Below are positions 1 through 64,000 of a stretch of DNA of 64,000 nt, piece by piece. Position 1 is the stretch's first letter. Each line of letters starts with the position of its first letter. The DNA is from Actinomycetota bacterium (GTDB lineage: Bacteria > Actinomycetota > Actinomycetes > Mycobacteriales > HKI-0501). The notes beneath the pieces are model-generated. The model was not told the DNA's origin, ran no database searches, and saw nothing but the letters and a program-made list of their open reading frames with translations. The position numbers were made by a program, and so were the translations under genes. The stretch covers positions 1 through 64,000 of the forward strand of contig JAVEDU010000105.1 of NCBI GenBank assembly GCA_030840805.1, written 5' to 3'.

Positions 1-510
1 ACCGTGGTGGCGAACAACGAGGCGTGGCGGTCGGCGGAGAAGGTCCGCCGCGCCTGGCTGACCGACTTCCTCACCCGCCGCACCCCACCCAAGGGCACCG
101 CCGCGTTCCTCGCCACCGTCCTGCTCCACGACCCGCACGCGCTGAGCAGGGCATGCGGCAACGGCCACCACCGCGCCCGCGAGCTGTTCCGCCTCGGCCA
201 CCTCACCGACGAGACCGACGCCCCCGAGACCCGGCGCGGCAGGCGTACCCCGGCGGACCTGCTCGACAACGCCACCGAGGCCCGGGCCCTCGTCGTCACC
301 CTCGGCCTCGTCCTCTCCGCCCACGAGGATGTCTGGACCACCGACACCTGGCGCCGCCCCAGCACCGCCGACGCCCGCTACCTGATGTTCCTCACGGCCA
401 ACGGCTACACCCCGGCCCAGGTCGAGCAACGCGTCCTCGGTGCGCCCATCCCCGCGCCGACCGACGAGTCGGAGGATGACGAGGGGGAGGTCATCGACCC
501 CGACGAATGA
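1..510 (+). CDS. ParB-like partition protein, C-terminal part (5' end outside window)
   Basis: The reading frame is open to the left edge of the window, so the start is unknown and only about 170 C-terminal residues are seen. The stretch NNEAWRSAEKVRRAWLTDF, followed by an all-helical region with a late TWRRP...YLMFLTANGY segment and an acidic tail, matches what I recall of the C-terminal domain of ParB/Spo0J-like proteins carried by actinobacterial plasmids and integrative elements. The N-terminal ParB nuclease fold and the helix-turn-helix would lie upstream and cannot be checked. Its place at the edge of a degraded island fits an origin in a plasmid or integrative element. The family assignment is from memory of similar sequences and is only moderately certain. 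Confidence 0.5.
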   Translation, partial: TVVANNEAWRSAEKVRRAWLTDFLTRRTPPKGTAAFLATVLLHDPHALSRACGNGHHRARELFRLGHLTDETDAPETRRGRRTPADLLDNATEARALVVTLGLVLSAHEDVWTTDTWRRPSTADARYLMFLTANGYTPAQVEQRVLGAPIPAPTDESEDDEGEVIDPDE

Positions 511-639
511 CCGGCACCGGCCAGGGGCGGACGAACCTCGCCCGCCCCCGGCCCGACCGCAAGCGGGAGAGCTGCCCCGGCCGGCCATCGAGGCCGACCG
601 GGGCGCCAGCGGCCGGCCACGCCCACAGCCGGCGCCGTA

Positions 640-819
640 CCGCGCCCGGCGGAGGGTATCGGCCAGGTTGGTGGCGGCGTAGGCGCCGTTGCCGGCGCGG
701 GCGGTGCGTCCGGCGACCGAGGAGATGTTGATGATGTCCCCGCCGTGCTCGGTGGCGCCGCTCTGGAGCTGGTCGAGGAAGACCTCGGTGGCGGTGATGG
801 CGCCCAGCAGTGGCTCCAC
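640..819 (-). pseudogene. Short-chain dehydrogenase (SDR) fragment
   Basis: Read on the minus strand from about 819, the DNA encodes an internal piece of a classical SDR. It contains GGDIINISSVAGRTARAGNG, with the strand-loop that carries the catalytic Ser, followed by AYAATNLADTL, where the YxxxK active-site motif should be. Lys is replaced by Asn, and the frame has neither a Rossmann N-terminus nor a C-terminus. It is therefore a decayed fragment about 60 codons long. The rest of 511-1102 holds no gene that I recognise. Confidence 0.6.
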
Positions 820-1102
820 CACCCTCCGGGTCTACTCGCCCTGGGGTGTCAGAAACCGAACAGCGCAGCTGTATCTTTGGCTCGCTGGCCGCCCTGCCCC
901 GGGGATTACTAAGAAGCGGGGTCGTCTGGCCAAGATCGAACGAAGGTAGTCCGCCGGATAGGGTGAGAGCCCTTCGAGTGCACACGGGTCCAGAAAGATC
1001 GGAGTCCTTTGATTACGTGTCGTTATGGGCGGTGAGCGTTCAAGCCGACTTCGCGGCTTCGACCGAAACCTCCTCCGGAATAGCGGGTATCTGGAGGAGC
1101 GA

Positions 1103-1864
1103 GTGTTGGAAGCCGTGCCCTTCTGCTGGTTCTGTGCCGCTCGGACGGGCAAGAAGGCCCGTGAGCACGTGTTCCCCCAGTGGCTGATCAAACACTATGG
1201 TGCGCAGCGCGAATACGTCACTCCGGTCCGAGTCAGGGTCCCTTTGGGCGGCGCTGTCGCATCAGCACGGCCTCGCATGCCGATCTCCTCGGTGTTGGCG
1301 GGCGAGGTGTGCGCTCGCTGCAACAATGGCTGGATGAGCACATTGGAAACCGAAGTCGCCCCAGTCCTCACTGCGAGCCGCCGTCGAGGCGTCGTGTCGG
1401 ATGCCGACGCTTTAGTGTTGGCGCGATGGTTCACGAAGACGGCAGTGGCACTAAACGTCAGCATGCCGTTCCGCCTTCTATTTGACGCGCCTACGCGGCA
1501 CTCACTCGCAGGAGGAATGCCGTCCAACGTGGCTGTGGGCCTCTCCAAGGTGCGATCGGGTCACGGTGCTTTCGACTGGGTGCAGTCGGTGATTCAGTCC
1601 GCCCATATTCCGGATCACTTAGTCATGAACGGCCGTGTGCGAGATCTCCTCGCGCGCGCGTATGTCGGCCGCATTCGGGTAGATCGCCTCGTCGGAACAG
1701 TTGTGGTGTTGCCCGGCCCGCTGCGGTTTGATCAACTCAATATGGGGGTGGCCCAGATCTGGCCCATCATGGACCGGCAACCGACGTGGGGAGCGGTCCC
1801 GACCTACGATCACTACTTGGATCACGTCGTAGAGGCGTATTTCGTCGACAGTTGGCTCGTTTAG
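1103..1864 (+). CDS. HNH-type zinc-binding protein, putative endonuclease
   Basis: The protein has about 253 residues. Its N-terminus carries a CWFC pair, then EHVFPQWL, then a second pair CARCNNGWM. This arrangement (CxxC, His in an EHV motif, CxxCNNGWM) is typical of HNH-like proteins of actinobacteria, in which the four Cys bind zinc and the EH motif supplies the metal-binding His. The rest has no recognised domain. The start at GTG 1103 is chosen because GGAGGAG lies just upstream; TTG at 1106 is equally possible, and the frame is open further upstream. No partner gene is adjacent. It may be a nuclease of the mobile island, but enzyme activity is not shown by sequence alone. Confidence 0.55.
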   Translation: MLEAVPFCWFCAARTGKKAREHVFPQWLIKHYGAQREYVTPVRVRVPLGGAVASARPRMPISSVLAGEVCARCNNGWMSTLETEVAPVLTASRRRGVVSDADALVLARWFTKTAVALNVSMPFRLLFDAPTRHSLAGGMPSNVAVGLSKVRSGHGAFDWVQSVIQSAHIPDHLVMNGRVRDLLARAYVGRIRVDRLVGTVVVLPGPLRFDQLNMGVAQIWPIMDRQPTWGAVPTYDHYLDHVVEAYFVDSWLV

Positions 1865-2300
1865 CGCCCGGCGTCGTCGACAGCATTTCTAGGGCGCTCG
1901 CAGCGAGGTTCTCGATACCGTTGACCCGTGTCACCGAGAGATCGGCGTTTCGCGTTCTTGAGCACAACACAAGTGGCGTCGCGGCACGCGGTGGGATCAG
2001 GCTGAATCGGCTAGATGGACGTCAGGTGCGTCTCGTGGCTCTGCGCATCTTAGCCAAGCGCGTCCGCGGTGACCGATCGCCCGACGAGCGGGCCGACTCG
2101 CAGCAGACTGAGATTCTGGCCGACATGGACATTGACCCCAGTGAGGCAAGGCGAGTCGACCTCAACCTGTCCAGCTCGGGAGCCGCTGAGCGGGCCGGCG
2201 GCGCTGCGTTGACGACCGGAACGCCAATCGTTGCTGCACCTCGCCATCGCAGAGACGATCGTCGTGGGGGTGAAATGCCATTCGGCGCGCATCATCTCGG
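1865..2300. other. Non-coding or decayed stretch
   Basis: About 435 bases lie between the HNH-type gene and the stop of the minus-strand CoiA-like gene. I see no convincing coding frame and no clear repeat, RNA or hairpin. GC content is lower than in the core region, as in the rest of the island. Confidence 0.4.
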
Positions 2301-3470
2301 CTACCAGCCCAGTACGAGGCCACAGCCGGTGCACCGCCAGACCTCTGTCACCCAGGCTGGCGGGATGTACCAGTCCGGCCAGCTTTGGCGCGGCGTGGGC
2401 ATGGCTCGGCAGACAGGACAGGGTGTCGTCGCCGTGTCGTGCTCGGTGGGCCCGGTGTTGAGCTGTCCGCGTTCGGGGCGAAGGTCCCGCTCTCTTTCCG
2501 ACGCCGCCGGGTGCCGCGCGTGCAGCAGCGCACGTTCGCGGGCCAGCTGCCGCTGCTGTTCCTCCTGCCACGCAGCCGCCTCGCGGGCCCCCGCACGCAA
2601 TGCGGCCTCCTGTGCCGCTCGCGCGGTGATCTCCTGTTCAATCCAGTCCTCGGATGGCGTGTGCAGCCCATTGCCGTCTAGCCGGCAGTCATCCAGCGCG
2701 TCGACGCGGACGCTCAGCAGTTTGTCGGTGACCCGAGGGTGGCGGGCGTACTCCAGCACGGGCGGGTCCGCGGTCCACAGTTCGTCGGGCTGCGGGACGA
2801 TCGGCTCGGGCTGCTCGACGTAGGGCGTTGCGACCGTTCGGTCGTCCGGGTTGATCCAGACGAACCGGCGGCCGCACGCGAGTACGTCTTGCAGGGTGCT
2901 GGTGAGCATGAAGTGCGCGCCGATGCGGCGGGTGTGCGGTTCAGCGTGGCCGAACACCCACTGGTCGTAGATGCCTGCCGCGGCGTAACGCTCGCTCCGC
3001 TGGGTGAGTTCTCGCCCAGTCAAACTCGCGTACTGGACCTCGAACGCCACGTCGCCTGCCGGCTCCGGTGTATTCCAGCGGACCCACACATCGGGTTGGC
3101 TGCCATTCGCCGTGCGCTTGTCATCAAGATGCACCTCGGCGGTCGGAATCTGCGTGCGCGCCCACGTGGCCAGCAGCTGCTTGCTCGCGAGGTGCCACAC
3201 CCCCTCCGGCCCGTGGTCACCGGCGCCAGCAGGGTGCCGCCAGTGATGCCGGCGCATCCTCGGGCCAACCGCGATGAGCTTCGCCGCGCAGTCCGGCAGG
3301 GCGCAGAGGTAGTGCCCTGAGGTCGAGTCGGCTCGGAACCGGTCGGCGGCCTCCGTTGGCATGTAGGTCAGTGGGGCGTCGTGAGCCAGCCGACCGTCCC
3401 GCGCGAACACCTGACCCTCGGCTTGAGGGTCGAAAAAGCGCGCTACCTCGTCGGGCATGTGCGTAGTCAC
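2301..3470 (-). CDS. CoiA-like nuclease domain protein
   Basis: The product has 389 residues. The N-terminal part carries a Cys/His cluster (YLCALPDC ... MRRHHWRHP), followed by a PD-(D/E)XK-like core: PDVWVRW, then VAFEVQYASLTGRE, where the Asp and the ExQ pair resemble the catalytic residues of the CoiA competence nuclease family, and later YDQWVFGH. A long charged helical segment rich in Ala, Arg, Glu and Gln follows. A C-terminal zinc ribbon is suggested by CPVCRAMP and CTGCG. CoiA-like proteins act on incoming DNA in competence, and their actinobacterial relatives are often found on mobile DNA. The gene stands alone on the minus strand. GTG 3470 and ATG 3458 are both possible starts. Confidence 0.65.
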   Translation of the reverse strand: MTTHMPDEVARFFDPQAEGQVFARDGRLAHDAPLTYMPTEAADRFRADSTSGHYLCALPDCAAKLIAVGPRMRRHHWRHPAGAGDHGPEGVWHLASKQLLATWARTQIPTAEVHLDDKRTANGSQPDVWVRWNTPEPAGDVAFEVQYASLTGRELTQRSERYAAAGIYDQWVFGHAEPHTRRIGAHFMLTSTLQDVLACGRRFVWINPDDRTVATPYVEQPEPIVPQPDELWTADPPVLEYARHPRVTDKLLSVRVDALDDCRLDGNGLHTPSEDWIEQEITARAAQEAALRAGAREAAAWQEEQQRQLARERALLHARHPAASERERDLRPERGQLNTGPTEHDTATTPCPVCRAMPTPRQSWPDWYIPPAWVTEVWRCTGCGLVLGW

Positions 3471-3624
3471 GCGCTGACTATGCGTAATGGCTCTGACAGA
3501 AGTGGGGAGATCGATCTGCGGGGGCTTCGACGCCCGCGACTCTCCGCTCGTGAGATCGGTACGCGGTTTAAGCGGCCGACCGACTCGCCGCGCGCCGACC
3601 CGGCGCGGTCGAGTGGCTCGCGTC

Positions 3625-3760
3625 GTGGCCCGGTTCGTGGCCCGAAACCGCGAGGGGGCGGGGCCATCACGGAGGCTGGTGGTGTAGCCATGGGGGAGTA
3701 GTGCCTGGTAGAGGCCACAGGTTGCGGGGAAGAGGTTCCTCTGTAATCCCTGGGTCAGGC
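3625..3760 (+). repeat. Diverged ~140-nt repeated element, copy R1
   Basis: This intergenic stretch shares an ordered set of blocks with 14468-14612. A GTGGCCCGGTTCGT block opens both copies. A TGGGGGAGT block follows 66-67 nt later, and a GAGGTTCCTC..TAATCCCT block 41-42 nt after that. The blocks are conserved in order and spacing while the sequence between them differs, which suggests a structured RNA or a shared transposed element rather than coding DNA. I do not recognise it. Confidence 0.45.
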
Positions 3761-3997
3761 GGCTATCCCCCGAGGGGTGCAGCCGCGCTGACAGGGCTGC
3801 GCCGGCGCGAGTCCCTCAGGCGCACGCGCGCGTAGGACCTCTCCCGAAACTCGCGAAACTCCACGCGGGGCAGTGCGCTCGCAGCCGCCTGATCAGCAGG
3901 TATTCGAACCAGACCCAGACCGCTGCGGTGTCCCGGTGTATGACGTTTCGGACATACGGTCGGGCGCCCATCGGTCGCCAGCGCCTGCAGCGTGGTT

Positions 3998-4530
3998 CAG
4001 GGATGTGCCCCCGCGGGCTGGTATGCACCATGCCGGCGGTGAGCCGGCGGACATCGACGAGTAGGTGGTCCTCGGCGTGGTGCGCGATGTTATGCGCCGC
4101 GACCAGGGTCAGGTTTGCGTCGGCGTGACAGTTGCCTCGGCGCGCAGCGTGTGCCCGATCCAGCGGATGCGCATCTCGTCGACCGATTGGACGCCGTCGA
4201 CCGCGGCGACGGCTGCGGTGGCCCGCTCGACCACCTGCGGGTCGACGGCGTCCATCAGTCGGGCGCCGACCTGACGGGCTGTCGTGCGCAGAACGCCGAG
4301 GATGGTGACGGTGATGACTAGGCCGATGACCGGGTCGGCTTGCTGCCAGCGCGACACCGAGCGCGCCCAACAGGACCGTCAGGCTGGTGAACCCGTCGGT
4401 TCCGGCGTGCAGCCCGTCGGCGACCAGTGCGGCGTGAGCGGCGGCTGGCACATGACCGAACCCCAGCAGGCCGAGTTGCTGGGAGCAGGCCGTCAATGCG
4501 ACCCGAGCCGGTCTGGCACGCATAGACCAA
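3998..4530 (-). pseudogene. Cation diffusion facilitator (CDF) family transporter, frameshifted
   Basis: Three consecutive minus-strand segments read as one CDF protein only if the frame is changed twice. The first (about 4530-4350) contains AALVADGLHAGTDGFTSLTV, the membrane helix with the HxxxD zinc-binding pattern. The second (4357-4115) has ADPVIGLVITVTILGV and a cytosolic DAVDPQ...VDGVQSVDEMRIRWIGH part. The third (about 4120-3998) has AHNIAHHAEDHLLVDVRRL, the end of the cytosolic domain. The frame breaks lie near 4350 and 4120. The N-terminal metal-binding helices are missing. The gene is therefore inactive. Confidence 0.7.
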
Positions 4531-4917
4531 GGCGAGTCCTGTCCGCCGGCGCGGTCGTGTGCTGCCTGAGCGTGCTGAACATGGATGAGTCCGACGCGCG
4601 GGCCGAGTACGAGGCGGCGCCCCGGCATCTACACCTAGGGCTGCGTCTCGGGGCCGTGGACGAGGCCGGCCTCTCGCACTTCTCGCTGAACGTTCGTCGC
4701 GGCCAATCGTCTTCGGCAGAGCCTGCGCTTCGTCAACGAAAGAACCCATGGAGCACCGCAGCCGCGGGCCTGCGCAGGTCGATCGAGGCTGCCCGCGGTC
4801 CATGACTCACCGGTGGATGGCCCGAGTTGGACGTCGCGTTCTCGCCGATCCGCCAAGGCACGCGGAGCGACGACGCCCCGGCGACCCGGTGATCCGCCCG
4901 GCGATGGCCGGCTCGCC

Positions 4918-5343
4918 TCAGCCGCCCCCCGGTCCCGGGCCTTCCTCCGCCTGCCCAGATGCAGCGTTGGCTTCCGTAGTCGACGGGCTGGAGGTCTGCT
5001 GGTCCGATGCGTCCAGGCTCGCTGAATCAGCCGTCTTCCGGCGCAGGTTAAACGTGATACCGCCCTTGCCGGCCACCTCCCCACCGGCCCCCAGGAGGCT
5101 GACGCTGCCCTTGGCGCTGACTTCCGCGGCAATGCTGATCGAGTCGACGCGGAAGTCGCCCAGGAAGGCCGGTACGGAGTTGACCACGCCCTGCATGGAT
5201 TCCAGGAATGCTGACAGCCGGTTCTTCAGGTCGTCCGAGTCGACCTCGCCCCTACCGATGCGCAGTTCGCTGCTCTTCTTGAACAGGCCGCGCTCGACGC
5301 CGACGGTGTCCTCGATGCCGAAGACCCGGATCGTCTCGCCCAT
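4918..5343 (-). CDS. Small Pepco/Trypco1-like (CU044_2847-type) peptidase-associated protein
   Basis: The protein has 141 residues. It starts with a short beta-rich region (MGETIRVFGIEDTVGVERG), continues with a helix that seems to end at an amphipathic segment (LKNRLSAFLESMQGVVNSVP), and then carries FRVDSISIAAEVSAKGSVSL followed by a Gly-rich strand and a polar tail. The FRVDSISIAAEVSAKG type of motif is what I know from small domains that occur next to trypsin-like or caspase-like peptidases in actinobacterial conflict systems (Pepco, Trypco1). It is the last gene of a three-gene minus-strand operon, 9 nt after the CHAT protease, which supports a role as adaptor or regulator of that protease. 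Which of the two named families it belongs to needs a profile search. Confidence 0.6.
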   Translation of the reverse strand: MGETIRVFGIEDTVGVERGLFKKSSELRIGRGEVDSDDLKNRLSAFLESMQGVVNSVPAFLGDFRVDSISIAAEVSAKGSVSLLGAGGEVAGKGGITFNLRRKTADSASLDASDQQTSSPSTTEANAASGQAEEGPGPGGG

Positions 5344-5352
5344 TCCGCCCTC

Positions 5353-6624
5353 CTAGACCGCTCGCTGGAGCCTGAGGTGAGGATTGCCATAGTAGGAATA
5401 CAGGATCCCGAGGGGATTCCCTCTGGCCCGGAGGAGCAGGGATCGCGCGCGCAGAACGGAATGACCTACCGTGTACTGCTGGAAGATGCTGTCGTAGAAG
5501 AAGCGCGCGAACTCGGCTGCGACCGAGTCGGGGATCGCGGCCTCGGTGCCCAGCACACCCCGGTTCTTGAACTGCAGGAAGTGGTGGGGGAACGATGTCG
5601 CCGTCGCCGCTGTGACCATCGACGATCCGCAAGCGTTCAGGAAGACGAGCGGCAACTTCGTCGTCGCTCGCCGTCGCCCCTCCTCCTGCAGGTTCAGGAA
5701 GCCCGCTCCCAACTCCTGGAGCGTCAGGGCGACTTCGTCCCCATTGCGGCCAGCGAACCGCAGCGAGGACAGCTCCACGGATTCTGACTCGGTTTCGCAG
5801 TGGCAGGCCAGATGGAGGATCTGGTCGGGGAACGGCCGCCTCGGCCCGTAGAAGGAGGCGCGCGGATCGAACATTGCCGTGACGGCCAGCTCCTTGGCCG
5901 AGACGGCGTCCCGGACGCTGTCGGGCCATGGACCGTCGACGTCGACGGCATTCGCGGCCGCCTGGAAGAAGTCGACCTCGACGGCTGAGCCCGCCAGCTC
6001 TGCCGCATGGTGGAGTATCTTCACCGGCAGCTTCGGGACGTTGTGCAGCCAGCTGTCCCGGGCGGCGTCCGGCAAGCTGCCGACCACCCGGTGCGTGATC
6101 GCGCCGAACCCCGTAAAACGCTGGCAGATCGTCGGCAGGTCGCGCACCTGCTTCGCCGCGGGCATGCGTTTCGTGGCCAGCAGCGGTAGCACTTCGACTG
6201 GAAAGGCAACCTGCAACGTCGGCACCCGGAACATGATCACGGGCGGCTCTGCCGGCATCCTGGCCTGCCACTTCCGCAGGCTCGTCCTTATGTACTGCTT
6301 GAGCTCCAGTGACTTCGTCGCTTCTCTGCCCAGAAACGCCGTCAGCGAGCTCTGGCCCAAGGTCTGCAAATGCGTCAGCGCGGCGTTTGCGATGTCAATG
6401 TCGTCGGCATCGACGTCGAGCCTTCCGTCGAGCAGATCCTTGAAGGTCGTCATCCCGCGGGCCATCTGGCTGCGCACAGCCTTGAGCTCGTCCAAATCTC
6501 CCAGCTGGTCCCAGCTCAGTTGCCGCTCCTGCCCCCACCCCGTCACCTCGAGCGAGTAGTGGTTCTTCTCGGTGAGAACAGTGAGGACGACCGTCGCGGC
6601 GCGGCGCGGTGCCACCGGCATCAC
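5353..6624 (-). CDS. CHAT-domain caspase-like protease
   Basis: The product has 423 residues. The C-terminal half (about 190-420) is a CHAT protease domain. The catalytic His is expected at residue 275 in LHLACHC and the catalytic Cys at residue 332 in VFLNACGSS. GVLGTEAAIPD and an ARSLLLRARGNPLGILYS segment follow, as in other CHAT proteins. The N-terminal 180 residues are mostly helical with a mixed alpha/beta region and match no domain I can name. Both catalytic residues are present, so the enzyme is likely active and cytosolic. The ATG at 6624 overlaps the stop of the upstream membrane protein by 4 nt, and the Pepco-like gene follows after 9 nt, so the three are probably translationally coupled. 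Confidence 0.8.
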   Translation of the reverse strand: MMPVAPRRAATVVLTVLTEKNHYSLEVTGWGQERQLSWDQLGDLDELKAVRSQMARGMTTFKDLLDGRLDVDADDIDIANAALTHLQTLGQSSLTAFLGREATKSLELKQYIRTSLRKWQARMPAEPPVIMFRVPTLQVAFPVEVLPLLATKRMPAAKQVRDLPTICQRFTGFGAITHRVVGSLPDAARDSWLHNVPKLPVKILHHAAELAGSAVEVDFFQAAANAVDVDGPWPDSVRDAVSAKELAVTAMFDPRASFYGPRRPFPDQILHLACHCETESESVELSSLRFAGRNGDEVALTLQELGAGFLNLQEEGRRRATTKLPLVFLNACGSSMVTAATATSFPHHFLQFKNRGVLGTEAAIPDSVAAEFARFFYDSIFQQYTVGHSVLRARSLLLRARGNPLGILYSYYGNPHLRLQRAV

Positions 6625-8540
6625 GCCCGATCCAGACCGGGCGTCTGCCGGTTCACCCTGAGCACGTCGACGGTCTCGCCCTTCTGCAGCAGCTCTACGA
6701 AAACGTCGATGTCCGGCGACGGAAGGCCCGCGGGAAGGCCGAAGTAGACCTGCTGCCGCTCCCAGCGGACCGGCACGGAGACGGTCTGACTCCGTGGCTC
6801 GATCGGTCTACCGCGTACGGTGGGCCGGACCTCGAACTCGACGATAGGCACATCGCGACCGTCGGTGATCTCGATGGGAATGCTGGGCGCGTCCGGTTCC
6901 TCATCCGGGCCGATCGTCACCCTGAGCCGCAGCGGCTGCGCACCTGCCGGCTGCCCTTCGGTCGGCGTCGGCAGGGATTCCAGGACTGCCGACAGGTGCC
7001 CCGTGTAGTTGTCCAGCTCCGGCCCGGCGAGCTCGGATCGGACCTGTTCGGCCACCTGTCTGGCGAAGCTCTCCCGCTTCCGGGCACTCCGGATCGACCA
7101 GACGCCCAGGGACGCCGCTCTTCGCGATACCCAGTCCTTCTGGGCGGTGGGCAAGGCGATGAGGTAGACGCTGAGGAGGAGCAGCAGCGCGAGGTTGAGC
7201 CACGCCAGGGTCTGGAGAGAGGCAGTGGCGCCTCCGGGCGCCGTCGACGGCCGGAGGCGCAGCGCCCAGGCGGCGGGCCACGCGATCGCGACGAACCCGA
7301 GCAACGCGGCCAGGGCCACTGCCCACCGGCCTGGGTCGGTGCGTGCAGCGACCCGGTGAGGGAACCTTGTGATCATGCGCCGGCCCCACCCGCGGGCGCG
7401 CACTGGCCCGCGTATGAGCGCCCCACGCCCGAGGCGCAGACCAAGCGGACTGTCCAGGTGCCGGGCATCCAGCGCCACCGTGTTCGGTCCGGAATCGATC
7501 GTCGATCCCTCGAGGTTCACTTCGGTGGCGGAGAGCTCCACCAGGCTGATGGGGCCATCGGCCCGGAAGCCGTGCGACAACTCCACGCGGCCGTCGACCT
7601 TGGCCCTCGAGGCGTCGCAGGCCGTGGCGCCCCTGCTCACGATGGTGGTGCCGCGCGCGTCGATCGCGGCGGCGGTGAGATTGCGGAGGTCGATACCGCC
7701 CTCGCAGGCGAGGCGCTGGGCCTCGACCTCACCTGTGATGGTGGTTGCTTGCAGCGACAGCGCACATCCACGGGGGGCCTTGAGTCGGCTGTCGCTCAGG
7801 AACATCGGCCCGTCGACGAAGCCGTGCGACAGCACGACCGCGCCGTCCGACGTGAAACCCCCATCCAACGCGACCGCGCCACGGATGGCGCAGTGCGAGG
7901 CCTCCAGCGCGATGTCGGAACCGGATATCCGAGCTGCAGAAGCGAAGAGCCCGCCTCGGATGGAGGCGCCGGCCAGGCGCACTGCGCCGACGAGCGTGGC
8001 CGCCTGCAGGTGCACTCCGGCGCCCACCTCGATCAGGTCCGCCGTGACCGCGCGCAGCTCGTCCCCGTGGACCGTGGCCCACCTCAGGATGAGCGCCCCT
8101 CCTATCGAGGCGCTGGACAGAGCCACCGGCGACTGGAAGGCGCTCGACTCAAGAATGAGGTCGTGGGCGACGGTCAGGCCGCGCCCGCTGAAGTGCCCGA
8201 CGGAGCAGTTCATGATGCTGATGCGCTTCGCGGTCGCGTCGTCCAAGACGATGCCGTCCTCAAGCGTGCACCCGACGAGATGGAGGGGACGACGGAGCTC
8301 GGCGCTCTCCAGATCAACCTGACCCACGACCTCTGCGCCGCGTAGGCGGACCCCCTTGTAGTGGATCCGCCAGCTGCGCTCCGTGCACAGGTCCGCCAGG
8401 AACTCGGCGCGGAGCGCGGAGCCGGGGAAATCCGACGGGTCGTAGTCCCGCAGGATCTCAAAGTCACACACCGCGCCCCTGCGGGCTGCGCTCGCCAGTT
8501 CGTTCTCTGCTGGGCTGAGATCGTCGGGAAGGTACGGCAT
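6621..8540 (-). CDS. Membrane protein with large beta-helix repeat domain
   Basis: The product has 639 residues. A short acidic N-terminus is followed by a right-handed beta-helix-like domain at about residues 60-380. It is built of irregular units of about 20 residues, such as VRLRGAEVVGQVDLESAEL and RLAGASIRGGLFASAARI, and resembles the pentapeptide-type membrane-associated proteins of actinobacteria. Two membrane helices follow at about 405-429 and 444-464, and then a soluble C-terminal domain of about 170 residues containing VPVRWERQQVYFGLPAG. ATG 8540 is chosen because GAGGGGAG lies 5-7 nt upstream; the frame extends to 8693 without another such site. It is the first gene of the CHAT operon and could be the membrane sensor or anchor. 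No catalytic motif is seen. Confidence 0.7.
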   Translation of the reverse strand: MPYLPDDLSPAENELASAARRGAVCDFEILRDYDPSDFPGSALRAEFLADLCTERSWRIHYKGVRLRGAEVVGQVDLESAELRRPLHLVGCTLEDGIVLDDATAKRISIMNCSVGHFSGRGLTVAHDLILESSAFQSPVALSSASIGGALILRWATVHGDELRAVTADLIEVGAGVHLQAATLVGAVRLAGASIRGGLFASAARISGSDIALEASHCAIRGAVALDGGFTSDGAVVLSHGFVDGPMFLSDSRLKAPRGCALSLQATTITGEVEAQRLACEGGIDLRNLTAAAIDARGTTIVSRGATACDASRAKVDGRVELSHGFRADGPISLVELSATEVNLEGSTIDSGPNTVALDARHLDSPLGLRLGRGALIRGPVRARGWGRRMITRFPHRVAARTDPGRWAVALAALLGFVAIAWPAAWALRLRPSTAPGGATASLQTLAWLNLALLLLLSVYLIALPTAQKDWVSRRAASLGVWSIRSARKRESFARQVAEQVRSELAGPELDNYTGHLSAVLESLPTPTEGQPAGAQPLRLRVTIGPDEEPDAPSIPIEITDGRDVPIVEFEVRPTVRGRPIEPRSQTVSVPVRWERQQVYFGLPAGLPSPDIDVFVELLQKGETVDVLRVNRQTPGLDRA

Positions 8541-9261
8541 GGCTCCCCTCGCGGTGATGGTGACGACGAGGATGGCAGTCGGGCGGCGTCGCGTGTGGCC
8601 CGTCCGGCATGGGGCTCTCGCAGCGCCCCTGTGATCGCGGGGTGGTCGCGCATTGCGCGAAACGTGGCGAAACCCAGCAGCACAGTCCGTCAAGCACCTC
8701 GGCTCTCAGCAGGGAAAACGGCATCACGCGGCACCGCCCGGCAGCCCCTGGTCGGGACTTTTGAACCGCAGGCGGACCGCATCCGTCGGGGCCGAAATAG
8801 CCTAACGGGGATGCCTGAAGTCAGGCCGCCCACGGGACTGCAGGTCGCGCACCACTCTCGGCCCGGGCGCGGTTTGACGGGCACAAAGTGGGCACGAACG
8901 CGCAGGTGCCACAGCGGCAGTGCCGAACAGACGCGGACTGCGGCAAGCGTCTGACGTGCAGAAACGGACCCGGCCGGTCATGACGGATCATGGCCGACAC
9001 GCGGGCCGCCCGACTCATAATCCCCCGGTCCCTGCGGCGAGCTCCTCCGGTCCTGATCGTCCTGGGTTGCGGGCGTGTGACACCTCGGGCGCGGGGTTGT
9101 CCGCCAGCGATCCCAACGAAGGCGCAATCGCCCTAACCGTGGAACGGGTCGTGGAACGAACTGGGGTTTAGAGCAGTACCTGCACGACGCCATAGGGCAG
9201 GCGGACGTGCTCCCAGCAGTGCAAATGCTGTCCAGCTGAACGGGGATGCCGGTCTCTCAAG
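8541..9261. other. Region upstream of the CHAT operon, no gene recognised
   Basis: This 720-base stretch must contain the promoter of the minus-strand CHAT operon, but I cannot point to convincing -35 and -10 boxes. No frame has family-like sequence. Near 9145-9170 the tract GTGGAACGGGTCGTGGAACG resembles the GTGGGATGGAACGTGGGA tract next to the direct repeats, perhaps a recombinase arm site. Confidence 0.35.
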
Positions 9262-9330
9262 GCGGTAGCGAGGGTTCGAATCCCTTCGGGGCTACAACGG
9301 CCCGGACCTGCGGAAACGCGGGTCCGGGCC
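9262..9330 (+). repeat. Direct repeat A (putative attachment site, tRNA 3'-end-like plus hairpin)
   Basis: These 69 bp are identical to 15868-15936. The first part contains GAGGGTTCGAATCCCTT, a tRNA T-arm with the TTCGAAT loop, followed by an acceptor-like CGGGGCTA. The second part is a strong GC hairpin. The similarity extends about 16 bp further left with three mismatches. No 5' tRNA half is found beside it, as expected for the far end of an element that recombined into a tRNA 3' end. A truncated integrase start lies 69 bp downstream. Confidence 0.6.
9299..9330 (+). terminator. Hairpin inside direct repeat A
   Basis: GGCCCGGACCTGCG and CGCGGGTCCGGGCC pair around a GAAA loop to give a 14-bp stem with one G-T pair. 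ATTGTTCTGT follows. It looks like the intrinsic terminator of the tRNA whose 3' end was duplicated. Confidence 0.6.
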
Positions 9331-9398
9331 ATTGTTCTGTCCGGGCCGCTCCGGCTCCGTGGGATGGAACGTGGGATGAACGTGGGTACGGTCACCCC

Positions 9399-9490
9399 GT
9401 GCCTCGGAAGCGGCGACCACGCGGCTACATCGAGGAGTTCCCGTCGGGCAGCTTTCGCGCCGTCGTCTGCGGCGGTACCGACGCGTTGGG
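9399..9490 (+). pseudogene. Tyrosine integrase, N-terminal stub
   Basis: From GTG 9399 the frame reads VPRKRRPRGYIEEFPSGSFR followed by AVVCGGTDAL. This is the typical N-terminus of actinobacterial tyrosine site-specific integrases, whose first strands read GYIEELPSG, then a Phe/Tyr strand, then a GTDPLTG turn. After about 30 codons the similarity stops. The core-binding and catalytic domains (Arg...HxxR...Tyr) are absent. The position just beside direct repeat A is where an integrase gene usually sits relative to its attachment site, so this stub supports reading the repeat as an att site. Confidence 0.55.
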
Positions 9491-9774
9491 GCAGAGTAGT
9501 CATCTCAGTCGCGGGCCGCGTGCCGGTCCACGCGTCCCGGGCCACCAACAGAAGGGTCATTGCCCTACCGGTGCCGGTCGACGGTCACGGGGCGGATGAT
9601 GACGACCGCCAGCCAGCAGACGTAGCCGATCACCGTCTGCAGGTTGCTGGCGTCCGCGGGCCGTCTGACAGCAACCCTGACAGCAACGCCGGGCTACCGC
9701 CCCGGATCCTCCGGAGCCCCACCAGAGGTCGGCCCTTCGCCGGGCGCCGTCCGGGCAAGTGAGCGACGCTTTGC

Positions 9775-9825
9775 CCGGCGCCTGAAAGGCGGAAGGTCGG
9801 CAGCTCGACGTCGCCCTGCGCACCA
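9775..9825 (+). pseudogene. Degenerate tRNA-Phe 3' half
   Basis: The sequence GCCTGAAAGGCGGAAGGTCG, then a T-arm-like GGCAGCTCGACGTC and an ending in GCGCACCA, follows the 3' half of actinobacterial tRNA-Phe: anticodon loop CTGAAA with anticodon GAA, then variable loop, T-arm and CCA. The D-arm and acceptor 5' strand are not recognisable, and the T-loop has lost TTCGA. It is best read as the worn 3' end left by integration of another element at a tRNA-Phe gene. Confidence 0.5.
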
Positions 9826-10024
9826 GTTCTGACCCGCGGCAGACGGCTCCATCGCCTGTGCCCGAAAGGCCCGGTCATCGAGGTCACGGAGGCGCTCCGC
9901 CAGGCTCACGGCGACGGTCTGTCATTGGACGGGGCGCCATCAGCGTCGGTGATCGACCGGGCGGAGCAGCTAACGCGGGGCCCTTGGCATCAGGCTGACG
10001 GCAGCGCGACGCGCTATGGCCGTG

Positions 10025-11167
10025 TCAACCCGAGATGGCCCCGGTGGGATGGTTCGATTCGGCCCCAGCACGGTGGTTGCGGGAGGTCTGCGGGGCGGCG
10101 CGGTTCGCGTAGGTCATGCCGAGCAGGTTGTGAACGGCAGTCAGGGTGCGGTCGGCGATCTGACGGGCCCGGTCGTTGCCGTTGTCGAGGACTTCGTCGA
10201 TGTAGGAGTGGTCGTCGGCCAGGGCGGCGCGTCGTTGCCGCAGCGGGCGCAGGAGTTCGTTGACGGCCTCGGTGAGCGTCTGCTTGAGCCGTCCTGCGCC
10301 GCCGTCTCCGATGTTGTCGGCGAGACGGTGCGGGTCCTCGCCAGTGGTGGCGGCAAGGAGGTCTAGCAGGTTGGCGACGGCGGGCCGAATGAGCGGGTCG
10401 TAGCTGATATGCCTTTCGCTGTCGGTGGGCGCGCGGCGGATCAGCGCGGCGGTCTCGTCCTCGGTGGCGCGTAGCGCGATGCCGTTGCCGCGGGTCTTGC
10501 TCATCTTCTGTCCGTCGAGTCCGGCCAGCATCGGAGTGTCGGTGAGCAGGGCGTTTGGTTCAGGGAAGACCTGCTGCTGGTTGCCGTAGCGCTCATTGAA
10601 GCGACGGGCGATCAGGCGGGTGGTCTCGAGGTGCGGAAGTTGGTCGAGGCCGACGGGGACCAGGTTCGCCTGGCAGAAGAGGATGTCCGCGGCCTGGTGG
10701 ACGGGGTAGGTCAGCATGAGGCCGGTCGGTGGCAGGCCGGTGGCCTCGGTCTCGGCTTTGACGGTCGGATTTCGGTGCAGTTCGGCGTCGCTGACCAGGC
10801 TCAGGAACGGCAGTACCAATTCGTTGAGCGTGGGGACTGCGCTGTGGGTGAAGATCGTCGTTCGGTGCGGGTCGATGCCGGCGGCGAGGTAGTCGGCGAC
10901 GACGCCGCGGACGGTCTCCACTAGCTGGTGGCCTGCCTGCTGGTCGGTCATGACTTGGTAGTCGGCGATCAGCACGATCACCTCGACGCCGAGGTCCTGT
11001 AGCCGGACTCGATTGGCGAGGGTGCCGAGGTAGTGGCCGATGTGGAGTGGGCCGGTTGGGCGGTCGCCGGTCAGGACGCGGAAGCGTTGCGGGTCGGTCA
11101 GGACCTGGTCGTGGAGATCGTTACTGCGCTCGAGGGCTGCCAGCTGTGATGGGGTGCGGTCGGGCAT
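10025..11167 (-). CDS. trpS: Auxiliary tryptophanyl-tRNA synthetase
   Basis: This class I synthetase of 380 residues charges tRNA-Trp with tryptophan. The ATP-binding HIGH motif is at residues 42-45 (LHIGHYLG) and KMSKT at 221-225. The stretch between holds the tryptophan pocket, including DILFCQANLVPVGLDQLPH. The Met start is preceded by AAGGAG. The protein lies in the island, away from housekeeping genes, and carries a Trp-codon leader and attenuator upstream. Both facts point to the stress-induced, antibiotic-tolerant type of TrpRS known from Streptomyces, where the extra enzyme gives indolmycin resistance. Whether this one is resistant cannot be read from the sequence. The chromosome should carry a second, housekeeping trpS elsewhere. 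Confidence 0.88.
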   Translation of the reverse strand: MPDRTPSQLAALERSNDLHDQVLTDPQRFRVLTGDRPTGPLHIGHYLGTLANRVRLQDLGVEVIVLIADYQVMTDQQAGHQLVETVRGVVADYLAAGIDPHRTTIFTHSAVPTLNELVLPFLSLVSDAELHRNPTVKAETEATGLPPTGLMLTYPVHQAADILFCQANLVPVGLDQLPHLETTRLIARRFNERYGNQQQVFPEPNALLTDTPMLAGLDGQKMSKTRGNGIALRATEDETAALIRRAPTDSERHISYDPLIRPAVANLLDLLAATTGEDPHRLADNIGDGGAGRLKQTLTEAVNELLRPLRQRRAALADDHSYIDEVLDNGNDRARQIADRTLTAVHNLLGMTYANRAAPQTSRNHRAGAESNHPTGAISG

Positions 11168-11232
11168 CGGTGGGTCTCCTTGGGTGTGGAGGCCGACCTG
11201 TCGTGGCTGCCGAGCGATGCGATGTTCCCGGA

Positions 11233-11291
11233 GGGCTGCCGCGAGAGGGCAGCCCAGGACGTCAGTGGTCAGGGTCGCCGTTCAGGCGACC
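11233..11291 (-). promoter_or_regulatory. Ribosome-mediated transcription attenuator of trpS
   Basis: Four segments can be seen on the minus strand. Segment 1, GGTCGCC (11291-11285), overlaps the second Trp codon of the leader. Segment 2 is GGCGACCC (11279-11272), segment 3 GGGCTGCC (11255-11248) and segment 4 GGCAGCCC (11240-11233). Pairing 1:2 is perfect over 7 bp. Pairing 2:3 (antiterminator) is 7 of 8 with one G-T and one mismatch. Pairing 3:4 (terminator) is perfect over 8 bp. A ribosome stalled at the Trp codons would cover segment 1, free 2 to pair with 3, and prevent the terminator. No U-tract follows segment 4, as is common in GC-rich actinobacteria. Confidence 0.7.
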
Positions 11292-11319
11292 ACCGCCAGC
11301 TGATCAGGACGCGGGACAT
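11269..11319 (-). CDS. Leader peptide of trpS with two Trp codons
   Basis: The 16-codon frame reads MSRVLISWRWSPERRP and stops at TGA. Trp codons are at positions 8 and 10, spaced by one Arg codon, an enrichment expected for a sensor peptide and rare by chance. The peptide ends inside segment 2 of the attenuator and lies about 100 nt upstream of the trpS start, so translation can control the folding of the leader RNA. No strong ribosome binding site is visible upstream, and the start may be leaderless. Confidence 0.65.
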   Translation of the reverse strand: MSRVLISWRWSPERRP

Positions 11320-11405
11320 GACGATGATCGTGCCGTAAGCCGCGCGCGGATCGCAAGCAGAGCAGCGCCGGTCTATCCGAGCCTGGTCCGGGTGTGCGGC
11401 TGCGG

Positions 11406-11660
11406 TCAGTTGCTGGCCTTCGCGCGGCGAGCGTGCGCGAGGCGGCAGCTGTGGCCAGTCTCGATGATCTGGCCGTTGAAGGTGAGGCGGTCGACGACGG
11501 CGGCACAGAGGCTCGGGTCGGTGACGGTTTTGGTCCAGCCGGAGAACGGCTCTTTGGAGGCGATCGCGACGGCGGACTTCTCCTCCCGTTCGGTGAGGAC
11601 TTGGAACAGCAGTTCGGCGCCTCGGCGGTCGAGCTGAATCCAGTCCGCATCAGCCCACAA
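11406..11660 (-). pseudogene. IS21-type helper protein IstB, C-terminal fragment
   Basis: The minus-strand frame reads QLDRRGAELLFQVLTERE, then VAIASKEPFSGWTKTVTDP and RLTFNGQIIETG. This is the C-terminal half of the IstB AAA+ ATPase: the region after Walker B with the arginine sensor motifs. The Walker A and B region is missing or out of frame upstream, so the fragment is dead. IstA and the IS21 ends are not seen. It lies 87 bp upstream of the trpS leader and may have come with the rearrangement that placed trpS here. Confidence 0.65.
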
Positions 11661-11850
11661 GCCGCAGCGACGAAGCGAGACCCCCGGTCGGCATCTGCCC
11701 AGGTGGCAGCCCCTTCGCGATGTCTCACCACCGCGGACGATTGCGGCCTGCACGTTCCCGGCCTACAGACTGACTCGTCCGCCCCAGCCCTCACTGCCCG
11801 CTCCGGCCCCGACGCCGCCTGTCCGCGCGAATGGTCGCACGGGAACAGCG

Positions 11851-12203
11851 GTGGATGGCGTCGACCCGACGAGTCTCGGAGTGTGGCCCCGAGTGGAAGT
11901 TGCCGAACGTCCAGAGACTGACCGCAAGGGCAGACTAAAGACCAAGCGAGACTGGTACCTCATACTAGAGAACACCACAGGCGCCCCCGTCTACAACGTC
12001 GACTTCACGTTGAGGGCATCAGCGACGATGAACTTTTCCGCGTGATCAAGGATGGCGGGGCCATCGACACTATGCCGCCCCGCGGGGAGTTCCGGTTCCC
12101 GCTCCTACTTGCTATGGGATCGCCCGACAGCGCGATGTGCGTTGTTACATGGAGAGACAGAAGCGGTGAGGAACGCTCCACCCGGGCGACGGTACGGGTC
12201 TAG
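11851..12203 (+). pseudogene. Unrecognised conserved actinobacterial protein, frameshifted and N-truncated
   Basis: Two plus-strand frames join across 12009-12016. The first gives LGVWPRVEVAERPETDRKGR...DWYLILENTTGAPVYNVDFTL. The second continues with EGISDDELFRVIKDGGAIDT and runs to a stop at 12201-12203 with the end RSTRATVRV. Together they form a beta-sandwich-like domain (YLILEN, a Pro/Gly turn, PRGEFRFPL) that I know from actinobacterial hypothetical membrane proteins, whose N-terminal helix and coiled coil are missing here. The shift and the lost N-terminus make it a pseudogene. Function unknown. Confidence 0.5.
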
Positions 12204-12399
12204 CTGAATTGCTCCACCGTGCACTGACCCGTGCAGGCCAGAGACCACTTCGACGGTGGCACCGGCGACATCACGACAGCGCATGGGCTACCGCCCGCTG
12301 ATCTCCGCTCCTTCGCCGCCGCGAACAGTGGGATCGCGCCCGCGACAGCAGCAGGCCCATGAGCCCGCTGCCGCCCCGCCCTCGGCGTACCCGAGCGCG

Positions 12400-12557
12400 A
12401 GGGCCAGCTCGTGCGGGCCGGCGCCGATCACGGTGGTGCACTCGGCGGCGATCAACGCCTGGTAGAGGGTCTGGGTGGCCTGCCGGCCCCGGTCGTCGAC
12501 GTCGGCGGCCTTCAGTGCGTCGAGCACCGCGAGTAGGGCAGAGTGATCCAGGGCCAT
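12400..12557 (-). pseudogene. IS256-family transposase, N-terminal fragment
   Basis: From ATG 12557 the minus strand reads MALDHSALLAVLDALKAADV, then TLYQALIAAECTTVIGAGPH. This matches the conserved N-terminus of IS256-family transposases (usually MALDQSALLELLDALK... and LTAVIGAGP). After about 50 codons the frame leaves the family, and the DDE catalytic region is absent. An IS-end-like sequence follows about 95 bp upstream of the start. Confidence 0.65.
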
Positions 12558-12649
12558 CGTGTGCTGTGTCCTTCCGCGAGAACCATTGGCGTGGTCTCGC
12601 TGACCATCACACGGTGACCCCTTCGACGTGGTCCCTCAGGCTGTCAGGG

Positions 12650-12684
12650 GCCGATCACTTACACCACTTCTCGGGACGCAACCC
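12650..12684. repeat. Probable IS256-type terminal inverted repeat (single end)
   Basis: The sequence GATCACTTACACCACTTCTC, followed by GGGACGC, resembles the terminal repeats of IS256-family elements, which carry TTACACCACTTC near their ends. It lies just outside the 5' end of the transposase fragment, as expected. The other end was not found, consistent with a truncated insertion. Confidence 0.45.
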
Positions 12685-12976
12685 ATGCCGGTGAAATGGC
12701 TGAGTTCCCTGAGAAGTGACTGGCACACGGGAGGCGGGTGTGCGATCGCCTCACGACTCTCCCCCTACCGAGACGTCGCTCCGACATCGCTATCTGGAAA
12801 GATGCCACGACAGAGGGACATCCCGCCACGGGGTCCTCCTCCTGCGCTCTGGGCGTCGGTCCCTGTGGCCGCGCCCCGGGGCCCACCACTAAGTGGACCG
12901 CCTGCGGCCTCTCGCGTGCCCTCTGTCGTGAAGGAGAGAGGTGCTGCGGCGGGCACAGCAGGGAGGGACGACGGGG

Positions 12977-14428
12977 ATGCTGACGCTGAAGAGCACGGAC
13001 GGGACCGCCACCTGGGACGGGCACGTCCTCACGCTGGCGTTCTCGGGTTTCCTGAGCGGTCAGGTCAAGCGCAAGAAGATCGTGGCCTACCCCCGTGCCG
13101 AGTTCTCGTGGTTGGAACTGGCGCCGGCACGAGGCCTCACGAGTGCATATCTCCTGATTCACCGCCCCGGCGTCGAGCTGCGCGCGAAGCTCGGCCCGCA
13201 GAAGCGCCTCGACACGTTCGTCGTGCCATTTGGCAAGGACGAGGCTGTCACGCAGTTCGTGGCGGCGGTCAACGGGGGTGTGCATCACGGGGCTCCGTCG
13301 GCGCCGGTCACGATGCCCGTTGCCCCGGCGACCACGCCCGGGTGGGCGGAGTCCGAGAGCCGCGGCGGCAACGAGCCAGAGCCCGCCGACATGCCGCCGA
13401 GTCGTGCCGTGCCAGCCCTCGGACGATCGGGATTCGGGACGCAGAGGGTGGCCGCCGCGGTCGAGCCGCCGGCGCGGCAGATCGATTCGTGGCAGGTCGC
13501 TGAGGAGAACGCGGCCGCCTGGATGCGGTACTGGGGACACTCCGACGCGGCCTGTACCCCGGCGGGTGCCGACGGGGGCATCGACGTGCGGGCGAGGACG
13601 GCAGTCGCGCAGGTGAAATTCGAGGCGGCCCAGGTCGGGGCGCCGGCGGTCCAGCGTCTCGTCGGCGCGCGGGGCCTGGACCACTCCCTCACGCTGTACT
13701 TCTTCTCCGGCGCGGGCTTTGCTCGTCCCGCGGTGGACTACGCCGAGATGATGGGGATCGCGCTGTTCAAGTACGACCTGCTCGGTCGGATGACCCCCGT
13801 ATCCAGCGCCGCCAGCACGGCAATCGCGCGGGCAGCTGAATCCGTTCGCCTGTCCGAGGAACGTGAATCGGTTCGCCTGTCCGCGGAACGTGAATCGGTT
13901 CGCCTGTCCGCGGAACGCCTCCGGGCGTTGCCTGCGGTAAGGGCCTGGCTGGCGACAACGCCGCCGGCACAACCTGACCCTCCGGGCTGGTTCGGGCGCA
14001 ACTGGAGTCTCCTCCTGGCGCTCTGGTTCCTCCTTGGGGGGCTTTGGAACGGAGTCGGCTACCTCCGCGGGGCGGCTCCCGAAGACATAGACTGGCGCGC
14101 CCCGCTGATCTTGTTGCTCGTCGGGTGTGCGCTCGTATTGCTCTGGCGGCACCTCGGGCGCAAGCGCCGCGCCAGAGAGGTCGGGGCGGCATCAGTGGCA
14201 CCGGTCGTCTGGCCGGCCCGACCAATGCCCGCGTCCGTGCTCGCTGCCGTGCTCGGGTCGCCCGGTGTAGCGGGAGCGTTGCGGGCCCGCAACAGGATCC
14301 AGGCAATCAAGCATTATCGGACCGCGAATCCCGGGTTCGGTTTGGTCGAGAGCAAGAGACTCATTGACGCCGTATCGGCGGACTCCAGGTTCGCCGCTGA
14401 CGATAGGTCCGCATCCCAGGATGGATGA
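12977..14428 (+). CDS. DUF4429 - Mrr-like nuclease - membrane - L7/L12-like fusion protein
   Basis: The protein has about 483 residues. Residues 1-90 resemble DUF4429 (MLTLKSTDGTATWDGHVLTL with a Lys-rich loop KRKKIVAYP). Residues 170-280 are an Mrr-type restriction nuclease fold, with the key acids and base in GADGGID (Asp 203) and AQVK (Gln 212, Lys 214). Three nine-residue repeats (ESVRLSEER type) at about 288-314 would form a helix. Two membrane helices follow at about 342-362 and 376-391, and a C-terminal NRIQAIKHYRTANPGFGLVE segment like the ribosomal L7/L12 C-terminal domain. Start ATG 12977 follows GGAGGGACG; GTG 12941 with AAGGAGAG is an alternative. Membrane-anchored Mrr proteins act in defence or stress, but this combination is unusual. 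Its target is unknown. Confidence 0.65.
   Translation: MLTLKSTDGTATWDGHVLTLAFSGFLSGQVKRKKIVAYPRAEFSWLELAPARGLTSAYLLIHRPGVELRAKLGPQKRLDTFVVPFGKDEAVTQFVAAVNGGVHHGAPSAPVTMPVAPATTPGWAESESRGGNEPEPADMPPSRAVPALGRSGFGTQRVAAAVEPPARQIDSWQVAEENAAAWMRYWGHSDAACTPAGADGGIDVRARTAVAQVKFEAAQVGAPAVQRLVGARGLDHSLTLYFFSGAGFARPAVDYAEMMGIALFKYDLLGRMTPVSSAASTAIARAAESVRLSEERESVRLSAERESVRLSAERLRALPAVRAWLATTPPAQPDPPGWFGRNWSLLLALWFLLGGLWNGVGYLRGAAPEDIDWRAPLILLLVGCALVLLWRHLGRKRRAREVGAASVAPVVWPARPMPASVLAAVLGSPGVAGALRARNRIQAIKHYRTANPGFGLVESKRLIDAVSADSRFAADDRSASQDG
13838..13918 (+). repeat. Three 27-bp tandem units inside the Mrr fusion gene
   Basis: Three in-frame copies of a 27-bp unit (13838-13864, 13865-13891, 13892-13918) encode ESVRLSEER, ESVRLSAER and ESVRLSAER. 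The last two copies are nearly identical, which points to recent slippage. The nine-residue unit has a charged face and probably makes a linker helix before the membrane segment. Confidence 0.7.
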
Positions 14429-14467
14429 CGACCCCATCGGCCTGGGGTCGGGTGCAGCAGCGCCCCC

Positions 14468-14612
14468 GTGGCCCGGTTCGTAGCCTGAAATGCGGACGAC
14501 CGAGGCGTCTTACGGGCGGCAGTGGGAGACCGACTGGGGGAGTTAGGTGTTGGCGGAGGCGGCAGTCGACGGGTACGAGGTTCCTCATAATCCCTCGGTC
14601 GTGGACTTCGAG
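14468..14612 (+). repeat. Diverged ~140-nt repeated element, copy R2
   Basis: This is the second copy of the element at 3625-3760, on the same strand, with GTGGCCCGGTTCGT at 14468, TGGGGGAG at 14535 and GAGGTTCCTC at 14577. The block CGAGGTTCCTC..ATAATCCCTCG can pair as a stem, and a T-arm-like CGTGGACTTCGAGC follows. No complete cloverleaf forms. The interval 14429-14864 holds no other feature that I can support. Confidence 0.45.
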
Positions 14613-14864
14613 CCCGCCCGCCCAACCTGTGGAAACGACCTCACCATCGGACTGGCGTGACGTCACTTCGCCCACTGGGCACGGCTGCATCATCGCCAAG
14701 GAGGCGATCGTGCACGCCGTAAGGCCGACCCGTGGCGTCCACTGCGCTCGCTCGCGGAGAAGTAGCTACAGATAGCTAAGGGCGCTATTGCCCTGAGTTG
14801 CTCCGGCCAGCCGAACCAGGCGGTAGCGTTCGATCGCTCAACTCCAACTCTGGGGGAAGACCGC

Positions 14865-15704
14865 ATGGCACCGCGTTACAACTCGCCGCCGAACTGGCCC
14901 ACTCCACCTGCGGGATGGACACCGCCCGAGGGGTGGCAGCCGGACCCGGAGTGGGGACCCGCACCTGAGGGGTGGAACTTCTGGATCCAGGAACAGAACT
15001 GGTTCCTCCGTCACAAGGCCGCCAGCATCGTCGGCGGAGTTGTCATCCTCCTGCTGCTCGTATGCTGCGGCATCGGCGTGGCCGCGTCTCCGGGCGAGAA
15101 GACGGTGCTCCAGGCACCGGCGAGCGCGATGCCGTCTGCCAGCGCGACGCCGTCTGCCAGCGCGACGCTGTCTCCGAGTTCTCCGTCTGTCTCTCCGTCC
15201 ACCCCGAAGCCCGCCACATCGGTACCCAATGTCGTAGGGCAGCGGCTCACCGCGGCGATGATGACCATGTCTGCCGCTGGGTACACCAACGTAGAGCCAG
15301 TGGACGCCTCCGGAGACGGCCGGCCCGTGCTCAACCCCGAGAACTGGACCGTTCGGGCCCAGACTCCCCAGGCCGGGACGAAGGCGACGACGACATCGGT
15401 CATCACTCTGAAGGTCGTCAAGCCCAGCGACGGCGCGGGTAGCGACAGTGTCACCACCGGCATAGTGCCGAACGTCGTGTGCAAGGACCTGCAGACAGCG
15501 CAGGACACCATGCAGGCCGCCGGCTTCTACAACCTCGGATCCGAGGACGGCACCGGGCAGGGCCGCGTGCAGGTGGCAGACCGGAACTGGGTCGTCATTG
15601 CCCAGTCCGCGCGCGCGGGCACTCGACCCGATCCAGGTACTCGCGTCGTGCTGCGGGCCGTCAAGTTCGGGGAACCGACAGGGAAGTCCGGTTGTAAGAA
15701 CTGA
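14865..15704 (+). CDS. Single-pass membrane protein with two PASTA-like domains
   Basis: The protein has 279 residues. A Pro/Trp-rich cytosolic start of about 50 residues (PPNWPTPPAGWTPPEGW) is followed by a membrane helix at about 53-75, a Ser/Pro/Thr linker with a short internal repeat, and two PASTA-like domains beginning VPNVVGQRLTAA and VPNVVCKDLQTA. PASTA domains bind peptidoglycan fragments in Ser/Thr kinases and penicillin-binding proteins, but no kinase domain is present here. Start ATG 14865 follows GGGGGAAG. It lies inside the A-B repeat interval and downstream of the Mrr fusion gene on the same strand, separated by 436 bases with element R2. Its role is unknown. Confidence 0.65.
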   Translation: MAPRYNSPPNWPTPPAGWTPPEGWQPDPEWGPAPEGWNFWIQEQNWFLRHKAASIVGGVVILLLLVCCGIGVAASPGEKTVLQAPASAMPSASATPSASATLSPSSPSVSPSTPKPATSVPNVVGQRLTAAMMTMSAAGYTNVEPVDASGDGRPVLNPENWTVRAQTPQAGTKATTTSVITLKVVKPSDGAGSDSVTTGIVPNVVCKDLQTAQDTMQAAGFYNLGSEDGTGQGRVQVADRNWVVIAQSARAGTRPDPGTRVVLRAVKFGEPTGKSGCKN

Positions 15705-15867
15705 CGTCCCCGGTCGGCTGCGAGGATGGGCACAGCTTCCGTCCGTGGGATGGAACGTGGGACGAACTGCCGTCCACCGGATCTCCACAGCAACGCTGTA
15801 GCTCCCTGTGTGGCGTCCCTAGCAGGGCAAATGCGACCGGGACCACCGAGGACGCCGGTCGCTCAAA

Positions 15868-15936
15868 GCGGTAGCGAGGGTTCGAATCCCTTCGGGGCTA
15901 CAACGGCCCGGACCTGCGGAAACGCGGGTCCGGGCC
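15868..15936 (+). repeat. Direct repeat B (putative attachment site)
   Basis: All 69 bp match direct repeat A at 9262-9330, including the T-arm-like GAGGGTTCGAATCCC and the GC hairpin. About 100 bp upstream, CCGTGGGATGGAACGTGGGA (15743-15762) matches the tract just downstream of repeat A (9357-9376), so a second short repeat accompanies both sites. The interval A-B is 6.6 kb and holds trpS, IS remnants, the Mrr fusion gene and the PASTA-like gene. Confidence 0.6.
15905..15936 (+). terminator. Hairpin inside direct repeat B
   Basis: The same 14-bp stem with GAAA loop as in repeat A is followed here by TTTGTCTTTC, a better U-rich tail. It may stop transcription from the PASTA-like gene. Confidence 0.6.
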
Positions 15937-16291
15937 TTTGTCTTTCCCGGGCCCCGGCAGGGCCGTGGGATGAGCACGGACACCAGCGGTCGTGCTGGAT
16001 CGACCGTGCCATGTTGTGGTGCCGCCGGAAGGAGCCGAACCTGCGCTCCCCGACCCCGGAGACCGGCTGGCCCCGGAGTCTGCCCCGGCATCCGTGCTGC
16101 TGGGGTGCATGCTGAGTGCCCTCCGGTGTCTCACCGGTGCACTGGTGGGCACAGTTCATCCCCCGACCGCTCGGCCACGAGAGAGGTCAGCGGTGGCGCA
16201 GCTCCGTTCGGGTGACACCTGCGGCGAGCCGCGCCGCTCTTCCCGGCTTCGCGGGCTTCCTCTGGAGATTCCTGATTCCGACTATTCGTGA
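15937..16291. other. No gene recognised
   Basis: About 355 bases lie between repeat B and the next pseudogene. The frames are open, as usual for this base composition, but none has family-like sequence. GGCCGTGGGATGAGCACGG just after repeat B again resembles the GTGGGATGGAACG tract near the repeats. Confidence 0.35.
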
Positions 16292-16905
16292 GTGCCTGTG
16301 GTCGACAGTGTCGACGAGCCGCTCGTAAGCCTCTCCGCCGTGGTGGTCCAGACCGGCCGTGACCTGTCCGAGATCATCGCCGCCTTGCCGCGTGCAGCGG
16401 TGCTCGGTCCGGCGACCGCGCGCGAGTTCGCCCGTCGGGCGGGCAGTCCGTGTTGTACGACTGCGAGTCCACCGCTGAGCCGGACACGGCGACGGTGGTC
16501 GTCACCCCCTGTGCGGGGCCCTTCACGATCTTCGACGCGGAGACGATGGTGCTGACCAAGTCGGAGGTCCTCGCCACCCTGTCCGGTGGGGGCCGGCAGG
16601 CCGTGTCGGTGTTCCGGAACATCGAGGGGCGCGTCGACCGGACGGGTGTACCGCGACCGCGCCGAGGTGCGCACGATCATCTCCTGGACTGCCGGCGCGG
16701 ACGACCGCGACGACGGCGTGCCACTGCCCGCGGAGACCGGTCTGACCTGGGTGGACCAAAGCTGGGTCGACGGGCGTCTCCCGGAGCCGGACGATGCCGG
16801 GGACGGCACGAAGGTGGCCTTCGAGCTGGTGGGCCGGCTCGCGACCGTACGGCTGCACGAGCAGTGGCCGCTACGTCCGGTACAGCGGTCCAGATCCACG
16901 ACGAT
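16292..16905 (+). pseudogene. Unrecognised protein, two frameshifts
   Basis: From GTG 16292 the coding sense moves through three frames. The first is VDEPLVSLSAVVVQTGRDLS...FARRAG, to about 16440. The second is LYDCESTAEPDTATVVVTPC...FTIFDAETMVLTKSEVLATL, to about 16645. The third is YRDRAEVRTIISWTAGADDR...DQSWVDGRLPEPD and VAFELVGRLATVRLHEQWPL, to about 16905. The three parts have similar composition and read as one protein of about 200 residues. I do not recognise the family. The two breaks make it inactive, unless they are sequencing errors. Confidence 0.4.
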
Positions 16906-17056
16906 TTCTGGCCCAGGTGAGTCCGATTTCGGTGGCCTCGGGCAGGACTTCGAACGATCAGCCGAGCGTGCTGCAGTACCCGCGGATGACCGCCTTGATC
17001 GGTGGCTGTCGCACGCCAGTTGCGCAGTGCGTGGCGAGCGCTGCGCTCGGGGAGTC

Positions 17057-17551
17057 TCAGCCGACGCCCTCGCTGTCGATCCGCCAGGCGCCCCCGACCT
17101 TCACCAGGTGATAGCCCACACGTTCTGGCCGTCGGAGAACCCGGACTCGGCGAGACGTAGTGCCCCATCGTCCAGTCGGCCGTCACGTACACCGAGCCGG
17201 GCCGGTCGTCCATCGACCCGCCGTCGATGGTCCGCCCGCCCTTGATGTCGGTGAGGGAGCGGATGCTCTCCATCTGCCACGCCGCGTCGTGGTCGACCCG
17301 CAGCGCCCCGGCCGTCTCCCGATCGTGGACCGCGAGCGCCTGCAGGTACGCCCGGACCACCTCGGCCGGCGGCGCATGTCGGACTGGACCGCCACGCGCG
17401 CGGGCGTCACGGCCGCGACGACCGGGCCGAACAGCCCGCCCAGGATGCTCACCGCCCACACCGGCGCGGCGACGAGCACAGCGGCACCGACGAGAATCGG
17501 TACCGGCCGCCGCCGGCGGGAACGGGGCCTGTCGAGCTCAACCTCGGTCAC
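17057..17551 (-). pseudogene. Membrane-anchored NTF2-like protein, two frameshifts
   Basis: The first part, from GTG 17551, gives an Arg-rich start and a membrane helix (VPILVGAAVLVAAPVWAVSI). After a shift near 17373 comes APPAEVVRAYLQALAVHDRE, a typical NTF2-like helix pair, followed by RTIDGGSMDDRPGSVYVTAD. After a second shift near 17140 comes YHLVKVGGAWRIDSEGVG and a stop at 17057. The last strand, with VGGAWRI, is a hallmark of NTF2-like and Mce-associated proteins. The fold is complete but not in one frame. Confidence 0.55.
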
Positions 17552-17639
17552 GACCGCACGGTGGCCGGAGCTCGATCGGCCGAGGACGAAACGCCGAACG
17601 CCCGGCACGCTGCGCCGCGGTGACCGCTCGACCACGCCC

Positions 17640-17700
17640 CGACCTGCGGAAACGCGGTTCCGGGCCGTTCTTCTGGTCGGCCTCTCCGGCTCCGTGGGAC
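17640..17700 (+). repeat. Degraded third copy (C) of the repeat, hairpin part only
   Basis: GACCTGCGGAAACGCGGTTC and the following 40 bases align with 9304-9364 with about nine differences, including the CTCCGGCTCCGTGGGA tract downstream of repeat A. The tRNA-like T-arm half is absent. This copy marks the right border of the degraded island, 130 bp before the first core-like gene. Confidence 0.5.
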
Positions 17701-17828
17701 GCCGCTCCGGCGCCAGGCCGACGAGACAGCGGGCGGCGATCCCCAACTGGCTCCCACGTGTCTCAAGGTGAGCCTGCCGCCGCCGGTGGCGACGGTAGCG
17801 TCGGCCTCCCTGCCGCCGAGGAGTCGAC

Positions 17829-18065
17829 ATGGCCGATCCAGCAGACCAGCCCAGCTTCGAGCTCGACATCAGGCCGCTGTTCTCGCAGCGAGACCAGGAG
17901 GCGATGCTCATCGCCTTCGACCTGTGGGACGCCGAGGACGTGCGCGACCACGCCGACGAGATCCTTGACCAGCTCGAAGCCGGACGGATGCCCTGCTACG
18001 GCGCGTGGCCCGACGAGAAGGTCGCGGTGTTCCGTCGATGGGTGGAGGCGGACGCTCCGTCCTGA
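17829..18065 (+). CDS. Small conserved actinobacterial protein
   Basis: The product has 78 residues with FELDIRPLFSQRDQEAMLIA, FDLWDAEDVRDHADEILDQL and MPCYGAWPDEKVAVFRRWVE. I know this pattern (DIRPLFR..DR..M...FDLW..DDVR; MPCDGxWP...FxxWI) as a conserved small protein of actinobacteria without known function. The C-terminal part resembles the end of cytochrome-c-like PSD domains but lacks CxxCH. Start ATG 17829 follows GAGGAG. It stands alone. Confidence 0.65.
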   Translation: MADPADQPSFELDIRPLFSQRDQEAMLIAFDLWDAEDVRDHADEILDQLEAGRMPCYGAWPDEKVAVFRRWVEADAPS

Positions 18066-18267
18066 CCGTGAGAGCGCACGACGTACGGGTCGCGCTCGTC
18101 CCGGCGCCGGCGGACGAGCCGCGGCCGTCCGATACCGGCCGACGGCGACGCGGACGGGTCAACTCCGCCGCCGGGGCCGCCGATGGACAGACAGACGACG
18201 TCGTCTCCTCGGTACCCGGGCTCGGGCTGCCGGACCGCGACATGCCCCTAGAACGGAACGGACTCCG

Positions 18268-19101
18268 ATGACCTCAGCACGGCTCCACCCGGCCCGCCTC
18301 GGTACCGTCGCCGCGGTGGTCCTCGCTCTCGCCGCCGCCGCGATCGGGGTTCCCGGCGCGACGCGTCCCGCGGCGGCCAAGACCGTCAAGGGCTGCGCGG
18401 CCCCGAGGTCCGCGGTGATCATGCAGGTCCCGGCGACGTATCGGAAGAACGTGGCCCTGACGTTCGACGACGGGCCCAGCGCGTTCACGCCGATGATCCT
18501 GGAGGTTCTCCAGAGGGAGGGGATCAAGGCGACCTTCTTCGTCACCGGCAAGGCGGTCAAGGCCCACCCCGAGCTGGCGAAGGCGATCGTGGCCGACGGC
18601 CACGTGATCGGGAACCACTCCTACTCCCACCCGCAGGACGTGGCCGGCTCGGTTCCCCGGATCGCCTTCACGAGGATGAGCCGGGCCGCGCAGGAGTCCC
18701 AGCTGGACAGGACCAACGCGGAGATCAGGCGGGCGACGGGGCGGCTGCCCTGCTTCTTCCGCGGTCCGGGCGGCAGCCACCAGGGCGCCACCACCCGGAC
18801 CGTCGCCGCGAACCGGGGGATGAGCGTGGTCCACTGGACCCAGAGCAGCGGAGACTGGGCCAAGGGGGCCAAGACCGAGAGCAAGGCCAAGCAGCGGGAC
18901 ATCATCCGCAGGGCGACCACGCCGCTCCGTGCCCACGCGCTGGTGCTGTTCCACGACGGCAAGGCGTCCGCCGAACCCGAGCGGCGGGTGAGCAGCAACC
19001 GGATCAACACCGTCAGGGCGCTGCCGTCGGTCATCAAGTTCTACAAGGCCCGCGGGTACGTCTTCACCGACCCGGCCGGCCGTCGGCTCGCCCGCGGCTG
19101 A
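18268..19101 (+). CDS. Secreted polysaccharide deacetylase (NodB family)
   Basis: The product has 277 residues. A signal peptide is seen at residues 1-37 (HPARLGTVAAVVLALAAAAI, ending in AAAK). The NodB domain follows: VALTFDDGPS is motif 1 with the metal-binding Asp pair, GNHSYSH is motif 2 with the two metal-binding His, FFRGPGGSH is motif 3, and ALVLFHDGK is the last motif with the catalytic His. The enzyme removes acetyl groups from cell-wall or extracellular polysaccharides such as chitin or peptidoglycan. No partner gene is adjacent. All catalytic motifs are intact, so it is likely active outside the cell. Confidence 0.85.
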   Translation: MTSARLHPARLGTVAAVVLALAAAAIGVPGATRPAAAKTVKGCAAPRSAVIMQVPATYRKNVALTFDDGPSAFTPMILEVLQREGIKATFFVTGKAVKAHPELAKAIVADGHVIGNHSYSHPQDVAGSVPRIAFTRMSRAAQESQLDRTNAEIRRATGRLPCFFRGPGGSHQGATTRTVAANRGMSVVHWTQSSGDWAKGAKTESKAKQRDIIRRATTPLRAHALVLFHDGKASAEPERRVSSNRINTVRALPSVIKFYKARGYVFTDPAGRRLARG

Positions 19102-19190
19102 GTTCTCCCCGCGAACCCGATCCTCCGGACGCGGAATTGTGATCGCCCGAACACGCTGGGTCTAGCGGCACGGCGGCGCGGTGCCCGAGG

Positions 19191-20318
19191 ATGGGGGCGC
19201 GAGTGAGCGGCATTCCCCCAGGGAGTGGACTCCTCGTCAACGATGCCGGGGGACCATGCATGCCGGTACGTGGGGAAGTCCGTGAGCCACTCGGGGGCAG
19301 CTCACCCCTCGTGATGGAGATGGCCGGCATCGCGGCGGGGTGCGGTGGTGTGGTGGAGCGGGTCGACGCCCTCCTGGACCGGCTCCGCCAGGTCTTCCCC
19401 TGCGACGCCTCCTTCGTCGCGCTGCTCCACCCGGACCGTCGCGAGCACCTGTACCTGGTGCGGAACGGGTACGACGAACGCGCCTGCGCGTACCTCGACA
19501 GCGCGGAGTTCAGGACGGACGTGGAGCTGTGCGGCGGGCGGCCGACCCGGCCGCCCGGCCGGCTCTGCGACCTGCCCGGGCCGCCCGACGAGGTGGAGGC
19601 GTGGGTGGAGTACCTCGCTCCGGCGGGGTTCCGGGAGGGGATCGGCGTCGGCCTGTTCACCACGGACGGGCGTTACCTCGGGGTGGTCTGCCTGTACACC
19701 GTGCGCGCCGTACCGCCCACCGACGCCGCTCGTGACCTGATCGGCGCGCTGGCCCCGTTGATGGCCCATGCCGTCGACCCGATGCGGTCCGTCTCGGCGG
19801 TGGCCGCAACGGTCGCCGACGCCGTCGCCGGAGTGGTGGTGACCCGGGCCGGCACCGCCCTGCCGCTACCGGGACTGCCGCCCCATCCCTTGCTGACGAC
19901 CGGTTCGGGGCTGGTACGGGTGGCGACCGGCCAGCTGTCCGGCGGCAGCGCCCACGTCGCGTTCCTGTGCCGGGAGACCGCCGCGGCAGGTCCGGACGGG
20001 TCCCTCCGGGTCACGGCGCTGTCCGCACCGATCGAGCCGCCGTACTACTTCGCCGCGGTCGTGACGGTGGGGCCGCCGGGGGACCTGCACGGCCTGACCC
20101 GGCGCGAGCTGGAGGTGCTCGGCCTGCTCGTCGAGGGCTGGCCGAACCGGGCCATCGCGCTCGACCTCGGCATCACCGAACGCACGGTCGCCGCACACGT
20201 CGAGCACATCCTGGCCAAGCTCGACGTCACGTCCCGCACCGTGGCGGCCGTGTCGGCGCTGCGGCTGGGGCTGTTCGTGCCGCGCCTGCTGCGCGGCGGA
20301 GGAGACCCGCAGCCGTAG
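19191..20318 (+). CDS. GAF-domain LuxR-family transcription regulator
   Basis: The product has up to 375 residues. The middle part (about 50-200) has a GAF-like fold (LLDRLRQVFPCDASFVALLH, GIGVGLFTTDGRYLGVVCLY). The C-terminal 65 residues are a LuxR helix-turn-helix (LTRRELEVLGLLVEGWPNRAIA, GITERTVAAHVEHILAKLDV). It has no receiver domain, so it is not a classical response regulator. A ligand or redox signal sensed by the GAF domain is likely. The start is uncertain (19191, GTG 19203 or ATG 19314 are possible). The target genes cannot be inferred. Two hairpins follow the stop. Confidence 0.75.
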   Translation: MGARVSGIPPGSGLLVNDAGGPCMPVRGEVREPLGGSSPLVMEMAGIAAGCGGVVERVDALLDRLRQVFPCDASFVALLHPDRREHLYLVRNGYDERACAYLDSAEFRTDVELCGGRPTRPPGRLCDLPGPPDEVEAWVEYLAPAGFREGIGVGLFTTDGRYLGVVCLYTVRAVPPTDAARDLIGALAPLMAHAVDPMRSVSAVAATVADAVAGVVVTRAGTALPLPGLPPHPLLTTGSGLVRVATGQLSGGSAHVAFLCRETAAAGPDGSLRVTALSAPIEPPYYFAAVVTVGPPGDLHGLTRRELEVLGLLVEGWPNRAIALDLGITERTVAAHVEHILAKLDVTSRTVAAVSALRLGLFVPRLLRGGGDPQP

Positions 20319-20390
20319 CCCGGCCGGCCGGGATTGGCAGAAATGCCGATGTGATGCGTGTCGGGACCGGGGGCGCGGGTAGGCAGCAGG

Positions 20391-20443
20391 CGAGGGGTCA
20401 CGCCCCTCGGCCGCCCTTGGCTGAGCAGACAGACCAAGGGCGG
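20391..20443 (+). terminator. Two tandem hairpins downstream of the LuxR-type gene
   Basis: CGAGGGG/CCCCTCG (20391-20409) forms a 7-bp stem. CCGCCCTTGG/CCAAGGGCGG (20411-20443) forms a perfect 10-bp stem. They lie 70-120 bp after the stop and probably end transcription. Confidence 0.55.
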
Positions 20444-20603
20444 TCTCCAGCCCCGCTCTCGGCCGTGAAGTCCGGACAGCGGACGGGGGAGAGCGGGGCG
20501 CCGGGCCTTCGTACCGGCGATGGGTGTTCCCGTCCGGTGTGGTATCGAATGCGTACCGTATCCGGTGTGAAGGCGGGAGGCCCCGCGGAGGGGCGGTGTC
20601 GCC

Positions 20604-20777
20604 GTGGGTGTGCGGGACTGGATGGAGCGGCGGCGGGTCGAACGGACCCGGCGCCACATCCGCGCCTCCGCCCAGCCCGGCTGGGACCCCGGCCTGACCT
20701 GGCCGAGCCCGGACGCTCCGAAGCCGGCTCCGCCGGCCGAGGACAGCCCGCCGCCGGAACCGCCGCCCCGCGGGTCC
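20604..20777 (+). CDS. Small basic/proline-rich protein
   Basis: A 57-codon frame from GTG 20604 reads GVRDWMERRRVERTRRHIRA, then PGWDPGLTWPSPD and a Pro-rich tail. GGAGGGG lies about 11 nt upstream. The basic helix followed by a Trp-containing turn looks like a real short protein, but I know no family. The convergent IclR gene ends 12 bp further on. Confidence 0.4.
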
Positions 20778-20789
20778 TGAGCGGGGGTG

Positions 20790-21488
20790 TCAGAGCCCGG
20801 ACAACCGGTGGCCGGCCCGGACCACCGCGATGGCATGCCGATCGCCCGGGCGCCGGCCCAGCCGCTCGATCGGCCCGGAGATGCCCACCGCGGCGATGAC
20901 CCGCCCGCCCCGGTCGCGCACGGGTGCGGAGACGCTGGCGACGCCCGGCTCCCGCTCGGCGACGCTGGACGCCCAGCCGCGGCGGCGAACCTCGGCCAGC
21001 GTGCGGGCGGTGAACCGGCAGCGCGGCAGCAGCGTGACCACGGCCTCCGGTGGCTCCCACGCCAGCAGTACCTGGGCGCCCGAACCGGCGGAGATCGGCA
21101 GGGCGGCCCCCACCGGCACGGTGTCGCGCAGTCCGCTCGCGCGCTCGGCCGCCGCGACGCAGAGACGTTCGTCGGCCCGGCGGAGGTACAGCTGTGCGCT
21201 CTCGCCGGTCTGGTCGCGCAGCGCGGCGAGCACCGGCGCGGCGGCGGTCAGCAGGACGTCGGGTGCGGCGTTCGCGAACTCCGCCAGCCGGGGACCCGGC
21301 CGCCACCGCCCCTGCGCGTCCCGGATCAGCAGGCGGTGCACCTCGAGCGCCTGGGCGAGCCGGTGCGCCGTCGCGCGTGGCAGCCCACTGCGCTCGACGA
21401 GCTCGGCCAGGCTGGCGCCCTCGACCGTGGCCTCCAGGATCGCAACCGCCTTGTCGAGAACTCCCACACCACTGCTAATCTGTCCCAC
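20790..21488 (-). CDS. IclR-family regulator next to leuCD (NdgR/AreB type)
   Basis: The product has 232 residues. The N-terminal winged helix-turn-helix is GVGVLDKAVAILEATVEG...LVERSGLPRATAHRLAQALE, and the C-terminal IclR ligand domain covers about 75-230 (PVGAALPISAGSGAQVLLAW, VSAPVRDRGGRVIAAVGISG). In Streptomyces and relatives the IclR protein divergent from leuCD (NdgR, AreB, LtbR) controls leucine and other amino-acid genes. The same arrangement is seen here: the start codons are 52 bp apart and face away from each other. It probably controls leuCD and itself from the shared intergenic region. Confidence 0.85.
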   Translation of the reverse strand: MGQISSGVGVLDKAVAILEATVEGASLAELVERSGLPRATAHRLAQALEVHRLLIRDAQGRWRPGPRLAEFANAAPDVLLTAAAPVLAALRDQTGESAQLYLRRADERLCVAAAERASGLRDTVPVGAALPISAGSGAQVLLAWEPPEAVVTLLPRCRFTARTLAEVRRRGWASSVAEREPGVASVSAPVRDRGGRVIAAVGISGPIERLGRRPGDRHAIAVVRAGHRLSGL

Positions 21489-21540
21489 GCAGCGAAACTA
21501 TCATCTCACGTTGTAGGACGTCCATCAGATGGGAAGCACC
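21489..21540. promoter_or_regulatory. Shared promoter/operator region between iclR-type gene and leuC
   Basis: Only 52 bp separate the two divergent starts (40 bp if leuC starts at 21529), so both promoters and any IclR operator must overlap here or extend into the genes. The AT-rich centre GAAACTATCATCTC stands out in this GC-rich DNA and is the likely promoter/operator core. No exact palindrome is seen. Confidence 0.4.
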
Positions 21541-22953
21541 ATGGGACGAACGCTCGCACAGAAGGTGTGGGACGCGCACGTCGTGCGCAGCGCAGACGGC
21601 GAGCCCGATCTGCTCTACATCGACCTGCATCTCGTGCACGAGGTCACCAGCCCGCAGGCCTTCGACGGTCTGCGTCTCGCCGGCCGCCCCGTACGCCGGC
21701 CGGACCTGACGATCGCCACCGAGGACCACAACGTCCCCACGGTGGACATCGACAAGCCGATCGCCGACCTGGTGTCCCGCACACAGGTCGAGACGCTCCG
21801 GCGGAACTGCGCCGAGTTCGGCGTGCGGCTCGCCCCGATGGGCGACATCGACCAGGGCATCGTGCACGTCATCGGCCCGCAGCTCGGGCTCACCCAGCCG
21901 GGCATGACGGTCGTCTGCGGCGACAGCCACACCTCCACCCACGGCGCCTTCGGTGCCCTGGCGTTCGGCATCGGGACGAGCGAGGTCGAGCACGTCCTCG
22001 CGACCCAGACGCTGCCGCTGCGGCCGTTCAAGACCATGGCGGTCGAGGTGCGCGGGAAGCTCGCGCCCGGCGTCACGGCGAAGGACATCGTGCTGGCGCT
22101 GATCACCCAGATCGGCACCGGCGGTGGGCAGGGCCACGTGATCGAGTACCGCGGTGAGGCCATCGAGGCGCTGTCGGTGGAAGCCCGCATGACGATCTGC
22201 AACATGAGCATCGAGGCGGGCGCGCGCGCCGGCATGATCGCTCCCGACGACACCACCTTCGAGTACCTCGAGGGCCGGCCGCACGCGGCCGAGGGTGCCG
22301 ACTGGGACGCGGCGGTCGCCTACTGGCGGGGCCTGCGCACCGACGACGACGCCGAGTTCGACACGGTCGTGGAGCTCGACGCGTCGACGCTGACGCCGTT
22401 CGTCACCTGGGGTACCAACCCCGGGCAGGGCGCGCCGCTCGGCGCGGAGATCCCGAACCCGGCGTCCTTCGCGAATCCCGCGGACCGCGCCGCCGCCGAG
22501 CGTGCGCTGGAGTACATGGGGCTCGAGGCCGGAACCAAGCTCCGGGACATCGCCGTGGACACCGTCTTCGTCGGTTCCTGCACCAACGGCCGTATCGAGG
22601 ACCTCCGCGCCGCGGCCGAGGTCATCAAGGGCCGCAAGGTCGCCGACGGCGTGCGCATGCTCGTCGTCCCCGGCTCGGTGCGGGTCCGGCTGCAGGCGAT
22701 GGAGGAGGGTCTGGACCAGGTCTTCCTCGACGCGGGGGCCGAGTGGCGCGGGGCCGGGTGCTCGATGTGCCTCGGCATGAACCCGGACCAGCTTGCGCCG
22801 CAGGAGCGGTCGGCCTCCACGTCGAACCGCAACTTCGAGGGCCGGCAGGGCAAGGGCGGCCGGACCCACCTGGTGTCCCCGCTCGTGGCCGCCGCCACCG
22901 CCGTGACGGGCCGCCTGAGCTCCCCGTCCGATCTCGACCGAGTGGAGGTCTGA
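21541..22953 (+). CDS. leuC: 3-isopropylmalate dehydratase large subunit
   Basis: LeuC joins with LeuD to isomerise 2-isopropylmalate to 3-isopropylmalate in leucine synthesis. The 470-residue protein has the aconitase-family features: [29 protein letters not shown] with the first cluster Cys, [15 protein letters not shown] with the second, and [13 protein letters not shown] with the third, together holding a 4Fe-4S cluster. The start ATG 21541 gives the family-typical [18 protein letters not shown] 21529, four codons upstream, is possible. leuD follows after 2 nt and the operon runs with a methyltransferase gene. Confidence 0.95.
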
Positions 22954-22955
22954 CC

Positions 22956-23558
22956 GTGGAGAAGTTCACCATCCACACCGGACGCGCGCTGCCCCTGCGG
23001 CGGTCCAACGTCGACACCGACCAGATCATCCCGGCCGAGTACCTCAAGCGGGTCACCCGTACCGGCTTCGAGGACGGGCTCTTCGCGGCCTGGCGCAAGG
23101 ATCCGGACTTCATCCTCAACCAGCCGCAGTACGCGGGGGTGAGCGTCCTCGTGGCCGGTCCGGATTTCGGTACCGGTTCCTCGCGTGAGCACGCCGTCTG
23201 GGCGCTGAACGACTACGGCTTCCGCGTCGTCCTCTCGTCCCGTTACGCGGACATCTTCCGCGGCAACTCGAGCAAGGCCGGGCTGCTCACCGCCGTGGTG
23301 GCGGAGGACCGGATCGAGCAGATCTGGGCCGATGTCGAGGCCGACCCGGCGACCGAGGTCACCGTCGACCTGGCGGCCCGGGAGGTCCGCTGGGCCGGCC
23401 AGACCGCACCGTTCGACATCGACGACTACACCCGCTGGCGCCTGATGGAGGGCCTGGACGACATCGGCCTCACCCTCCGCCACGAGGAGATGGTCACCGA
23501 GTTCGAGCACAGCCGCCCGGGTTGGCTGCCGCGGACGCTGCCCGCCAAGTCGGGATGA
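22956..23558 (+). CDS. leuD: 3-isopropylmalate dehydratase small subunit
   Basis: LeuD, 200 residues, is the swivel domain of isopropylmalate isomerase and closes over the LeuC active site. Landmarks are [35 protein letters not shown] and [13 protein letters not shown]. Start GTG 22956 lies 2 nt after the leuC stop, so the two subunits are probably coupled in translation. Confidence 0.95.
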
Positions 23559-24355
23559 GCACCGCCGCGGCGCGGTGGGACGGCGGGTTGTACGCCGGGA
23601 ACACCGCACACCACCGCGCGTTCGACGATGCCGTCCTGGCCGGGGCCGAGCTGGGCCCCGGCCGGGACGTGCTGGACCTCGGCTGCGGGGTGGGCGATCT
23701 GACCGCCCGCGTCGCGGACCTCGTGGGACCCGAAGGTTCCGTGCTCGGCGTGGACGCGGCGCCGGGAATGATCGAGCAGGCGTCGGCCCGCACCCGGCCG
23801 GGTCTGTCGTTCTACCGGTGCGCGGCCCAGGAGCTGGACTCCACGGTCGGCGCGGCGTCGTACGACGTGGTCCTCTCGGTCGCGTGCCTGCACTGGATTC
23901 CCGGCGCCGACCACCCCGGAGTGCTCGCGTCGGTCCGCCGGGCGCTCCGTCCGGGTGGGACGTTTCGGGCTGAATTCGGCGGCGCGGGCCAGATCGCCGC
24001 GGCCCGGGCCATCCTCGACGAGGAGTCCGCCCGCCTCGGTGGCCCGACCGGTCCCTGGTACTTCCCAGATCCGGAGGAATACACCGCCCTGCTCACCGGC
24101 GCCGGAATGCGGCTCGACCGCGGGCACGTCCGGTTGGTGCAGCAGCGTCGCGCGGTCCCGGATGCGGACGCGCTGGTCGGCTGGCTGCGCAGTCAGGTGC
24201 TCGTGGCGTACGCCCCGCGGCTGCCCGACGACGCGACCCGGGCCGAGTTCGCCGCCGCGGCCGAACGCCGGTGTCGCGAGAATCTTCGCCGGGCCGACGG
24301 GAGCTACGACCAGGACTATGTCCGCCTGGACGTGCTCGCCCACGTTCCGCGCTGA
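23555..24355 (+). CDS. SAM-dependent class I methyltransferase
   Basis: The product has 266 residues. The Rossmann fold shows [20 protein letters not shown] (SAM motif I), [15 protein letters not shown] (motif II) and [20 protein letters not shown] (motif post-II). This resembles trans-aconitate methyltransferases and related small-molecule methyltransferases. ATG 23555 overlaps the leuD stop by 4 nt, so the gene belongs to the leuCD operon. The substrate is unknown. A trans-aconitate-like or organic-acid substrate would fit its position after an aconitase-type enzyme, but this is only an inference. Confidence 0.75.
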
Positions 24356-24563
24356 GCCGAACTCCCTTGTCCCATAAGGGATTGCGCGCGCAACAATTGT
24401 TCCGGCGCGAGTCCGCCGGGCCGACCGGCGCAGATTCCGCGGGAATAGGATCCGTTGCGACACAAGGATTCCCGGACCCCCGGTGTTTGTCTGTAGTCGC
24501 CTGTGCACCTAACGTTCCGCTGAGCGGTCGAATATGGCCGAAGGTATTCCGGGAGGGGAAACA

Positions 24564-25313
24564 GTGAACAAGGCCGAGCTCATCGAGGCGCTCACCAAGC
24601 GTCTGGGGGACCGGAAGTCTGCCGCGGCGGCGCTGGAGAGCGTCGTGGACGAGATCCAGCGTGCGGTCACCAAGGGCGAGCGGGTCGCCATCACCGGTTT
24701 CGGTGTCTTCGAGAAGCGGGCCCGCGCGGCGCGCACGGCCCGCAACCCGCGCACGGGTGAGTCCGTGAAGGTGAAGAAGACCTCCGTTCCCGCGTTCCGT
24801 CCCGGGCAGGGCTTCAAGGATGTGGTGAGCGGCGCGAAGAAGCTCGCCAAGGCCGCCCCCGCCGCCGCCAAGTCGACGGCTGCCTCGGCCGGTCGTACGG
24901 CGGCCAAGGCGGCCGGCGCTGCCGCGTCGCGTGCCACCGGCGCCAAGGCGACCACCGCCAAGGCCACCACCGCCAAGGCCACGACGGCGAAGGCCGCTCC
25001 GGCCAAGAAGTCCGCCGCGAAGACCACGGCGAAGGCCGCTCCGGCCAAGAAGTCCGTCGCGAAGACCACGGCGAAGGCCGCTCCGGCCAAGAAGTCCGTC
25101 GCCAAGACCACGGCCAAGACCACGGCCAAGGCCGCCCCGGCCAAGAAGACGACCGCGAAGACGGCGGCCGCGAAGGCGGCTCCGCTCAAGCGTGCCGCCA
25201 CGAAGAGCGTCGCCAAGACCACGGCGAAGGCCACTCCGGCCAAGAAGTCCGCCGCGAAGACCACGGCCAAGGCCGCTCCGGCCAAGAAGTCCGCGGCCAA
25301 GCGCGGGCGCTAG
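24564..25313 (+). CDS. hup: HU nucleoid protein with long Lys/Ala tail (HupS/HupB type)
   Basis: The first 90 residues are a complete HU domain ([60 protein letters not shown]), which binds and bends DNA as a dimer. The following 155 residues are a basic tail of PAKK and AAKTTAK-type repeats, like eukaryotic H1 tails, found in mycobacterial HupB and Streptomyces HupS. Start GTG 24564 follows GGGAGGGG. The tail is made of near-identical DNA units, so its length may vary between strains. A strong terminator follows. The protein compacts the nucleoid and may affect dormancy or stress genes. Confidence 0.93.
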
Positions 25314-25332
25314 GTCGCACCCGAACGACGAC

Positions 25333-25361
25333 GAGGGCCGGCCCCGGTGGGGCCGGCCCTC
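25333..25361 (+). terminator. Intrinsic terminator of hup
   Basis: GAGGGCCGGCCCC and GGGGCCGGCCCTC are perfect complements with a 3-nt loop, starting 20 bp after the hup stop. GCTGCGTTT follows. Confidence 0.8.
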
Positions 25362-25380
25362 GCTGCGTTTCCGGCACTTC

Positions 25381-25449
25381 CCGCGTTGATGACGGGGCTT
25401 TCGTCACGACACGCCAGCGTGTCTCCCGAACACCCCAGGATCAACGCGG
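25381..25449. repeat. Palindromic intergenic element E1
   Basis: CCGCGTTGAT (25381-25390) pairs with ATCAACGCGG (25440-25449), and inside is GACACGC/GCGTGTC. The inner palindrome and the GCGTTGAT edge recur at 32441-32500. It lies between the convergent hup and mutT-like genes and may serve as a REP-like element or bidirectional terminator. Confidence 0.6.
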
Positions 25450-25457
25450 AAGCGAGG

Positions 25458-26348
25458 TCAGGCCGCGTCGGCGCCCAGATGGTCGGCGGCCACGAGCCGG
25501 CGACCGGCGAACGTGAGTGCCCATGCGGTTCCCTTGCGTGTCTTGGTGGAACCGAGATCCAGCCCGTCCTCCTCGGCGAGCGCGGCGAGGACTTCCGGGA
25601 TCAGCCCGCCCTGGCTGCACACCACCGCGGGTTCGCCGGTGGCGGCGAGGTCGCGGAGGGCCGCGACGGCCGGTTCGCGGTCCCGCTCCTCGTTCCACCG
25701 CGGATCGATCTCGATGTCGAGTCCCAGCGCCGCCGCGGTCGGGCGGACCGTCTCGACGCACCGCACCTTGCCCGCGCTCAGGACCCGCCGCGGGCCGAAC
25801 CACGGCAGGATCTCGGCCAGCCGCCGGGCCTGCCGCCGTCCGACCTCGTCCAGCGGCCGGTCCGCGTCGTCGCCCCGCCAGTCGACGCGACTGCCGGCCT
25901 TCGCGTGGCGCACCAGCACGAGGCTCGTCGTGTGCACCGGGAGGGCGAGGAAACCCGCCAGCACCGTGCGGTCGTGCCGGTACGTCACCGCGCCGAGGGC
26001 GTCCTCCGGCGGCGTCCACGTGAGCGCGTCGACCTCGTCGTTCGGAACGAACTCACCGCCCTGGGCGCGCATCGACCAGTAGTCCACGAGCTTGCCCGCG
26101 AGCACGCCGTCGACCGGCACCGAGTACCGGGTGGACGCCAGCCGACGGCCCGCCACCGGCCGGATGCCGGTCTCCTCGACCACCTCGCGGCAGGCGGCGG
26201 CCAGCGGATGCTCGCCGCGGTCCAGCTTCCCCTTCGGCAGACTCCAGTCGTCGTACCGGGACCGATGGGCCAGCGCCACCTCGATCCCGCCGTCGGCACG
26301 GTCACGCCACAGCACGCCGCCCGCGGCGCGGATCGTCCGCTCGGTCAC
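25458..26348 (-). CDS. Nudix hydrolase fused to histidine phosphatase (MutT1 type)
   Basis: The product has 296 residues and two enzymes. Residues 1-145 are a Nudix domain, with the box visible as [20 protein letters not shown] plus TGI. Residues 150-296 are a phosphoglycerate-mutase-like histidine phosphatase ([10 protein letters not shown] with the RHG-type catalytic His, and [14 protein letters not shown]). This fusion is MutT1 of mycobacteria, which acts on 8-oxo-GTP, 8-oxo-dGTP and diadenosine phosphates. GTG 26348 overlaps the ppk stop (GTGA), so the gene is coupled to polyphosphate kinase. The pair may link nucleotide clean-up with polyphosphate turnover. Confidence 0.88.
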
Positions 26349-28456
26349 GCGTCGGCCTTCGGCACCCGGCGGCGCATCAGCTCCACCTGGAGATCTCTCG
26401 TGCCGGTGTGCCGGTGCCAGGTCCCGCCGCCGTCCAGCTCCCAGCAGGTGACGTCGTCCGCGAAGCCGAGGTCGAGCACGCGCCGCAACTGGGCCTCCGC
26501 GTCGTCGTCGGTGACCTGGACCATCGCCTCCACCCGCCGGTCGAGGTTGCGGTGCATCAGGTCCGCCGACCCCAGCCAGAACTCCTCGTCCTCGCCGTTG
26601 CCGAAGCGCAGCACCCGGGAGTGCTCCAGGAACCGGCCGACGATCGAGCGGACGCGGATGTTCGCGCTCAGCCCCGGTACGCCGGGCCGCAGCGCGCAGA
26701 TGCCGCGCACCAGCATGTCGATCCGGACGCCGGCCCGCGAGGCGCGGTACAGCGCGTCGATGATCTCTTCGTCCACGATGGAGTTGACCTTGATCTGCAC
26801 GAGCCCGGGCTGCCCCGCGCGGACATGCGCGATCTCCCGCTCGATCCGGTCGACGATGCCGGCCCGTACGCCGTGCGGCGCGACCATCAGCGACCGGTAG
26901 CCGGTCTGCCGCGAGTACCCGGTCAGCGTGTTGAACAGGTCGGTGATGTCCGCGCACACGTCCTCGTTCGCGGTGAACAGCCCGAAGTCCTCGTACAGGC
27001 GGGCGGTCTTGGGGTTGTAGTTCCCCGTCCCGACGTGGGCGTACCGGCGCAGCCGGCCGCCCTCCTGGCGTACCACCAGGGACGTCTTGCAGTGCGTCTT
27101 CAGCCCCATCAGCCCGTAGACCACGTGGCAGCCCGCGCGCTCCAGCGCCCTGGCCCACTTGATGTTCGCCTGCTCGTCGAACCGGGCCTTGATCTCCACC
27201 AGCACCACGACCTGCTTGCCCGCCTCGGCGGCGTCGATCAGCGCGTCCACGATGGGGGAGTCGCCGGAGGTGCGGTACAGCGTCTGCTTGATCGCCAGCA
27301 CGTTCGGGTCGGCGGCGGCCTGCTCGACGAACCGCTGCACGCTGGTGGAGAACGAGTCGTACGGGTGGTGCACCAGGACGTCGCCCTCGCGCAGCGTCGC
27401 GAACACGCTCTTCGGCGTCTCGCCCTCGGCGAACCGCGGGTGCGTCGCCGGCACGAACGGCGGGAACTTCAGCTCCGGCCGGTCGAGGTCGTACAGCTGC
27501 CACAGGGAGCTGAGGTCCAGCAGCCCCGGTACGCGCTGTACGTCGTTTCCGGTCACGCCGAGCTCGCGCATGAGCAGCTCGAGGATGTGCTCGCTCATCG
27601 AGTCGGTGACCTCGAGCCGGACCGCGGGCCCGAAGCGACGGCGGGCGAGCTCGCGCTCCAGCGCCTGGAGGAGGTCCTCGTCGCGGTCCTCCTCGACCTC
27701 CAGGTCCGCGTTGCGGGTCACCCGGAACAGGTGGTGCTCGACCACGTTCATCCCGGGGAAGAGCTGGTTCAGGTGCGCCGCGATGAGGTCGTCGAGCGGG
27801 AGGAACGTGTCGTCGCCGACCGTCACGAAGCGCGGCACGTTGTTCGGCACCTTCACCCGGGCGAAGCGCTCGGGGCCGCCCTCGGGGTCGCGCACGACGA
27901 CGGCGAGGTTCAGCGACAGGCCGGAGATGTACGGGAACGGGTGCGCCGGGTCGACGGCGAGCGGGGTCAGGAGCGGGAACACCTGGTCCCGGAAGTGCCG
28001 GTGGAGCCGGTGCTGGTCGTCCGGGTCGACGTCCTCCCAGCGCACGATGTGGATGTCGTGCTTCTCCAGCGCCGCCCGCACGTCGTCCTCGAAGCACCGG
28101 GCATGCCGCTCGACCAGGTCCCGGGTCCGCACCGAGATGCGCTCCAGCTGCTCTCGCGGGGTCAGCCCGTCCGCGCTGCGGACGGCCAGCCCCGTGGACA
28201 TGCGGCGCTTGAGCCCGGCCACCCGCACCATGAAGAACTCGTCCAGGTTGGACGCGAAGATCGCGAGGAACTTCGCCCGTTCCAGCAGCGGGTTCGCCTG
28301 GTCCTCGCCGAGCGCCAGCACGCGCGCGTTGAAGTCCAGCCAGGACAGCTCACGGTTGAGGAACCGGTGGTCCGGCAGTGGCTCCAGCGCCGGGCCCGTC
28401 ACCTGGACGTCCTCGGCTGCTGGCTCGGTCTTGTCGTCCGGGGCCGCGGTGCTCAC
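26345..28456 (-). CDS. ppk: Polyphosphate kinase 1
   Basis: PPK1 makes inorganic polyphosphate from ATP. The protein of about 703 residues has all family domains: the N-terminal helical part ([40 protein letters not shown]), the middle head domain, and two PLD-like catalytic domains with [20 protein letters not shown], then [20 protein letters not shown], where the His is the autophosphorylated residue, then [20 protein letters not shown]. Start GTG 28456 is chosen; the frame extends to 28501. It lies between the cold-shock-like gene and mutT1 on the minus strand. Confidence 0.95.
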
Positions 28457-28524
28457 GGCATCATCATGCCGTCCCGCGGTGCCGTCCGCGCCAGGTGGCA
28501 CACCGGGGTCCTCCGGCGCTCAGC

Positions 28525-28722
28525 TCAGTGGAACGTGGCGAGGGTGACGAGCGTGACAGTGCCGTCGGTGGCGGTCTCCAGCCGTACGCGCTGTCCGGGC
28601 CGGAGGAGGCGCAGCCCGCCCGCGGCGAACGCGTCGGGAGTGAACGAGACCGGCGAACCGTCGTCGAGCAGCACTCGACCGGCCTCGGTCTCCCGGTCGA
28701 ACGCCGCCACGGTGCCCTGCAT
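28525..28722 (-). CDS. Cold-shock-like small protein
   Basis: The product has 65 residues: MQGTVAAFDRETEAGRVLLD, then DGSPVSFTPDAF and LRPGQRVRLETATDGTVTLV. The sequence follows an S1-like/cold-shock beta-barrel with the GTV..FD...G.V.LDDG pattern, but the aromatic RNA-binding RNP motifs of true CspA are not well kept. Such small genes are common between cofC and ppk in actinobacteria. It may bind nucleic acid. The role is unknown. Confidence 0.7.
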   Translation of the reverse strand: MQGTVAAFDRETEAGRVLLDDGSPVSFTPDAFAAGGLRLLRPGQRVRLETATDGTVTLVTLATFH

Positions 28723-28757
28723 ACGGGCGACCCTACCGGTCCTCGCCTCCGAGGTCG

Positions 28758-29384
28758 CTAGGCCCCGAACGCCGCGAGTACCGCGCTCGTCCGCGCGCCG
28801 ACGCCGAGCCGCCGCGCCACCCCGAGGTCCGCGGCCGTGTCGGTGTCGTGACGCAGCGAGGTCCACTCGCCGGCCAGCCGGACCGCCCCCGACGCGGCGT
28901 GCGCGGCCGCGGAGCCCGGGCCGAACAGCGGACCGAGCGGCGATCCGGGCCGGGCCGCCAGCAGCGCGGTCCCGGTGCCGGCCGTGTCGGGCAGGAAGCT
29001 GCGGACGTGCCCGGCCGCGAGGCCGAGTACCGCGGCGAGATCGGCGGGGCGCAGCGCCGGGCGGTCCGCGCCGACCACGGCGACCCCGTCGGCCGGCCCG
29101 GAGGCGGCGGCCACGGCGGCTCCGTGGTCGAGGGCCGGGTTCAGCCCCGAGTCCGGGAGGTCGGGGACGACGAGGGCGCCGAGGGCGCCCAGCTCCGCGG
29201 CGGCGCGGGCGTCGTCGGTGACGACGATCACCCTGGCGACCGCCGGGGAGGCGAGCACCGCGCTCACCGTGTCGGCGGCCAGGGCGAGGACCAGCTCGGT
29301 GTGCCCGCTGCCGGGTACGGCGCCCGAGAGCCGGGTCTTCGCGCGCTCGACGCGCTTGACCGGAACCACCACGGACCACCGCAC
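28758..29384 (-). CDS. cofC: 2-phospho-L-lactate/PEP guanylyltransferase (F420 synthesis)
   Basis: CofC (FbiD) activates phospholactate or phosphoenolpyruvate with GTP in the first step of coenzyme F420 side-chain assembly. The 208-residue protein has the nucleotidyltransferase start [20 protein letters not shown], then [20 protein letters not shown], and [20 protein letters not shown], where the Asp binds metal. GTG 29384 starts the gene. It is the first gene of the cofC-csp-ppk-mutT1 operon. The other fbi genes are not in the window, as is usual in actinobacteria. Confidence 0.85.
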
Positions 29385-29551
29385 GGTGCCATCCTCACAT
29401 CCCCGGCGGCACCGGTCGCCGAGCGCCCTGGTCGCGACGCGCCCGCCGGGTGCCGTGGACACTGCGACCGCCGGCGGTTCAGGATCGGGCGTTGCGCGTG
29501 CCGGCCGGGCACCGGGAGTCCGTCGAACGCGCGTGGAGGAGGTGTCGGGCG

Positions 29552-30304
29552 GTGGGGCGCAGGCGTGGCGCATGGATGCGATTCGCGGCGATGGTCCTCA
29601 AGCCGCTGCTGTGGCTGTTCACCCGGCGGACGTGGCGCGGGCGCGAGAACGTGCCGGCGGGACCGGTGATCCTGGTGGCGAACCACGTGTCGCACACGGA
29701 CCCGCTCACCCTCGCGCATTTCGTGTACGACCTGCCGCGGGAGCCACGGTACCTCGCCAAGGAGGCCGTCTTCACGGTCCCGTTCGTCGGGATGGTGGTG
29801 CGCGGCGCGAAGCAGATCCCGGTGCGGCGGGCCACGACGGAGGCCGTCCTGGCGCTCGAGCACGCCGTCGAGGCCGTGGGGCGCGGCGAGTGCGTGGTCA
29901 TCTACCCGGAGGGCACGACCACCAAGGACCCCGCGCTCTGGCCGATGCGGGGCAAGACGGGGGCGGCACGGCTGGCGATGCTCACCGGCGCGCCGGTGGT
30001 CCCGATCGGCCAGTGGGGCCCGGAGCGGTTCTACCACCCGATCACCCACCGGATCGGGCTCCGGCCGCGGACGCCGGTGACGGTCGTGGCGGGCCCGCCG
30101 ATCGACCTCTCGGCGTACGAGGGGAGGCCGCCGACCGCCGCGCTGCTCGCCGAGGTCACCGACGTGATCATGCGGCGGATCCGCGAGCTGGTCGCCGAGG
30201 CGCGCGGCGAGGCGGCCCCGACCGGACCCCTGTACCCACGCCCGACCGGGAGGCGACACACTGCTCCCGACGAACCGACGACCACCCCGGAGGTCCCCTC
30301 GTGA
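29552..30304 (+). CDS. plsC: 1-acyl-sn-glycerol-3-phosphate acyltransferase
   Basis: The product has 250 residues. It transfers the second acyl chain in phosphatidic acid synthesis. Family motifs are [16 protein letters not shown] (NHxxxxD), [16 protein letters not shown] (EGTR-like, here EGTT) and [15 protein letters not shown]. An N-terminal hydrophobic segment would dip into the membrane. Start GTG 29552 follows GGAGGAGG; ATG 29573 is an alternative. The stop overlaps the gpsA start (GTGA), which links phospholipid assembly with glycerol-3-phosphate supply. Confidence 0.9.
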
Positions 30305-31308
30305 CACACCCCGCCGCCCGTGCGGCCGTGCTCGGTGCCGGGTCCTGGGGCACCGCGTTCGCCAAGGTGCTCGCCGACGCCGGTTCCGACGTGGTGCTGT
30401 GGGCCCGGCGGGCCGAGATCGCGGCGACGATCACCGACCGGCGGGAGAACTCCGAGTACCTGCCGGGGATCGTGCTGCCCGGGCGCCTCTCCGCCACGGC
30501 CGAGGCCGGTACGGCGCTCGACGGCGCCGGCCTGGTCGTGTTCGCGGTGCCCTCGCAGAACCTGCGGGAGAACCTCTCCCGCTGGGTGCCCGCGCTCACC
30601 CCGGGCATCACGCTGGTCAGCTTGATGAAGGGCGTGGAGCTCGGCACGGCGCTGCGGATGAGCGAGGTGATCGTGGAGGTCACCGGCGTACCGGCCGACC
30701 GGGTCGCCGTGGTGTCCGGCCCGAACCTGGCGATGGAGATCGCCCAGGAGCAGCCCGCCGCCACCGTCGTCGCGTGTACCGACGCCGCCCGCGCGGAGGC
30801 GCTGCAGCGGCTCCTCGCCACCCCGTACCTGCGGCCGTACACGAACACCGACGTGGTCGGCTGCGAGCTCGGCGGCGCGGTCAAGAACGTCATCGCGCTC
30901 GCCTGCGGGATGGCCGAGGGCATGGGCTTCGGCGACAACACCAAGGCGTCGCTGATGACCCGCGGGCTCGCCGAGACGGCCCGGCTCGGGGCGGCGCTGG
31001 GGGCGGACCCGATGACGTTCGCCGGGCTCGCCGGCCTGGGAGACCTGGTCGCGACCTGCTCCTCGCCGCTGTCGCGGAACCACACGTTCGGCCGGCGGCT
31101 CGGCACCGGCGAGACGCTGGAGGAGATCGCCGCGACCACCCGGCAGGTCGCCGAGGGCGTCAAGTCGTGCCGCTCGATCCTCGACCTGGCCCGCAAGCAC
31201 GATGTCGACATGCCGCTCACCGAGCTGGTCGTCCAGGTGTGCCACGAGGGTGCCCCGCCGACCGTGGCGGTGGGACAGCTCATGGGCCGTTCGACGAAGT
31301 CCGAGTGA
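30301..31308 (+). CDS. gpsA: NAD(P)-dependent glycerol-3-phosphate dehydrogenase
   Basis: GpsA reduces dihydroxyacetone phosphate to glycerol-3-phosphate, the backbone for phospholipids. The 335-residue protein has the dinucleotide-binding [20 protein letters not shown], the AVPSQNLR loop, [29 protein letters not shown] with the catalytic Lys, and [21 protein letters not shown] 30301 overlaps the plsC stop; its own stop overlaps the next gene in the same way, so the three genes are probably one transcript. Confidence 0.95.
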
Positions 31309-32447
31309 ACGAGAACTGGGGCGACGGCACCCGCGCCGTCCACGCCGGCCTGCCCGCGCCGCACCCGGGGGCACCGCTGCTGCCCGGACCGGTGTTCGCG
31401 GCGCCGTACCACCTGGCCGGGTATCCGCCGGGCGGCCCGGACGGCACCGCCGACGCGTACGCCCGCAACTCCAACCCGACGCTGGGCCGGTACGAGGAGG
31501 CGCTCGGTCAACTGGAGCGCGGCGACGCGGTGGTGTTCGCGTCCGGGATGGCCGCCGTCAGCGCGGTCCTGCTGGACACGCTCGTGCCGGGCGACGTGCT
31601 GGTCCTGCCGTCGGACGGCTACTACGTGACCCGCGTGCTGGCCCGGGAGGTGCTGGGTGCCCGCGGGGTCGAGGTGCGGGAGGTGCCGACGACCGGGCCG
31701 TACTCCGCCGAGCTGCTCGCCGGTGCGCGTCTCGTGCTGCTCGAGACCCCCGCGAACCCGGGGCTGGACGTCTGCGATCTGGCCGCGGTGATCCCGGCCG
31801 CCCGGGCGGCGGGTGCCCTCGTCGGGGTGGACAACACCACGGCCACGCCGCTCGGGCAGCGACCGCTCGATTTCGGCGCGGACTTCTCGATCTCCTCGGA
31901 CACCAAGGCGATGACCGGGCACGGCGATCTCCTGCTCGGGCATGTCGCGGTCACCGATCCGGCGCTGCTGGAGCGGCTGCGGGCGTGGCGTACCCGGACG
32001 GGCGGGCTGCCGGGGCCGTTCGAGACGTGGCTGGCGCACCGTTCGCTCGGGACGGTCGACCTGAGGCTGACGAGGCAGGCGGCGAACGCCCTCGCGCTGG
32101 CGGACCTGCTCGCGGACCGGCGGGAGGTGACGGACCTGCGGTACCCGGGCCGACCCGGCGACCCGGCGCATGCGACGGCGTCGAGGCAGATGCGGCGGTT
32201 CGGCGGGGTGCTGTCGTTCACGCTGCCCTCCGCGGAGGCGGTGGACCGCTTCGTGGCGGCGTCGGCGCTGATGGTGTCCGCGACCTCGTTCGGGGGCCTG
32301 CACACCACGGTCGACCGGCGGGCGCAGTGGGGCGGGGACGTGGTGCCGGCGGGGTTCGTCCGGCTGTCCGCGGGGTGTGAGGACACGGTGGACCTGCTGG
32401 CGGACCTGGCGACGGCGCTGGACGCGCTGGGCCCCACCCCGCGTTGA
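31305..32447 (+). CDS. Cystathionine gamma-lyase/synthase-family PLP enzyme
   Basis: The product has 380 residues and belongs to the Cys/Met-metabolism PLP family. The N-terminus has [40 protein letters not shown] and [13 protein letters not shown] bind the cofactor phosphate; [20 protein letters not shown] precedes the lysine in [15 protein letters not shown]. It breaks down cystathionine to cysteine, or makes it, depending on subfamily. I favour the lyase as the annotation usual in related genomes. GTG 31305 overlaps the gpsA stop. A palindromic element overlaps the stop. Confidence 0.8.
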
Positions 32448-32500
32448 TCATGGACTTTGCAACAGACACGCCGGCGTGTCGTGCTGCAAAGTCCATGATC
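32446..32500. repeat. Palindromic intergenic element E2
   Basis: GATCATGGACTTTGCA (32446-32461) is the exact reverse complement of TGCAAAGTCCATGATC (32485-32500). The centre GACACGCCGGCGTGTC (32465-32480) is itself a perfect palindrome. The element shares the centre and the GCGTTGAT edge with E1. It begins in the stop region of the PLP-enzyme gene and could end its transcription. Confidence 0.7.
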
Positions 32501-32592
32501 GATCCGGAGGGGCGAGCCGGGGCCGGGAGACCGGGGTCACCCCGGCGCGCGGCGGCACCGGCGCGGCACCGCCGACCGGTAGGGTCTCCGGC

Positions 32593-33696
32593 GTGAGCGA
32601 AGCCCCCGAGCCCGGCGCCCACGGGCGCAAGACCCGCGTCGCCGTCGTCTTCGGCGGCCGCAGCACCGAACACGGCGTCTCCTGCGTCAGCGCGGGCAGC
32701 GTGATGGCCGGCCTCGACCCCGACCAGTTCGAGATCGTGCCGATCGGCATCACCCGCGACGGCCGCTGGGTGCTCGCCGCCGGGGACCCGCGCGAGCTGA
32801 CCACGGTGGACCGCACGCTGCCGGAGGTCACCGACGGCACCGGGGTCACGCTGCCCGCGGACCCGGCCGTCGGCGGGTTCGTGGTGGCGGGCGAGGTGGT
32901 CCCGGTCGATGTCGTGTTCCCGGTGCTGCACGGCGCGTACGGCGAGGACGGGACGATCCAGGGCCTGCTGGAGCTGGCCGGGCTGCCCTATGTGGGGGCC
33001 GGCGTGCTGGCCTCCGCCGCGGCCATGGACAAGGAGTACACCAAGAAGCTGCTGGCGGCCGAGGGGCTGCCGGTGGGCCGGTACGCCGTCCTGCGGCCCA
33101 CCGACAAGACGCTCACGGTCGACGACAAGGAGCGGCTGGGCCTGCCGGTGTTCGTGAAGCCGGCTCGCGCGGGCTCGTCGTTCGGCATCACCCGGGTCAC
33201 CGACTGGGCGGGCCTCGACGACGCGATCGCCACCGCGCGGGCCGTCGACCCGAAGGTCATCATCGAGGCGGGCGTCGTCGGCCGCGAGATCGAGTGCGGC
33301 GTGCTCGAGGGCCGCGACGGCGGTGAGCCCGAGGTCAGCCTGCCCGCGGAGATCCGGATCGTGGCCGAGGGCCACGACTGGTACGACTTCGAGGCGAAGT
33401 ACCTCGACGACGCCTGCGAGTTCGACCTGCCCGCCGACCTGCCCGCCGAGGTCACCGACCGGCTGCGGGCGATGGCGCGTCGCGCGTTCGTTGCGCTGGA
33501 CTGCGCCGGGCTGGCGCGGGTCGACTTCTTCGTGACGCCCGACCACGAGCTCGTGGTCAACGAGGTCAACACGATGCCGGGCTTCACGCCGATCTCGCTG
33601 TTCCCGCGGATGTGGGTGACCAGCGGCCTGGAGTACCCGCAGCTGCTCGAGCGGATGGTCCGTACCGCGCTGCGCCGCGGCACCGGTCTGCGCTGA
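32593..33696 (+). CDS. ddl: D-alanine--D-alanine ligase
   Basis: Ddl joins two D-Ala for peptidoglycan stem peptides, using ATP. The 367-residue ATP-grasp protein has [17 protein letters not shown] at the N-terminus, [20 protein letters not shown], the ATP-binding [17 protein letters not shown], and the metal-binding end [20 protein letters not shown]. Start GTG 32593 is inferred from the family length. A DUF3515 gene converges on it, as in many actinobacteria. Confidence 0.95.
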
Positions 33697-33709
33697 CGGT
33701 GCGGGCGGG

Positions 33710-34243
33710 TCAGCCGGTCGCCGGGATCGTCGCGGCGATCGGCTTCGACAGTTCCGCGACGACATCGGCGGGGTTCGTGGCCGTGTGCGCCGGGACGGTC
33801 ACCTCGACGGGTACCGCGCGGTCGGTGGTCGTGAACACCACGTCGGAGCCCCGTGCGGCGGCGAGCCAGCGGACGCCGTTGATGGCGAACTGCTTGTTCG
33901 TGTCCGGCGGTACGGCCACGCGCGGCACGCCGCAGCGCAGGACCACCGGCGGGTCGCCCCACGCGACGACGCGGTCCGGCGCGGTGGACACCGCCCGGGC
34001 CCGGCGCCCGTCGAGCGTGGTCGGCAGCGCGCCGAGCAGCGTGGCGCACCGTGCCTCGGTGCCGGCGGCCGCCGACGGCGGTGCGGTCACCACGACCGGG
34101 CCACCGGAACTGGCGCCGGGACTCGCGGCCGGCTCGTCCGCGGAGCCGCCCCGCAGGCCGAACACCACCAGCCCGGCGACCAGGGCGAGCGGGACGGCGA
34201 CGAGGGTGGCGATGAACGCGGCGCTGCGTCGTGTGGTGTTCAG
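33710..34243 (-). CDS. DUF3515 membrane-anchored protein, probable CTG start
   Basis: The product has 177 residues if begun at CTG 34243. That start gives LNTTRRSAAFIATLVAVPLA followed by LVAGLVVFG, a membrane helix or signal anchor expected for DUF3515, and has GGGGAG 6 nt upstream. The first GTG (34171) would cut the helix. The extracellular domain has ARCATLLGALP with its conserved Cys, then RAVAWGDPPVVLRCGVP-like strands with the second Cys (here VAWGDPPVVLRCGVP) and WLAAARGSDVVFTTTDRAVP. The function is unknown; the family is specific to actinobacteria. It lies 15 bp after the Lrp-type gene. Confidence 0.7.
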   Translation of the reverse strand: MNTTRRSAAFIATLVAVPLALVAGLVVFGLRGGSADEPAASPGASSGGPVVVTAPPSAAAGTEARCATLLGALPTTLDGRRARAVSTAPDRVVAWGDPPVVLRCGVPRVAVPPDTNKQFAINGVRWLAAARGSDVVFTTTDRAVPVEVTVPAHTATNPADVVAELSKPIAATIPATG

Positions 34244-34258
34244 GGTGGACTCCCCGGT

Positions 34259-34492
34259 CTACAGGTGCACGACCGAGCAGGTCAGCGTGCGGGTGATGCC
34301 GGCGACGGCCTGGACCTTGCTCACCACCAGTTTGCCGAGCTCGTCGACGTTGCGCGCCTCGGTGAGCACGATCACGTCGTACGGGCCGGTGACGGCCTCG
34401 ACCTGTGCGACGCCGGTGATGCCGGCGATGGTGGCCGCCACGTCGCGGGCCTTGCCCACCTCGGTCTGGATGAGGATGTACGCCTGGACCAC
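34259..34492 (-). CDS. Stand-alone Lrp/AsnC ligand-binding (RAM) domain protein
   Basis: The product has 77 residues, beginning VVQAYILIQTEVGKARDVAA and continuing with VEAVTGPYDVIVLTEARNVD. It is an AsnC_trans_reg (RAM) domain without the DNA-binding half of Lrp regulators. Such stand-alone RAM proteins form octamers or larger rings and bind amino acids; a regulatory partner is not known. Start GTG 34492 follows AAGGAGC. It probably shares an operon with the DUF3515 gene and is divergent from thiL. Confidence 0.85.
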   Translation of the reverse strand: MVQAYILIQTEVGKARDVAATIAGITGVAQVEAVTGPYDVIVLTEARNVDELGKLVVSKVQAVAGITRTLTCSVVHL

Positions 34493-34596
34493 GGGACGGC
34501 TCCTTCGGACTGGACGGGCCAGAGAACCCGGGAAACGTACCGTACGGCCGGCGGGTGCCAGCACGTCCAGCAGGAGCGGGAAAGCAGGAGGATGAG

Positions 34597-35541
34597 ATGA
34601 CGGTGTCGGAGGTCGGCGAGTTCGGCCTGATCGCCCGGGTGACCGCCCGGTTGCCGCAGGGTTCCGCGACGATTCTCGGCCCCGGCGACGACGCCGCCAT
34701 CGTTCTCGCGTCCGACGGCCGGGTCGTGGTGAGCACCGACCTGCTGGTGGAGGGGCGGCATTTCCGCCGCGACTGGTCCGGCGGATACGACGTGGGCCGG
34801 AAGGCCGCCGCGGCCAACCTCGCCGACATCGCGGCGATGGGCGCGCAGCCGACGTCGCTGGTCGTCGGCCTCGCGTGCCCGCCCGACCTGCCGCTGGAAT
34901 GGGCCGAGGCGCTCGCCGACGGCCTGCGGGAGGAGAGTGCCCTCGTCGGGGCGTCGGTCGTCGGTGGTGACGTGTCCCGGGCCGACTCGGTGATCGTCGC
35001 GGTCACCGCGCTCGGCGACCTCCAGGGCCGCGCGCCGGTCACCCGCGCGGGCGCGCGCGCCGGGGACGTCGTCGCGGTCGCCGGCCGGCTCGGCTGGTCC
35101 GCCGCGGGCCACGCGGTGCTGTCCCGCGGGTTCCGCTCGCCCCGCGTGCTCGTCGACGCCCACCGCCGCCCGGAGCCGCCGTACGCCGCCGGGCCCGCCG
35201 CCTCGGTCCTCGGCGCCACCGCGATGTGCGACGTGAGCGACGGCCTGATCGCCGACCTCGGCCACCTCGCGGTCGCCTCGGGGGTCGGCATCGACCTGCG
35301 GCGCGACGCGTTCACCGTCACCCGGCAGCTGGCGGATGCCGCCCAGGCGCTCGGCAAGGACCCGATCGACTGGGTGCTCACGGGCGGGGAGGACCACGCG
35401 CTGGTCGCGACGTTCCCGGCCACGGTGGCGCTCGGCGCGGACTGGCGGGTCGTCGGCGCGGTCCGGGTCGGTTCCGGTGTCACGGTCGACGGAGAGCCGT
35501 GGGAGGGCACCGCCGGTCACGACCACTTCGCCCGTCCGTAG
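34597..35541 (+). CDS. thiL: Thiamine-monophosphate kinase
   Basis: ThiL phosphorylates thiamine monophosphate to the active cofactor thiamine diphosphate. The 314-residue protein shows GPGDDAAIVLASDGRVVVST, the DLLVEGRHF motif, ANLADIAAMGAQPTSLVVGL, SVVGGDVSRADSVIVAVTAL and VSDGLIADLGHLA. Start ATG 34597 follows AGGAGGATG. thiD follows 9 bp after the stop, so both thiamine kinases are together. Confidence 0.95.
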   Translation: MTVSEVGEFGLIARVTARLPQGSATILGPGDDAAIVLASDGRVVVSTDLLVEGRHFRRDWSGGYDVGRKAAAANLADIAAMGAQPTSLVVGLACPPDLPLEWAEALADGLREESALVGASVVGGDVSRADSVIVAVTALGDLQGRAPVTRAGARAGDVVAVAGRLGWSAAGHAVLSRGFRSPRVLVDAHRRPEPPYAAGPAASVLGATAMCDVSDGLIADLGHLAVASGVGIDLRRDAFTVTRQLADAAQALGKDPIDWVLTGGEDHALVATFPATVALGADWRVVGAVRVGSGVTVDGEPWEGTAGHDHFARP

Positions 35542-35550
35542 ATTGGCCTC

Positions 35551-36345
35551 ATGTCTGCCGCTCCACCGCTCGTCCTGTCCGTGGCCGGTTCGGACTCCGG
35601 GGGCGGAGCCGGGATCCAGGCCGACCTGAAGACGATGCTCGCCCTCGGCGTCCACGGCATGACGGTCGTCGCCGCGGTCACCGCACAGAACTCCCTCGGC
35701 GTGCAGGGGTACTGGGAGCTGCCCGCGGAGGCGGTCACCGCCCAGCTCGACAGCGTGCTCGGTGACATCGGGGTCGACGCGGTCAAGACCGGGATGCTGG
35801 CCTCCGCGGACCTCGTGTCGCTCGTCGCGGCGCGGCTGTCCACCGTGGACGCGCCCGTCGTGGTGGACCCGGTGAGCGTGAGCAAGCACGGCGACCCCTT
35901 GCTCGCGGCGGACGCGCTGGAGGCGGTCCGCACCCTTCTCCTGCCGGTGGCGGCCGTGGTGACGCCGAACCTGCACGAGGTGCGTCAGCTCACCGGCGTC
36001 GAGGTCACCGGCGCCGGGGACCTGCGCCGGGCGGCCGACGCGGTGCTGGCGCTCGGCCCGGGCGCGGTGCTGGTCAAGGGCGGCCACCTCGCGGGCGACG
36101 CGGTCGATCTGCTGGTCACCGCGGCGGGGGAGGAGTACGAGTACCGCTCCGCGCGGTACGACAACCGTCACACCCACGGCACCGGCTGCACCCTGGCGAG
36201 CGCCGTCGCATCCCGGCTGGCCTGCGGTGACACCCTGCCGGACGCGGTGGCCGCGGCGAAGGAGTACGTCACCGGCGCGATCGCGCACGGCTTCGCGCTC
36301 GGCGCCGGGATCGGGCCGGTCGACCACGGCTGGCGGCAGCGGTGA
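35551..36345 (+). CDS. thiD: Hydroxymethylpyrimidine/phosphomethylpyrimidine kinase
   Basis: ThiD phosphorylates the pyrimidine part of thiamine twice. The 264-residue ribokinase-fold protein has [76 protein letters not shown] and [20 protein letters not shown], where GTGCT is the anion-hole motif with the catalytic Cys. It follows thiL closely; its stop overlaps the GNAT gene start. Confidence 0.95.
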
Positions 36346-36797
36346 TCACCGTCGAGGCCGTGCCGTACGACGACCCGGTGGCCGCCGTGCTGCGCGCGGA
36401 CCTGCTCGCGGACCTCACCGGCCGGTACGGCGGCGACGGCGACTCGACCCCGATCACGCCCGGGGAGTTCGACCCGCCGCGGGGAGGGTTCCTGCTGGCG
36501 TGGCTGGACGGCCGGCCCGCCGGCTGTGTGGGCTGGCGGAGCCGCGGCGACGGCGTGGCGGAGCTGAAGCGGATGTGGGTGGCGCTCGACGCGCGGCGGC
36601 GCGGGGTGGCGAAGGCCCTGCTCACCGCCGTCGAGGACGCGGCCCGATCGGCCGGGCGGAACCGCATCGTGCTGGAGACCGGGACGGCGCAGCCGGAGGC
36701 GATGGGGCTCTACGCGGCGTCCGGGTACGCGCTGGTCCCGAACTACGGCCACTACGCCGACTCGCCCCTGTCCCGGTCCTACGCGCGGGACCTGTAG
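36342..36797 (+). CDS. GNAT-family N-acetyltransferase
   Basis: The product has 151 residues with the GNAT fold: [20 protein letters not shown] is the acetyl-CoA-binding region (R/Q-x-x-G-x-G/A, here RRRGVA) and [20 protein letters not shown] the last helix-strand pair. The substrate is unknown. GTG 36342 overlaps the thiD stop, so the gene is part of the thiL-thiD transcript. A two-way terminator separates it from rpmB. Confidence 0.8.
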
Positions 36798-36811
36798 CCC
36801 GGGAGGAGACA

Positions 36812-36848
36812 CGACGATGCCCGCGACACGGGGCCGCGGGCATCGTCG
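36812..36848. terminator. Bidirectional terminator between GNAT gene and rpmB
   Basis: CGACGATGCCCGCG and CCGCGGGCATCGTCG pair over 14 bp around an 8-9 nt loop. The hairpin lies between the ends of two convergent genes and can serve both. Confidence 0.75.
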
Positions 36849-36862
36849 AACAGAGCTGGGCG

Positions 36863-37054
36863 TCAGCCCTTGAGGACCTTGCCGGCCTTGAGGCAGGAGG
36901 TGCACACCTTGACCTTCTTGGTGTTGCCACCGCCGGTCGGCGTCCGCACGGACTGGATGTTCGGGTTCCAACGGCGGTTGGTACGCCGGTGGGAGTGGGA
37001 CACCGACATGCCGAAGCCCGGCCCCTTGCCACAGACGTCGCACACGCTAGCCAC
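36863..37054 (-). CDS. rpmB: Ribosomal protein bL28
   Basis: The product has 63 residues with the L28 landmarks [31 protein letters not shown] and [10 protein letters not shown]. The CxxC pairs (CDVC, CTSC) mark the zinc-binding C+ form. In actinobacteria a C-minus paralogue often replaces it under zinc limitation, so this copy is the zinc-replete version. The start is GTG 37054. It is divergent from the DAK-domain gene. Confidence 0.95.
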
Positions 37055-37181
37055 GGGAACACTCCTGATTTGGATCGAGGTAGGTCACCCGGTGACGGGC
37101 AACCTGGACAGAGTACCGGCCCGACGGCACGGTCTCCAAACCGGCCCGCCGAGGCTGTGTGCCCACACTAGTGTCTGCCGC

Positions 37182-38879
37182 GTGCGTCCAGGACAGCAGG
37201 AGCCGGTGCCGGCCCGTCTCGACCCGGCGGCGGTGCGGCGGTGGTGCGCCGCCGGGCTGGCGTCGCTGCGCGCGCACCGGCGGGAGATCGACGACCTGAA
37301 CGTCTACCCGGTGCCGGACGGGGACACCGGGACGAACCTCGTCGAGACGTTCGCCGCCGCGTGTGCGGCCGTGGACGCCGGGCACGACACCGCGTCCTGC
37401 CCCGACGCGGAACTCACGCCGCTCGGTGCGGTCCTGCGGCGGCTGGCCCGCGGTGCGCTGCTCGGCGCCCGTGGCAACTCCGGCGTGATCCTCGCCCAGC
37501 TCCTCGGCGGGATCGCGGCGGAGCTGGCGGACGTGCACGAGGCCGGGGGCCGCGAGCTCACGGTCGCGTTGCGGACGGCCGCCGCCGCCGCGTACGACGC
37601 CGTGGCCGAGCCGGTCGAGGGCACCGTGCTGACCGTGGCGCGGGCCGCCGCCGACGCGGCGTGGGAGCTGGGGTCCGACGACCTCGCCGACGTGTGCACG
37701 GTCGCGGCGAGGTCGGCGGCGCAGGCCCTGGCCCGGACGCCCGAGCAGCTGCCCGCGCTCGCCCGCGCCGGGGTGGTCGACGCGGGCGGACGCGGCCTCG
37801 TGGTCCTGCTCGACGCGCTCGCCGGGGTGGCCACCGGGTCCACCCCCACGCTGCCCCTCGCCCCCGCTCCGGCACCCCTCGCCCCCGCTCCGGCACCCTT
37901 CGTCGCGGACCGGGAGACGGGCTCGGACGCGTACTCCTACGAGGTGCAGTACCTGCTGGCGGCGCCGGACGCCGCGCTGGGCCCGCTCCGCGTCGAGCTG
38001 GGCGCGCTCGGCGACTCGCTGGTGGTGGTCGGCGACGGGGACGGCATGTGGAACGTCCACGTCCACGTGGACGACGTCGGCGCGGCGATCGAGGCCGGTA
38101 TCCGGGCCGGGCGGCCGTCCCGGATCGGCGTGACCCGGTTCGCCGACCAGATACCGGCGCGGGCGTCCGCGGACGGGGTGGCGCGCCCGGCCCCCGCCGC
38201 CGTGGCCCGCGGCGTCGTGGTCGTGGTCGAGGGGACCGGGATCGCCGAGCTGTTCGCCGCCGAGGGCGCCACCGTGGTGGACGGCGGCCCGGCCGCGAAC
38301 CCGAGCACCGCCGAGGTGCTGACCGCGATCCGGGCCACCGGCGCCGGGGCGGTCGTGGTCCTGCCCAACGATGCCAACTGCCAGGCCGTCGCGTCCGCCG
38401 CCGCCGCGGAGGCCCGCCGCGAGGGCGTCCAGGTGGCCGTGGTGCCGACCCGGTCCCCGATGCAGGCGGTCGCGGCGCTGGCCGTACGGGACCCGGACCG
38501 CCGGTTCGACGACGACGTGATCGCGATGGCGGAGGCGGCCGGCGCCACCCGCTGCGCGGAGCTCGCCGTCGCGGCCCGGGACGCGCTCACCAGCGCCGGC
38601 CGGTGCAGCGCCGGCGACGTGCTGGCGCTGGTGGAGGGCGAGGTCGTCCTCGTCGCCCCGGGGCCGGCCGAGACGGCGCTGGCGGCCGCCGCGGCCGAGC
38701 TGCTGGACCGGATGCTGTCGTCCGGTGGCGAGCTGGTCACGCTCGTCCTGGGCGACTCGGCGCCGGCCGGGCTCGGCGAGACGGTGCGGCGGCACGTCGC
38801 CCGGACGTGGCCGCTGGTCGAGGTCCAGTCGTTCTTCGGCGGCCAGCCGCACCACCCGCTGCTCGTCGGGGTGGAGTAG
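37182..38879 (+). CDS. DAK2/DegV-type protein (YloV/FakA family)
   Basis: The product has 565 residues. The N-terminal DAK2 (dihydroxyacetone-kinase-type, ATP-binding) domain shows LNVYPVPDGDTGTNLVETFA, where the Asp residues bind Mg, and RGALLGARGNSGVILAQLLG. The middle region includes YEVQYLLAAPD and WNVHVHVDDVGAAIEAGIRA, and the C-terminal part is alpha/beta. Firmicute FakA phosphorylates fatty acids bound to FakB. Actinobacterial homologues next to rpmB and recG are conserved, but their substrate is not settled. A tandem Pro/Ala repeat (LAPAPAP) links the two halves. GTG 37182 is the start. Confidence 0.85.
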   Translation: MRPGQQEPVPARLDPAAVRRWCAAGLASLRAHRREIDDLNVYPVPDGDTGTNLVETFAAACAAVDAGHDTASCPDAELTPLGAVLRRLARGALLGARGNSGVILAQLLGGIAAELADVHEAGGRELTVALRTAAAAAYDAVAEPVEGTVLTVARAAADAAWELGSDDLADVCTVAARSAAQALARTPEQLPALARAGVVDAGGRGLVVLLDALAGVATGSTPTLPLAPAPAPLAPAPAPFVADRETGSDAYSYEVQYLLAAPDAALGPLRVELGALGDSLVVVGDGDGMWNVHVHVDDVGAAIEAGIRAGRPSRIGVTRFADQIPARASADGVARPAPAAVARGVVVVVEGTGIAELFAAEGATVVDGGPAANPSTAEVLTAIRATGAGAVVVLPNDANCQAVASAAAAEARREGVQVAVVPTRSPMQAVAALAVRDPDRRFDDDVIAMAEAAGATRCAELAVAARDALTSAGRCSAGDVLALVEGEVVLVAPGPAETALAAAAAELLDRMLSSGGELVTLVLGDSAPAGLGETVRRHVARTWPLVEVQSFFGGQPHHPLLVGVE

Positions 38880-38919
38880 CGGCGATCGGCGTCGCGGGAG
38901 GGTGACAGACTTCGGAGCC

Positions 38920-41133
38920 ATGTCGTCCGGACTCTCCCTCCAGACGCCGCTCCGCCGCGCGCCGGGGATCGGCGACAAGACCGCGAAGGCCCTCGCCGAC
39001 GCGCTCGACCTGCACACCGTCGGTGACCTCCTGCACCACTTCCCGCGCCGGTACGCCCGGCACGGTGAACACACCGATCTCGCCTCGCTGGTCGAGGGCG
39101 AGGACGTGACCGTGATGGCGCAGGTCCAGAGCGTCAGCCGGCGGCCGATGCGGCAGCGCAGGGGGACGATGCTCTCGGTGGTGGTCGGGGACGGCCGTCG
39201 CGCGCTCACGCTCACGTTCTTCAACGCCACCTGGCAGGGCAAGGGCCTGGAGCCGGGCCGGTGGGGCCTGTTCGCGGGCCGGGTCACCCGGTTCCGCGAG
39301 ACCTGGCAGCTCAACCACCCGCACTACCAGGTCCTGCCGGGCGACGACGCCGCCAGCGAGGTCGAGGAGTTCGCCGGTGCGCTGATCCCGGTGTACCCGG
39401 CGACCAGCGCCGTGACGACCTGGCAGCTCGCGAACTGCATCAAGACCGTCCTCCAGGTGTTCCCCGCCCCGCCGGACCCGCTGCCCGATGTGCTGAAGGA
39501 CACCCGCGGCCTCGTCGACCTCGGCGCCGCGCTGCACGACATCCACCGCCCGCCGTCCGAGGGGGCGCTCGACGCGGCGCGGCAGCGGCTCACCTGGGAC
39601 GAGGCGTTCGCGCTGCAGGTCACCCTGGCGCAGCGCCGGCACGCCGCGGCGGCGTCCCCGTCCCGGGCCCGCCCGCCGCGCGACAGCGGGGTGCTGGCGT
39701 CCTTCGACGCGGCCCTGCCGTTCACGCTCACCGCCGGGCAGCGGGACGTGGGGGAGACCCTCGCCGCCGAGCTGGCGGTCAGCAGTCCGATGCACCGCCT
39801 GCTCCAGGGCGAGGTCGGCTCCGGCAAGACCGTCTGCGCGCTCCGCGCGATGCTCCAGGTCGTCGATGCCGGGGGCCAGGCCGCGCTGCTCGCGCCGACC
39901 GAGGTCCTCGCCGCCCAGCACGCCCGGTCGCTGCGGGCGATGCTCGGCCCGCTGGGCGAGGCGGGGGAGCTGGGGGCCGCCGAGGAGGCCACCAGGATCG
40001 CGCTGCTCACCGGGTCGATGTCCGCCGCCGCCCGGCGCCGCACGCTGGCCGAGGCCGCCTCGGGGGAGGCCGGGATCGTCGTCGGCACGCATGCGCTGAT
40101 CCAAGAGGGTGTGGAGTTCGCCGACCTGGGACTGGTGGTCGTGGACGAGCAGCACCGCTTCGGCGTCGAACAGCGGGACGCGCTGCGGGCGAAGGGCCGG
40201 CAGCCCCCGCACGTCCTGGTGATGACGGCGACGCCGATCCCGCGCACCGTGGCGATGACGGTGTTCGGCGACCTGGAGACCTCCGAGCTGGCCGAGCTGC
40301 CGGCGGGCCGGTCGCCGATCGCCAGCCACGTCGTGCCGGTCTCCGACAAGCCGCATTTCCTGGACCGGGCGTGGACCCGGATCCGGGAGGAGGTCGGCAA
40401 GGGTCACCAGGCGTACGTGGTGTGCCCGCGGATCGGCGACGACGGCACGCCCGACCCCGCCGAGGAGCCCGGCGACGGGGACGGGGACGAGGGCGCCGCG
40501 GACAGCGGTGCCGACCGCCGCGCGCCGCTCGCCGTGGCGGACCTCGCCCCGCTGCTCGCCGGCGGCCCGCTCGCCGGGCTGCGGCTCGGCGTGCTGCACG
40601 GGCGGCTGCCCGCCGACGAGAAGGACGCGGTGATGCGGGACTTCACCGCCGGCCGGATCGACGTGCTGGTCGCGACGACGGTGATCGAGGTGGGCGTGGA
40701 CGTCCCGAACGCCACCGCAATGGTGATCATGGACGCCGACCGGTTCGGCGTGAGCCAGCTGCACCAGCTCCGCGGCCGGGTCGGGCGGGGCAGCGCCCCG
40801 GGGCTGTGCCTGCTGGTCACCGAGGCGTTCGGCGGGACCCCGGCGCGGCAGCGGCTCGACGCGGTGGCCGCCACCTCGGACGGGTTCGAGCTGGCCCGGC
40901 TGGACCTGGAGCAGCGGCGGGAGGGGGACGTGCTCGGGGCGGCCCAGTCCGGGCGCCGGTCCCGGCTGCGGCTGCTGTCGCTGCTCCGCGACGTCGAGCT
41001 CATCGAGACCGCCCGCGAGGAGGCGTCCCGGCTCGTCGCCGCCGACCCGGACCTCCGGGACCACCCCGCGCTCGCCGCCACCGTCGCCGCGATGGTGGAC
41101 GCGGAGCGCGCCGAGTACCTCGAGAAGGGCTGA
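38920..41133 (+). CDS. recG: ATP-dependent DNA helicase RecG
   Basis: RecG reverses stalled replication forks and processes Holliday junctions. The 737-residue protein has the N-terminal wedge OB-fold (VMAQVQSVSRRP...GRWGLFAGRVTRF) and the two helicase lobes: LLQGEVGSGKTVCALRAMLQ is Walker A, VVVDEQHRFGVEQRDALRAK the DEQH box, VMTATPIPRTVAMTVFGDLE motif III, and QLRGRVGRGSAPGLCLLVTE motif VI. Start ATG 38920. An acidic insert (about 500-530) interrupts lobe 2. rsmD follows 4 bp after the stop. Confidence 0.95.
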   Translation: MSSGLSLQTPLRRAPGIGDKTAKALADALDLHTVGDLLHHFPRRYARHGEHTDLASLVEGEDVTVMAQVQSVSRRPMRQRRGTMLSVVVGDGRRALTLTFFNATWQGKGLEPGRWGLFAGRVTRFRETWQLNHPHYQVLPGDDAASEVEEFAGALIPVYPATSAVTTWQLANCIKTVLQVFPAPPDPLPDVLKDTRGLVDLGAALHDIHRPPSEGALDAARQRLTWDEAFALQVTLAQRRHAAAASPSRARPPRDSGVLASFDAALPFTLTAGQRDVGETLAAELAVSSPMHRLLQGEVGSGKTVCALRAMLQVVDAGGQAALLAPTEVLAAQHARSLRAMLGPLGEAGELGAAEEATRIALLTGSMSAAARRRTLAEAASGEAGIVVGTHALIQEGVEFADLGLVVVDEQHRFGVEQRDALRAKGRQPPHVLVMTATPIPRTVAMTVFGDLETSELAELPAGRSPIASHVVPVSDKPHFLDRAWTRIREEVGKGHQAYVVCPRIGDDGTPDPAEEPGDGDGDEGAADSGADRRAPLAVADLAPLLAGGPLAGLRLGVLHGRLPADEKDAVMRDFTAGRIDVLVATTVIEVGVDVPNATAMVIMDADRFGVSQLHQLRGRVGRGSAPGLCLLVTEAFGGTPARQRLDAVAATSDGFELARLDLEQRREGDVLGAAQSGRRSRLRLLSLLRDVELIETAREEASRLVAADPDLRDHPALAATVAAMVDAERAEYLEKG

Positions 41134-41137
41134 CCGG

Positions 41138-41707
41138 GTGCCACGGATCGTCGGCGGGGCCGCGGGTGGCCGGCGGATCGCCGTCCCGGCGGGCCGGGGG
41201 ACCCGGCCCACCTCGGACCGGACCCGTGAGGCCCTGTTCAGCGCGCTGGAGTCCCTCGTGGACCTCGACGGTGCGCATGTCCTCGACCTGTACGCCGGCT
41301 CGGGCGCGGTGGGGCTGGAGGCGGTCTCCCGGGGCGGCGCGCACGCGTTCCTGGTCGAGTCCGACCGTGGGGCGCTGGCGGTGCTGCGCCGCAACGTCGC
41401 CGAGCTGGGCCTGCCCGGGGTGGTGGCGGCGACCGGCGCGGTGGAGCGGTTCGCGGCCGCCACGCCGCCGGCGACCGCCGTCCCGCCGTACCGGGTCGTG
41501 TTCGCCGACCCGCCGTACGCGCTGACGGCCGAGGCCCTCGGCGCGGTCCTCGGTGACCTCGCGGCGAACGGCTGGCTGGCGGACGATGCGGTCGTGGTCG
41601 TGGAGCGTTCGTCGCGGGATCCCGAGTGGGTGTGGCCCACCCCACTCGTGGCGATCCGTGCTCGACGTTACGGCGAGGCCACGCTTTGGTACGGTCGCGC
41701 CTCGTGA
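41138..41707 (+). CDS. rsmD: 16S rRNA (guanine966-N2)-methyltransferase
   Basis: RsmD methylates G966 (E. coli numbering) of 16S rRNA. The 189-residue protein has PRIVGGAAGGRRIAVPAGRG and RPTSDRTREALFSALES at the N-terminus, VLDLYAGSGAVGLEAVSRGG as SAM motif I, and VVFADPPYAL as the catalytic NPPY-type motif (here DPPY). It lies directly before coaD, the usual pair in bacteria; the stop overlaps the coaD GTG. Confidence 0.93.
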   Translation: MPRIVGGAAGGRRIAVPAGRGTRPTSDRTREALFSALESLVDLDGAHVLDLYAGSGAVGLEAVSRGGAHAFLVESDRGALAVLRRNVAELGLPGVVAATGAVERFAAATPPATAVPPYRVVFADPPYALTAEALGAVLGDLAANGWLADDAVVVVERSSRDPEWVWPTPLVAIRARRYGEATLWYGRAS

Positions 41708-42192
41708 GACGCGCCGTCTGTCCCGGTTCCTTCGACCCCGTCACCAACGGGCACCTCGACATCATCGGTCGGGCCAGCCGGTTGTACGACGAGGTCGTCG
41801 TCGCAGTGCTCGTCAACCAGAGCAAGAGTGGTCTCTTCTCGCTCGAGGAGCGCATGGAGCTGCTGCGGGAGGTGACCTCTCCGTACGGCAACGTGGTGGT
41901 GGACTCGTTCCAGGGCCTGCTCGTGGACTACTGCAAGGCCCAGGACATCCCCGTCGTCGTCAAGGGCCTCCGCGCGGTCAGCGACTTCGACTACGAGCTG
42001 CAGATGGCGCAGATGAACCACGGCCTCGCGGGGGTGGAGACGCTCTTCATGTCCACGAACCCGCTGTATTCTTTCCTCTCGTCCAGTTTGGTCAAAGACG
42101 TGGCCAGATGGGGCGGTGACGTGTCGGCGCACGTACCGGAGATCGTCCGGCGCCGGCTCACCGAGCGAATCGGGACACCGCCGTCGACATGA
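41704..42192 (+). CDS. coaD: Phosphopantetheine adenylyltransferase
   Basis: CoaD makes dephospho-CoA in the fourth step of CoA synthesis. The 162-residue protein has VCPGSFDPVTNGHLDIIGRA with the TxGH nucleotide motif, GLRAVSDFDYELQMAQMNHG, and YSFLSSSLVKDVARWGGDVS. The start is GTG 41704 (GTGA overlap with rsmD). The stop overlaps the sepIVA-like start. Confidence 0.95.
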   Translation: MRRAVCPGSFDPVTNGHLDIIGRASRLYDEVVVAVLVNQSKSGLFSLEERMELLREVTSPYGNVVVDSFQGLLVDYCKAQDIPVVVKGLRAVSDFDYELQMAQMNHGLAGVETLFMSTNPLYSFLSSSLVKDVARWGGDVSAHVPEIVRRRLTERIGTPPST

Positions 42193-42731
42193 CCGTCTAC
42201 CACTCGGAACACACCCCAGACCGGAGCAGCACTGTGGACCCACTGGACCGGATCGACGAGATCACCGCCCTCGTCGAGGCCGCCCGCGCGGTACCCATGT
42301 CGGGCAACGCGATGGTGGCCCGCAACGAGCTCCTGGGGCTTCTCGACGAGCTCCGCGCCGACCTGCCGACCGAGATCCGCCGGGCGCAGGCGCTGCTGGA
42401 GGAGCGGGACAAGGTGATCGCGGCCGGCCGCCGCGAGGCCGACCGGATCGTCGCCGAGGCCGAGGCGGAACACACCCGGCTCGTGTCGGTGGCCGAGGTC
42501 ACCGTCTCCGCGGAGCACGAGGCCGCCCGGATCCTCGGCGAGGCGCGCGGCGAGGCCCTGCGCCGCCGCGAGGAGACCGACGAGATGATCGACACCGCGC
42601 TCGCCAACTTCGAGCAGATGCTGCAGCGCACGCTCGCCTACGTGGAGCGCAACCGCGACAAGATGCAGGCGCTGTCCGAGATCGGGCCGTACGACTCCGG
42701 CCGGGACAGCGAGAACCCCCTCCCGTTCTAG
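42189..42731 (+). CDS. SepIVA-like coiled-coil protein (DivIVA-related)
   Basis: The product has 180 residues, largely a coiled coil. The N-terminus (LDRIDEITALVEAARAVPMS, ELLGLLDELRADLPTEIRRA) matches the DivIVA-like start of mycobacterial SepIVA, which acts in septation and cell elongation; the long heptad part (EADRIVAEAEAEHTRLVSVA) follows. The position next to the DUF177 gene, rpmF and rnc is as in Mycobacterium. The protein is shorter than SepIVA (about 245 residues) because of a shorter coil. A role in cell-wall growth is inferred from the family. Confidence 0.75.
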   Translation: MTVYHSEHTPDRSSTVDPLDRIDEITALVEAARAVPMSGNAMVARNELLGLLDELRADLPTEIRRAQALLEERDKVIAAGRREADRIVAEAEAEHTRLVSVAEVTVSAEHEAARILGEARGEALRRREETDEMIDTALANFEQMLQRTLAYVERNRDKMQALSEIGPYDSGRDSENPLPF

Positions 42732-42799
42732 CCGTTTCGCCCCGCCCCGGGGGCCTGGGGTACCCTTTGCCGACGGCCCCCCAACGCCTTGATCCGACC

Positions 42800-43420
42800 A
42801 TGCCCGAGAACAGGACTTCACAGCCGCGCCTCGACCCCCGCAAGCCCCTCGTGCTCGACACGCGCGAGCTGGGCCGCCGTCCGGGGTCGATGCGTCCGCT
42901 GAAAATCCAGGTTGTCGCGCCTGCCGGTCTCGGTGTGGGGCTGATCGGCGTCCCCGAGGGGGCCCCGCTCGATCTCGACCTCCGGTTGGAGTCGGTTCTG
43001 GAAGGCGTACTCGTCTCCGGGACCGCCGCCGCGCCGGTGGTGGGGGAGTGCGGGCGCTGCCTGGAGTCGTTCGACAGCACGGTCGAGGTCGACGTCCAGG
43101 AGCTCTTCGCCTATCCGGCGAGCGTCACGGACCTGACCTCGGACGACGACGAGGTGAGCCGGCTGCGGGGCGATCTGATCGACCTGGAGCCGATCATGCG
43201 CGACGCGGTCGTACTCGCGTTGCCCACGAACCCGGTGTGCCGGGAGGACTGTCCCGGTCTGTGCCCCGAGTGTGGGGCGCACTGGGACGACCTTCCCGGT
43301 GACCACACGCACGATCAGGTCGACCCCCGGTGGGCCGCCCTGCAGAACTTGGTCCAGGAGCCGCCCGTGGTGGCCGATGGAGAGCAGCCGCCGCCGGCGG
43401 CCGAGAGTCAGGAGAAGTAA
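42800..43420 (+). CDS. DUF177 (YceD-type) protein
   Basis: The product has 206 residues with LVLDTRELGRRPGSMRPLKI, VVGECGRCLESFDSTVEVDV and CREDCPGLCPECGAHWDDLP, the last being the Cys cluster typical of DUF177 (YceD). The family is always next to rpmF and is linked to 23S rRNA or ribosome biogenesis in plants and bacteria. ATG 42800 is in the correct frame; rpmF starts 2 nt after the stop, so the two are coupled. Confidence 0.85.
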   Translation: MPENRTSQPRLDPRKPLVLDTRELGRRPGSMRPLKIQVVAPAGLGVGLIGVPEGAPLDLDLRLESVLEGVLVSGTAAAPVVGECGRCLESFDSTVEVDVQELFAYPASVTDLTSDDDEVSRLRGDLIDLEPIMRDAVVLALPTNPVCREDCPGLCPECGAHWDDLPGDHTHDQVDPRWAALQNLVQEPPVVADGEQPPPAAESQEK

Positions 43421-43422
43421 CC

Positions 43423-43596
43423 GTGGCCGTTCCGAAGCGGAAGATGTCGCGCAGCAACACCCGGGCGCGTCGGTCCCAGTGGAAGACCACCGCCGTCGCG
43501 ACCCAGCCCTGCCCGCAGTGCAAGTCGCCGAAGCTGGCGCACACGGCGTGCCAGGTCTGCGGTCAGTACAACGGTCGCCAGGTCATCGCGGTCTGA
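43423..43596 (+). CDS. rpmF: Ribosomal protein bL32
   Basis: The product has 57 residues: VAVPKRKMSRSNTRARRSQW, then CPQCKSPKLAHTACQVCGQY. The two CxxC pairs bind zinc. The start is GTG 43423, two bases after the DUF177 gene stop. It is the zinc-containing form of L32. Confidence 0.96.
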   Translation: MAVPKRKMSRSNTRARRSQWKTTAVATQPCPQCKSPKLAHTACQVCGQYNGRQVIAV

Positions 43597-43609
43597 GCTC
43601 CGGACCCGC

Positions 43610-44629
43610 GTGACGGCCTCCGAGCCACAGCCGGTCCGGATCGCCGTCGACCTCCTCGGCGGGGACGAAGCTCCCGCCGTCGTGGTCGACGGCGTTCTGA
43701 CCGCACTGGACATCGATCCACTGCTCACCGTCCTGCTCGCGGCTCCGCGCGCGGACGCCGAGCGGGCGATCGCGTCCGCCCCGCGGGGGTCGCGGGCGCG
43801 GCTGTCGGTCGCACCGGCCGGCGAGGCCGTGGCGATGGAGGGTGCGGCGCTCGCCGTGCGCGCCCAGGAGGACGCGACCGTCCGGGTGGCCCTGCGGGCC
43901 CTCCGGGACGGTGCCGCGGACGGCGTCGTCACGATCGGTTCCACCGGCGCGGCGATCGCCGCCGCGGTCCTCGACCTCGGCCGGCTCCCGGACGTCGAGC
44001 GCCCGGCGCTCGCCGTGGTGGTCCCGTCGAGCGCGGGGCCGCTGGTCCTGCTGGACGTCGGGGCCGGGATCCGGGCCGACCCCTCGCTTCTCGTCGACCA
44101 CGGGCTCCTCGGTGCGGCATACGCGGTCGCGGTGCTCGGCATCGACGTACCGCGGTTGGGGCTCCTGTCCACCGGTACCGAGGTCGGCAAGGGCGGGCCC
44201 GGTCGCCGCGAGGCCGCCGAGCGGCTCGCCGCCGCCTGTGCCGGTCTGCCCGTCACCTTCGTCGGCAACGTCGAGGGTCAGCACGTACCGCTCGGCGGCC
44301 CGGCCGATGTCGTCGTCACCGACGGCCTGGTCGGCAACGCACTGCTCAAGGGGATCGAGGGCTCGATCGAGATGATCCGTCGCCGCACCGGGATGGTGCC
44401 CGGGTTCGCCCGGGACGCCGGCCGCGCCGCCGTGCTGCTGGGCGTGCCGGGCACGGTGATCGTCGGCCACGGCGCGGCGGACGGCGAGGACGTCGCCGCG
44501 TGCGTCGGGCTCGCCGCCGAGTCGTTCCGGCACGGTACGGGGGGCGCGGTGAGCGAGCGGTACGCCGAGTTCGTGCGCGGCCGGGGCGCCGTCGACCTCA
44601 CCGAGTCCCCGGAGGTGGTGGGCCGATGA
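43610..44629 (+). CDS. plsX: Phosphate acyltransferase PlsX
   Basis: PlsX makes acyl-phosphate from acyl-ACP for phospholipid synthesis. The 339-residue protein has [20 protein letters not shown] at the start, [40 protein letters not shown], and [20 protein letters not shown] with the DG in [17 protein letters not shown]. The usual GNIEG is GNVEG here. Start GTG 43610 follows at 13 bp after rpmF; the stop overlaps rnc (ATGA). Confidence 0.92.
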
Positions 44630-45495
44630 GCTCTCGCCGTCCCTCGTCCACGATCCTGGAGGCCGCGCTCGGCGTCGGCATCGAGCCCGCCCTGCTGGAA
44701 CGGTCGCTCACCCACCGCTCGTACGCGTACGAGAACGGCGGTCTGCCCACCAACGAGCGCCTGGAGTTCCTCGGCGACGCCGTGCTCGGTCTCGTGGTGA
44801 CGACCGCGCTGTACCGCAACCACCCCGATCTTCCGGAGGGACAGCTCGCGAAGCTGCGGGCCTCCGTGGTGAACATGCGCGCGCTCGCCGACGTGGCCCG
44901 CAACCTCGGCAGGAAGCCGGGGGAGACGGCCCCGCCCAGCGACGGCACCACCCCCGTCACCGGCGGCCTCGGCCCGCACCTGCGCCTCGGCAAGGGTGAG
45001 GAGGCCACCGGCGGCCGCGACAAGGCGAGCATCCTGGCCGACACCCTCGAGGCACTGCTCGGCGCGGTCTACCTCGACCACGGGATCGACGTGGTGTCGC
45101 GGGTGATCCACCGGCTCTTCGACCCGGTCATGGCCGACTCGGCCGAGCGCGGTGCCGGGCTGGACTGGAAGACGAGCCTGCAGGAGCTGACCGCGGAGAC
45201 GACCCTCGGCGTCCCGGAGTACCGGGTCACCGAGGAGGGCCCGGACCACGCCAAGACGTTCACCGCCACGGCCGTGGTGGCCGGCGAGGAGCTGGGCGAG
45301 GGCGAGGGCCGCAGCAAGAAGGAGGCCGAGCAGCGCGCCGCCGAGCAGGCGTGGCGGGCGCTCCGCCGGCGCAGCGAGCTGGCGACCGCCGAGGACGGCG
45401 TGCTCCCGTCCGACGCGGTGCGGGCCGCCGAGAGTGCCTCCCCGGCCCTGGCCGCGGACGCCGCGTCCGAGGCGGACGCGGGCACCGGGCGCTGA
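44626..45495 (+). CDS. rnc: Ribonuclease III
   Basis: RNase III cuts double-stranded RNA in rRNA processing and mRNA turnover. The 289-residue protein has the signature [15 protein letters not shown] (about 43-57), the second catalytic acid cluster [13 protein letters not shown], and a C-terminal double-stranded-RNA-binding domain ([36 protein letters not shown]). Between the two catalytic segments there is an extra Pro/Thr-rich loop ([14 protein letters not shown]) of about 17 residues, and a 45-residue acidic tail ends the protein. Start ATG 44626. mutM follows 4 nt after the stop. Confidence 0.93.
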
Positions 45496-45499
45496 CGCG

Positions 45500-46366
45500 G
45501 TGCCCGAACTGCCCGAGGTCGAGGTGGTCCGGGACGGCCTGGCCCGCTGGGTCGCCGGCCGGACCGTCGACTCCGTCGAGGTGCGCCACCCGCGCGCGAT
45601 CCGGCGGCACGCGCCGGGGCCGGGCGACTTCGCGAGCCGGATCGCCGGCCGGACCGTCGAGGCGGCGGAGCGGCGGGGCAAGTACCTGTGGTTGCCGCTG
45701 GACTCGGGTGAGGCCGTCACCGCGCATCTCGGGATGAGCGGCCAGCTGCTCGTCGAGCCGGGGGATGCCCCGGACGAGAAGCACCTGCGGGTGCGGCTGC
45801 GGTTCGCCGACGGCGGCCGGGAGCTGCGGTTCGTCGACCAGCGGACGTTCGGCGGGCTCGCCGTCGACGAGCTGGTGGAGGTCGACGGCACCGTCGTGCC
45901 CCGCTCGGTCGCGCACATCGCCCGGGACCCGCTCGACCCGGCCTTCGACGACGCCGCGTTCGTGGCCGGGCTCCGCTCCCGGCGTACCGGGGTGAAGCGC
46001 GCCCTCCTCGACCAGACGCTGGTATCCGGCATCGGCAACATCTACGCCGACGAGGCGCTGTGGCGGACGAAGCTGCACTACGCGCGGCCGACCGAGTCGC
46101 TGACCCGGCCGGCCGGGCTGCTCCTGCTCGGCCAGGTCCGGGACGTGATGACCGAGGCCCTCGCGCAGGGTGGTACCTCCTTCGACGCGCTGTACATCGA
46201 CGTGAACGGCCAGAGCGGCTACTTCGACAGGTCCCTGAACGCGTACGGCCGCACGGACGAGCCGTGCGGCCGCTGCGGCACGCCGATCCGTCGTGACCCG
46301 TTCATGAACCGGTCGAGCTTCACCTGCCCGCGGTGCCAGCCGAGGCCGCGCCGCGGGCGCTGGTGA
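45500..46366 (+). CDS. mutM: Formamidopyrimidine-DNA glycosylase
   Basis: MutM removes 8-oxoguanine and opens the DNA backbone. The 288-residue protein has the Pro2/Glu3 active site ([14 protein letters not shown]; the GTG-encoded Met is removed), Lys 61 in RRGKYLW, the H2TH helix region [12 protein letters not shown], and the C-terminal zinc finger [10 protein letters not shown]...CPRCQ with the catalytic Arg in [10 protein letters not shown]. The start is GTG 45500. A CAP-domain gene is convergent after it. Confidence 0.95.
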
Positions 46367-46394
46367 CCTCCCACCCACCGGCGGACCCTCGGCC

Positions 46395-47174
46395 TCAGGC
46401 CGTGCCGAACATCTGCGTCCAGTAGATGCGGTAGGAACCTCCGTGCGCGAGGGCGACGCCCATCGCCCGGGAGTCGCAGTCCAGCAGGTTCTTCTTGTGC
46501 TCCGCGCTGGCCATCCACGCCGTGACGACCTCCTCGGCCGTCGTCTGCCCGGCGGCGAGGTTCTCCGCGTTCGCCTGCGTGTACCCGGCCCGCCGCGCCC
46601 GGAGCCACGGCGTGGAGCCGTCGGCGCCGGTGTGGCTGAAGTAGTCCTCCGCCGCCATGTCCTTCGAGTGCGCGTACGCGGCCCGTACCAGCCGGTAGTT
46701 CGACCGCAGGGCGACGCATCCGACCGCCGCCCGGCGCTGGTTGACCAGGGCCAGGACGCGCTTCTCCATCGCGAGGTCGGCCGCCGGACGCCCGTCGGAC
46801 GGGGGCGCCGGCTCCTTCTCCACGGGCCCGCCGGTCTCCACCGGGATCGGCAACTCGACCGCGGGTGGCTCCGGTGCGCGGGAGGCCGGCGGCGTGGGCG
46901 AGGGCGACCTTGCGGGCCGCGTCGGCGACGGCGCGGGCCTCGCCGGCGGCGTGATCTCGATCAGCAGGGGCGGGGTCTGCGCCGTGACCGGCTCGATGGA
47001 CGTGTCCATCGAGGAGGCGTCCGCGCTCGGCAGCAGGGCCGGGGTGGCGACCCCCAGCGCGCCGAGCGTGAGGAGCGTGACGGTGATCATCACCGGCCCC
47101 TTGCGGCGGCGGCGGACCGCGGTCCACGGGCTGCCGCGGTGGGAAGGAGTGGGCCGGGGGTCCTCGGCGAACAT
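46395..47174 (-). CDS. Membrane-anchored CAP (SCP/PR-1) domain protein
   Basis: The product has 259 residues. A basic cytosolic start (RGSPWTAVRRRRKGPV) precedes a membrane helix (MITVTLLTLGALGVATPALL), a Pro/Thr-rich stalk, and the CAP domain (VLALVNQRRAAVGCVALRSN, YAHSKDMAAEDYFSHTGADG, ENLAAGQTTAEEVVTAWMAS, HKKNLLDCDSRAMGVALAHG, YWTQMFGTA). The His and Glu residues of the CAP cavity are kept. Bacterial CAP proteins bind lipids or cell-wall components; the role here is unknown. It is divergent from acyP. Confidence 0.8.
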   Translation of the reverse strand: MFAEDPRPTPSHRGSPWTAVRRRRKGPVMITVTLLTLGALGVATPALLPSADASSMDTSIEPVTAQTPPLLIEITPPARPAPSPTRPARSPSPTPPASRAPEPPAVELPIPVETGGPVEKEPAPPSDGRPAADLAMEKRVLALVNQRRAAVGCVALRSNYRLVRAAYAHSKDMAAEDYFSHTGADGSTPWLRARRAGYTQANAENLAAGQTTAEEVVTAWMASAEHKKNLLDCDSRAMGVALAHGGSYRIYWTQMFGTA

Positions 47175-47274
47175 GGTGGGGTGTGGCCTCCGGTCTGTCC
47201 CTCGTGGTGGAACCCACACGCCGCCAGACTCTAGGGGCCCCGCCCGGATCGGGCAAACCCCACCGAGAGCTATC

Positions 47275-47583
47275 GTGTCGGACGTGTCGGACGACCCCCT
47301 CAACGATCTCGGCCCCGTGCGGGTGACGGCCTGGGTCCGCGGTCATGTCCAGGGCGTCGGATTCCGGTGGTGGGTCCGCAGCCTGGCGCTCGCCGCCGGG
47401 CTGGTGGGCTGGGCCCGCAACCTGCCGGACGGCCGGGTCGAAGTGGTCGCCGAGGGGCCGCGCGCACACTGCGAACGGCTGGTGGCGGCGCTGTCCGGTC
47501 CGGGCTCGCCGGGGCGCGTCGCGGGCGTGGTCGACCGGTGGACCGAGGCGCGCGGCGGGATCGCGTCGTTCACCGAGCGCTGA
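47275..47583 (+). CDS. acyP: Acylphosphatase
   Basis: The product has about 102 residues, or 99 from GTG 47284. The core VTAWVRGHVQGVGFRWWVRS carries the catalytic Arg (GVGFR), and GLVGWARNLPDGRVEVVAEG the catalytic Asn (WARN). The enzyme hydrolyses acyl-phosphates such as 1,3-bisphosphoglycerate. The N-terminus is longer than usual by about 15 residues. It lies before smc, as in other actinobacteria. Confidence 0.9.
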   Translation: MSDVSDDPLNDLGPVRVTAWVRGHVQGVGFRWWVRSLALAAGLVGWARNLPDGRVEVVAEGPRAHCERLVAALSGPGSPGRVAGVVDRWTEARGGIASFTER

Positions 47584-47827
47584 CGCTGCCGACCGGGAGG
47601 TCGCGCCCCGCGGCCGTCGGCCGGTGGGCGATCGTCGTGCCCGTGACAGTGCGTGACATCGGGAATCGGGACCGTGTCGAGGGGCCACCGGGCCCGGGAG
47701 GCGCTTGACCGATCAGGCGCCCGCGCGTCAGACTGAAACCACCGCCACCCGGAGTTCCGGCCAGAGGTGTGCTACCGACGCGTGCGCGTGACGGCAGCCG
47801 GACCGGGGGCATCGATGAGGAGAGACG

Positions 47828-48031
47828 ATGGCGAAGGCGCTGTACGGCCACGTCGGGACCGCCGCGGACCGGCGGTACCTCGACGAGCTGCAGCTGCTTC
47901 GTGCCCGGGCCCGTGCGCTCGAGTTCGAGGTGGCCCGCCTGCGGGCGGACAACGACCGGCTGGCCGCCGCGCTGGCCGAGACCGAGGACCCGCTCCGGCT
48001 CGCGGTCCTCGAGGAGCACGCCCTCACCTGA
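47828..48031 (+). CDS. Small conserved coiled-coil protein
   Basis: The product has 67 residues: MAKALYGHVGTAADRRYLDE, then LQLLRARARALEFEVARLRA and DNDRLAAALAETED. The MAKAL.GHVG start followed by a leucine-zipper-like helix is common in actinobacteria; no function is known. GAGGAGAGACG lies just upstream of ATG 47828. It lies between acyP and smc. Confidence 0.65.
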   Translation: MAKALYGHVGTAADRRYLDELQLLRARARALEFEVARLRADNDRLAAALAETEDPLRLAVLEEHALT

Positions 48032-48141
48032 TCCGCCACTCGGACGGAGTAAGGTCGGGGCAGGCCCCTTCCCCCGCCGTTGCTCCTGGCTCGGCGCCGG
48101 CCGCCTGAAACGCAGACGACCGTCCCAGCGTCCGGAGTCCC

Positions 48142-51100
48142 GTGCACCTCAAGAGCCTCACGCTGAAGGGTTTCAAGTCCTTCGCGTCCGCGACGACCCT
48201 CCGTTTCGAGCCCGGCATCACCTGCGTGGTCGGTCCCAACGGCTCCGGCAAGTCCAATGTCGTGGACGCCCTGGCCTGGGTCATGGGCGAGCAGGGCGCC
48301 AAGGCGCTCCGCGGCGGCAAGATGGAGGATGTCATCTTCGCCGGCACCGCCGGCCGCCCGCCGCTCGGCCGGGCCGAGGTCACGCTCACCATCGACAACT
48401 CCGACGGCGCGCTGCCGATCGAGTACACCGAGGTGTCGATCACCCGCCGGATGTTCCGCTCCGGCGAGAGCGAGTACGAGATCAACGGCGACTCGTGCCG
48501 CCTGCTGGACATCCAGGAGCTGCTGTCCGACTCCGGTATCGGGCGCGAGATGCACGTCATCGTCGGCCAGGGCCAGCTCGACAGCGTCTTGTCGGCCCGG
48601 CCGGAGGACCGCCGCGGGTTCATCGAGGAGGCCGCCGGCGTCCTGAAGCACCGCAAGCGCAAGGAAAAGGCGCTGCGGAAGCTCGACGCGATGCAGGCCA
48701 ACCTCACCCGGGTCACCGACCTCACCGGTGAGCTCCGCCGCCAGCTCAAGCCGCTCGGCAAGCAGGCGGAGGTCGCCCGGCGGGCGGCGTCCGTGCAGTC
48801 CGACCTGCGCGACTCGCGGCTCCGGCTGCTCGCCGACGACCTCCTGTCGCTGCGCACCGAGCTGGACCGCGAGGTCGCCGACGAGACCGCGGTACGCGAG
48901 CGGCGTACCGCCGTCGAGGCGGAGCTGACCCGGGCGCAGACCCGGGAGGCCGAGCTCGACGAGGCCATGGCCACCGACGCGCCGATCCTCACCCGCGCGC
49001 AGGAGACCTGGTACCGGCTCTCCGCGCTGTCCGAGCGTTTCCGCGGCACGGCGCAGCTCGCCGGCGAGCGGGTCCGGTTCCTCTCCGCCGAGCCGGAGGA
49101 CGCCCGCCCCGGCCGCGACCCGGAGACGCTGGAGCGCGAGGCCGCGACGATCCGCGAGCAGCAGGCCGCGCTGGCCCGCGCGCTCGAGGGCGACCAGCAG
49201 CGGCTCGCCGACGCCGTCGAGCACCGCAGGGAGCTGGAACGGACCCTCCAGGAGGCCGAGCGGGCCCTCGTCGCGGCGGTCCGCGCGGTCGCCGACCGGC
49301 GCGAGGGGCTCGCCACGCTGACCGGCCAGGTCAACGCGTTGCGGACCCGCTCCTCGGCCGCCGCGGACGAGATCGCCCGGCTGTCCGCGACGATCACCGC
49401 GGCGCGGGAGCGGGCGACGGCGGCGCAGGGCGAGTTCGAGACGCTGCAGGCCGACGTCGCCGGGCTGGACGAGGGCGAGTTCGGGCTGGACGAGCGGCAC
49501 GAGGCCGCGACCGGGGCGTACGAGGCCGTGCAGGCGCGGGTCAAGGAGCTGACCGCCGCCGAGCGGGCGGCCGAGCGGGAGGCGTCGGAGTGGCGCGCCC
49601 GCGCCGAGGCCCTGGCGATCGGCCTGAAGCGCAAGGACGGCGCCGGCGCGCTGCTGTCCGCGGGGGAGCGGCTCCCCGGCCTGCTCGGCACGGTGGCCGC
49701 GCTGCTCACCGTCGAGCCGGGCTGCGAGGCGGCGCTGGCCGCCGCGCTCGGGGGGCTCGCCGACGCCGTCGCGGTCGCCTCGCCGGGCGACGCGGTGACG
49801 GCCCTCGAACTGCTCAAGGACGACGACGCCGGCCAGGCCGGGCTGCTGGTGGGCGGGGCGCCGTTCCCGGTGTCCACCTCGGACTGGCCGGCGCTTCCCC
49901 CGGGTGTGCGCTGGGCGGTCGACACGGTCGGTGCGCCCGACTCCCTGCGGCCCGCGCTGTACCGCGCGCTGGACCGGGTCGCGTTCGTGACCGACCTCGC
50001 CGCGGCCCGCGAGCTGGTGGCCGCCGTCCCCGTCGTCCGCGCGGTGACCGCCGACGGTGACCTGCTCGCCGCGGACCGGGCCGTCGGCGGCTCGGCCAGC
50101 GCCCCCAGCCTGATCGAGGTGCAGGCGGCCGTCGACGAGGCCGAGCAGAAGCGCGACGCGGCGGTCCGCGAGGCCGAGAAGCTGTCCGCCGCGCTCGCCG
50201 AGGCCACCGCGGGGGCCGAGCTCCGCAAGGCCGATGTCGTCGCCGCGCTGGAGGCCCTCAACGCGTCCGACGCGCAGATGAACGCCGTCGCCGAGAAGCT
50301 GGCCCAGCTCGGCGCCGCCGCGAAGTCCGCGGCCGGTGAGGCCGAGCGACTGGAGGCCGCGCGCGGCAAGGCCGAGGAGGCCCGTGACCGCGATCTGGCG
50401 GGGCTCGCCGCGCTGGAAGAGCGCCTGCACGCCGCCGAGTCGACGCCGGTGGAGGACGAGCCGTCCGCCGAGGCGCGCGACGCGCTGTCCACCGAGGTCG
50501 GCGCGTCCCGGCAGAACGAGATGGAGGTGCGGCTCGCGGTCCGTACCGCCGAGGAGCGGGTGCGGGCCCTCACCGGCCGCGCCGAGTCCCTGGAGCGGGC
50601 CGCCGCGACCGAGCGCGCCGCCCGCGAGCGCGCCGAGAAGGCCCGGCAGGCCCGCGCCCGCGGTGCCGTGGTGGCCCGCGCCGTCTCGGTCGGCGCGCAG
50701 GCCGCGCTCGGCCGGATCGCGGTGTCGCTGGAGGCGGCCGCCACCGAGCGGGACGCCGCCCAGCAGCGGCGGTCGGTCCACGAGGGCGAGGCGATCGCCC
50801 TCCGGAGCCGTACCCGGGAGCTCAAGGGGGAGCTCGACCGCCTCACCGACGCCGTGCACCGCGACGAGGTGGCGCGCACCGAGCAGCGGATGCGGATCAC
50901 CCAGCTGGAGGGCAAGGCGGCCGACGACTTCGGCGTCGACGTCGAGACGCTGCTGGCCGAGTACGGCCCGTCGGTGCTCGTCCCGCCGTCGCTCGCCGAG
51001 GTCGCGAAGGCCGAGTCCGAGGACAAGCCGGCGCCCGAGCCCGCGCCGTACGAGCGCGCGGTGCAGGAGAAGCGCGCCGCCCGCGCCGAGCGGGACCTGG

Positions 51101-51714
51101 CGCTGCTGGGCAAGGTGAACCCGCTGGCGCTGGAGGAGTTCGCGGCGCTCGAGGAGCGCCACCAGTTCCTCTCCACCCAGCTCGAGGATCTCAAGAACAC
51201 CCGCCGCGATCTGATGACCGTGGTGCGCGAGGTCGACGAGCGGATCCTCGAGGTCTTCTCCAGCGCGTACGAGGACGTCGCGCGGGAGTTCGAGATCGTG
51301 TTCAAGGTGCTGTTCCCGGGTGGCGACGGCCGGTTGGTGCTCACCGACCCGTCCGACATGCTCGCGACCGGCATCGAGGTCGAGGCCCGCCCGCCCGGCA
51401 AGAAGGTGAAGCGGCTCTCGCTGCTGTCCGGTGGTGAGCGCTCGCTGACCGCGGTGGCGCTGCTGGTCGCGATCTTCCGTGCCCGCCCCTCGCCGTTCTA
51501 CGTGATGGACGAGGTCGAGGCGGCGCTCGACGACGTGAACCTGGGCCGGCTGCTGACCCTGATCGAGCAGCTGCGGGACAGCTCGCAGCTCATCGTCATC
51601 ACGCACCAGAAGCGGACGATGGAGATCGGCGACGCGCTGTACGGCGTGAGCATGCGCGGCGACGGCATCACGCAGGTGATCAGCCAGCGGCTCCGGGAGC
51701 ACGAGCCGGCCTGA
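48142..51714 (+). CDS. smc: Chromosome segregation protein SMC
   Basis: SMC with ScpA and ScpB condenses and organises chromosomes. The 1190-residue protein has the N-terminal ATPase half (LKSLTLKGFKSFASATTLRF, Walker A GPNGSGKSNV at about 31-40, then QGQLDSVLSARPEDRRGFIE), a long coiled coil (about 165-500 and 660-1010), a hinge domain at about 505-650 (GERLPGLLGTVAALLTVEPG, LAAALGGLADAVAVASPGDA), and the C-terminal half with SLLSGGERSLTAVALLVAIF and FYVMDEVEAALDDVNLGRLL. Start GTG 48142. The stop is followed by a palindrome and a convergent gene. Confidence 0.96.
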   Translation: MHLKSLTLKGFKSFASATTLRFEPGITCVVGPNGSGKSNVVDALAWVMGEQGAKALRGGKMEDVIFAGTAGRPPLGRAEVTLTIDNSDGALPIEYTEVSITRRMFRSGESEYEINGDSCRLLDIQELLSDSGIGREMHVIVGQGQLDSVLSARPEDRRGFIEEAAGVLKHRKRKEKALRKLDAMQANLTRVTDLTGELRRQLKPLGKQAEVARRAASVQSDLRDSRLRLLADDLLSLRTELDREVADETAVRERRTAVEAELTRAQTREAELDEAMATDAPILTRAQETWYRLSALSERFRGTAQLAGERVRFLSAEPEDARPGRDPETLEREAATIREQQAALARALEGDQQRLADAVEHRRELERTLQEAERALVAAVRAVADRREGLATLTGQVNALRTRSSAAADEIARLSATITAARERATAAQGEFETLQADVAGLDEGEFGLDERHEAATGAYEAVQARVKELTAAERAAEREASEWRARAEALAIGLKRKDGAGALLSAGERLPGLLGTVAALLTVEPGCEAALAAALGGLADAVAVASPGDAVTALELLKDDDAGQAGLLVGGAPFPVSTSDWPALPPGVRWAVDTVGAPDSLRPALYRALDRVAFVTDLAAARELVAAVPVVRAVTADGDLLAADRAVGGSASAPSLIEVQAAVDEAEQKRDAAVREAEKLSAALAEATAGAELRKADVVAALEALNASDAQMNAVAEKLAQLGAAAKSAAGEAERLEAARGKAEEARDRDLAGLAALEERLHAAESTPVEDEPSAEARDALSTEVGASRQNEMEVRLAVRTAEERVRALTGRAESLERAAATERAARERAEKARQARARGAVVARAVSVGAQAALGRIAVSLEAAATERDAAQQRRSVHEGEAIALRSRTRELKGELDRLTDAVHRDEVARTEQRMRITQLEGKAADDFGVDVETLLAEYGPSVLVPPSLAEVAKAESEDKPAPEPAPYERAVQEKRAARAERDLALLGKVNPLALEEFAALEERHQFLSTQLEDLKNTRRDLMTVVREVDERILEVFSSAYEDVAREFEIVFKVLFPGGDGRLVLTDPSDMLATGIEVEARPPGKKVKRLSLLSGGERSLTAVALLVAIFRARPSPFYVMDEVEAALDDVNLGRLLTLIEQLRDSSQLIVITHQKRTMEIGDALYGVSMRGDGITQVISQRLREHEPA

Positions 51715-51721
51715 CTCCTTC

Positions 51722-51775
51722 GTGAGCACCACCGCTTTTGCGGCGCCATAGCCCCGAAAGAGCGGTGGTGATCAC
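51722..51775. repeat. Palindromic intergenic element E3
   Basis: GTGA + CACCACCGCT (51722-51736) pairs with AGCGGTGGTG + TCAC (51761-51775), with further pairing inside (CTTTTGCGG against CCCCGAAAG). It lies between the convergent smc and PhoD-like genes and can act as a bidirectional terminator. The sequence differs from E1 and E2. Confidence 0.65.
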
Positions 51776-51782
51776 CGAGAAG

Positions 51783-53453
51783 TCAGATCCGGACGGCGTC
51801 CTCGTCGGAGCTGCGCTGGGCCAGCGGGAGCTGCCGCACGGTCTCCAGGTACGGGCGACCGGCGCGGTCGGCCCGGGCCTGCTCCAGCGTCAGCCGGGCC
51901 GCGCGCCCGTCGAGCTGGAGCGTCGCGAGGGAGTTCCCGTAGTACGGCCCGGCGGTCTTGCGCCAGGTCACCGGTGTGGACGGCACCTTCGCCCAGCGGC
52001 TCAGCAGCCGGGCGAACGCCTCGGCCGGCCGGGTCCAGCTCGCGTCGAAGCCGACCCGCACCCCCGCCGGCACCGTGTTGTGGATCGGTGAGCAGGTGAT
52101 CTGGTGGACCCGCGAGATCACGTCCTCGCCGAGGTCCGCCCGCGCCGCGTAGACGTGGTGGACGTCGCCGGACAGCACGCTGATCGACGCGGGCGCGCGC
52201 TCGGAGCGTTCCCCGCGCCCGACCGCGCCGAGCAGCCCGGCCAGCCGGTCGAACGACTCCCGCATCGCCGCCCAGTGCTCCAGGTCGGCCTTCCGGCGCA
52301 GCCACTCGGACCACTTCGCGATCCGCGGCCCGCGGCTGCCCGCGGCCAGCGCCTCGTTCCAGCCCTCGACCTCGTGGAGCGCGCGGGGGAGGAGCCACGG
52401 CAGCGACGAGCCGATCAGCAGGTGGTCGGGACTCCCGTCGAGCTGGTCGGCGATCCACTGCCACTCGGCCTCGCTGACCATCGACCGCGCGCCCTCGTCC
52501 AGCACCCGGCCGCACCGGCTGTCGATCACGAGCAGGCGGGCGGGGCCCATGTCGAGCCGGTAGCTCCACAGGTACCCGGGGCCGCCGTCGGCCTCCCGGT
52601 CCGCGCGGCCGGCGAGCTCGGCGAGGATCGGCCACGCGTCCTCGCCGCGGTCGGCCGCCGCCCGTACCCGGCGCCAGACGACGTCGTCGGCAAGCCGCTC
52701 GGGGGAGAGGTTCCCGAGGTGCTGGTACACCCAGTACGACGCGAGCCCGCCGACGATGCGGTCCTGCCACCACGAGGTGGCCTGCGCGTCGTCCCGCCAC
52801 GACGCCGAGGTGTTCCAGTCGTCGTGGATGTCGTGGTCGTCGAAGATCATCGCGCTGGGCACGGTGGAGAACAGCCAGCGCGTCTCCTCCTCGCCCCAGG
52901 ACTCCGAGTACAGCCAGGTGTACTCCTCGAAGTCCGCGACCTGCTCGCCCGGCTCGTCGGCGACGGTGCGGCGGTCCCGGATGCGGTGCTTGGTGCGCGG
53001 CGACGTCTCGTCGGCGTACACCTGGTCGCCGAGCAGGAGCAGCAGGTCGGGCCAGCGCGCCTCGTCGGTATCGCGCAGGCGCCGGGAGTACGCCTCCAGC
53101 GCGTCCGGGTCGTACGAGGCGGGGTTGCCGAGGGCCTCCGGGGTGGAGTGCCGGCACGAGCCGAACACCACCCGGAAGCGGCCCTCGCCGGCGAGCGTGC
53201 GGATGCGGCTCGGGTGGGTCGCGCCGGGCAACGGCCACACCTGGTCGTCGTCGAGATACACGCCGTACTCGGTGGACGAACCGGGTTCGAGGCCGGTCAC
53301 CACCACGAGCGCGTAGTGGTGGCCATGGACGGTGAACGTGCGGGCGGTGGCGCCGAGGATCGTGACCTCGCACGGGGCATCGGTCTCGACCCAGAGGGTC
53401 GCCGACCGTTCCCCGATGTGGCGCAGCACCGGACCGAGAAGGAGCGACGCCAT
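51783..53453 (-). CDS. PhoD-like metallophosphatase
   Basis: The product has 556 residues. The start MASLLLGPVLRHIGERSATLW opens a fibronectin-like N-terminal domain. The phosphatase domain shows RVVFGSCRHSTPEALGN, DLLLLLGDQVYADETSPRTK (GDQ with the metal-binding Asp), SAMIFDDHDIHDDWNTSASW (DDHDIHDDWN, metal-binding) and ISVLSGDVHHVYAARADLGE (GDVHH). The family includes alkaline phosphatases and phosphodiesterases of the PhoD type, but the usual twin-arginine signal is absent, so this one is probably cytosolic. Start ATG 53453. It is divergent from ftsY. Confidence 0.85.
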   Translation of the reverse strand: MASLLLGPVLRHIGERSATLWVETDAPCEVTILGATARTFTVHGHHYALVVVTGLEPGSSTEYGVYLDDDQVWPLPGATHPSRIRTLAGEGRFRVVFGSCRHSTPEALGNPASYDPDALEAYSRRLRDTDEARWPDLLLLLGDQVYADETSPRTKHRIRDRRTVADEPGEQVADFEEYTWLYSESWGEEETRWLFSTVPSAMIFDDHDIHDDWNTSASWRDDAQATSWWQDRIVGGLASYWVYQHLGNLSPERLADDVVWRRVRAAADRGEDAWPILAELAGRADREADGGPGYLWSYRLDMGPARLLVIDSRCGRVLDEGARSMVSEAEWQWIADQLDGSPDHLLIGSSLPWLLPRALHEVEGWNEALAAGSRGPRIAKWSEWLRRKADLEHWAAMRESFDRLAGLLGAVGRGERSERAPASISVLSGDVHHVYAARADLGEDVISRVHQITCSPIHNTVPAGVRVGFDASWTRPAEAFARLLSRWAKVPSTPVTWRKTAGPYYGNSLATLQLDGRAARLTLEQARADRAGRPYLETVRQLPLAQRSSDEDAVRI

Positions 53454-53540
53454 GCGGAGTTGTCTATCAGACGCCCTGTTCAGGCCGCAGGTGGATGCCA
53501 CCGGTCGGCCACCGGGCGCCGGTCTGGGAGGATCGTCGGC

Positions 53541-54701
53541 ATGGAGTACGTCCTCTACGCGGTGGTTCTGCTCGTCGTCCTGCTCGTGGGGGCCGCGGCC
53601 TATGTCGTACCGTCCCGGTCCCGACGCCGGGGGGAGGTCACGCCGCCACCCGCGCCCGACCGGCTGCCCGGTGTCGGCGACGACGCCGAGGAGCCGCGGG
53701 ACACGCCGCGCGCGACGCTCACCGACATCGAGCTCCCGCCCGCCGAGGCGGCCCCACGCCTGGACGTGCCGGAGCCCACGGCCGGGCGGATGGTGCGGCT
53801 GCGGAGCCGGCTGGCGCGGTCGCAGGGCACCCTCGGCAAGGGGCTGCTGTCCGTGCTGTCCCGGGACCGCCTCGACGAGGAGGCCTGGGAGGAGCTGGAG
53901 GACACCCTCCTCACCGCGGACGTCGGCGTGAGCGCCACCCAGGAGGTCGTCACCCGGCTGCGCGAGCGGACCCGGGTGCTCGGTACCCGGTCGGTCGGCG
54001 AGCTGCGGGCGCTGCTGGCCGAGGAGCTGGTGCAGGCGATGGGCCCGGACACCGACCGTTCGCTGCGCACGCTGCCCCACGAGGGCCGCCCCGCGGTCCT
54101 GCTCGTGGTGGGCGTCAACGGCACCGGCAAGACCACGACCTGCGGCAAGCTCGCCCGCGTGCTCGTCGCGGACGGGCGGTCGGTGGTGCTGGGCGCGGCG
54201 GACACGTTCCGCGCCGCGGCCGCCGACCAGCTGGAGACCTGGGGCAGCCGGGTCGGTGCCGAGGTGGTCCGGGGCCCGGAGGGCGGCGACCCCGCGTCGG
54301 TGGCGTTCGACGCGGTACGCCGGGGAATCGAGGCCGGCGTCGACACGGTGCTCGTGGACACCGCCGGCCGGCTGCAGAACAAGACCGGGCTGATGGACGA
54401 GCTCGGCAAGGTCAAGCGGGTCGTGGAGAAGCATGGTCCCGTGGACGAGACGCTGCTCGTCCTGGACGCGACCACCGGCCAGAACGGGCTCGTCCAGGCC
54501 CGGGTGTTCACCGAGGTCGTGGACGTGACCGGCGTCGTGCTGACCAAGCTCGACGGGACAGCGAAGGGCGGCATCGTGATCGCCGTGCAGCGCGAGCTGG
54601 GCATCCCGGTGAAGCTCGTCGGGCTCGGTGAGGGCCCGGACGACCTGGCGCCGTTCGACCCGGAGGAGTTCGTGGACGCGCTGCTGGGGGAGCCGGCGTG
54701 A
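53541..54701 (+). CDS. ftsY: Signal recognition particle receptor FtsY
   Basis: FtsY docks the SRP-ribosome complex at the membrane. The 386-residue protein starts with a membrane helix (MEYVLYAVVLLVVLLVGAAA), then an acidic/Pro-rich linker, the helical N domain (about 90-170) and the GTPase G domain: VVGVNGTGKTTTCGKLARVL (P-loop), GAADTFRAAAADQLETWG (the ADTFRAAA motif of SRP GTPases), DTVLVDTAGRLQNKTGLMDE and TGVVLTKLDGTAKGGIVIAV. Start ATG 53541. The stop overlaps the next gene by 4 nt. Confidence 0.95.
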   Translation: MEYVLYAVVLLVVLLVGAAAYVVPSRSRRRGEVTPPPAPDRLPGVGDDAEEPRDTPRATLTDIELPPAEAAPRLDVPEPTAGRMVRLRSRLARSQGTLGKGLLSVLSRDRLDEEAWEELEDTLLTADVGVSATQEVVTRLRERTRVLGTRSVGELRALLAEELVQAMGPDTDRSLRTLPHEGRPAVLLVVGVNGTGKTTTCGKLARVLVADGRSVVLGAADTFRAAAADQLETWGSRVGAEVVRGPEGGDPASVAFDAVRRGIEAGVDTVLVDTAGRLQNKTGLMDELGKVKRVVEKHGPVDETLLVLDATTGQNGLVQARVFTEVVDVTGVVLTKLDGTAKGGIVIAVQRELGIPVKLVGLGEGPDDLAPFDPEEFVDALLGEPA

Positions 54702-55495
54702 CCCACCCCGACGAGGAGGTACCCCTCCTCGGCGGGAACGTGAGCACGGTCGTCCGGGTCGGCGCGACGGTACGCCGCAGCGCCGGGCCGTGGACGCCCG
54801 CCGTGCACGCGCTGCTGGGCCACCTGGCGGCGGCCGGGTTCACCGGGTCGCCGCGGGTGCTCGGCCTGGACCACCGCGGCCGCGAGGTGCTGTCCTACCT
54901 GGACGGCGAGTGCGGGAACTACCCGCTCGGCCGGCACTGGGCCACCGACGAGGCGCTCACCGCGGTCGGGGCGATGCTGCGGATGTTCCACGACGCGCAG
55001 GCCGGGTTCGTGCCGCCGCCGGGAGCGACCTGGCGGGCGTTCGGTCCACCGCCGGCGGACACCGAGGTGATCTGCCACCACGACGTCGCGCCCCACAACG
55101 TCGTCTGGCGCCCGGACGGGACGCTGGCGATGATCGACTTCGACCTCGCCAGCCCCGGTGCGCGGGTCTACGACGTGGCGTACTCGGCCTGGACCTGGGT
55201 GCCGCTGTTCACCGACCGCGACTCGCGGACGCTCGGCTGGCGGAACCCGGACCGGCCCCGCCGGCTGCGCCTGTTCGCCGATGCCTACGGCGTGAGCCCC
55301 GCGGACCGGGCCCGGCTCGTGTCCGTGGTCCGGACGCGGATCGTGGACCACATGGAGGGCATCCGGCGGATGGCGGACGCGGGTGACCCGGCGTTCGTGC
55401 AGATCGTCGAGCGCGGTCACCTGGAGCGGCCGCTCCGCGACCTGGCGCTGCTCGACGACGAGGGCCGCTACTGGGAGCGCGCGCTCCTCGCCTGA
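54698..55495 (+). CDS. Aminoglycoside-phosphotransferase-like kinase
   Basis: The product has 265 residues of the APH/choline-kinase fold. VLSYLDGECGNYPLGRHWAT is the hinge, VICHHDVAPHNVVWRPDGTL the catalytic loop (HxDxxxxN) with Asp and Asn, and AMIDFDLASPGARVYDVAYS the metal-binding DFD motif. The N-terminal lobe is short and lacks a clear ATP-binding Lys motif. The substrate is unknown. GTG 54698 overlaps ftsY, and the gene ends about 150 bp before the amt start. Confidence 0.75.
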   Translation: MTHPDEEVPLLGGNVSTVVRVGATVRRSAGPWTPAVHALLGHLAAAGFTGSPRVLGLDHRGREVLSYLDGECGNYPLGRHWATDEALTAVGAMLRMFHDAQAGFVPPPGATWRAFGPPPADTEVICHHDVAPHNVVWRPDGTLAMIDFDLASPGARVYDVAYSAWTWVPLFTDRDSRTLGWRNPDRPRRLRLFADAYGVSPADRARLVSVVRTRIVDHMEGIRRMADAGDPAFVQIVERGHLERPLRDLALLDDEGRYWERALLA

Positions 55496-55542
55496 CCCGG
55501 TGTGTCCTCTTCGTCACGGTCGCCGGTTCACGGTGGGCAGAG

Positions 55543-55579
55543 TTCACCGGTCCGAAACATGGCGGAACGTTGCCGAAAC
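55543..55579. promoter_or_regulatory. GlnR-like operator upstream of the nitrogen operon
   Basis: The arrangement TTCAC-n6-GAAAC-n5-GGAAC-n6-GAAAC (55543-55579) follows the actinobacterial GlnR box, gTnAc-n6-GaAAc in tandem with 5-6 nt between half-sites. The second and fourth half-sites are exact GAAAC. It lies 63 bp upstream of amt, where GlnR would activate amtB-glnK-glnD during nitrogen limitation. Confidence 0.65.
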
Positions 55580-55641
55580 GACGGCGAACCCGAGCGGTAA
55601 CAGCCTCCCCCGACTCTGCTGGGGACAGGGAAGGAGGCCCC

Positions 55642-59580
<3,939 letters not shown>

Positions 59581-59638
59581 GGATCTACCGGCTACCCTCG
59601 GAGTTCACTGCTCCCGAATCCTGAGGACGTCACCGACC

Positions 59639-61186
59639 GTGTTCGACACGCTCTCCGACCGGCTCTCCGCCGTCTTCTCGTCCCTGCGGTCCAAGGGGCG
59701 CCTCACCGATGCCGACATCGACGCCACCGCGCGGGAGATCCGCATCGCGCTGCTGGAGGCCGACGTCGCGCTGCCCGTGGTGAAGGCGTTCATCGCGAAC
59801 GTGAAGGAGCGGGCCCGCGGGGCGGAGGTCCACCAGGCCCTCAACCCGGCGCAGCAGGTCATCAAGATCGTGCACGAGGAGCTCGTCGGGATCCTCGGCG
59901 GGGAGACCCGGCGGCTCCGGTACGCCAAGAACCCGCCGACCGTGATCATGCTCGCCGGCCTCCAGGGGGCCGGTAAGACCACGCTCGCGGGCAAGCTGTC
60001 GCTGTGGCTCCGCAAGCAGGGGCACCAGCCGCTGCTCGTCGCCGCCGACCTCCAGCGCCCGAACGCCGTGCAGCAGCTCCAGGTGGTCGGCCGGCAGGCC
60101 GAGGTGGACGTGTTCGCCCCCGAACCGGGCAGCGGCGTCGGTGACCCGGTGGACGTGGCCCGGCGCTCGCTGGAGCACGCCGAGCGGAACCTGCACGACA
60201 TCGTCATCGTGGACACCGCGGGCCGGCTCGGCATCGACACCGAGATGATGGCCCAGGCGGTGGCGATCCGGGACGCGGTGCAGCCGCAGGAGACCCTGTT
60301 CGTGGTGGACGCGATGATCGGCCAGGACGCGGTCAACACGGCGGAGGCGTTCCGCGACGGCGTGGGCTTCACCGGCGTCGTGCTCACCAAGCTCGACGGC
60401 GACGCCCGCGGTGGTGCCGCGCTGTCGGTCCGGCACGTCACCGGGCAGCCGATCATGTTCGCGTCGACGGGGGAGAAGCTCGCCGACTTCGACGTCTTCC
60501 ACCCCGACCGGATGGCCTCCCGCATCCTCGGCATGGGTGACGTGCTGACGCTGATCGAGCAGGCGCAGACCGCGTTCGACGACGATCAGCAGCAGCGCAT
60601 GACCGAGAAGCTCATGGGCGGCGGGGGCGACTTCACGCTGGAGGACTTCCTCGAGCAGATGCTGTCCGTGCAGAAGATGGGCCCCATCGCCAACGTGCTG
60701 GGCATGCTGCCCGGCGCGGGGCAGATGAAGGAGCAGCTCGCCCAGATCGACGACAAGCACCTCGACCGGGTCGCCGCGATCATCCGGTCGATGACGCCCG
60801 CCGAGCGGGACGACCCGAAGATCATCAACGGCTCGCGCCGGCTGCGGATCGCCAACGGCTCCGGCGTCCAGGTCAGCGACGTGAACCAGCTGGTGGACCG
60901 GTTCTTCGAGGCCCGCAAGATGATGAAGCAGATGAGCGGCATCATGGGGATGCCCGGGATGCGGCGCAAGGCCACCAAGTCGCCGAAGAACAAGCGCAAG
61001 GGCAAGAAGGGCGGCGGCCGACCGGCGCAGCCGCGGATGCCGATGGGCTTCCCCGGCGCGGACGGCGGCGGCGCTCCCGGTGGCCCGCCGGCTGGTCTGC
61101 CGGGTGGTCTGCCCGGTGGCGGGCTGCCGCCGGGCTTCTCGATGCCGAACATCGACTTCTCCAAGCTCCGCAAGCCCAAGGACTGA
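59639..61186 (+). CDS. ffh: Signal recognition particle protein Ffh
   Basis: Ffh binds signal peptides on ribosomes and brings them to FtsY. The 515-residue protein has the N domain (VFDTLSDRLSAVFSSLRSKG), the GTPase domain (VIMLAGLQGAGKTTLAGKLS P-loop, LVAADLQRPNAVQQLQVVGR, DIVIVDTAGRLGIDTEMMAQ, TGVVLTKLDGDARGGAALSV) and the Met-rich M domain (EDFLEQMLSVQKMGPIANVL, GSRRLRIANGSGVQVSDVNQ, the last RNA-binding). A long Gly/Pro-rich tail (about 460-515) is typical of actinobacteria. Start GTG 59639. The 4.5S/SRP RNA gene is not seen here. Confidence 0.96.
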   Translation: MFDTLSDRLSAVFSSLRSKGRLTDADIDATAREIRIALLEADVALPVVKAFIANVKERARGAEVHQALNPAQQVIKIVHEELVGILGGETRRLRYAKNPPTVIMLAGLQGAGKTTLAGKLSLWLRKQGHQPLLVAADLQRPNAVQQLQVVGRQAEVDVFAPEPGSGVGDPVDVARRSLEHAERNLHDIVIVDTAGRLGIDTEMMAQAVAIRDAVQPQETLFVVDAMIGQDAVNTAEAFRDGVGFTGVVLTKLDGDARGGAALSVRHVTGQPIMFASTGEKLADFDVFHPDRMASRILGMGDVLTLIEQAQTAFDDDQQQRMTEKLMGGGGDFTLEDFLEQMLSVQKMGPIANVLGMLPGAGQMKEQLAQIDDKHLDRVAAIIRSMTPAERDDPKIINGSRRLRIANGSGVQVSDVNQLVDRFFEARKMMKQMSGIMGMPGMRRKATKSPKNKRKGKKGGGRPAQPRMPMGFPGADGGGAPGGPPAGLPGGLPGGGLPPGFSMPNIDFSKLRKPKD

Positions 61187-61525
61187 GGTCGGCGGTACGC
61201 CGGTCCGGGGCGTACGCAGGCCGAGCACCGGACCTCGGCGGTACGCCGGGACGGTGGGCAAGGAGCCGCCACGGGGCCGGTGTGACGGCACGGCGGTGGC
61301 GGCTGGGCGCGGGACACACCGGCGTACCGGCGCCCCGGGGCATCGCGCCGCGCGTGGGCACCGCGCCCGCCCGGTCGCCCGGGGTCACGCCGGGCCGGCC
61401 TGTGGGGCGTGCGCGCAGGGGCACGGTCCCGTCACGCCGGCCCGCTCGCGGCTTGTCGGCGCCCGTCTCGGCGTCTCGGTGAGGTCTGCCGTATCGCCCG
61501 GAAAGCGCCCCCTAGGATGCCCGGC
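61187..61525. other. Intergenic stretch, no gene recognised
   Basis: The 339 bases contain repeated GGTACGCCGG-type tracts but no ordered promoter or RNA that I can support. The region most likely holds the ffh terminator and the promoter of the amidohydrolase gene. Confidence 0.4.
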
Positions 61526-62596
61526 ATGGCTCTCCATGTGCGCGCCGTCTGCCTGCCCGACGACGCCGAGCGCGATCTGTACATCGTCGACGGACGGCTG
61601 ACGTTCGAGCCGGTCGCCGGCGCCGAGACGATCGCCACCGGGGGATTTGCCCTCCCCGGGCTGGTCGACGCGCACTGCCATCTCGGCATCGATCCGGGCG
61701 GCCCCGTCAGCGACGTCGAGGTGGCGCGCAAGCTCGCGCGCATCGACCGGGACGCGGGTGTGCTGACGATCCGGGACGCCGGTTCGCCGCTGTCGTACCC
61801 GGAACTGGACGACGACCCGGAGATGCCCCGGCTGTTCCGGGCGGGACGGCACATCGCCCCGCCGCGGCGCTACCTCCCCGGCGTGGCCGTCGAGACGACC
61901 GCCGACCGGCTGGCGGCCACCGCGGCCGAGCAGGCCCGCGCCGGCAACGGCTGGGTGAAGCTCGTCGGCGACTGGATCGACCGCGAGACCGGCGACCTCG
62001 GGCCGACGTACGACCCCGCCGCCCTCGCCGCGGCCGTCGCCGCCGCGCACGACGTGGGGGCCCGGGTGACCGTGCACACGTTCAGCGAGGCGGCGCTGCC
62101 GGGACTGCTGGCGGCGGGCCTGGACTGCCTCGAGCACGGCACCGGGCTGTCCGAGGACCTGATCGACGACATGGCCCGCCGCGGGACGGCGCTGGTGCCG
62201 ACGATGATCAACATCGAGACGTTCGACGCGATCGCCGACCGGGCGTCGAAGTTCCCCGCGTACGCCGAGCACATGCGCTCGCTGAAGCGGACGTTCCCGT
62301 CCGTGGTCCGCAACGCCTATGAGGCGGGAGTGCCGATCTACGTGGGCACCGACGCGGGCGGCGGCATCGCCCACGGCCTCGCCGCGGAGGAGATGCTGCG
62401 CCTGCACGCGGCCGGGATGTCCACAGTGGACGTCCTGCGGGCGGGGTCGTGGGGCGCCCGGGAGTGGCTGGGCCTGCCGGGGCTGGCCGAGGGGGCACCG
62501 GCCGACCTCGTGGTGTACGCCCGGGACCCGCGGGAGGACCTCACGACGCTGCGCGAGCCGGCGCGGATCGTGCTGCGGGGGAGGGTCGTGAGCTGA
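61526..62596 (+). CDS. Amidohydrolase (metal-dependent)
   Basis: The product has 356 residues. FALPGLVDAHCHLGIDPGGP holds the HxH metal motif, then GARVTVHTFSEAALPGLLAA, LDCLEHGTGLSEDLIDDMAR, and YVGTDAGGGIAHGLAAEEML with the last metal-binding Asp. The C-terminus has LGLPGLAEGAPADLVVYARD, where the small beta domain ends. The closest types are imidazolonepropionase- and prolidase-like amidohydrolases of unknown substrate. ATG 61526 is chosen; ATG 61517 is also possible. Gene order amidohydrolase-proS is common in related genomes. Confidence 0.8.
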   Translation: MALHVRAVCLPDDAERDLYIVDGRLTFEPVAGAETIATGGFALPGLVDAHCHLGIDPGGPVSDVEVARKLARIDRDAGVLTIRDAGSPLSYPELDDDPEMPRLFRAGRHIAPPRRYLPGVAVETTADRLAATAAEQARAGNGWVKLVGDWIDRETGDLGPTYDPAALAAAVAAAHDVGARVTVHTFSEAALPGLLAAGLDCLEHGTGLSEDLIDDMARRGTALVPTMINIETFDAIADRASKFPAYAEHMRSLKRTFPSVVRNAYEAGVPIYVGTDAGGGIAHGLAAEEMLRLHAAGMSTVDVLRAGSWGAREWLGLPGLAEGAPADLVVYARDPREDLTTLREPARIVLRGRVVS

Positions 62597-62623
62597 CCCC
62601 CGGGGCCGCTTAGGATCGGCGGC

Positions 62624-64000
62624 ATGGCCAAGCCCGGAGTGCTCACCCCGCAGTCGACCGACTTCCCCCGCTGGTACCAGGACGTCGTGGCGAAGGCGGA
62701 ACTCGCCGACAACGGCCCCGTCCGCGGCACCATGGTGATCCGGCCGACGGGGTACGCGCTGTGGGAGCGGATGCAGCGCGACCTCGACGACCGCATCAAG
62801 GAGGCGGGCGCGGAGAACGCGTACTTCCCGCTGTTCATCCCGGAGTCCTACCTGCGCCGCGAGGCCGAGCACGTCGAGGGCTTCGCGCCGGAGCTGGCGG
62901 TGGTCACGCACGCGGGCGGCAAGCAGCTGGAGGAGCCGCTGGTCGTCCGGCCCACGTCCGAGACGATCATCAACGAGTTCTTCTCCAAGTGGGTCCAGAG
63001 CTACCGCGACCTGCCCCTGAAGGTGAACAACTGGGCGAACGTCGTCCGCTGGGAGATGCGCCCCCGGCTGTTCCTGCGCACCACGGAGTTCCTCTGGCAG
63101 GAGGGCCACACCTGCCACACGACGCACGACGACGCCCGGGACCACGCCCGGGAGATCCTGCACGACGTGTACGGCGACTTCATGACCGACGTGCTCGCCA
63201 TCCCCGTCGTCAAGGGCCGCAAGACGCCGCGGGAGCGCTTCGCCGGCGCCATCAACACGATGACGCTCGAGGCGATGATGCGGGACGGCAAGGCCCTGCA
63301 GATGGGCACGAGCCACGAGCTGGGGCAGAACTTCGCCAAGGCGTTCGACGTGCAGTTCACGTCCGACTCCGGCGGCCGCGAGTACGCCTGGCAGACCTCC
63401 TGGGGCGTGTCCACCCGCATGGTCGGCGGGCTGATCATGTGCCACGGCGACGACAACGGCCTCCGGGTGCCGCCGCGGCTCGCGCCGGTGCAGGTCCTGG
63501 TGATCGTGGTCAAGGACGGCGACGGCGTCGGCGAGGCGGCGACTCGGCTCGTCGGGGAGCTGCGCGCGGCCGGCGTGCGGGTGAAGCTGGACGACCGGAC
63601 CGACACCCCGTTCGGCCGCCGGGCCGTGGACGCCGAGCTCAAGGGCATCCCGATCCGCCTGGAGGTGGGTCCGCGCGACCTCGCCGACGGCAAGGTCACC
63701 GTCGCGCGGCGCATCCCCGGCACCAAGGACCCCGTCGCGCTCGGTGCGGTCGTCGGCGAGGTCACCGCGGCGCTGGAGACCGACCAGCAGGCGCTGTACG
63801 ACGAGGCGCTCGCGCGGCGCGAGGCCAACACCACCGACGTGACGACCATCGACGCGGCCGCCGCCGCGGCGGCCACCGGCTGGGCCCGCATCCCGTGGGC
63901 GACGCTGGGTGACGCGGGCGAGGCGAAGCTCGCCGAGCAGGCCGTGAGCGTCCGCTGCCTCACCCGCCCGGACGGGTCCGTGCCCGACGCCGGGGACGAG
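62624..64000 (+). CDS. proS: Prolyl-tRNA synthetase (truncated by window edge)
   Basis: ProRS charges tRNA-Pro. 459 residues are seen and the stop lies beyond the window. The protein starts MAKPGVLTPQSTDFPRWYQD and has the class II motifs RGTMVIRPTGYALWERMQRD, VRPTSETIINEFFSKWVQSY (motif 2 region), RWEMRPRLFLRTTEFLWQEG and ALQMGTSHELGQNFAKAFDV. It lacks the editing insertion of the bacterial long type, so it is the short, archaeal/eukaryotic-like form that many actinobacteria use. ATG 62624. Confidence 0.93.
   Translation, partial: MAKPGVLTPQSTDFPRWYQDVVAKAELADNGPVRGTMVIRPTGYALWERMQRDLDDRIKEAGAENAYFPLFIPESYLRREAEHVEGFAPELAVVTHAGGKQLEEPLVVRPTSETIINEFFSKWVQSYRDLPLKVNNWANVVRWEMRPRLFLRTTEFLWQEGHTCHTTHDDARDHAREILHDVYGDFMTDVLAIPVVKGRKTPRERFAGAINTMTLEAMMRDGKALQMGTSHELGQNFAKAFDVQFTSDSGGREYAWQTSWGVSTRMVGGLIMCHGDDNGLRVPPRLAPVQVLVIVVKDGDGVGEAATRLVGELRAAGVRVKLDDRTDTPFGRRAVDAELKGIPIRLEVGPRDLADGKVTVARRIPGTKDPVALGAVVGEVTAALETDQQALYDEALARREANTTDVTTIDAAAAAAATGWARIPWATLGDAGEAKLAEQAVSVRCLTRPDGSVPDAGDE

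What the first reader, a model, noticed from the sequence alone, without database searches (positions are those of the whole stretch)
4918..8540. Three-gene CHAT protease operon: beta-helix membrane protein, caspase-like protease, Pepco-like protein
The three minus-strand genes are coupled (4-nt overlap, then 9-nt gap) and intact, unlike most of the surrounding island. CHAT proteases with both catalytic residues (His 275, Cys 332) are effectors in several conflict systems. Small Pepco/Trypco-type domains sit next to such peptidases. Here the first gene supplies a large beta-helix domain and two membrane helices, which could sense a signal at the membrane. I know no described system with exactly this trio, and its position among phage- and plasmid-type remnants suggests defence.
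Basis: partly seen in the sequence, partly recalled or inferred. Interest (0 to 1): 0.85.

Follow-up and report, generated by a model that had tools for sequence, protein, structure and literature searches.

The report
Membrane-anchored caspase-like protease gene trio
Three genes that travel together as one cassette, mainly in Streptomyces-like bacteria, encode a membrane-anchored sensor-like protein, a caspase-like protease and a small protease-partner protein, probably a switch that makes a cell shut itself down under attack; the exact combination appears undescribed and its function is untested.

Summary
Genes at 8540-6621, 6624-5353 and 5343-4918 (minus strand) are intact; the second is a CHAT protease with invariant His275/Cys332, the third a true Pfam Pepco domain. 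The first is a probably cytosolic beta-solenoid, a two-helix membrane hairpin and a C-terminal beta-sandwich unknown to Pfam. The trio recurs: same order and strand in ten other loci (one Streptomyces plasmid, nine genomes of one Streptomyces-like genus). In 296 genomes of that genus the C-terminal domain and this CHAT type occur in the same nine genomes, this Pepco type in eight of them. DNA similarity between loci stops at the cassette ends. Constant: C-terminal domain + CHAT + Pepco. Exchangeable and fastest evolving: the N-terminal module of gene 1 (solenoid here, about ten membrane helices elsewhere). Elsewhere Pepco sits beside caspases, often fused to iHD-CE conflict domains. Best reading: a membrane-tethered, Pepco-gated caspase-like conflict (probably anti-phage, cell-arrest) module; main rival: regulated-proteolysis signalling. 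Defence is inferred, not shown. New variant of a known kind: no PADLOC match and no held paper describes it, but the original CATRA paper could not be read.

The parts
6621..8540 (-). Gene 1, 639 aa: beta-solenoid + membrane hairpin + C-terminal beta-sandwich domain
   Evidence: ORF and SD; AlphaFold2 model; the C-terminal profile finds the same domain upstream of every trio-type CHAT gene
7371..8363 (-). beta-solenoid (pentapeptide-like), aa 60-390: exchangeable N-terminal module
   Evidence: pLDDT mostly above 95; solenoid relatives without CHAT/Pepco in 30 of 200 genomes of the order; replaced by about 10 TM helices in other trios
7257..7331 (-). TM helix 1, aa 404-428
   Evidence: model helix and hydropathy; K/R-rich segments outside both helices
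7155..7226 (-). TM helix 2, aa 439-462
6654..6998 (-). C-terminal beta-sandwich domain, aa 515-629 (constant module of gene 1)
   Evidence: alignment A7; found in exactly the 9 genomes (of 296) that have trio-type CHAT
5353..6624 (-). Gene 2, CHAT caspase-like protease, 423 aa; His275 (codon 5802-5800), Cys332 (codon 5631-5629)
   Evidence: Pfam CHAT; catalytic pair invariant in 11 sequences; Foldseek to Csx29, separase, SAVED-CHAT
4918..5343 (-). Gene 3, Pepco domain protein, 141 aa (conserved core to aa 102, low-complexity tail)
   Evidence: Pfam Pepco 61.4 bits; motif SAKGxxSxLGxGGE in 10 sequences

Best explanation
A transferable three-gene cassette encoding a membrane-tethered caspase-like switch. 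Gene 1 is anchored by a membrane hairpin (or, in relatives, a larger membrane domain) with its variable N-terminal part as input module and its constant C-terminal beta-sandwich facing the cytosol. The CHAT protease and Pepco are its constant partners: the C-terminal domain docks and holds the CHAT protease at the membrane, and Pepco binds the protease as gate or adaptor. When the N-terminal module detects an invader or a membrane disturbance, CHAT is activated and cleaves cellular targets, arresting or killing the cell. Shown: cassette, domains, catalytic residues, strict co-occurrence, co-divergence, mobility, Pepco-caspase pairing elsewhere. Inferred: complex formation, gating, trigger, target and anti-phage purpose.
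For: Same order and strand in 11 complete cassettes counting the window. In 296 genomes of one genus: C-terminal domain in 9, trio-type CHAT in the same 9, trio-type Pepco in 8 of those. Distance matrices co-vary (Mantel r 0.94, 0.95, 0.85). Nucleotide similarity between loci ends at the cassette; one copy lies on a Streptomyces plasmid beside transposases. CHAT and most Pepco pairs are under purifying selection; the N-terminal part of gene 1 evolves fastest (dN/dS 0.47-0.75 against 0.22-0.57 C-terminal and 0.18-0.28 CHAT). Other Pepco genes lie next to caspase genes; six of six tested neighbours are Peptidase_C14 and four of these carry the iHD-CE domain. The CHAT model resembles Csx29/Craspase and SAVED-CHAT. 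Caspase CanA, purified with partner CanB, activates a nuclease in the Canu anti-phage system (PMC12799240).
Against: No defence assay. Flanks of most other cassettes look ordinary and known defence genes were not systematically sought there; in the window only an Mrr-type nuclease lies 4.4 kb away. No match in PADLOC, no homologue in phage records or in the IMG/VR pattern scan. CHAT folds also serve non-defence roles: separase and the transmembrane anti-sigma factor DdvA are among the hits. The single-chain CHAT-Pepco model gave low confidence for Pepco, so contact is unproved. One locus (L089) lacks a recognisable Pepco.
Confidence: 0.5

Rival explanations
1. Regulated-proteolysis signalling: the membrane protein senses an envelope or physiological cue and CHAT cleaves a regulator to change gene expression or development, with no killing.
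For: The transmembrane anti-sigma factor DdvA is a CHAT protein and a structural hit; solenoid + membrane-helix proteins are common in the order without any CHAT or Pepco nearby.
Against: Patchy distribution (9 of 296 genomes), unshared flanks, a plasmid copy and exchangeable N-terminal modules fit a mobile conflict gene better than a conserved regulator; no sigma or transcription factor gene is part of the cassette.
Confidence: 0.25
2. Toxin-antitoxin-like addiction cassette: the CHAT protease is the toxin and Pepco (or the gene 1 C-terminal domain) the inhibitor.
For: Small partner next to a protease; mobile, plasmid-borne cassette; strict linkage.
Against: A membrane protein gene always comes first; Pepco genes also precede large caspase-iHD-CE proteins that are not two-gene toxin-antitoxin modules in form.
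Confidence: 0.12
3. Coincidental neighbours in a decaying island.
For: Surrounding genes are partly remnants.
Against: Same order in ten other loci, co-occurrence and co-divergence.
Confidence: 0.02

Closest known systems
Pepco + Peptidase_C14 caspase, often with iHD-CE/HD-CE (Pfam PF24393, PF00656, PF24401, PF24391)
   Same: Pepco gene directly beside a caspase-superfamily protease
   Different: Those caspases are C14-type and four of six tested are fused to iHD-CE; the trio has a free CHAT protease and a membrane protein with a new C-terminal domain
Trypco1/Trypco2 peptidase partners in VMAP conflict systems (PMC7159879)
   Same: Small protein encoded next to a protease; a distant Pepco (L144) also hits Trypco1 at E 2.4e-4, just below its cut-off
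   Different: The window's Pepco does not match Trypco1; CHAT instead of trypsin; no MoxR, vWA or NTPase
CATRA caspase-dependent ternary systems (named in PMC8195603; original paper not readable here)
   Same: Ternary system with a caspase-type protease; small protein CATASP (composition partly from my own knowledge)
   Different: No CATASP (PF20271) in the window genome or in any trio genome tested; no CATRA match in gene 1 or 2
Canu (CanABC) caspase-nuclease anti-phage system (PMC12799240)
   Same: Caspase-family protease that forms a complex with an accessory protein
   Different: No pro-nuclease gene in the trio; CHAT rather than the Canu caspase; membrane anchor
Craspase / Csx29 TPR-CHAT and SAVED-CHAT
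   Same: CHAT fold; among the best structural hits
   Different: No TPR, SAVED or CRISPR parts; must be activated by another route
DdvA transmembrane CHAT anti-sigma factor (PDB 8rot)
   Same: CHAT coupled to the membrane
   Different: One protein carries both membrane part and CHAT; here they are separate genes with Pepco and no sigma factor

Membership tests
CHAT proteases (PF12770) | Profile match above curated cut-off | tested here: met
   38.7 bits against 24
CHAT proteases (PF12770) | Catalytic His and Cys | tested here: met
   His275 and Cys332 invariant in 11 homologues
CHAT proteases (PF12770) | Proteolytic activity | not testable with these tools
   needs biochemistry
Pepco (PF24393) | Profile match above curated cut-off | tested here: met
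   61.4 bits against 27; all 10 trio homologues match the family
Pepco (PF24393) | Gene next to a peptidase | tested here: met
   CHAT in all complete trios; C14 caspase beside other Pepcos
Trypco1 (PF19493) | Profile match | tested here: not met
   none for P0003; one trio homologue at E 0.053; small-alignment hhalign probability below 8%
CATRA ternary systems | CATASP small protein | tested here: not met
   absent from the window genome and the trio genomes
CATRA ternary systems | CATRA domain protein | tested here: not met
   no CATRA hit in gene 1 or 2 in the Pfam scan
VMAP / MoxR-vWA ternary systems | MoxR ATPase and vWA genes in the operon | tested here: not met
   no such genes around the trio in the window
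Canu (CanABC) | Pro-nuclease gene downstream of the caspase | tested here: not met
   the downstream gene is Pepco
Known PADLOC defence systems | Profile match | tested here: not met
   no match up to E 1 (2023 database)
Anti-phage defence systems generally | Protection against phage | not testable with these tools
   needs phage challenge

The most novel reading that the evidence does not exclude
An undescribed class of bacterial immune system: a membrane-anchored sensor with interchangeable N-terminal recognition modules signals through a constant beta-sandwich domain to a Pepco-gated CHAT protease that executes cell arrest, functionally parallel to membrane-tethered caspase activation in animals.
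Probability: 0.35. Interest if true: 0.78.

Novelty: new variant of a known kind. Interest (0 to 1): 0.58.

Why it matters
It gives a compact, testable bacterial caspase-like system in which an exchangeable membrane/sensor module and a constant execution module are separate proteins, supports Pepco as a partner of caspase-superfamily proteases, and defines a C-terminal domain not in Pfam. If defence is shown, it adds a membrane-linked branch to bacterial caspase immunity.

Tried and rejected
The genome-contig scan with the CHAT protein alone returned one Enterobacter stretch that overlaps a flavodoxin-like gene on the other strand: chance match. The L033 Pepco hit (below cut-off) falls among housekeeping genes: judged false. 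hhalign of Pepco against 12 Trypco1 sequences: no support from these small alignments, although one distant Pepco hits Trypco1 weakly. CATRA membership rejected. Foldseek on gene 1 gave no match at E <= 0.001; solenoid hits are generic pentapeptide/solenoid proteins and the C-terminal domain has no clear match by fold or sequence. AlphaFold2 on CHAT read through its TAG stop into the in-frame Pepco was used purely as a single-chain contact test: inconclusive, Pepco pLDDT about 60 and no interface score. No homologue in phage records or in the IMG/VR pattern scan. The third gene of L089 was checked against Pfam and PDB without an informative match.

Full report
Observation. The three minus-strand ORFs exist at the stated coordinates and are intact. 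Gene 1 starts at ATG 8540 behind a good Shine-Dalgarno sequence; gene 2 starts at GTG 6624 (4-nt overlap) or, equally plausibly, ATG 6621 (TGATG); gene 3 starts 9 nt after the stop of gene 2, with AGGAGG upstream. Pfam confirms CHAT and Pepco above their curated cut-offs; gene 1 matches no family. PADLOC has nothing for any of the three.

Anatomy. AlphaFold2 on gene 1 gives a beta-solenoid (aa 60-390, pLDDT mostly above 95), two hydrophobic helices (404-428, 439-462), a further helical stretch and a C-terminal beta-sandwich (515-629, moderate to low confidence). The segments flanking the hairpin carry 7 Lys/Arg each, so by the positive-inside rule solenoid and C-terminal domain should both be cytosolic (inference). 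Solenoid relatives with C-terminal membrane helices but without the trio's C-terminal domain, CHAT or Pepco nearby are common in the order (30 of 200 genomes; neighbourhoods; helices). The CHAT protein has an N-terminal part of beta-strands plus three helices and a C-terminal protease domain; its best structural matches are Csx29/Craspase, separase, SAVED-CHAT and the transmembrane anti-sigma factor DdvA.

Recurrence. A CHAT homologue on Streptomyces sp. NBC_01006 plasmid unnamed1 is flanked by a hypothetical membrane protein and a small protein that proved to be Pepco. The same order was found in G128 and, after searches with the CHAT profile, in G611, G808, G780, G830, G600, G751, G1104 and the divergent G632; G765 has gene 1 and CHAT but a different 266-aa third gene. 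Gene 1 of these relatives shares only its C-terminal domain (and membrane anchoring) with the window; in most the N-terminal part is about 7-12 predicted membrane helices instead of a solenoid.

Test of linkage. In the 296-genome draw of that genus, the C-terminal domain was found in 9 genomes, CHAT of this type (at least 150 bits) in the same 9, and Pepco of this type (at least 148 bits) in 8 of those 9. A random overlap of this kind would have a probability near 1e-17 if genomes were independent, which they are not, so the number is only indicative. Distances among ten cassettes correlate strongly between the three genes (Mantel 0.85-0.95). BLASTN between loci shows similarity limited to the cassette, with different flanks each time. 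In a class-wide sample of 395 genomes only the window, G128 and G1104 scored strongly: the cassette is rare and patchy, and the window's two family relatives have only weak, other CHAT hits. The window's CHAT is only 22-33% identical to the others and lies in a lower-GC stretch, consistent with acquisition by transfer.

Selection. Among closely related cassettes dN/dS is 0.18-0.28 for CHAT and at most 0.24 for Pepco in six of seven pairs (one pair 0.67), 0.22-0.57 for the gene 1 C-terminal part and 0.47-0.75 for its N-terminal part. Counting methods at this GC content are rough, but the ranking agrees with a fast-evolving input module and a constrained execution module.

Pepco. Ten further loci with Pepco outside the trio were examined in Streptomyces-like genomes (L142-L151). 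In eight a caspase-like gene starts directly beside Pepco, in one it lies 1.3 kb away, in one none was seen. Six caspase-like neighbours were tested: all six match Peptidase_C14 and four also carry iHD-CE/HD-CE domains. L031 has the same arrangement, and L032 pairs a weak Pepco hit with what looks like a trypsin-type protease (by inspection). One distant Pepco also hits Trypco1 weakly. Pepco thus behaves as a partner of peptidases, mostly caspase-type. This is the strongest support for a functional CHAT-Pepco pair.

Mechanism. I infer a membrane-tethered protease complex: gene 1 anchors and senses, its C-terminal domain holds CHAT, Pepco gates or adapts it, and activation leads to cleavage of cell proteins and arrest or death. 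Precedents: caspase CanA, purified in complex with CanB, activating a nuclease in Canu (PMC12799240); peptidase-based conflict systems with small partner domains in multicellular bacteria (PMC7159879). The trigger, the substrate and the purpose are not shown. A signalling role like that of DdvA is the main rival.

Membership and novelty. CHAT and Pepco membership are met. CATRA, VMAP, Canu and Trypco1 membership were tested on the features listed and not met. The trio is not in PADLOC 2023, and searches of the 5.4 million open papers found no description (no paper held mentions Pepco together with CHAT; the original CATRA paper is not held). Absence from these sources is not proof that it is undescribed. 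I therefore call it a new variant of a known kind: a membrane-anchored CHAT-Pepco conflict-type cassette with an exchangeable input module.

Noticed in passing
L142-L151 (e.g. L148:3856-6716, L145:6526-11749): Pepco gene directly upstream of large caspase (Peptidase_C14) proteins, several fused to iHD-CE/HD-CE, in Streptomyces-like genomes: a second Pepco arrangement.
   Followed up: partly
L144:6251-6616: A distant Pepco protein also matches Trypco1 (E 2.4e-4, just under cut-off), suggesting Pepco and Trypco1 are remote relatives.
   Followed up: partly
L089:2314-3114: In G765 the third gene of the cassette is not Pepco but an unknown 266-aa protein with no Pfam match and no informative PDB match: possible partner replacement.
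   Followed up: partly
L141:6788-7051 (G855): Trio-type Pepco, frameshifted, with no CHAT or gene 1 C-terminal domain beside it: looks like a relic of a lost cassette.
   Followed up: partly
L028:7128-9644 and gene 1 of L029: Multi-helix N-terminal part with a repeated motif of the type GWLAVTFAVDGRSGLAWLMGG, apparently from internal duplication of a two-helix unit.
   Followed up: no
window 10025-11167 (-): Intact tryptophanyl-tRNA-synthetase-type gene (Pfam tRNA-synt_1b) inside the island; possibly a second, resistance-type copy.
   Followed up: no
window 12941-14428 (+): Protein with an Mrr-type restriction endonuclease domain in the same island.
   Followed up: no
window 11406-11753 (-): C-terminal fragment of an IS21 IstB helper gene (profile positions 164-237 of 238).
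   Followed up: no
L090:10795-12587: Gene 1 of the divergent cassette in G632 appears as two ORFs about 12 nt apart (338 and 254 aa), either a natural split or a frameshift.
   Followed up: no
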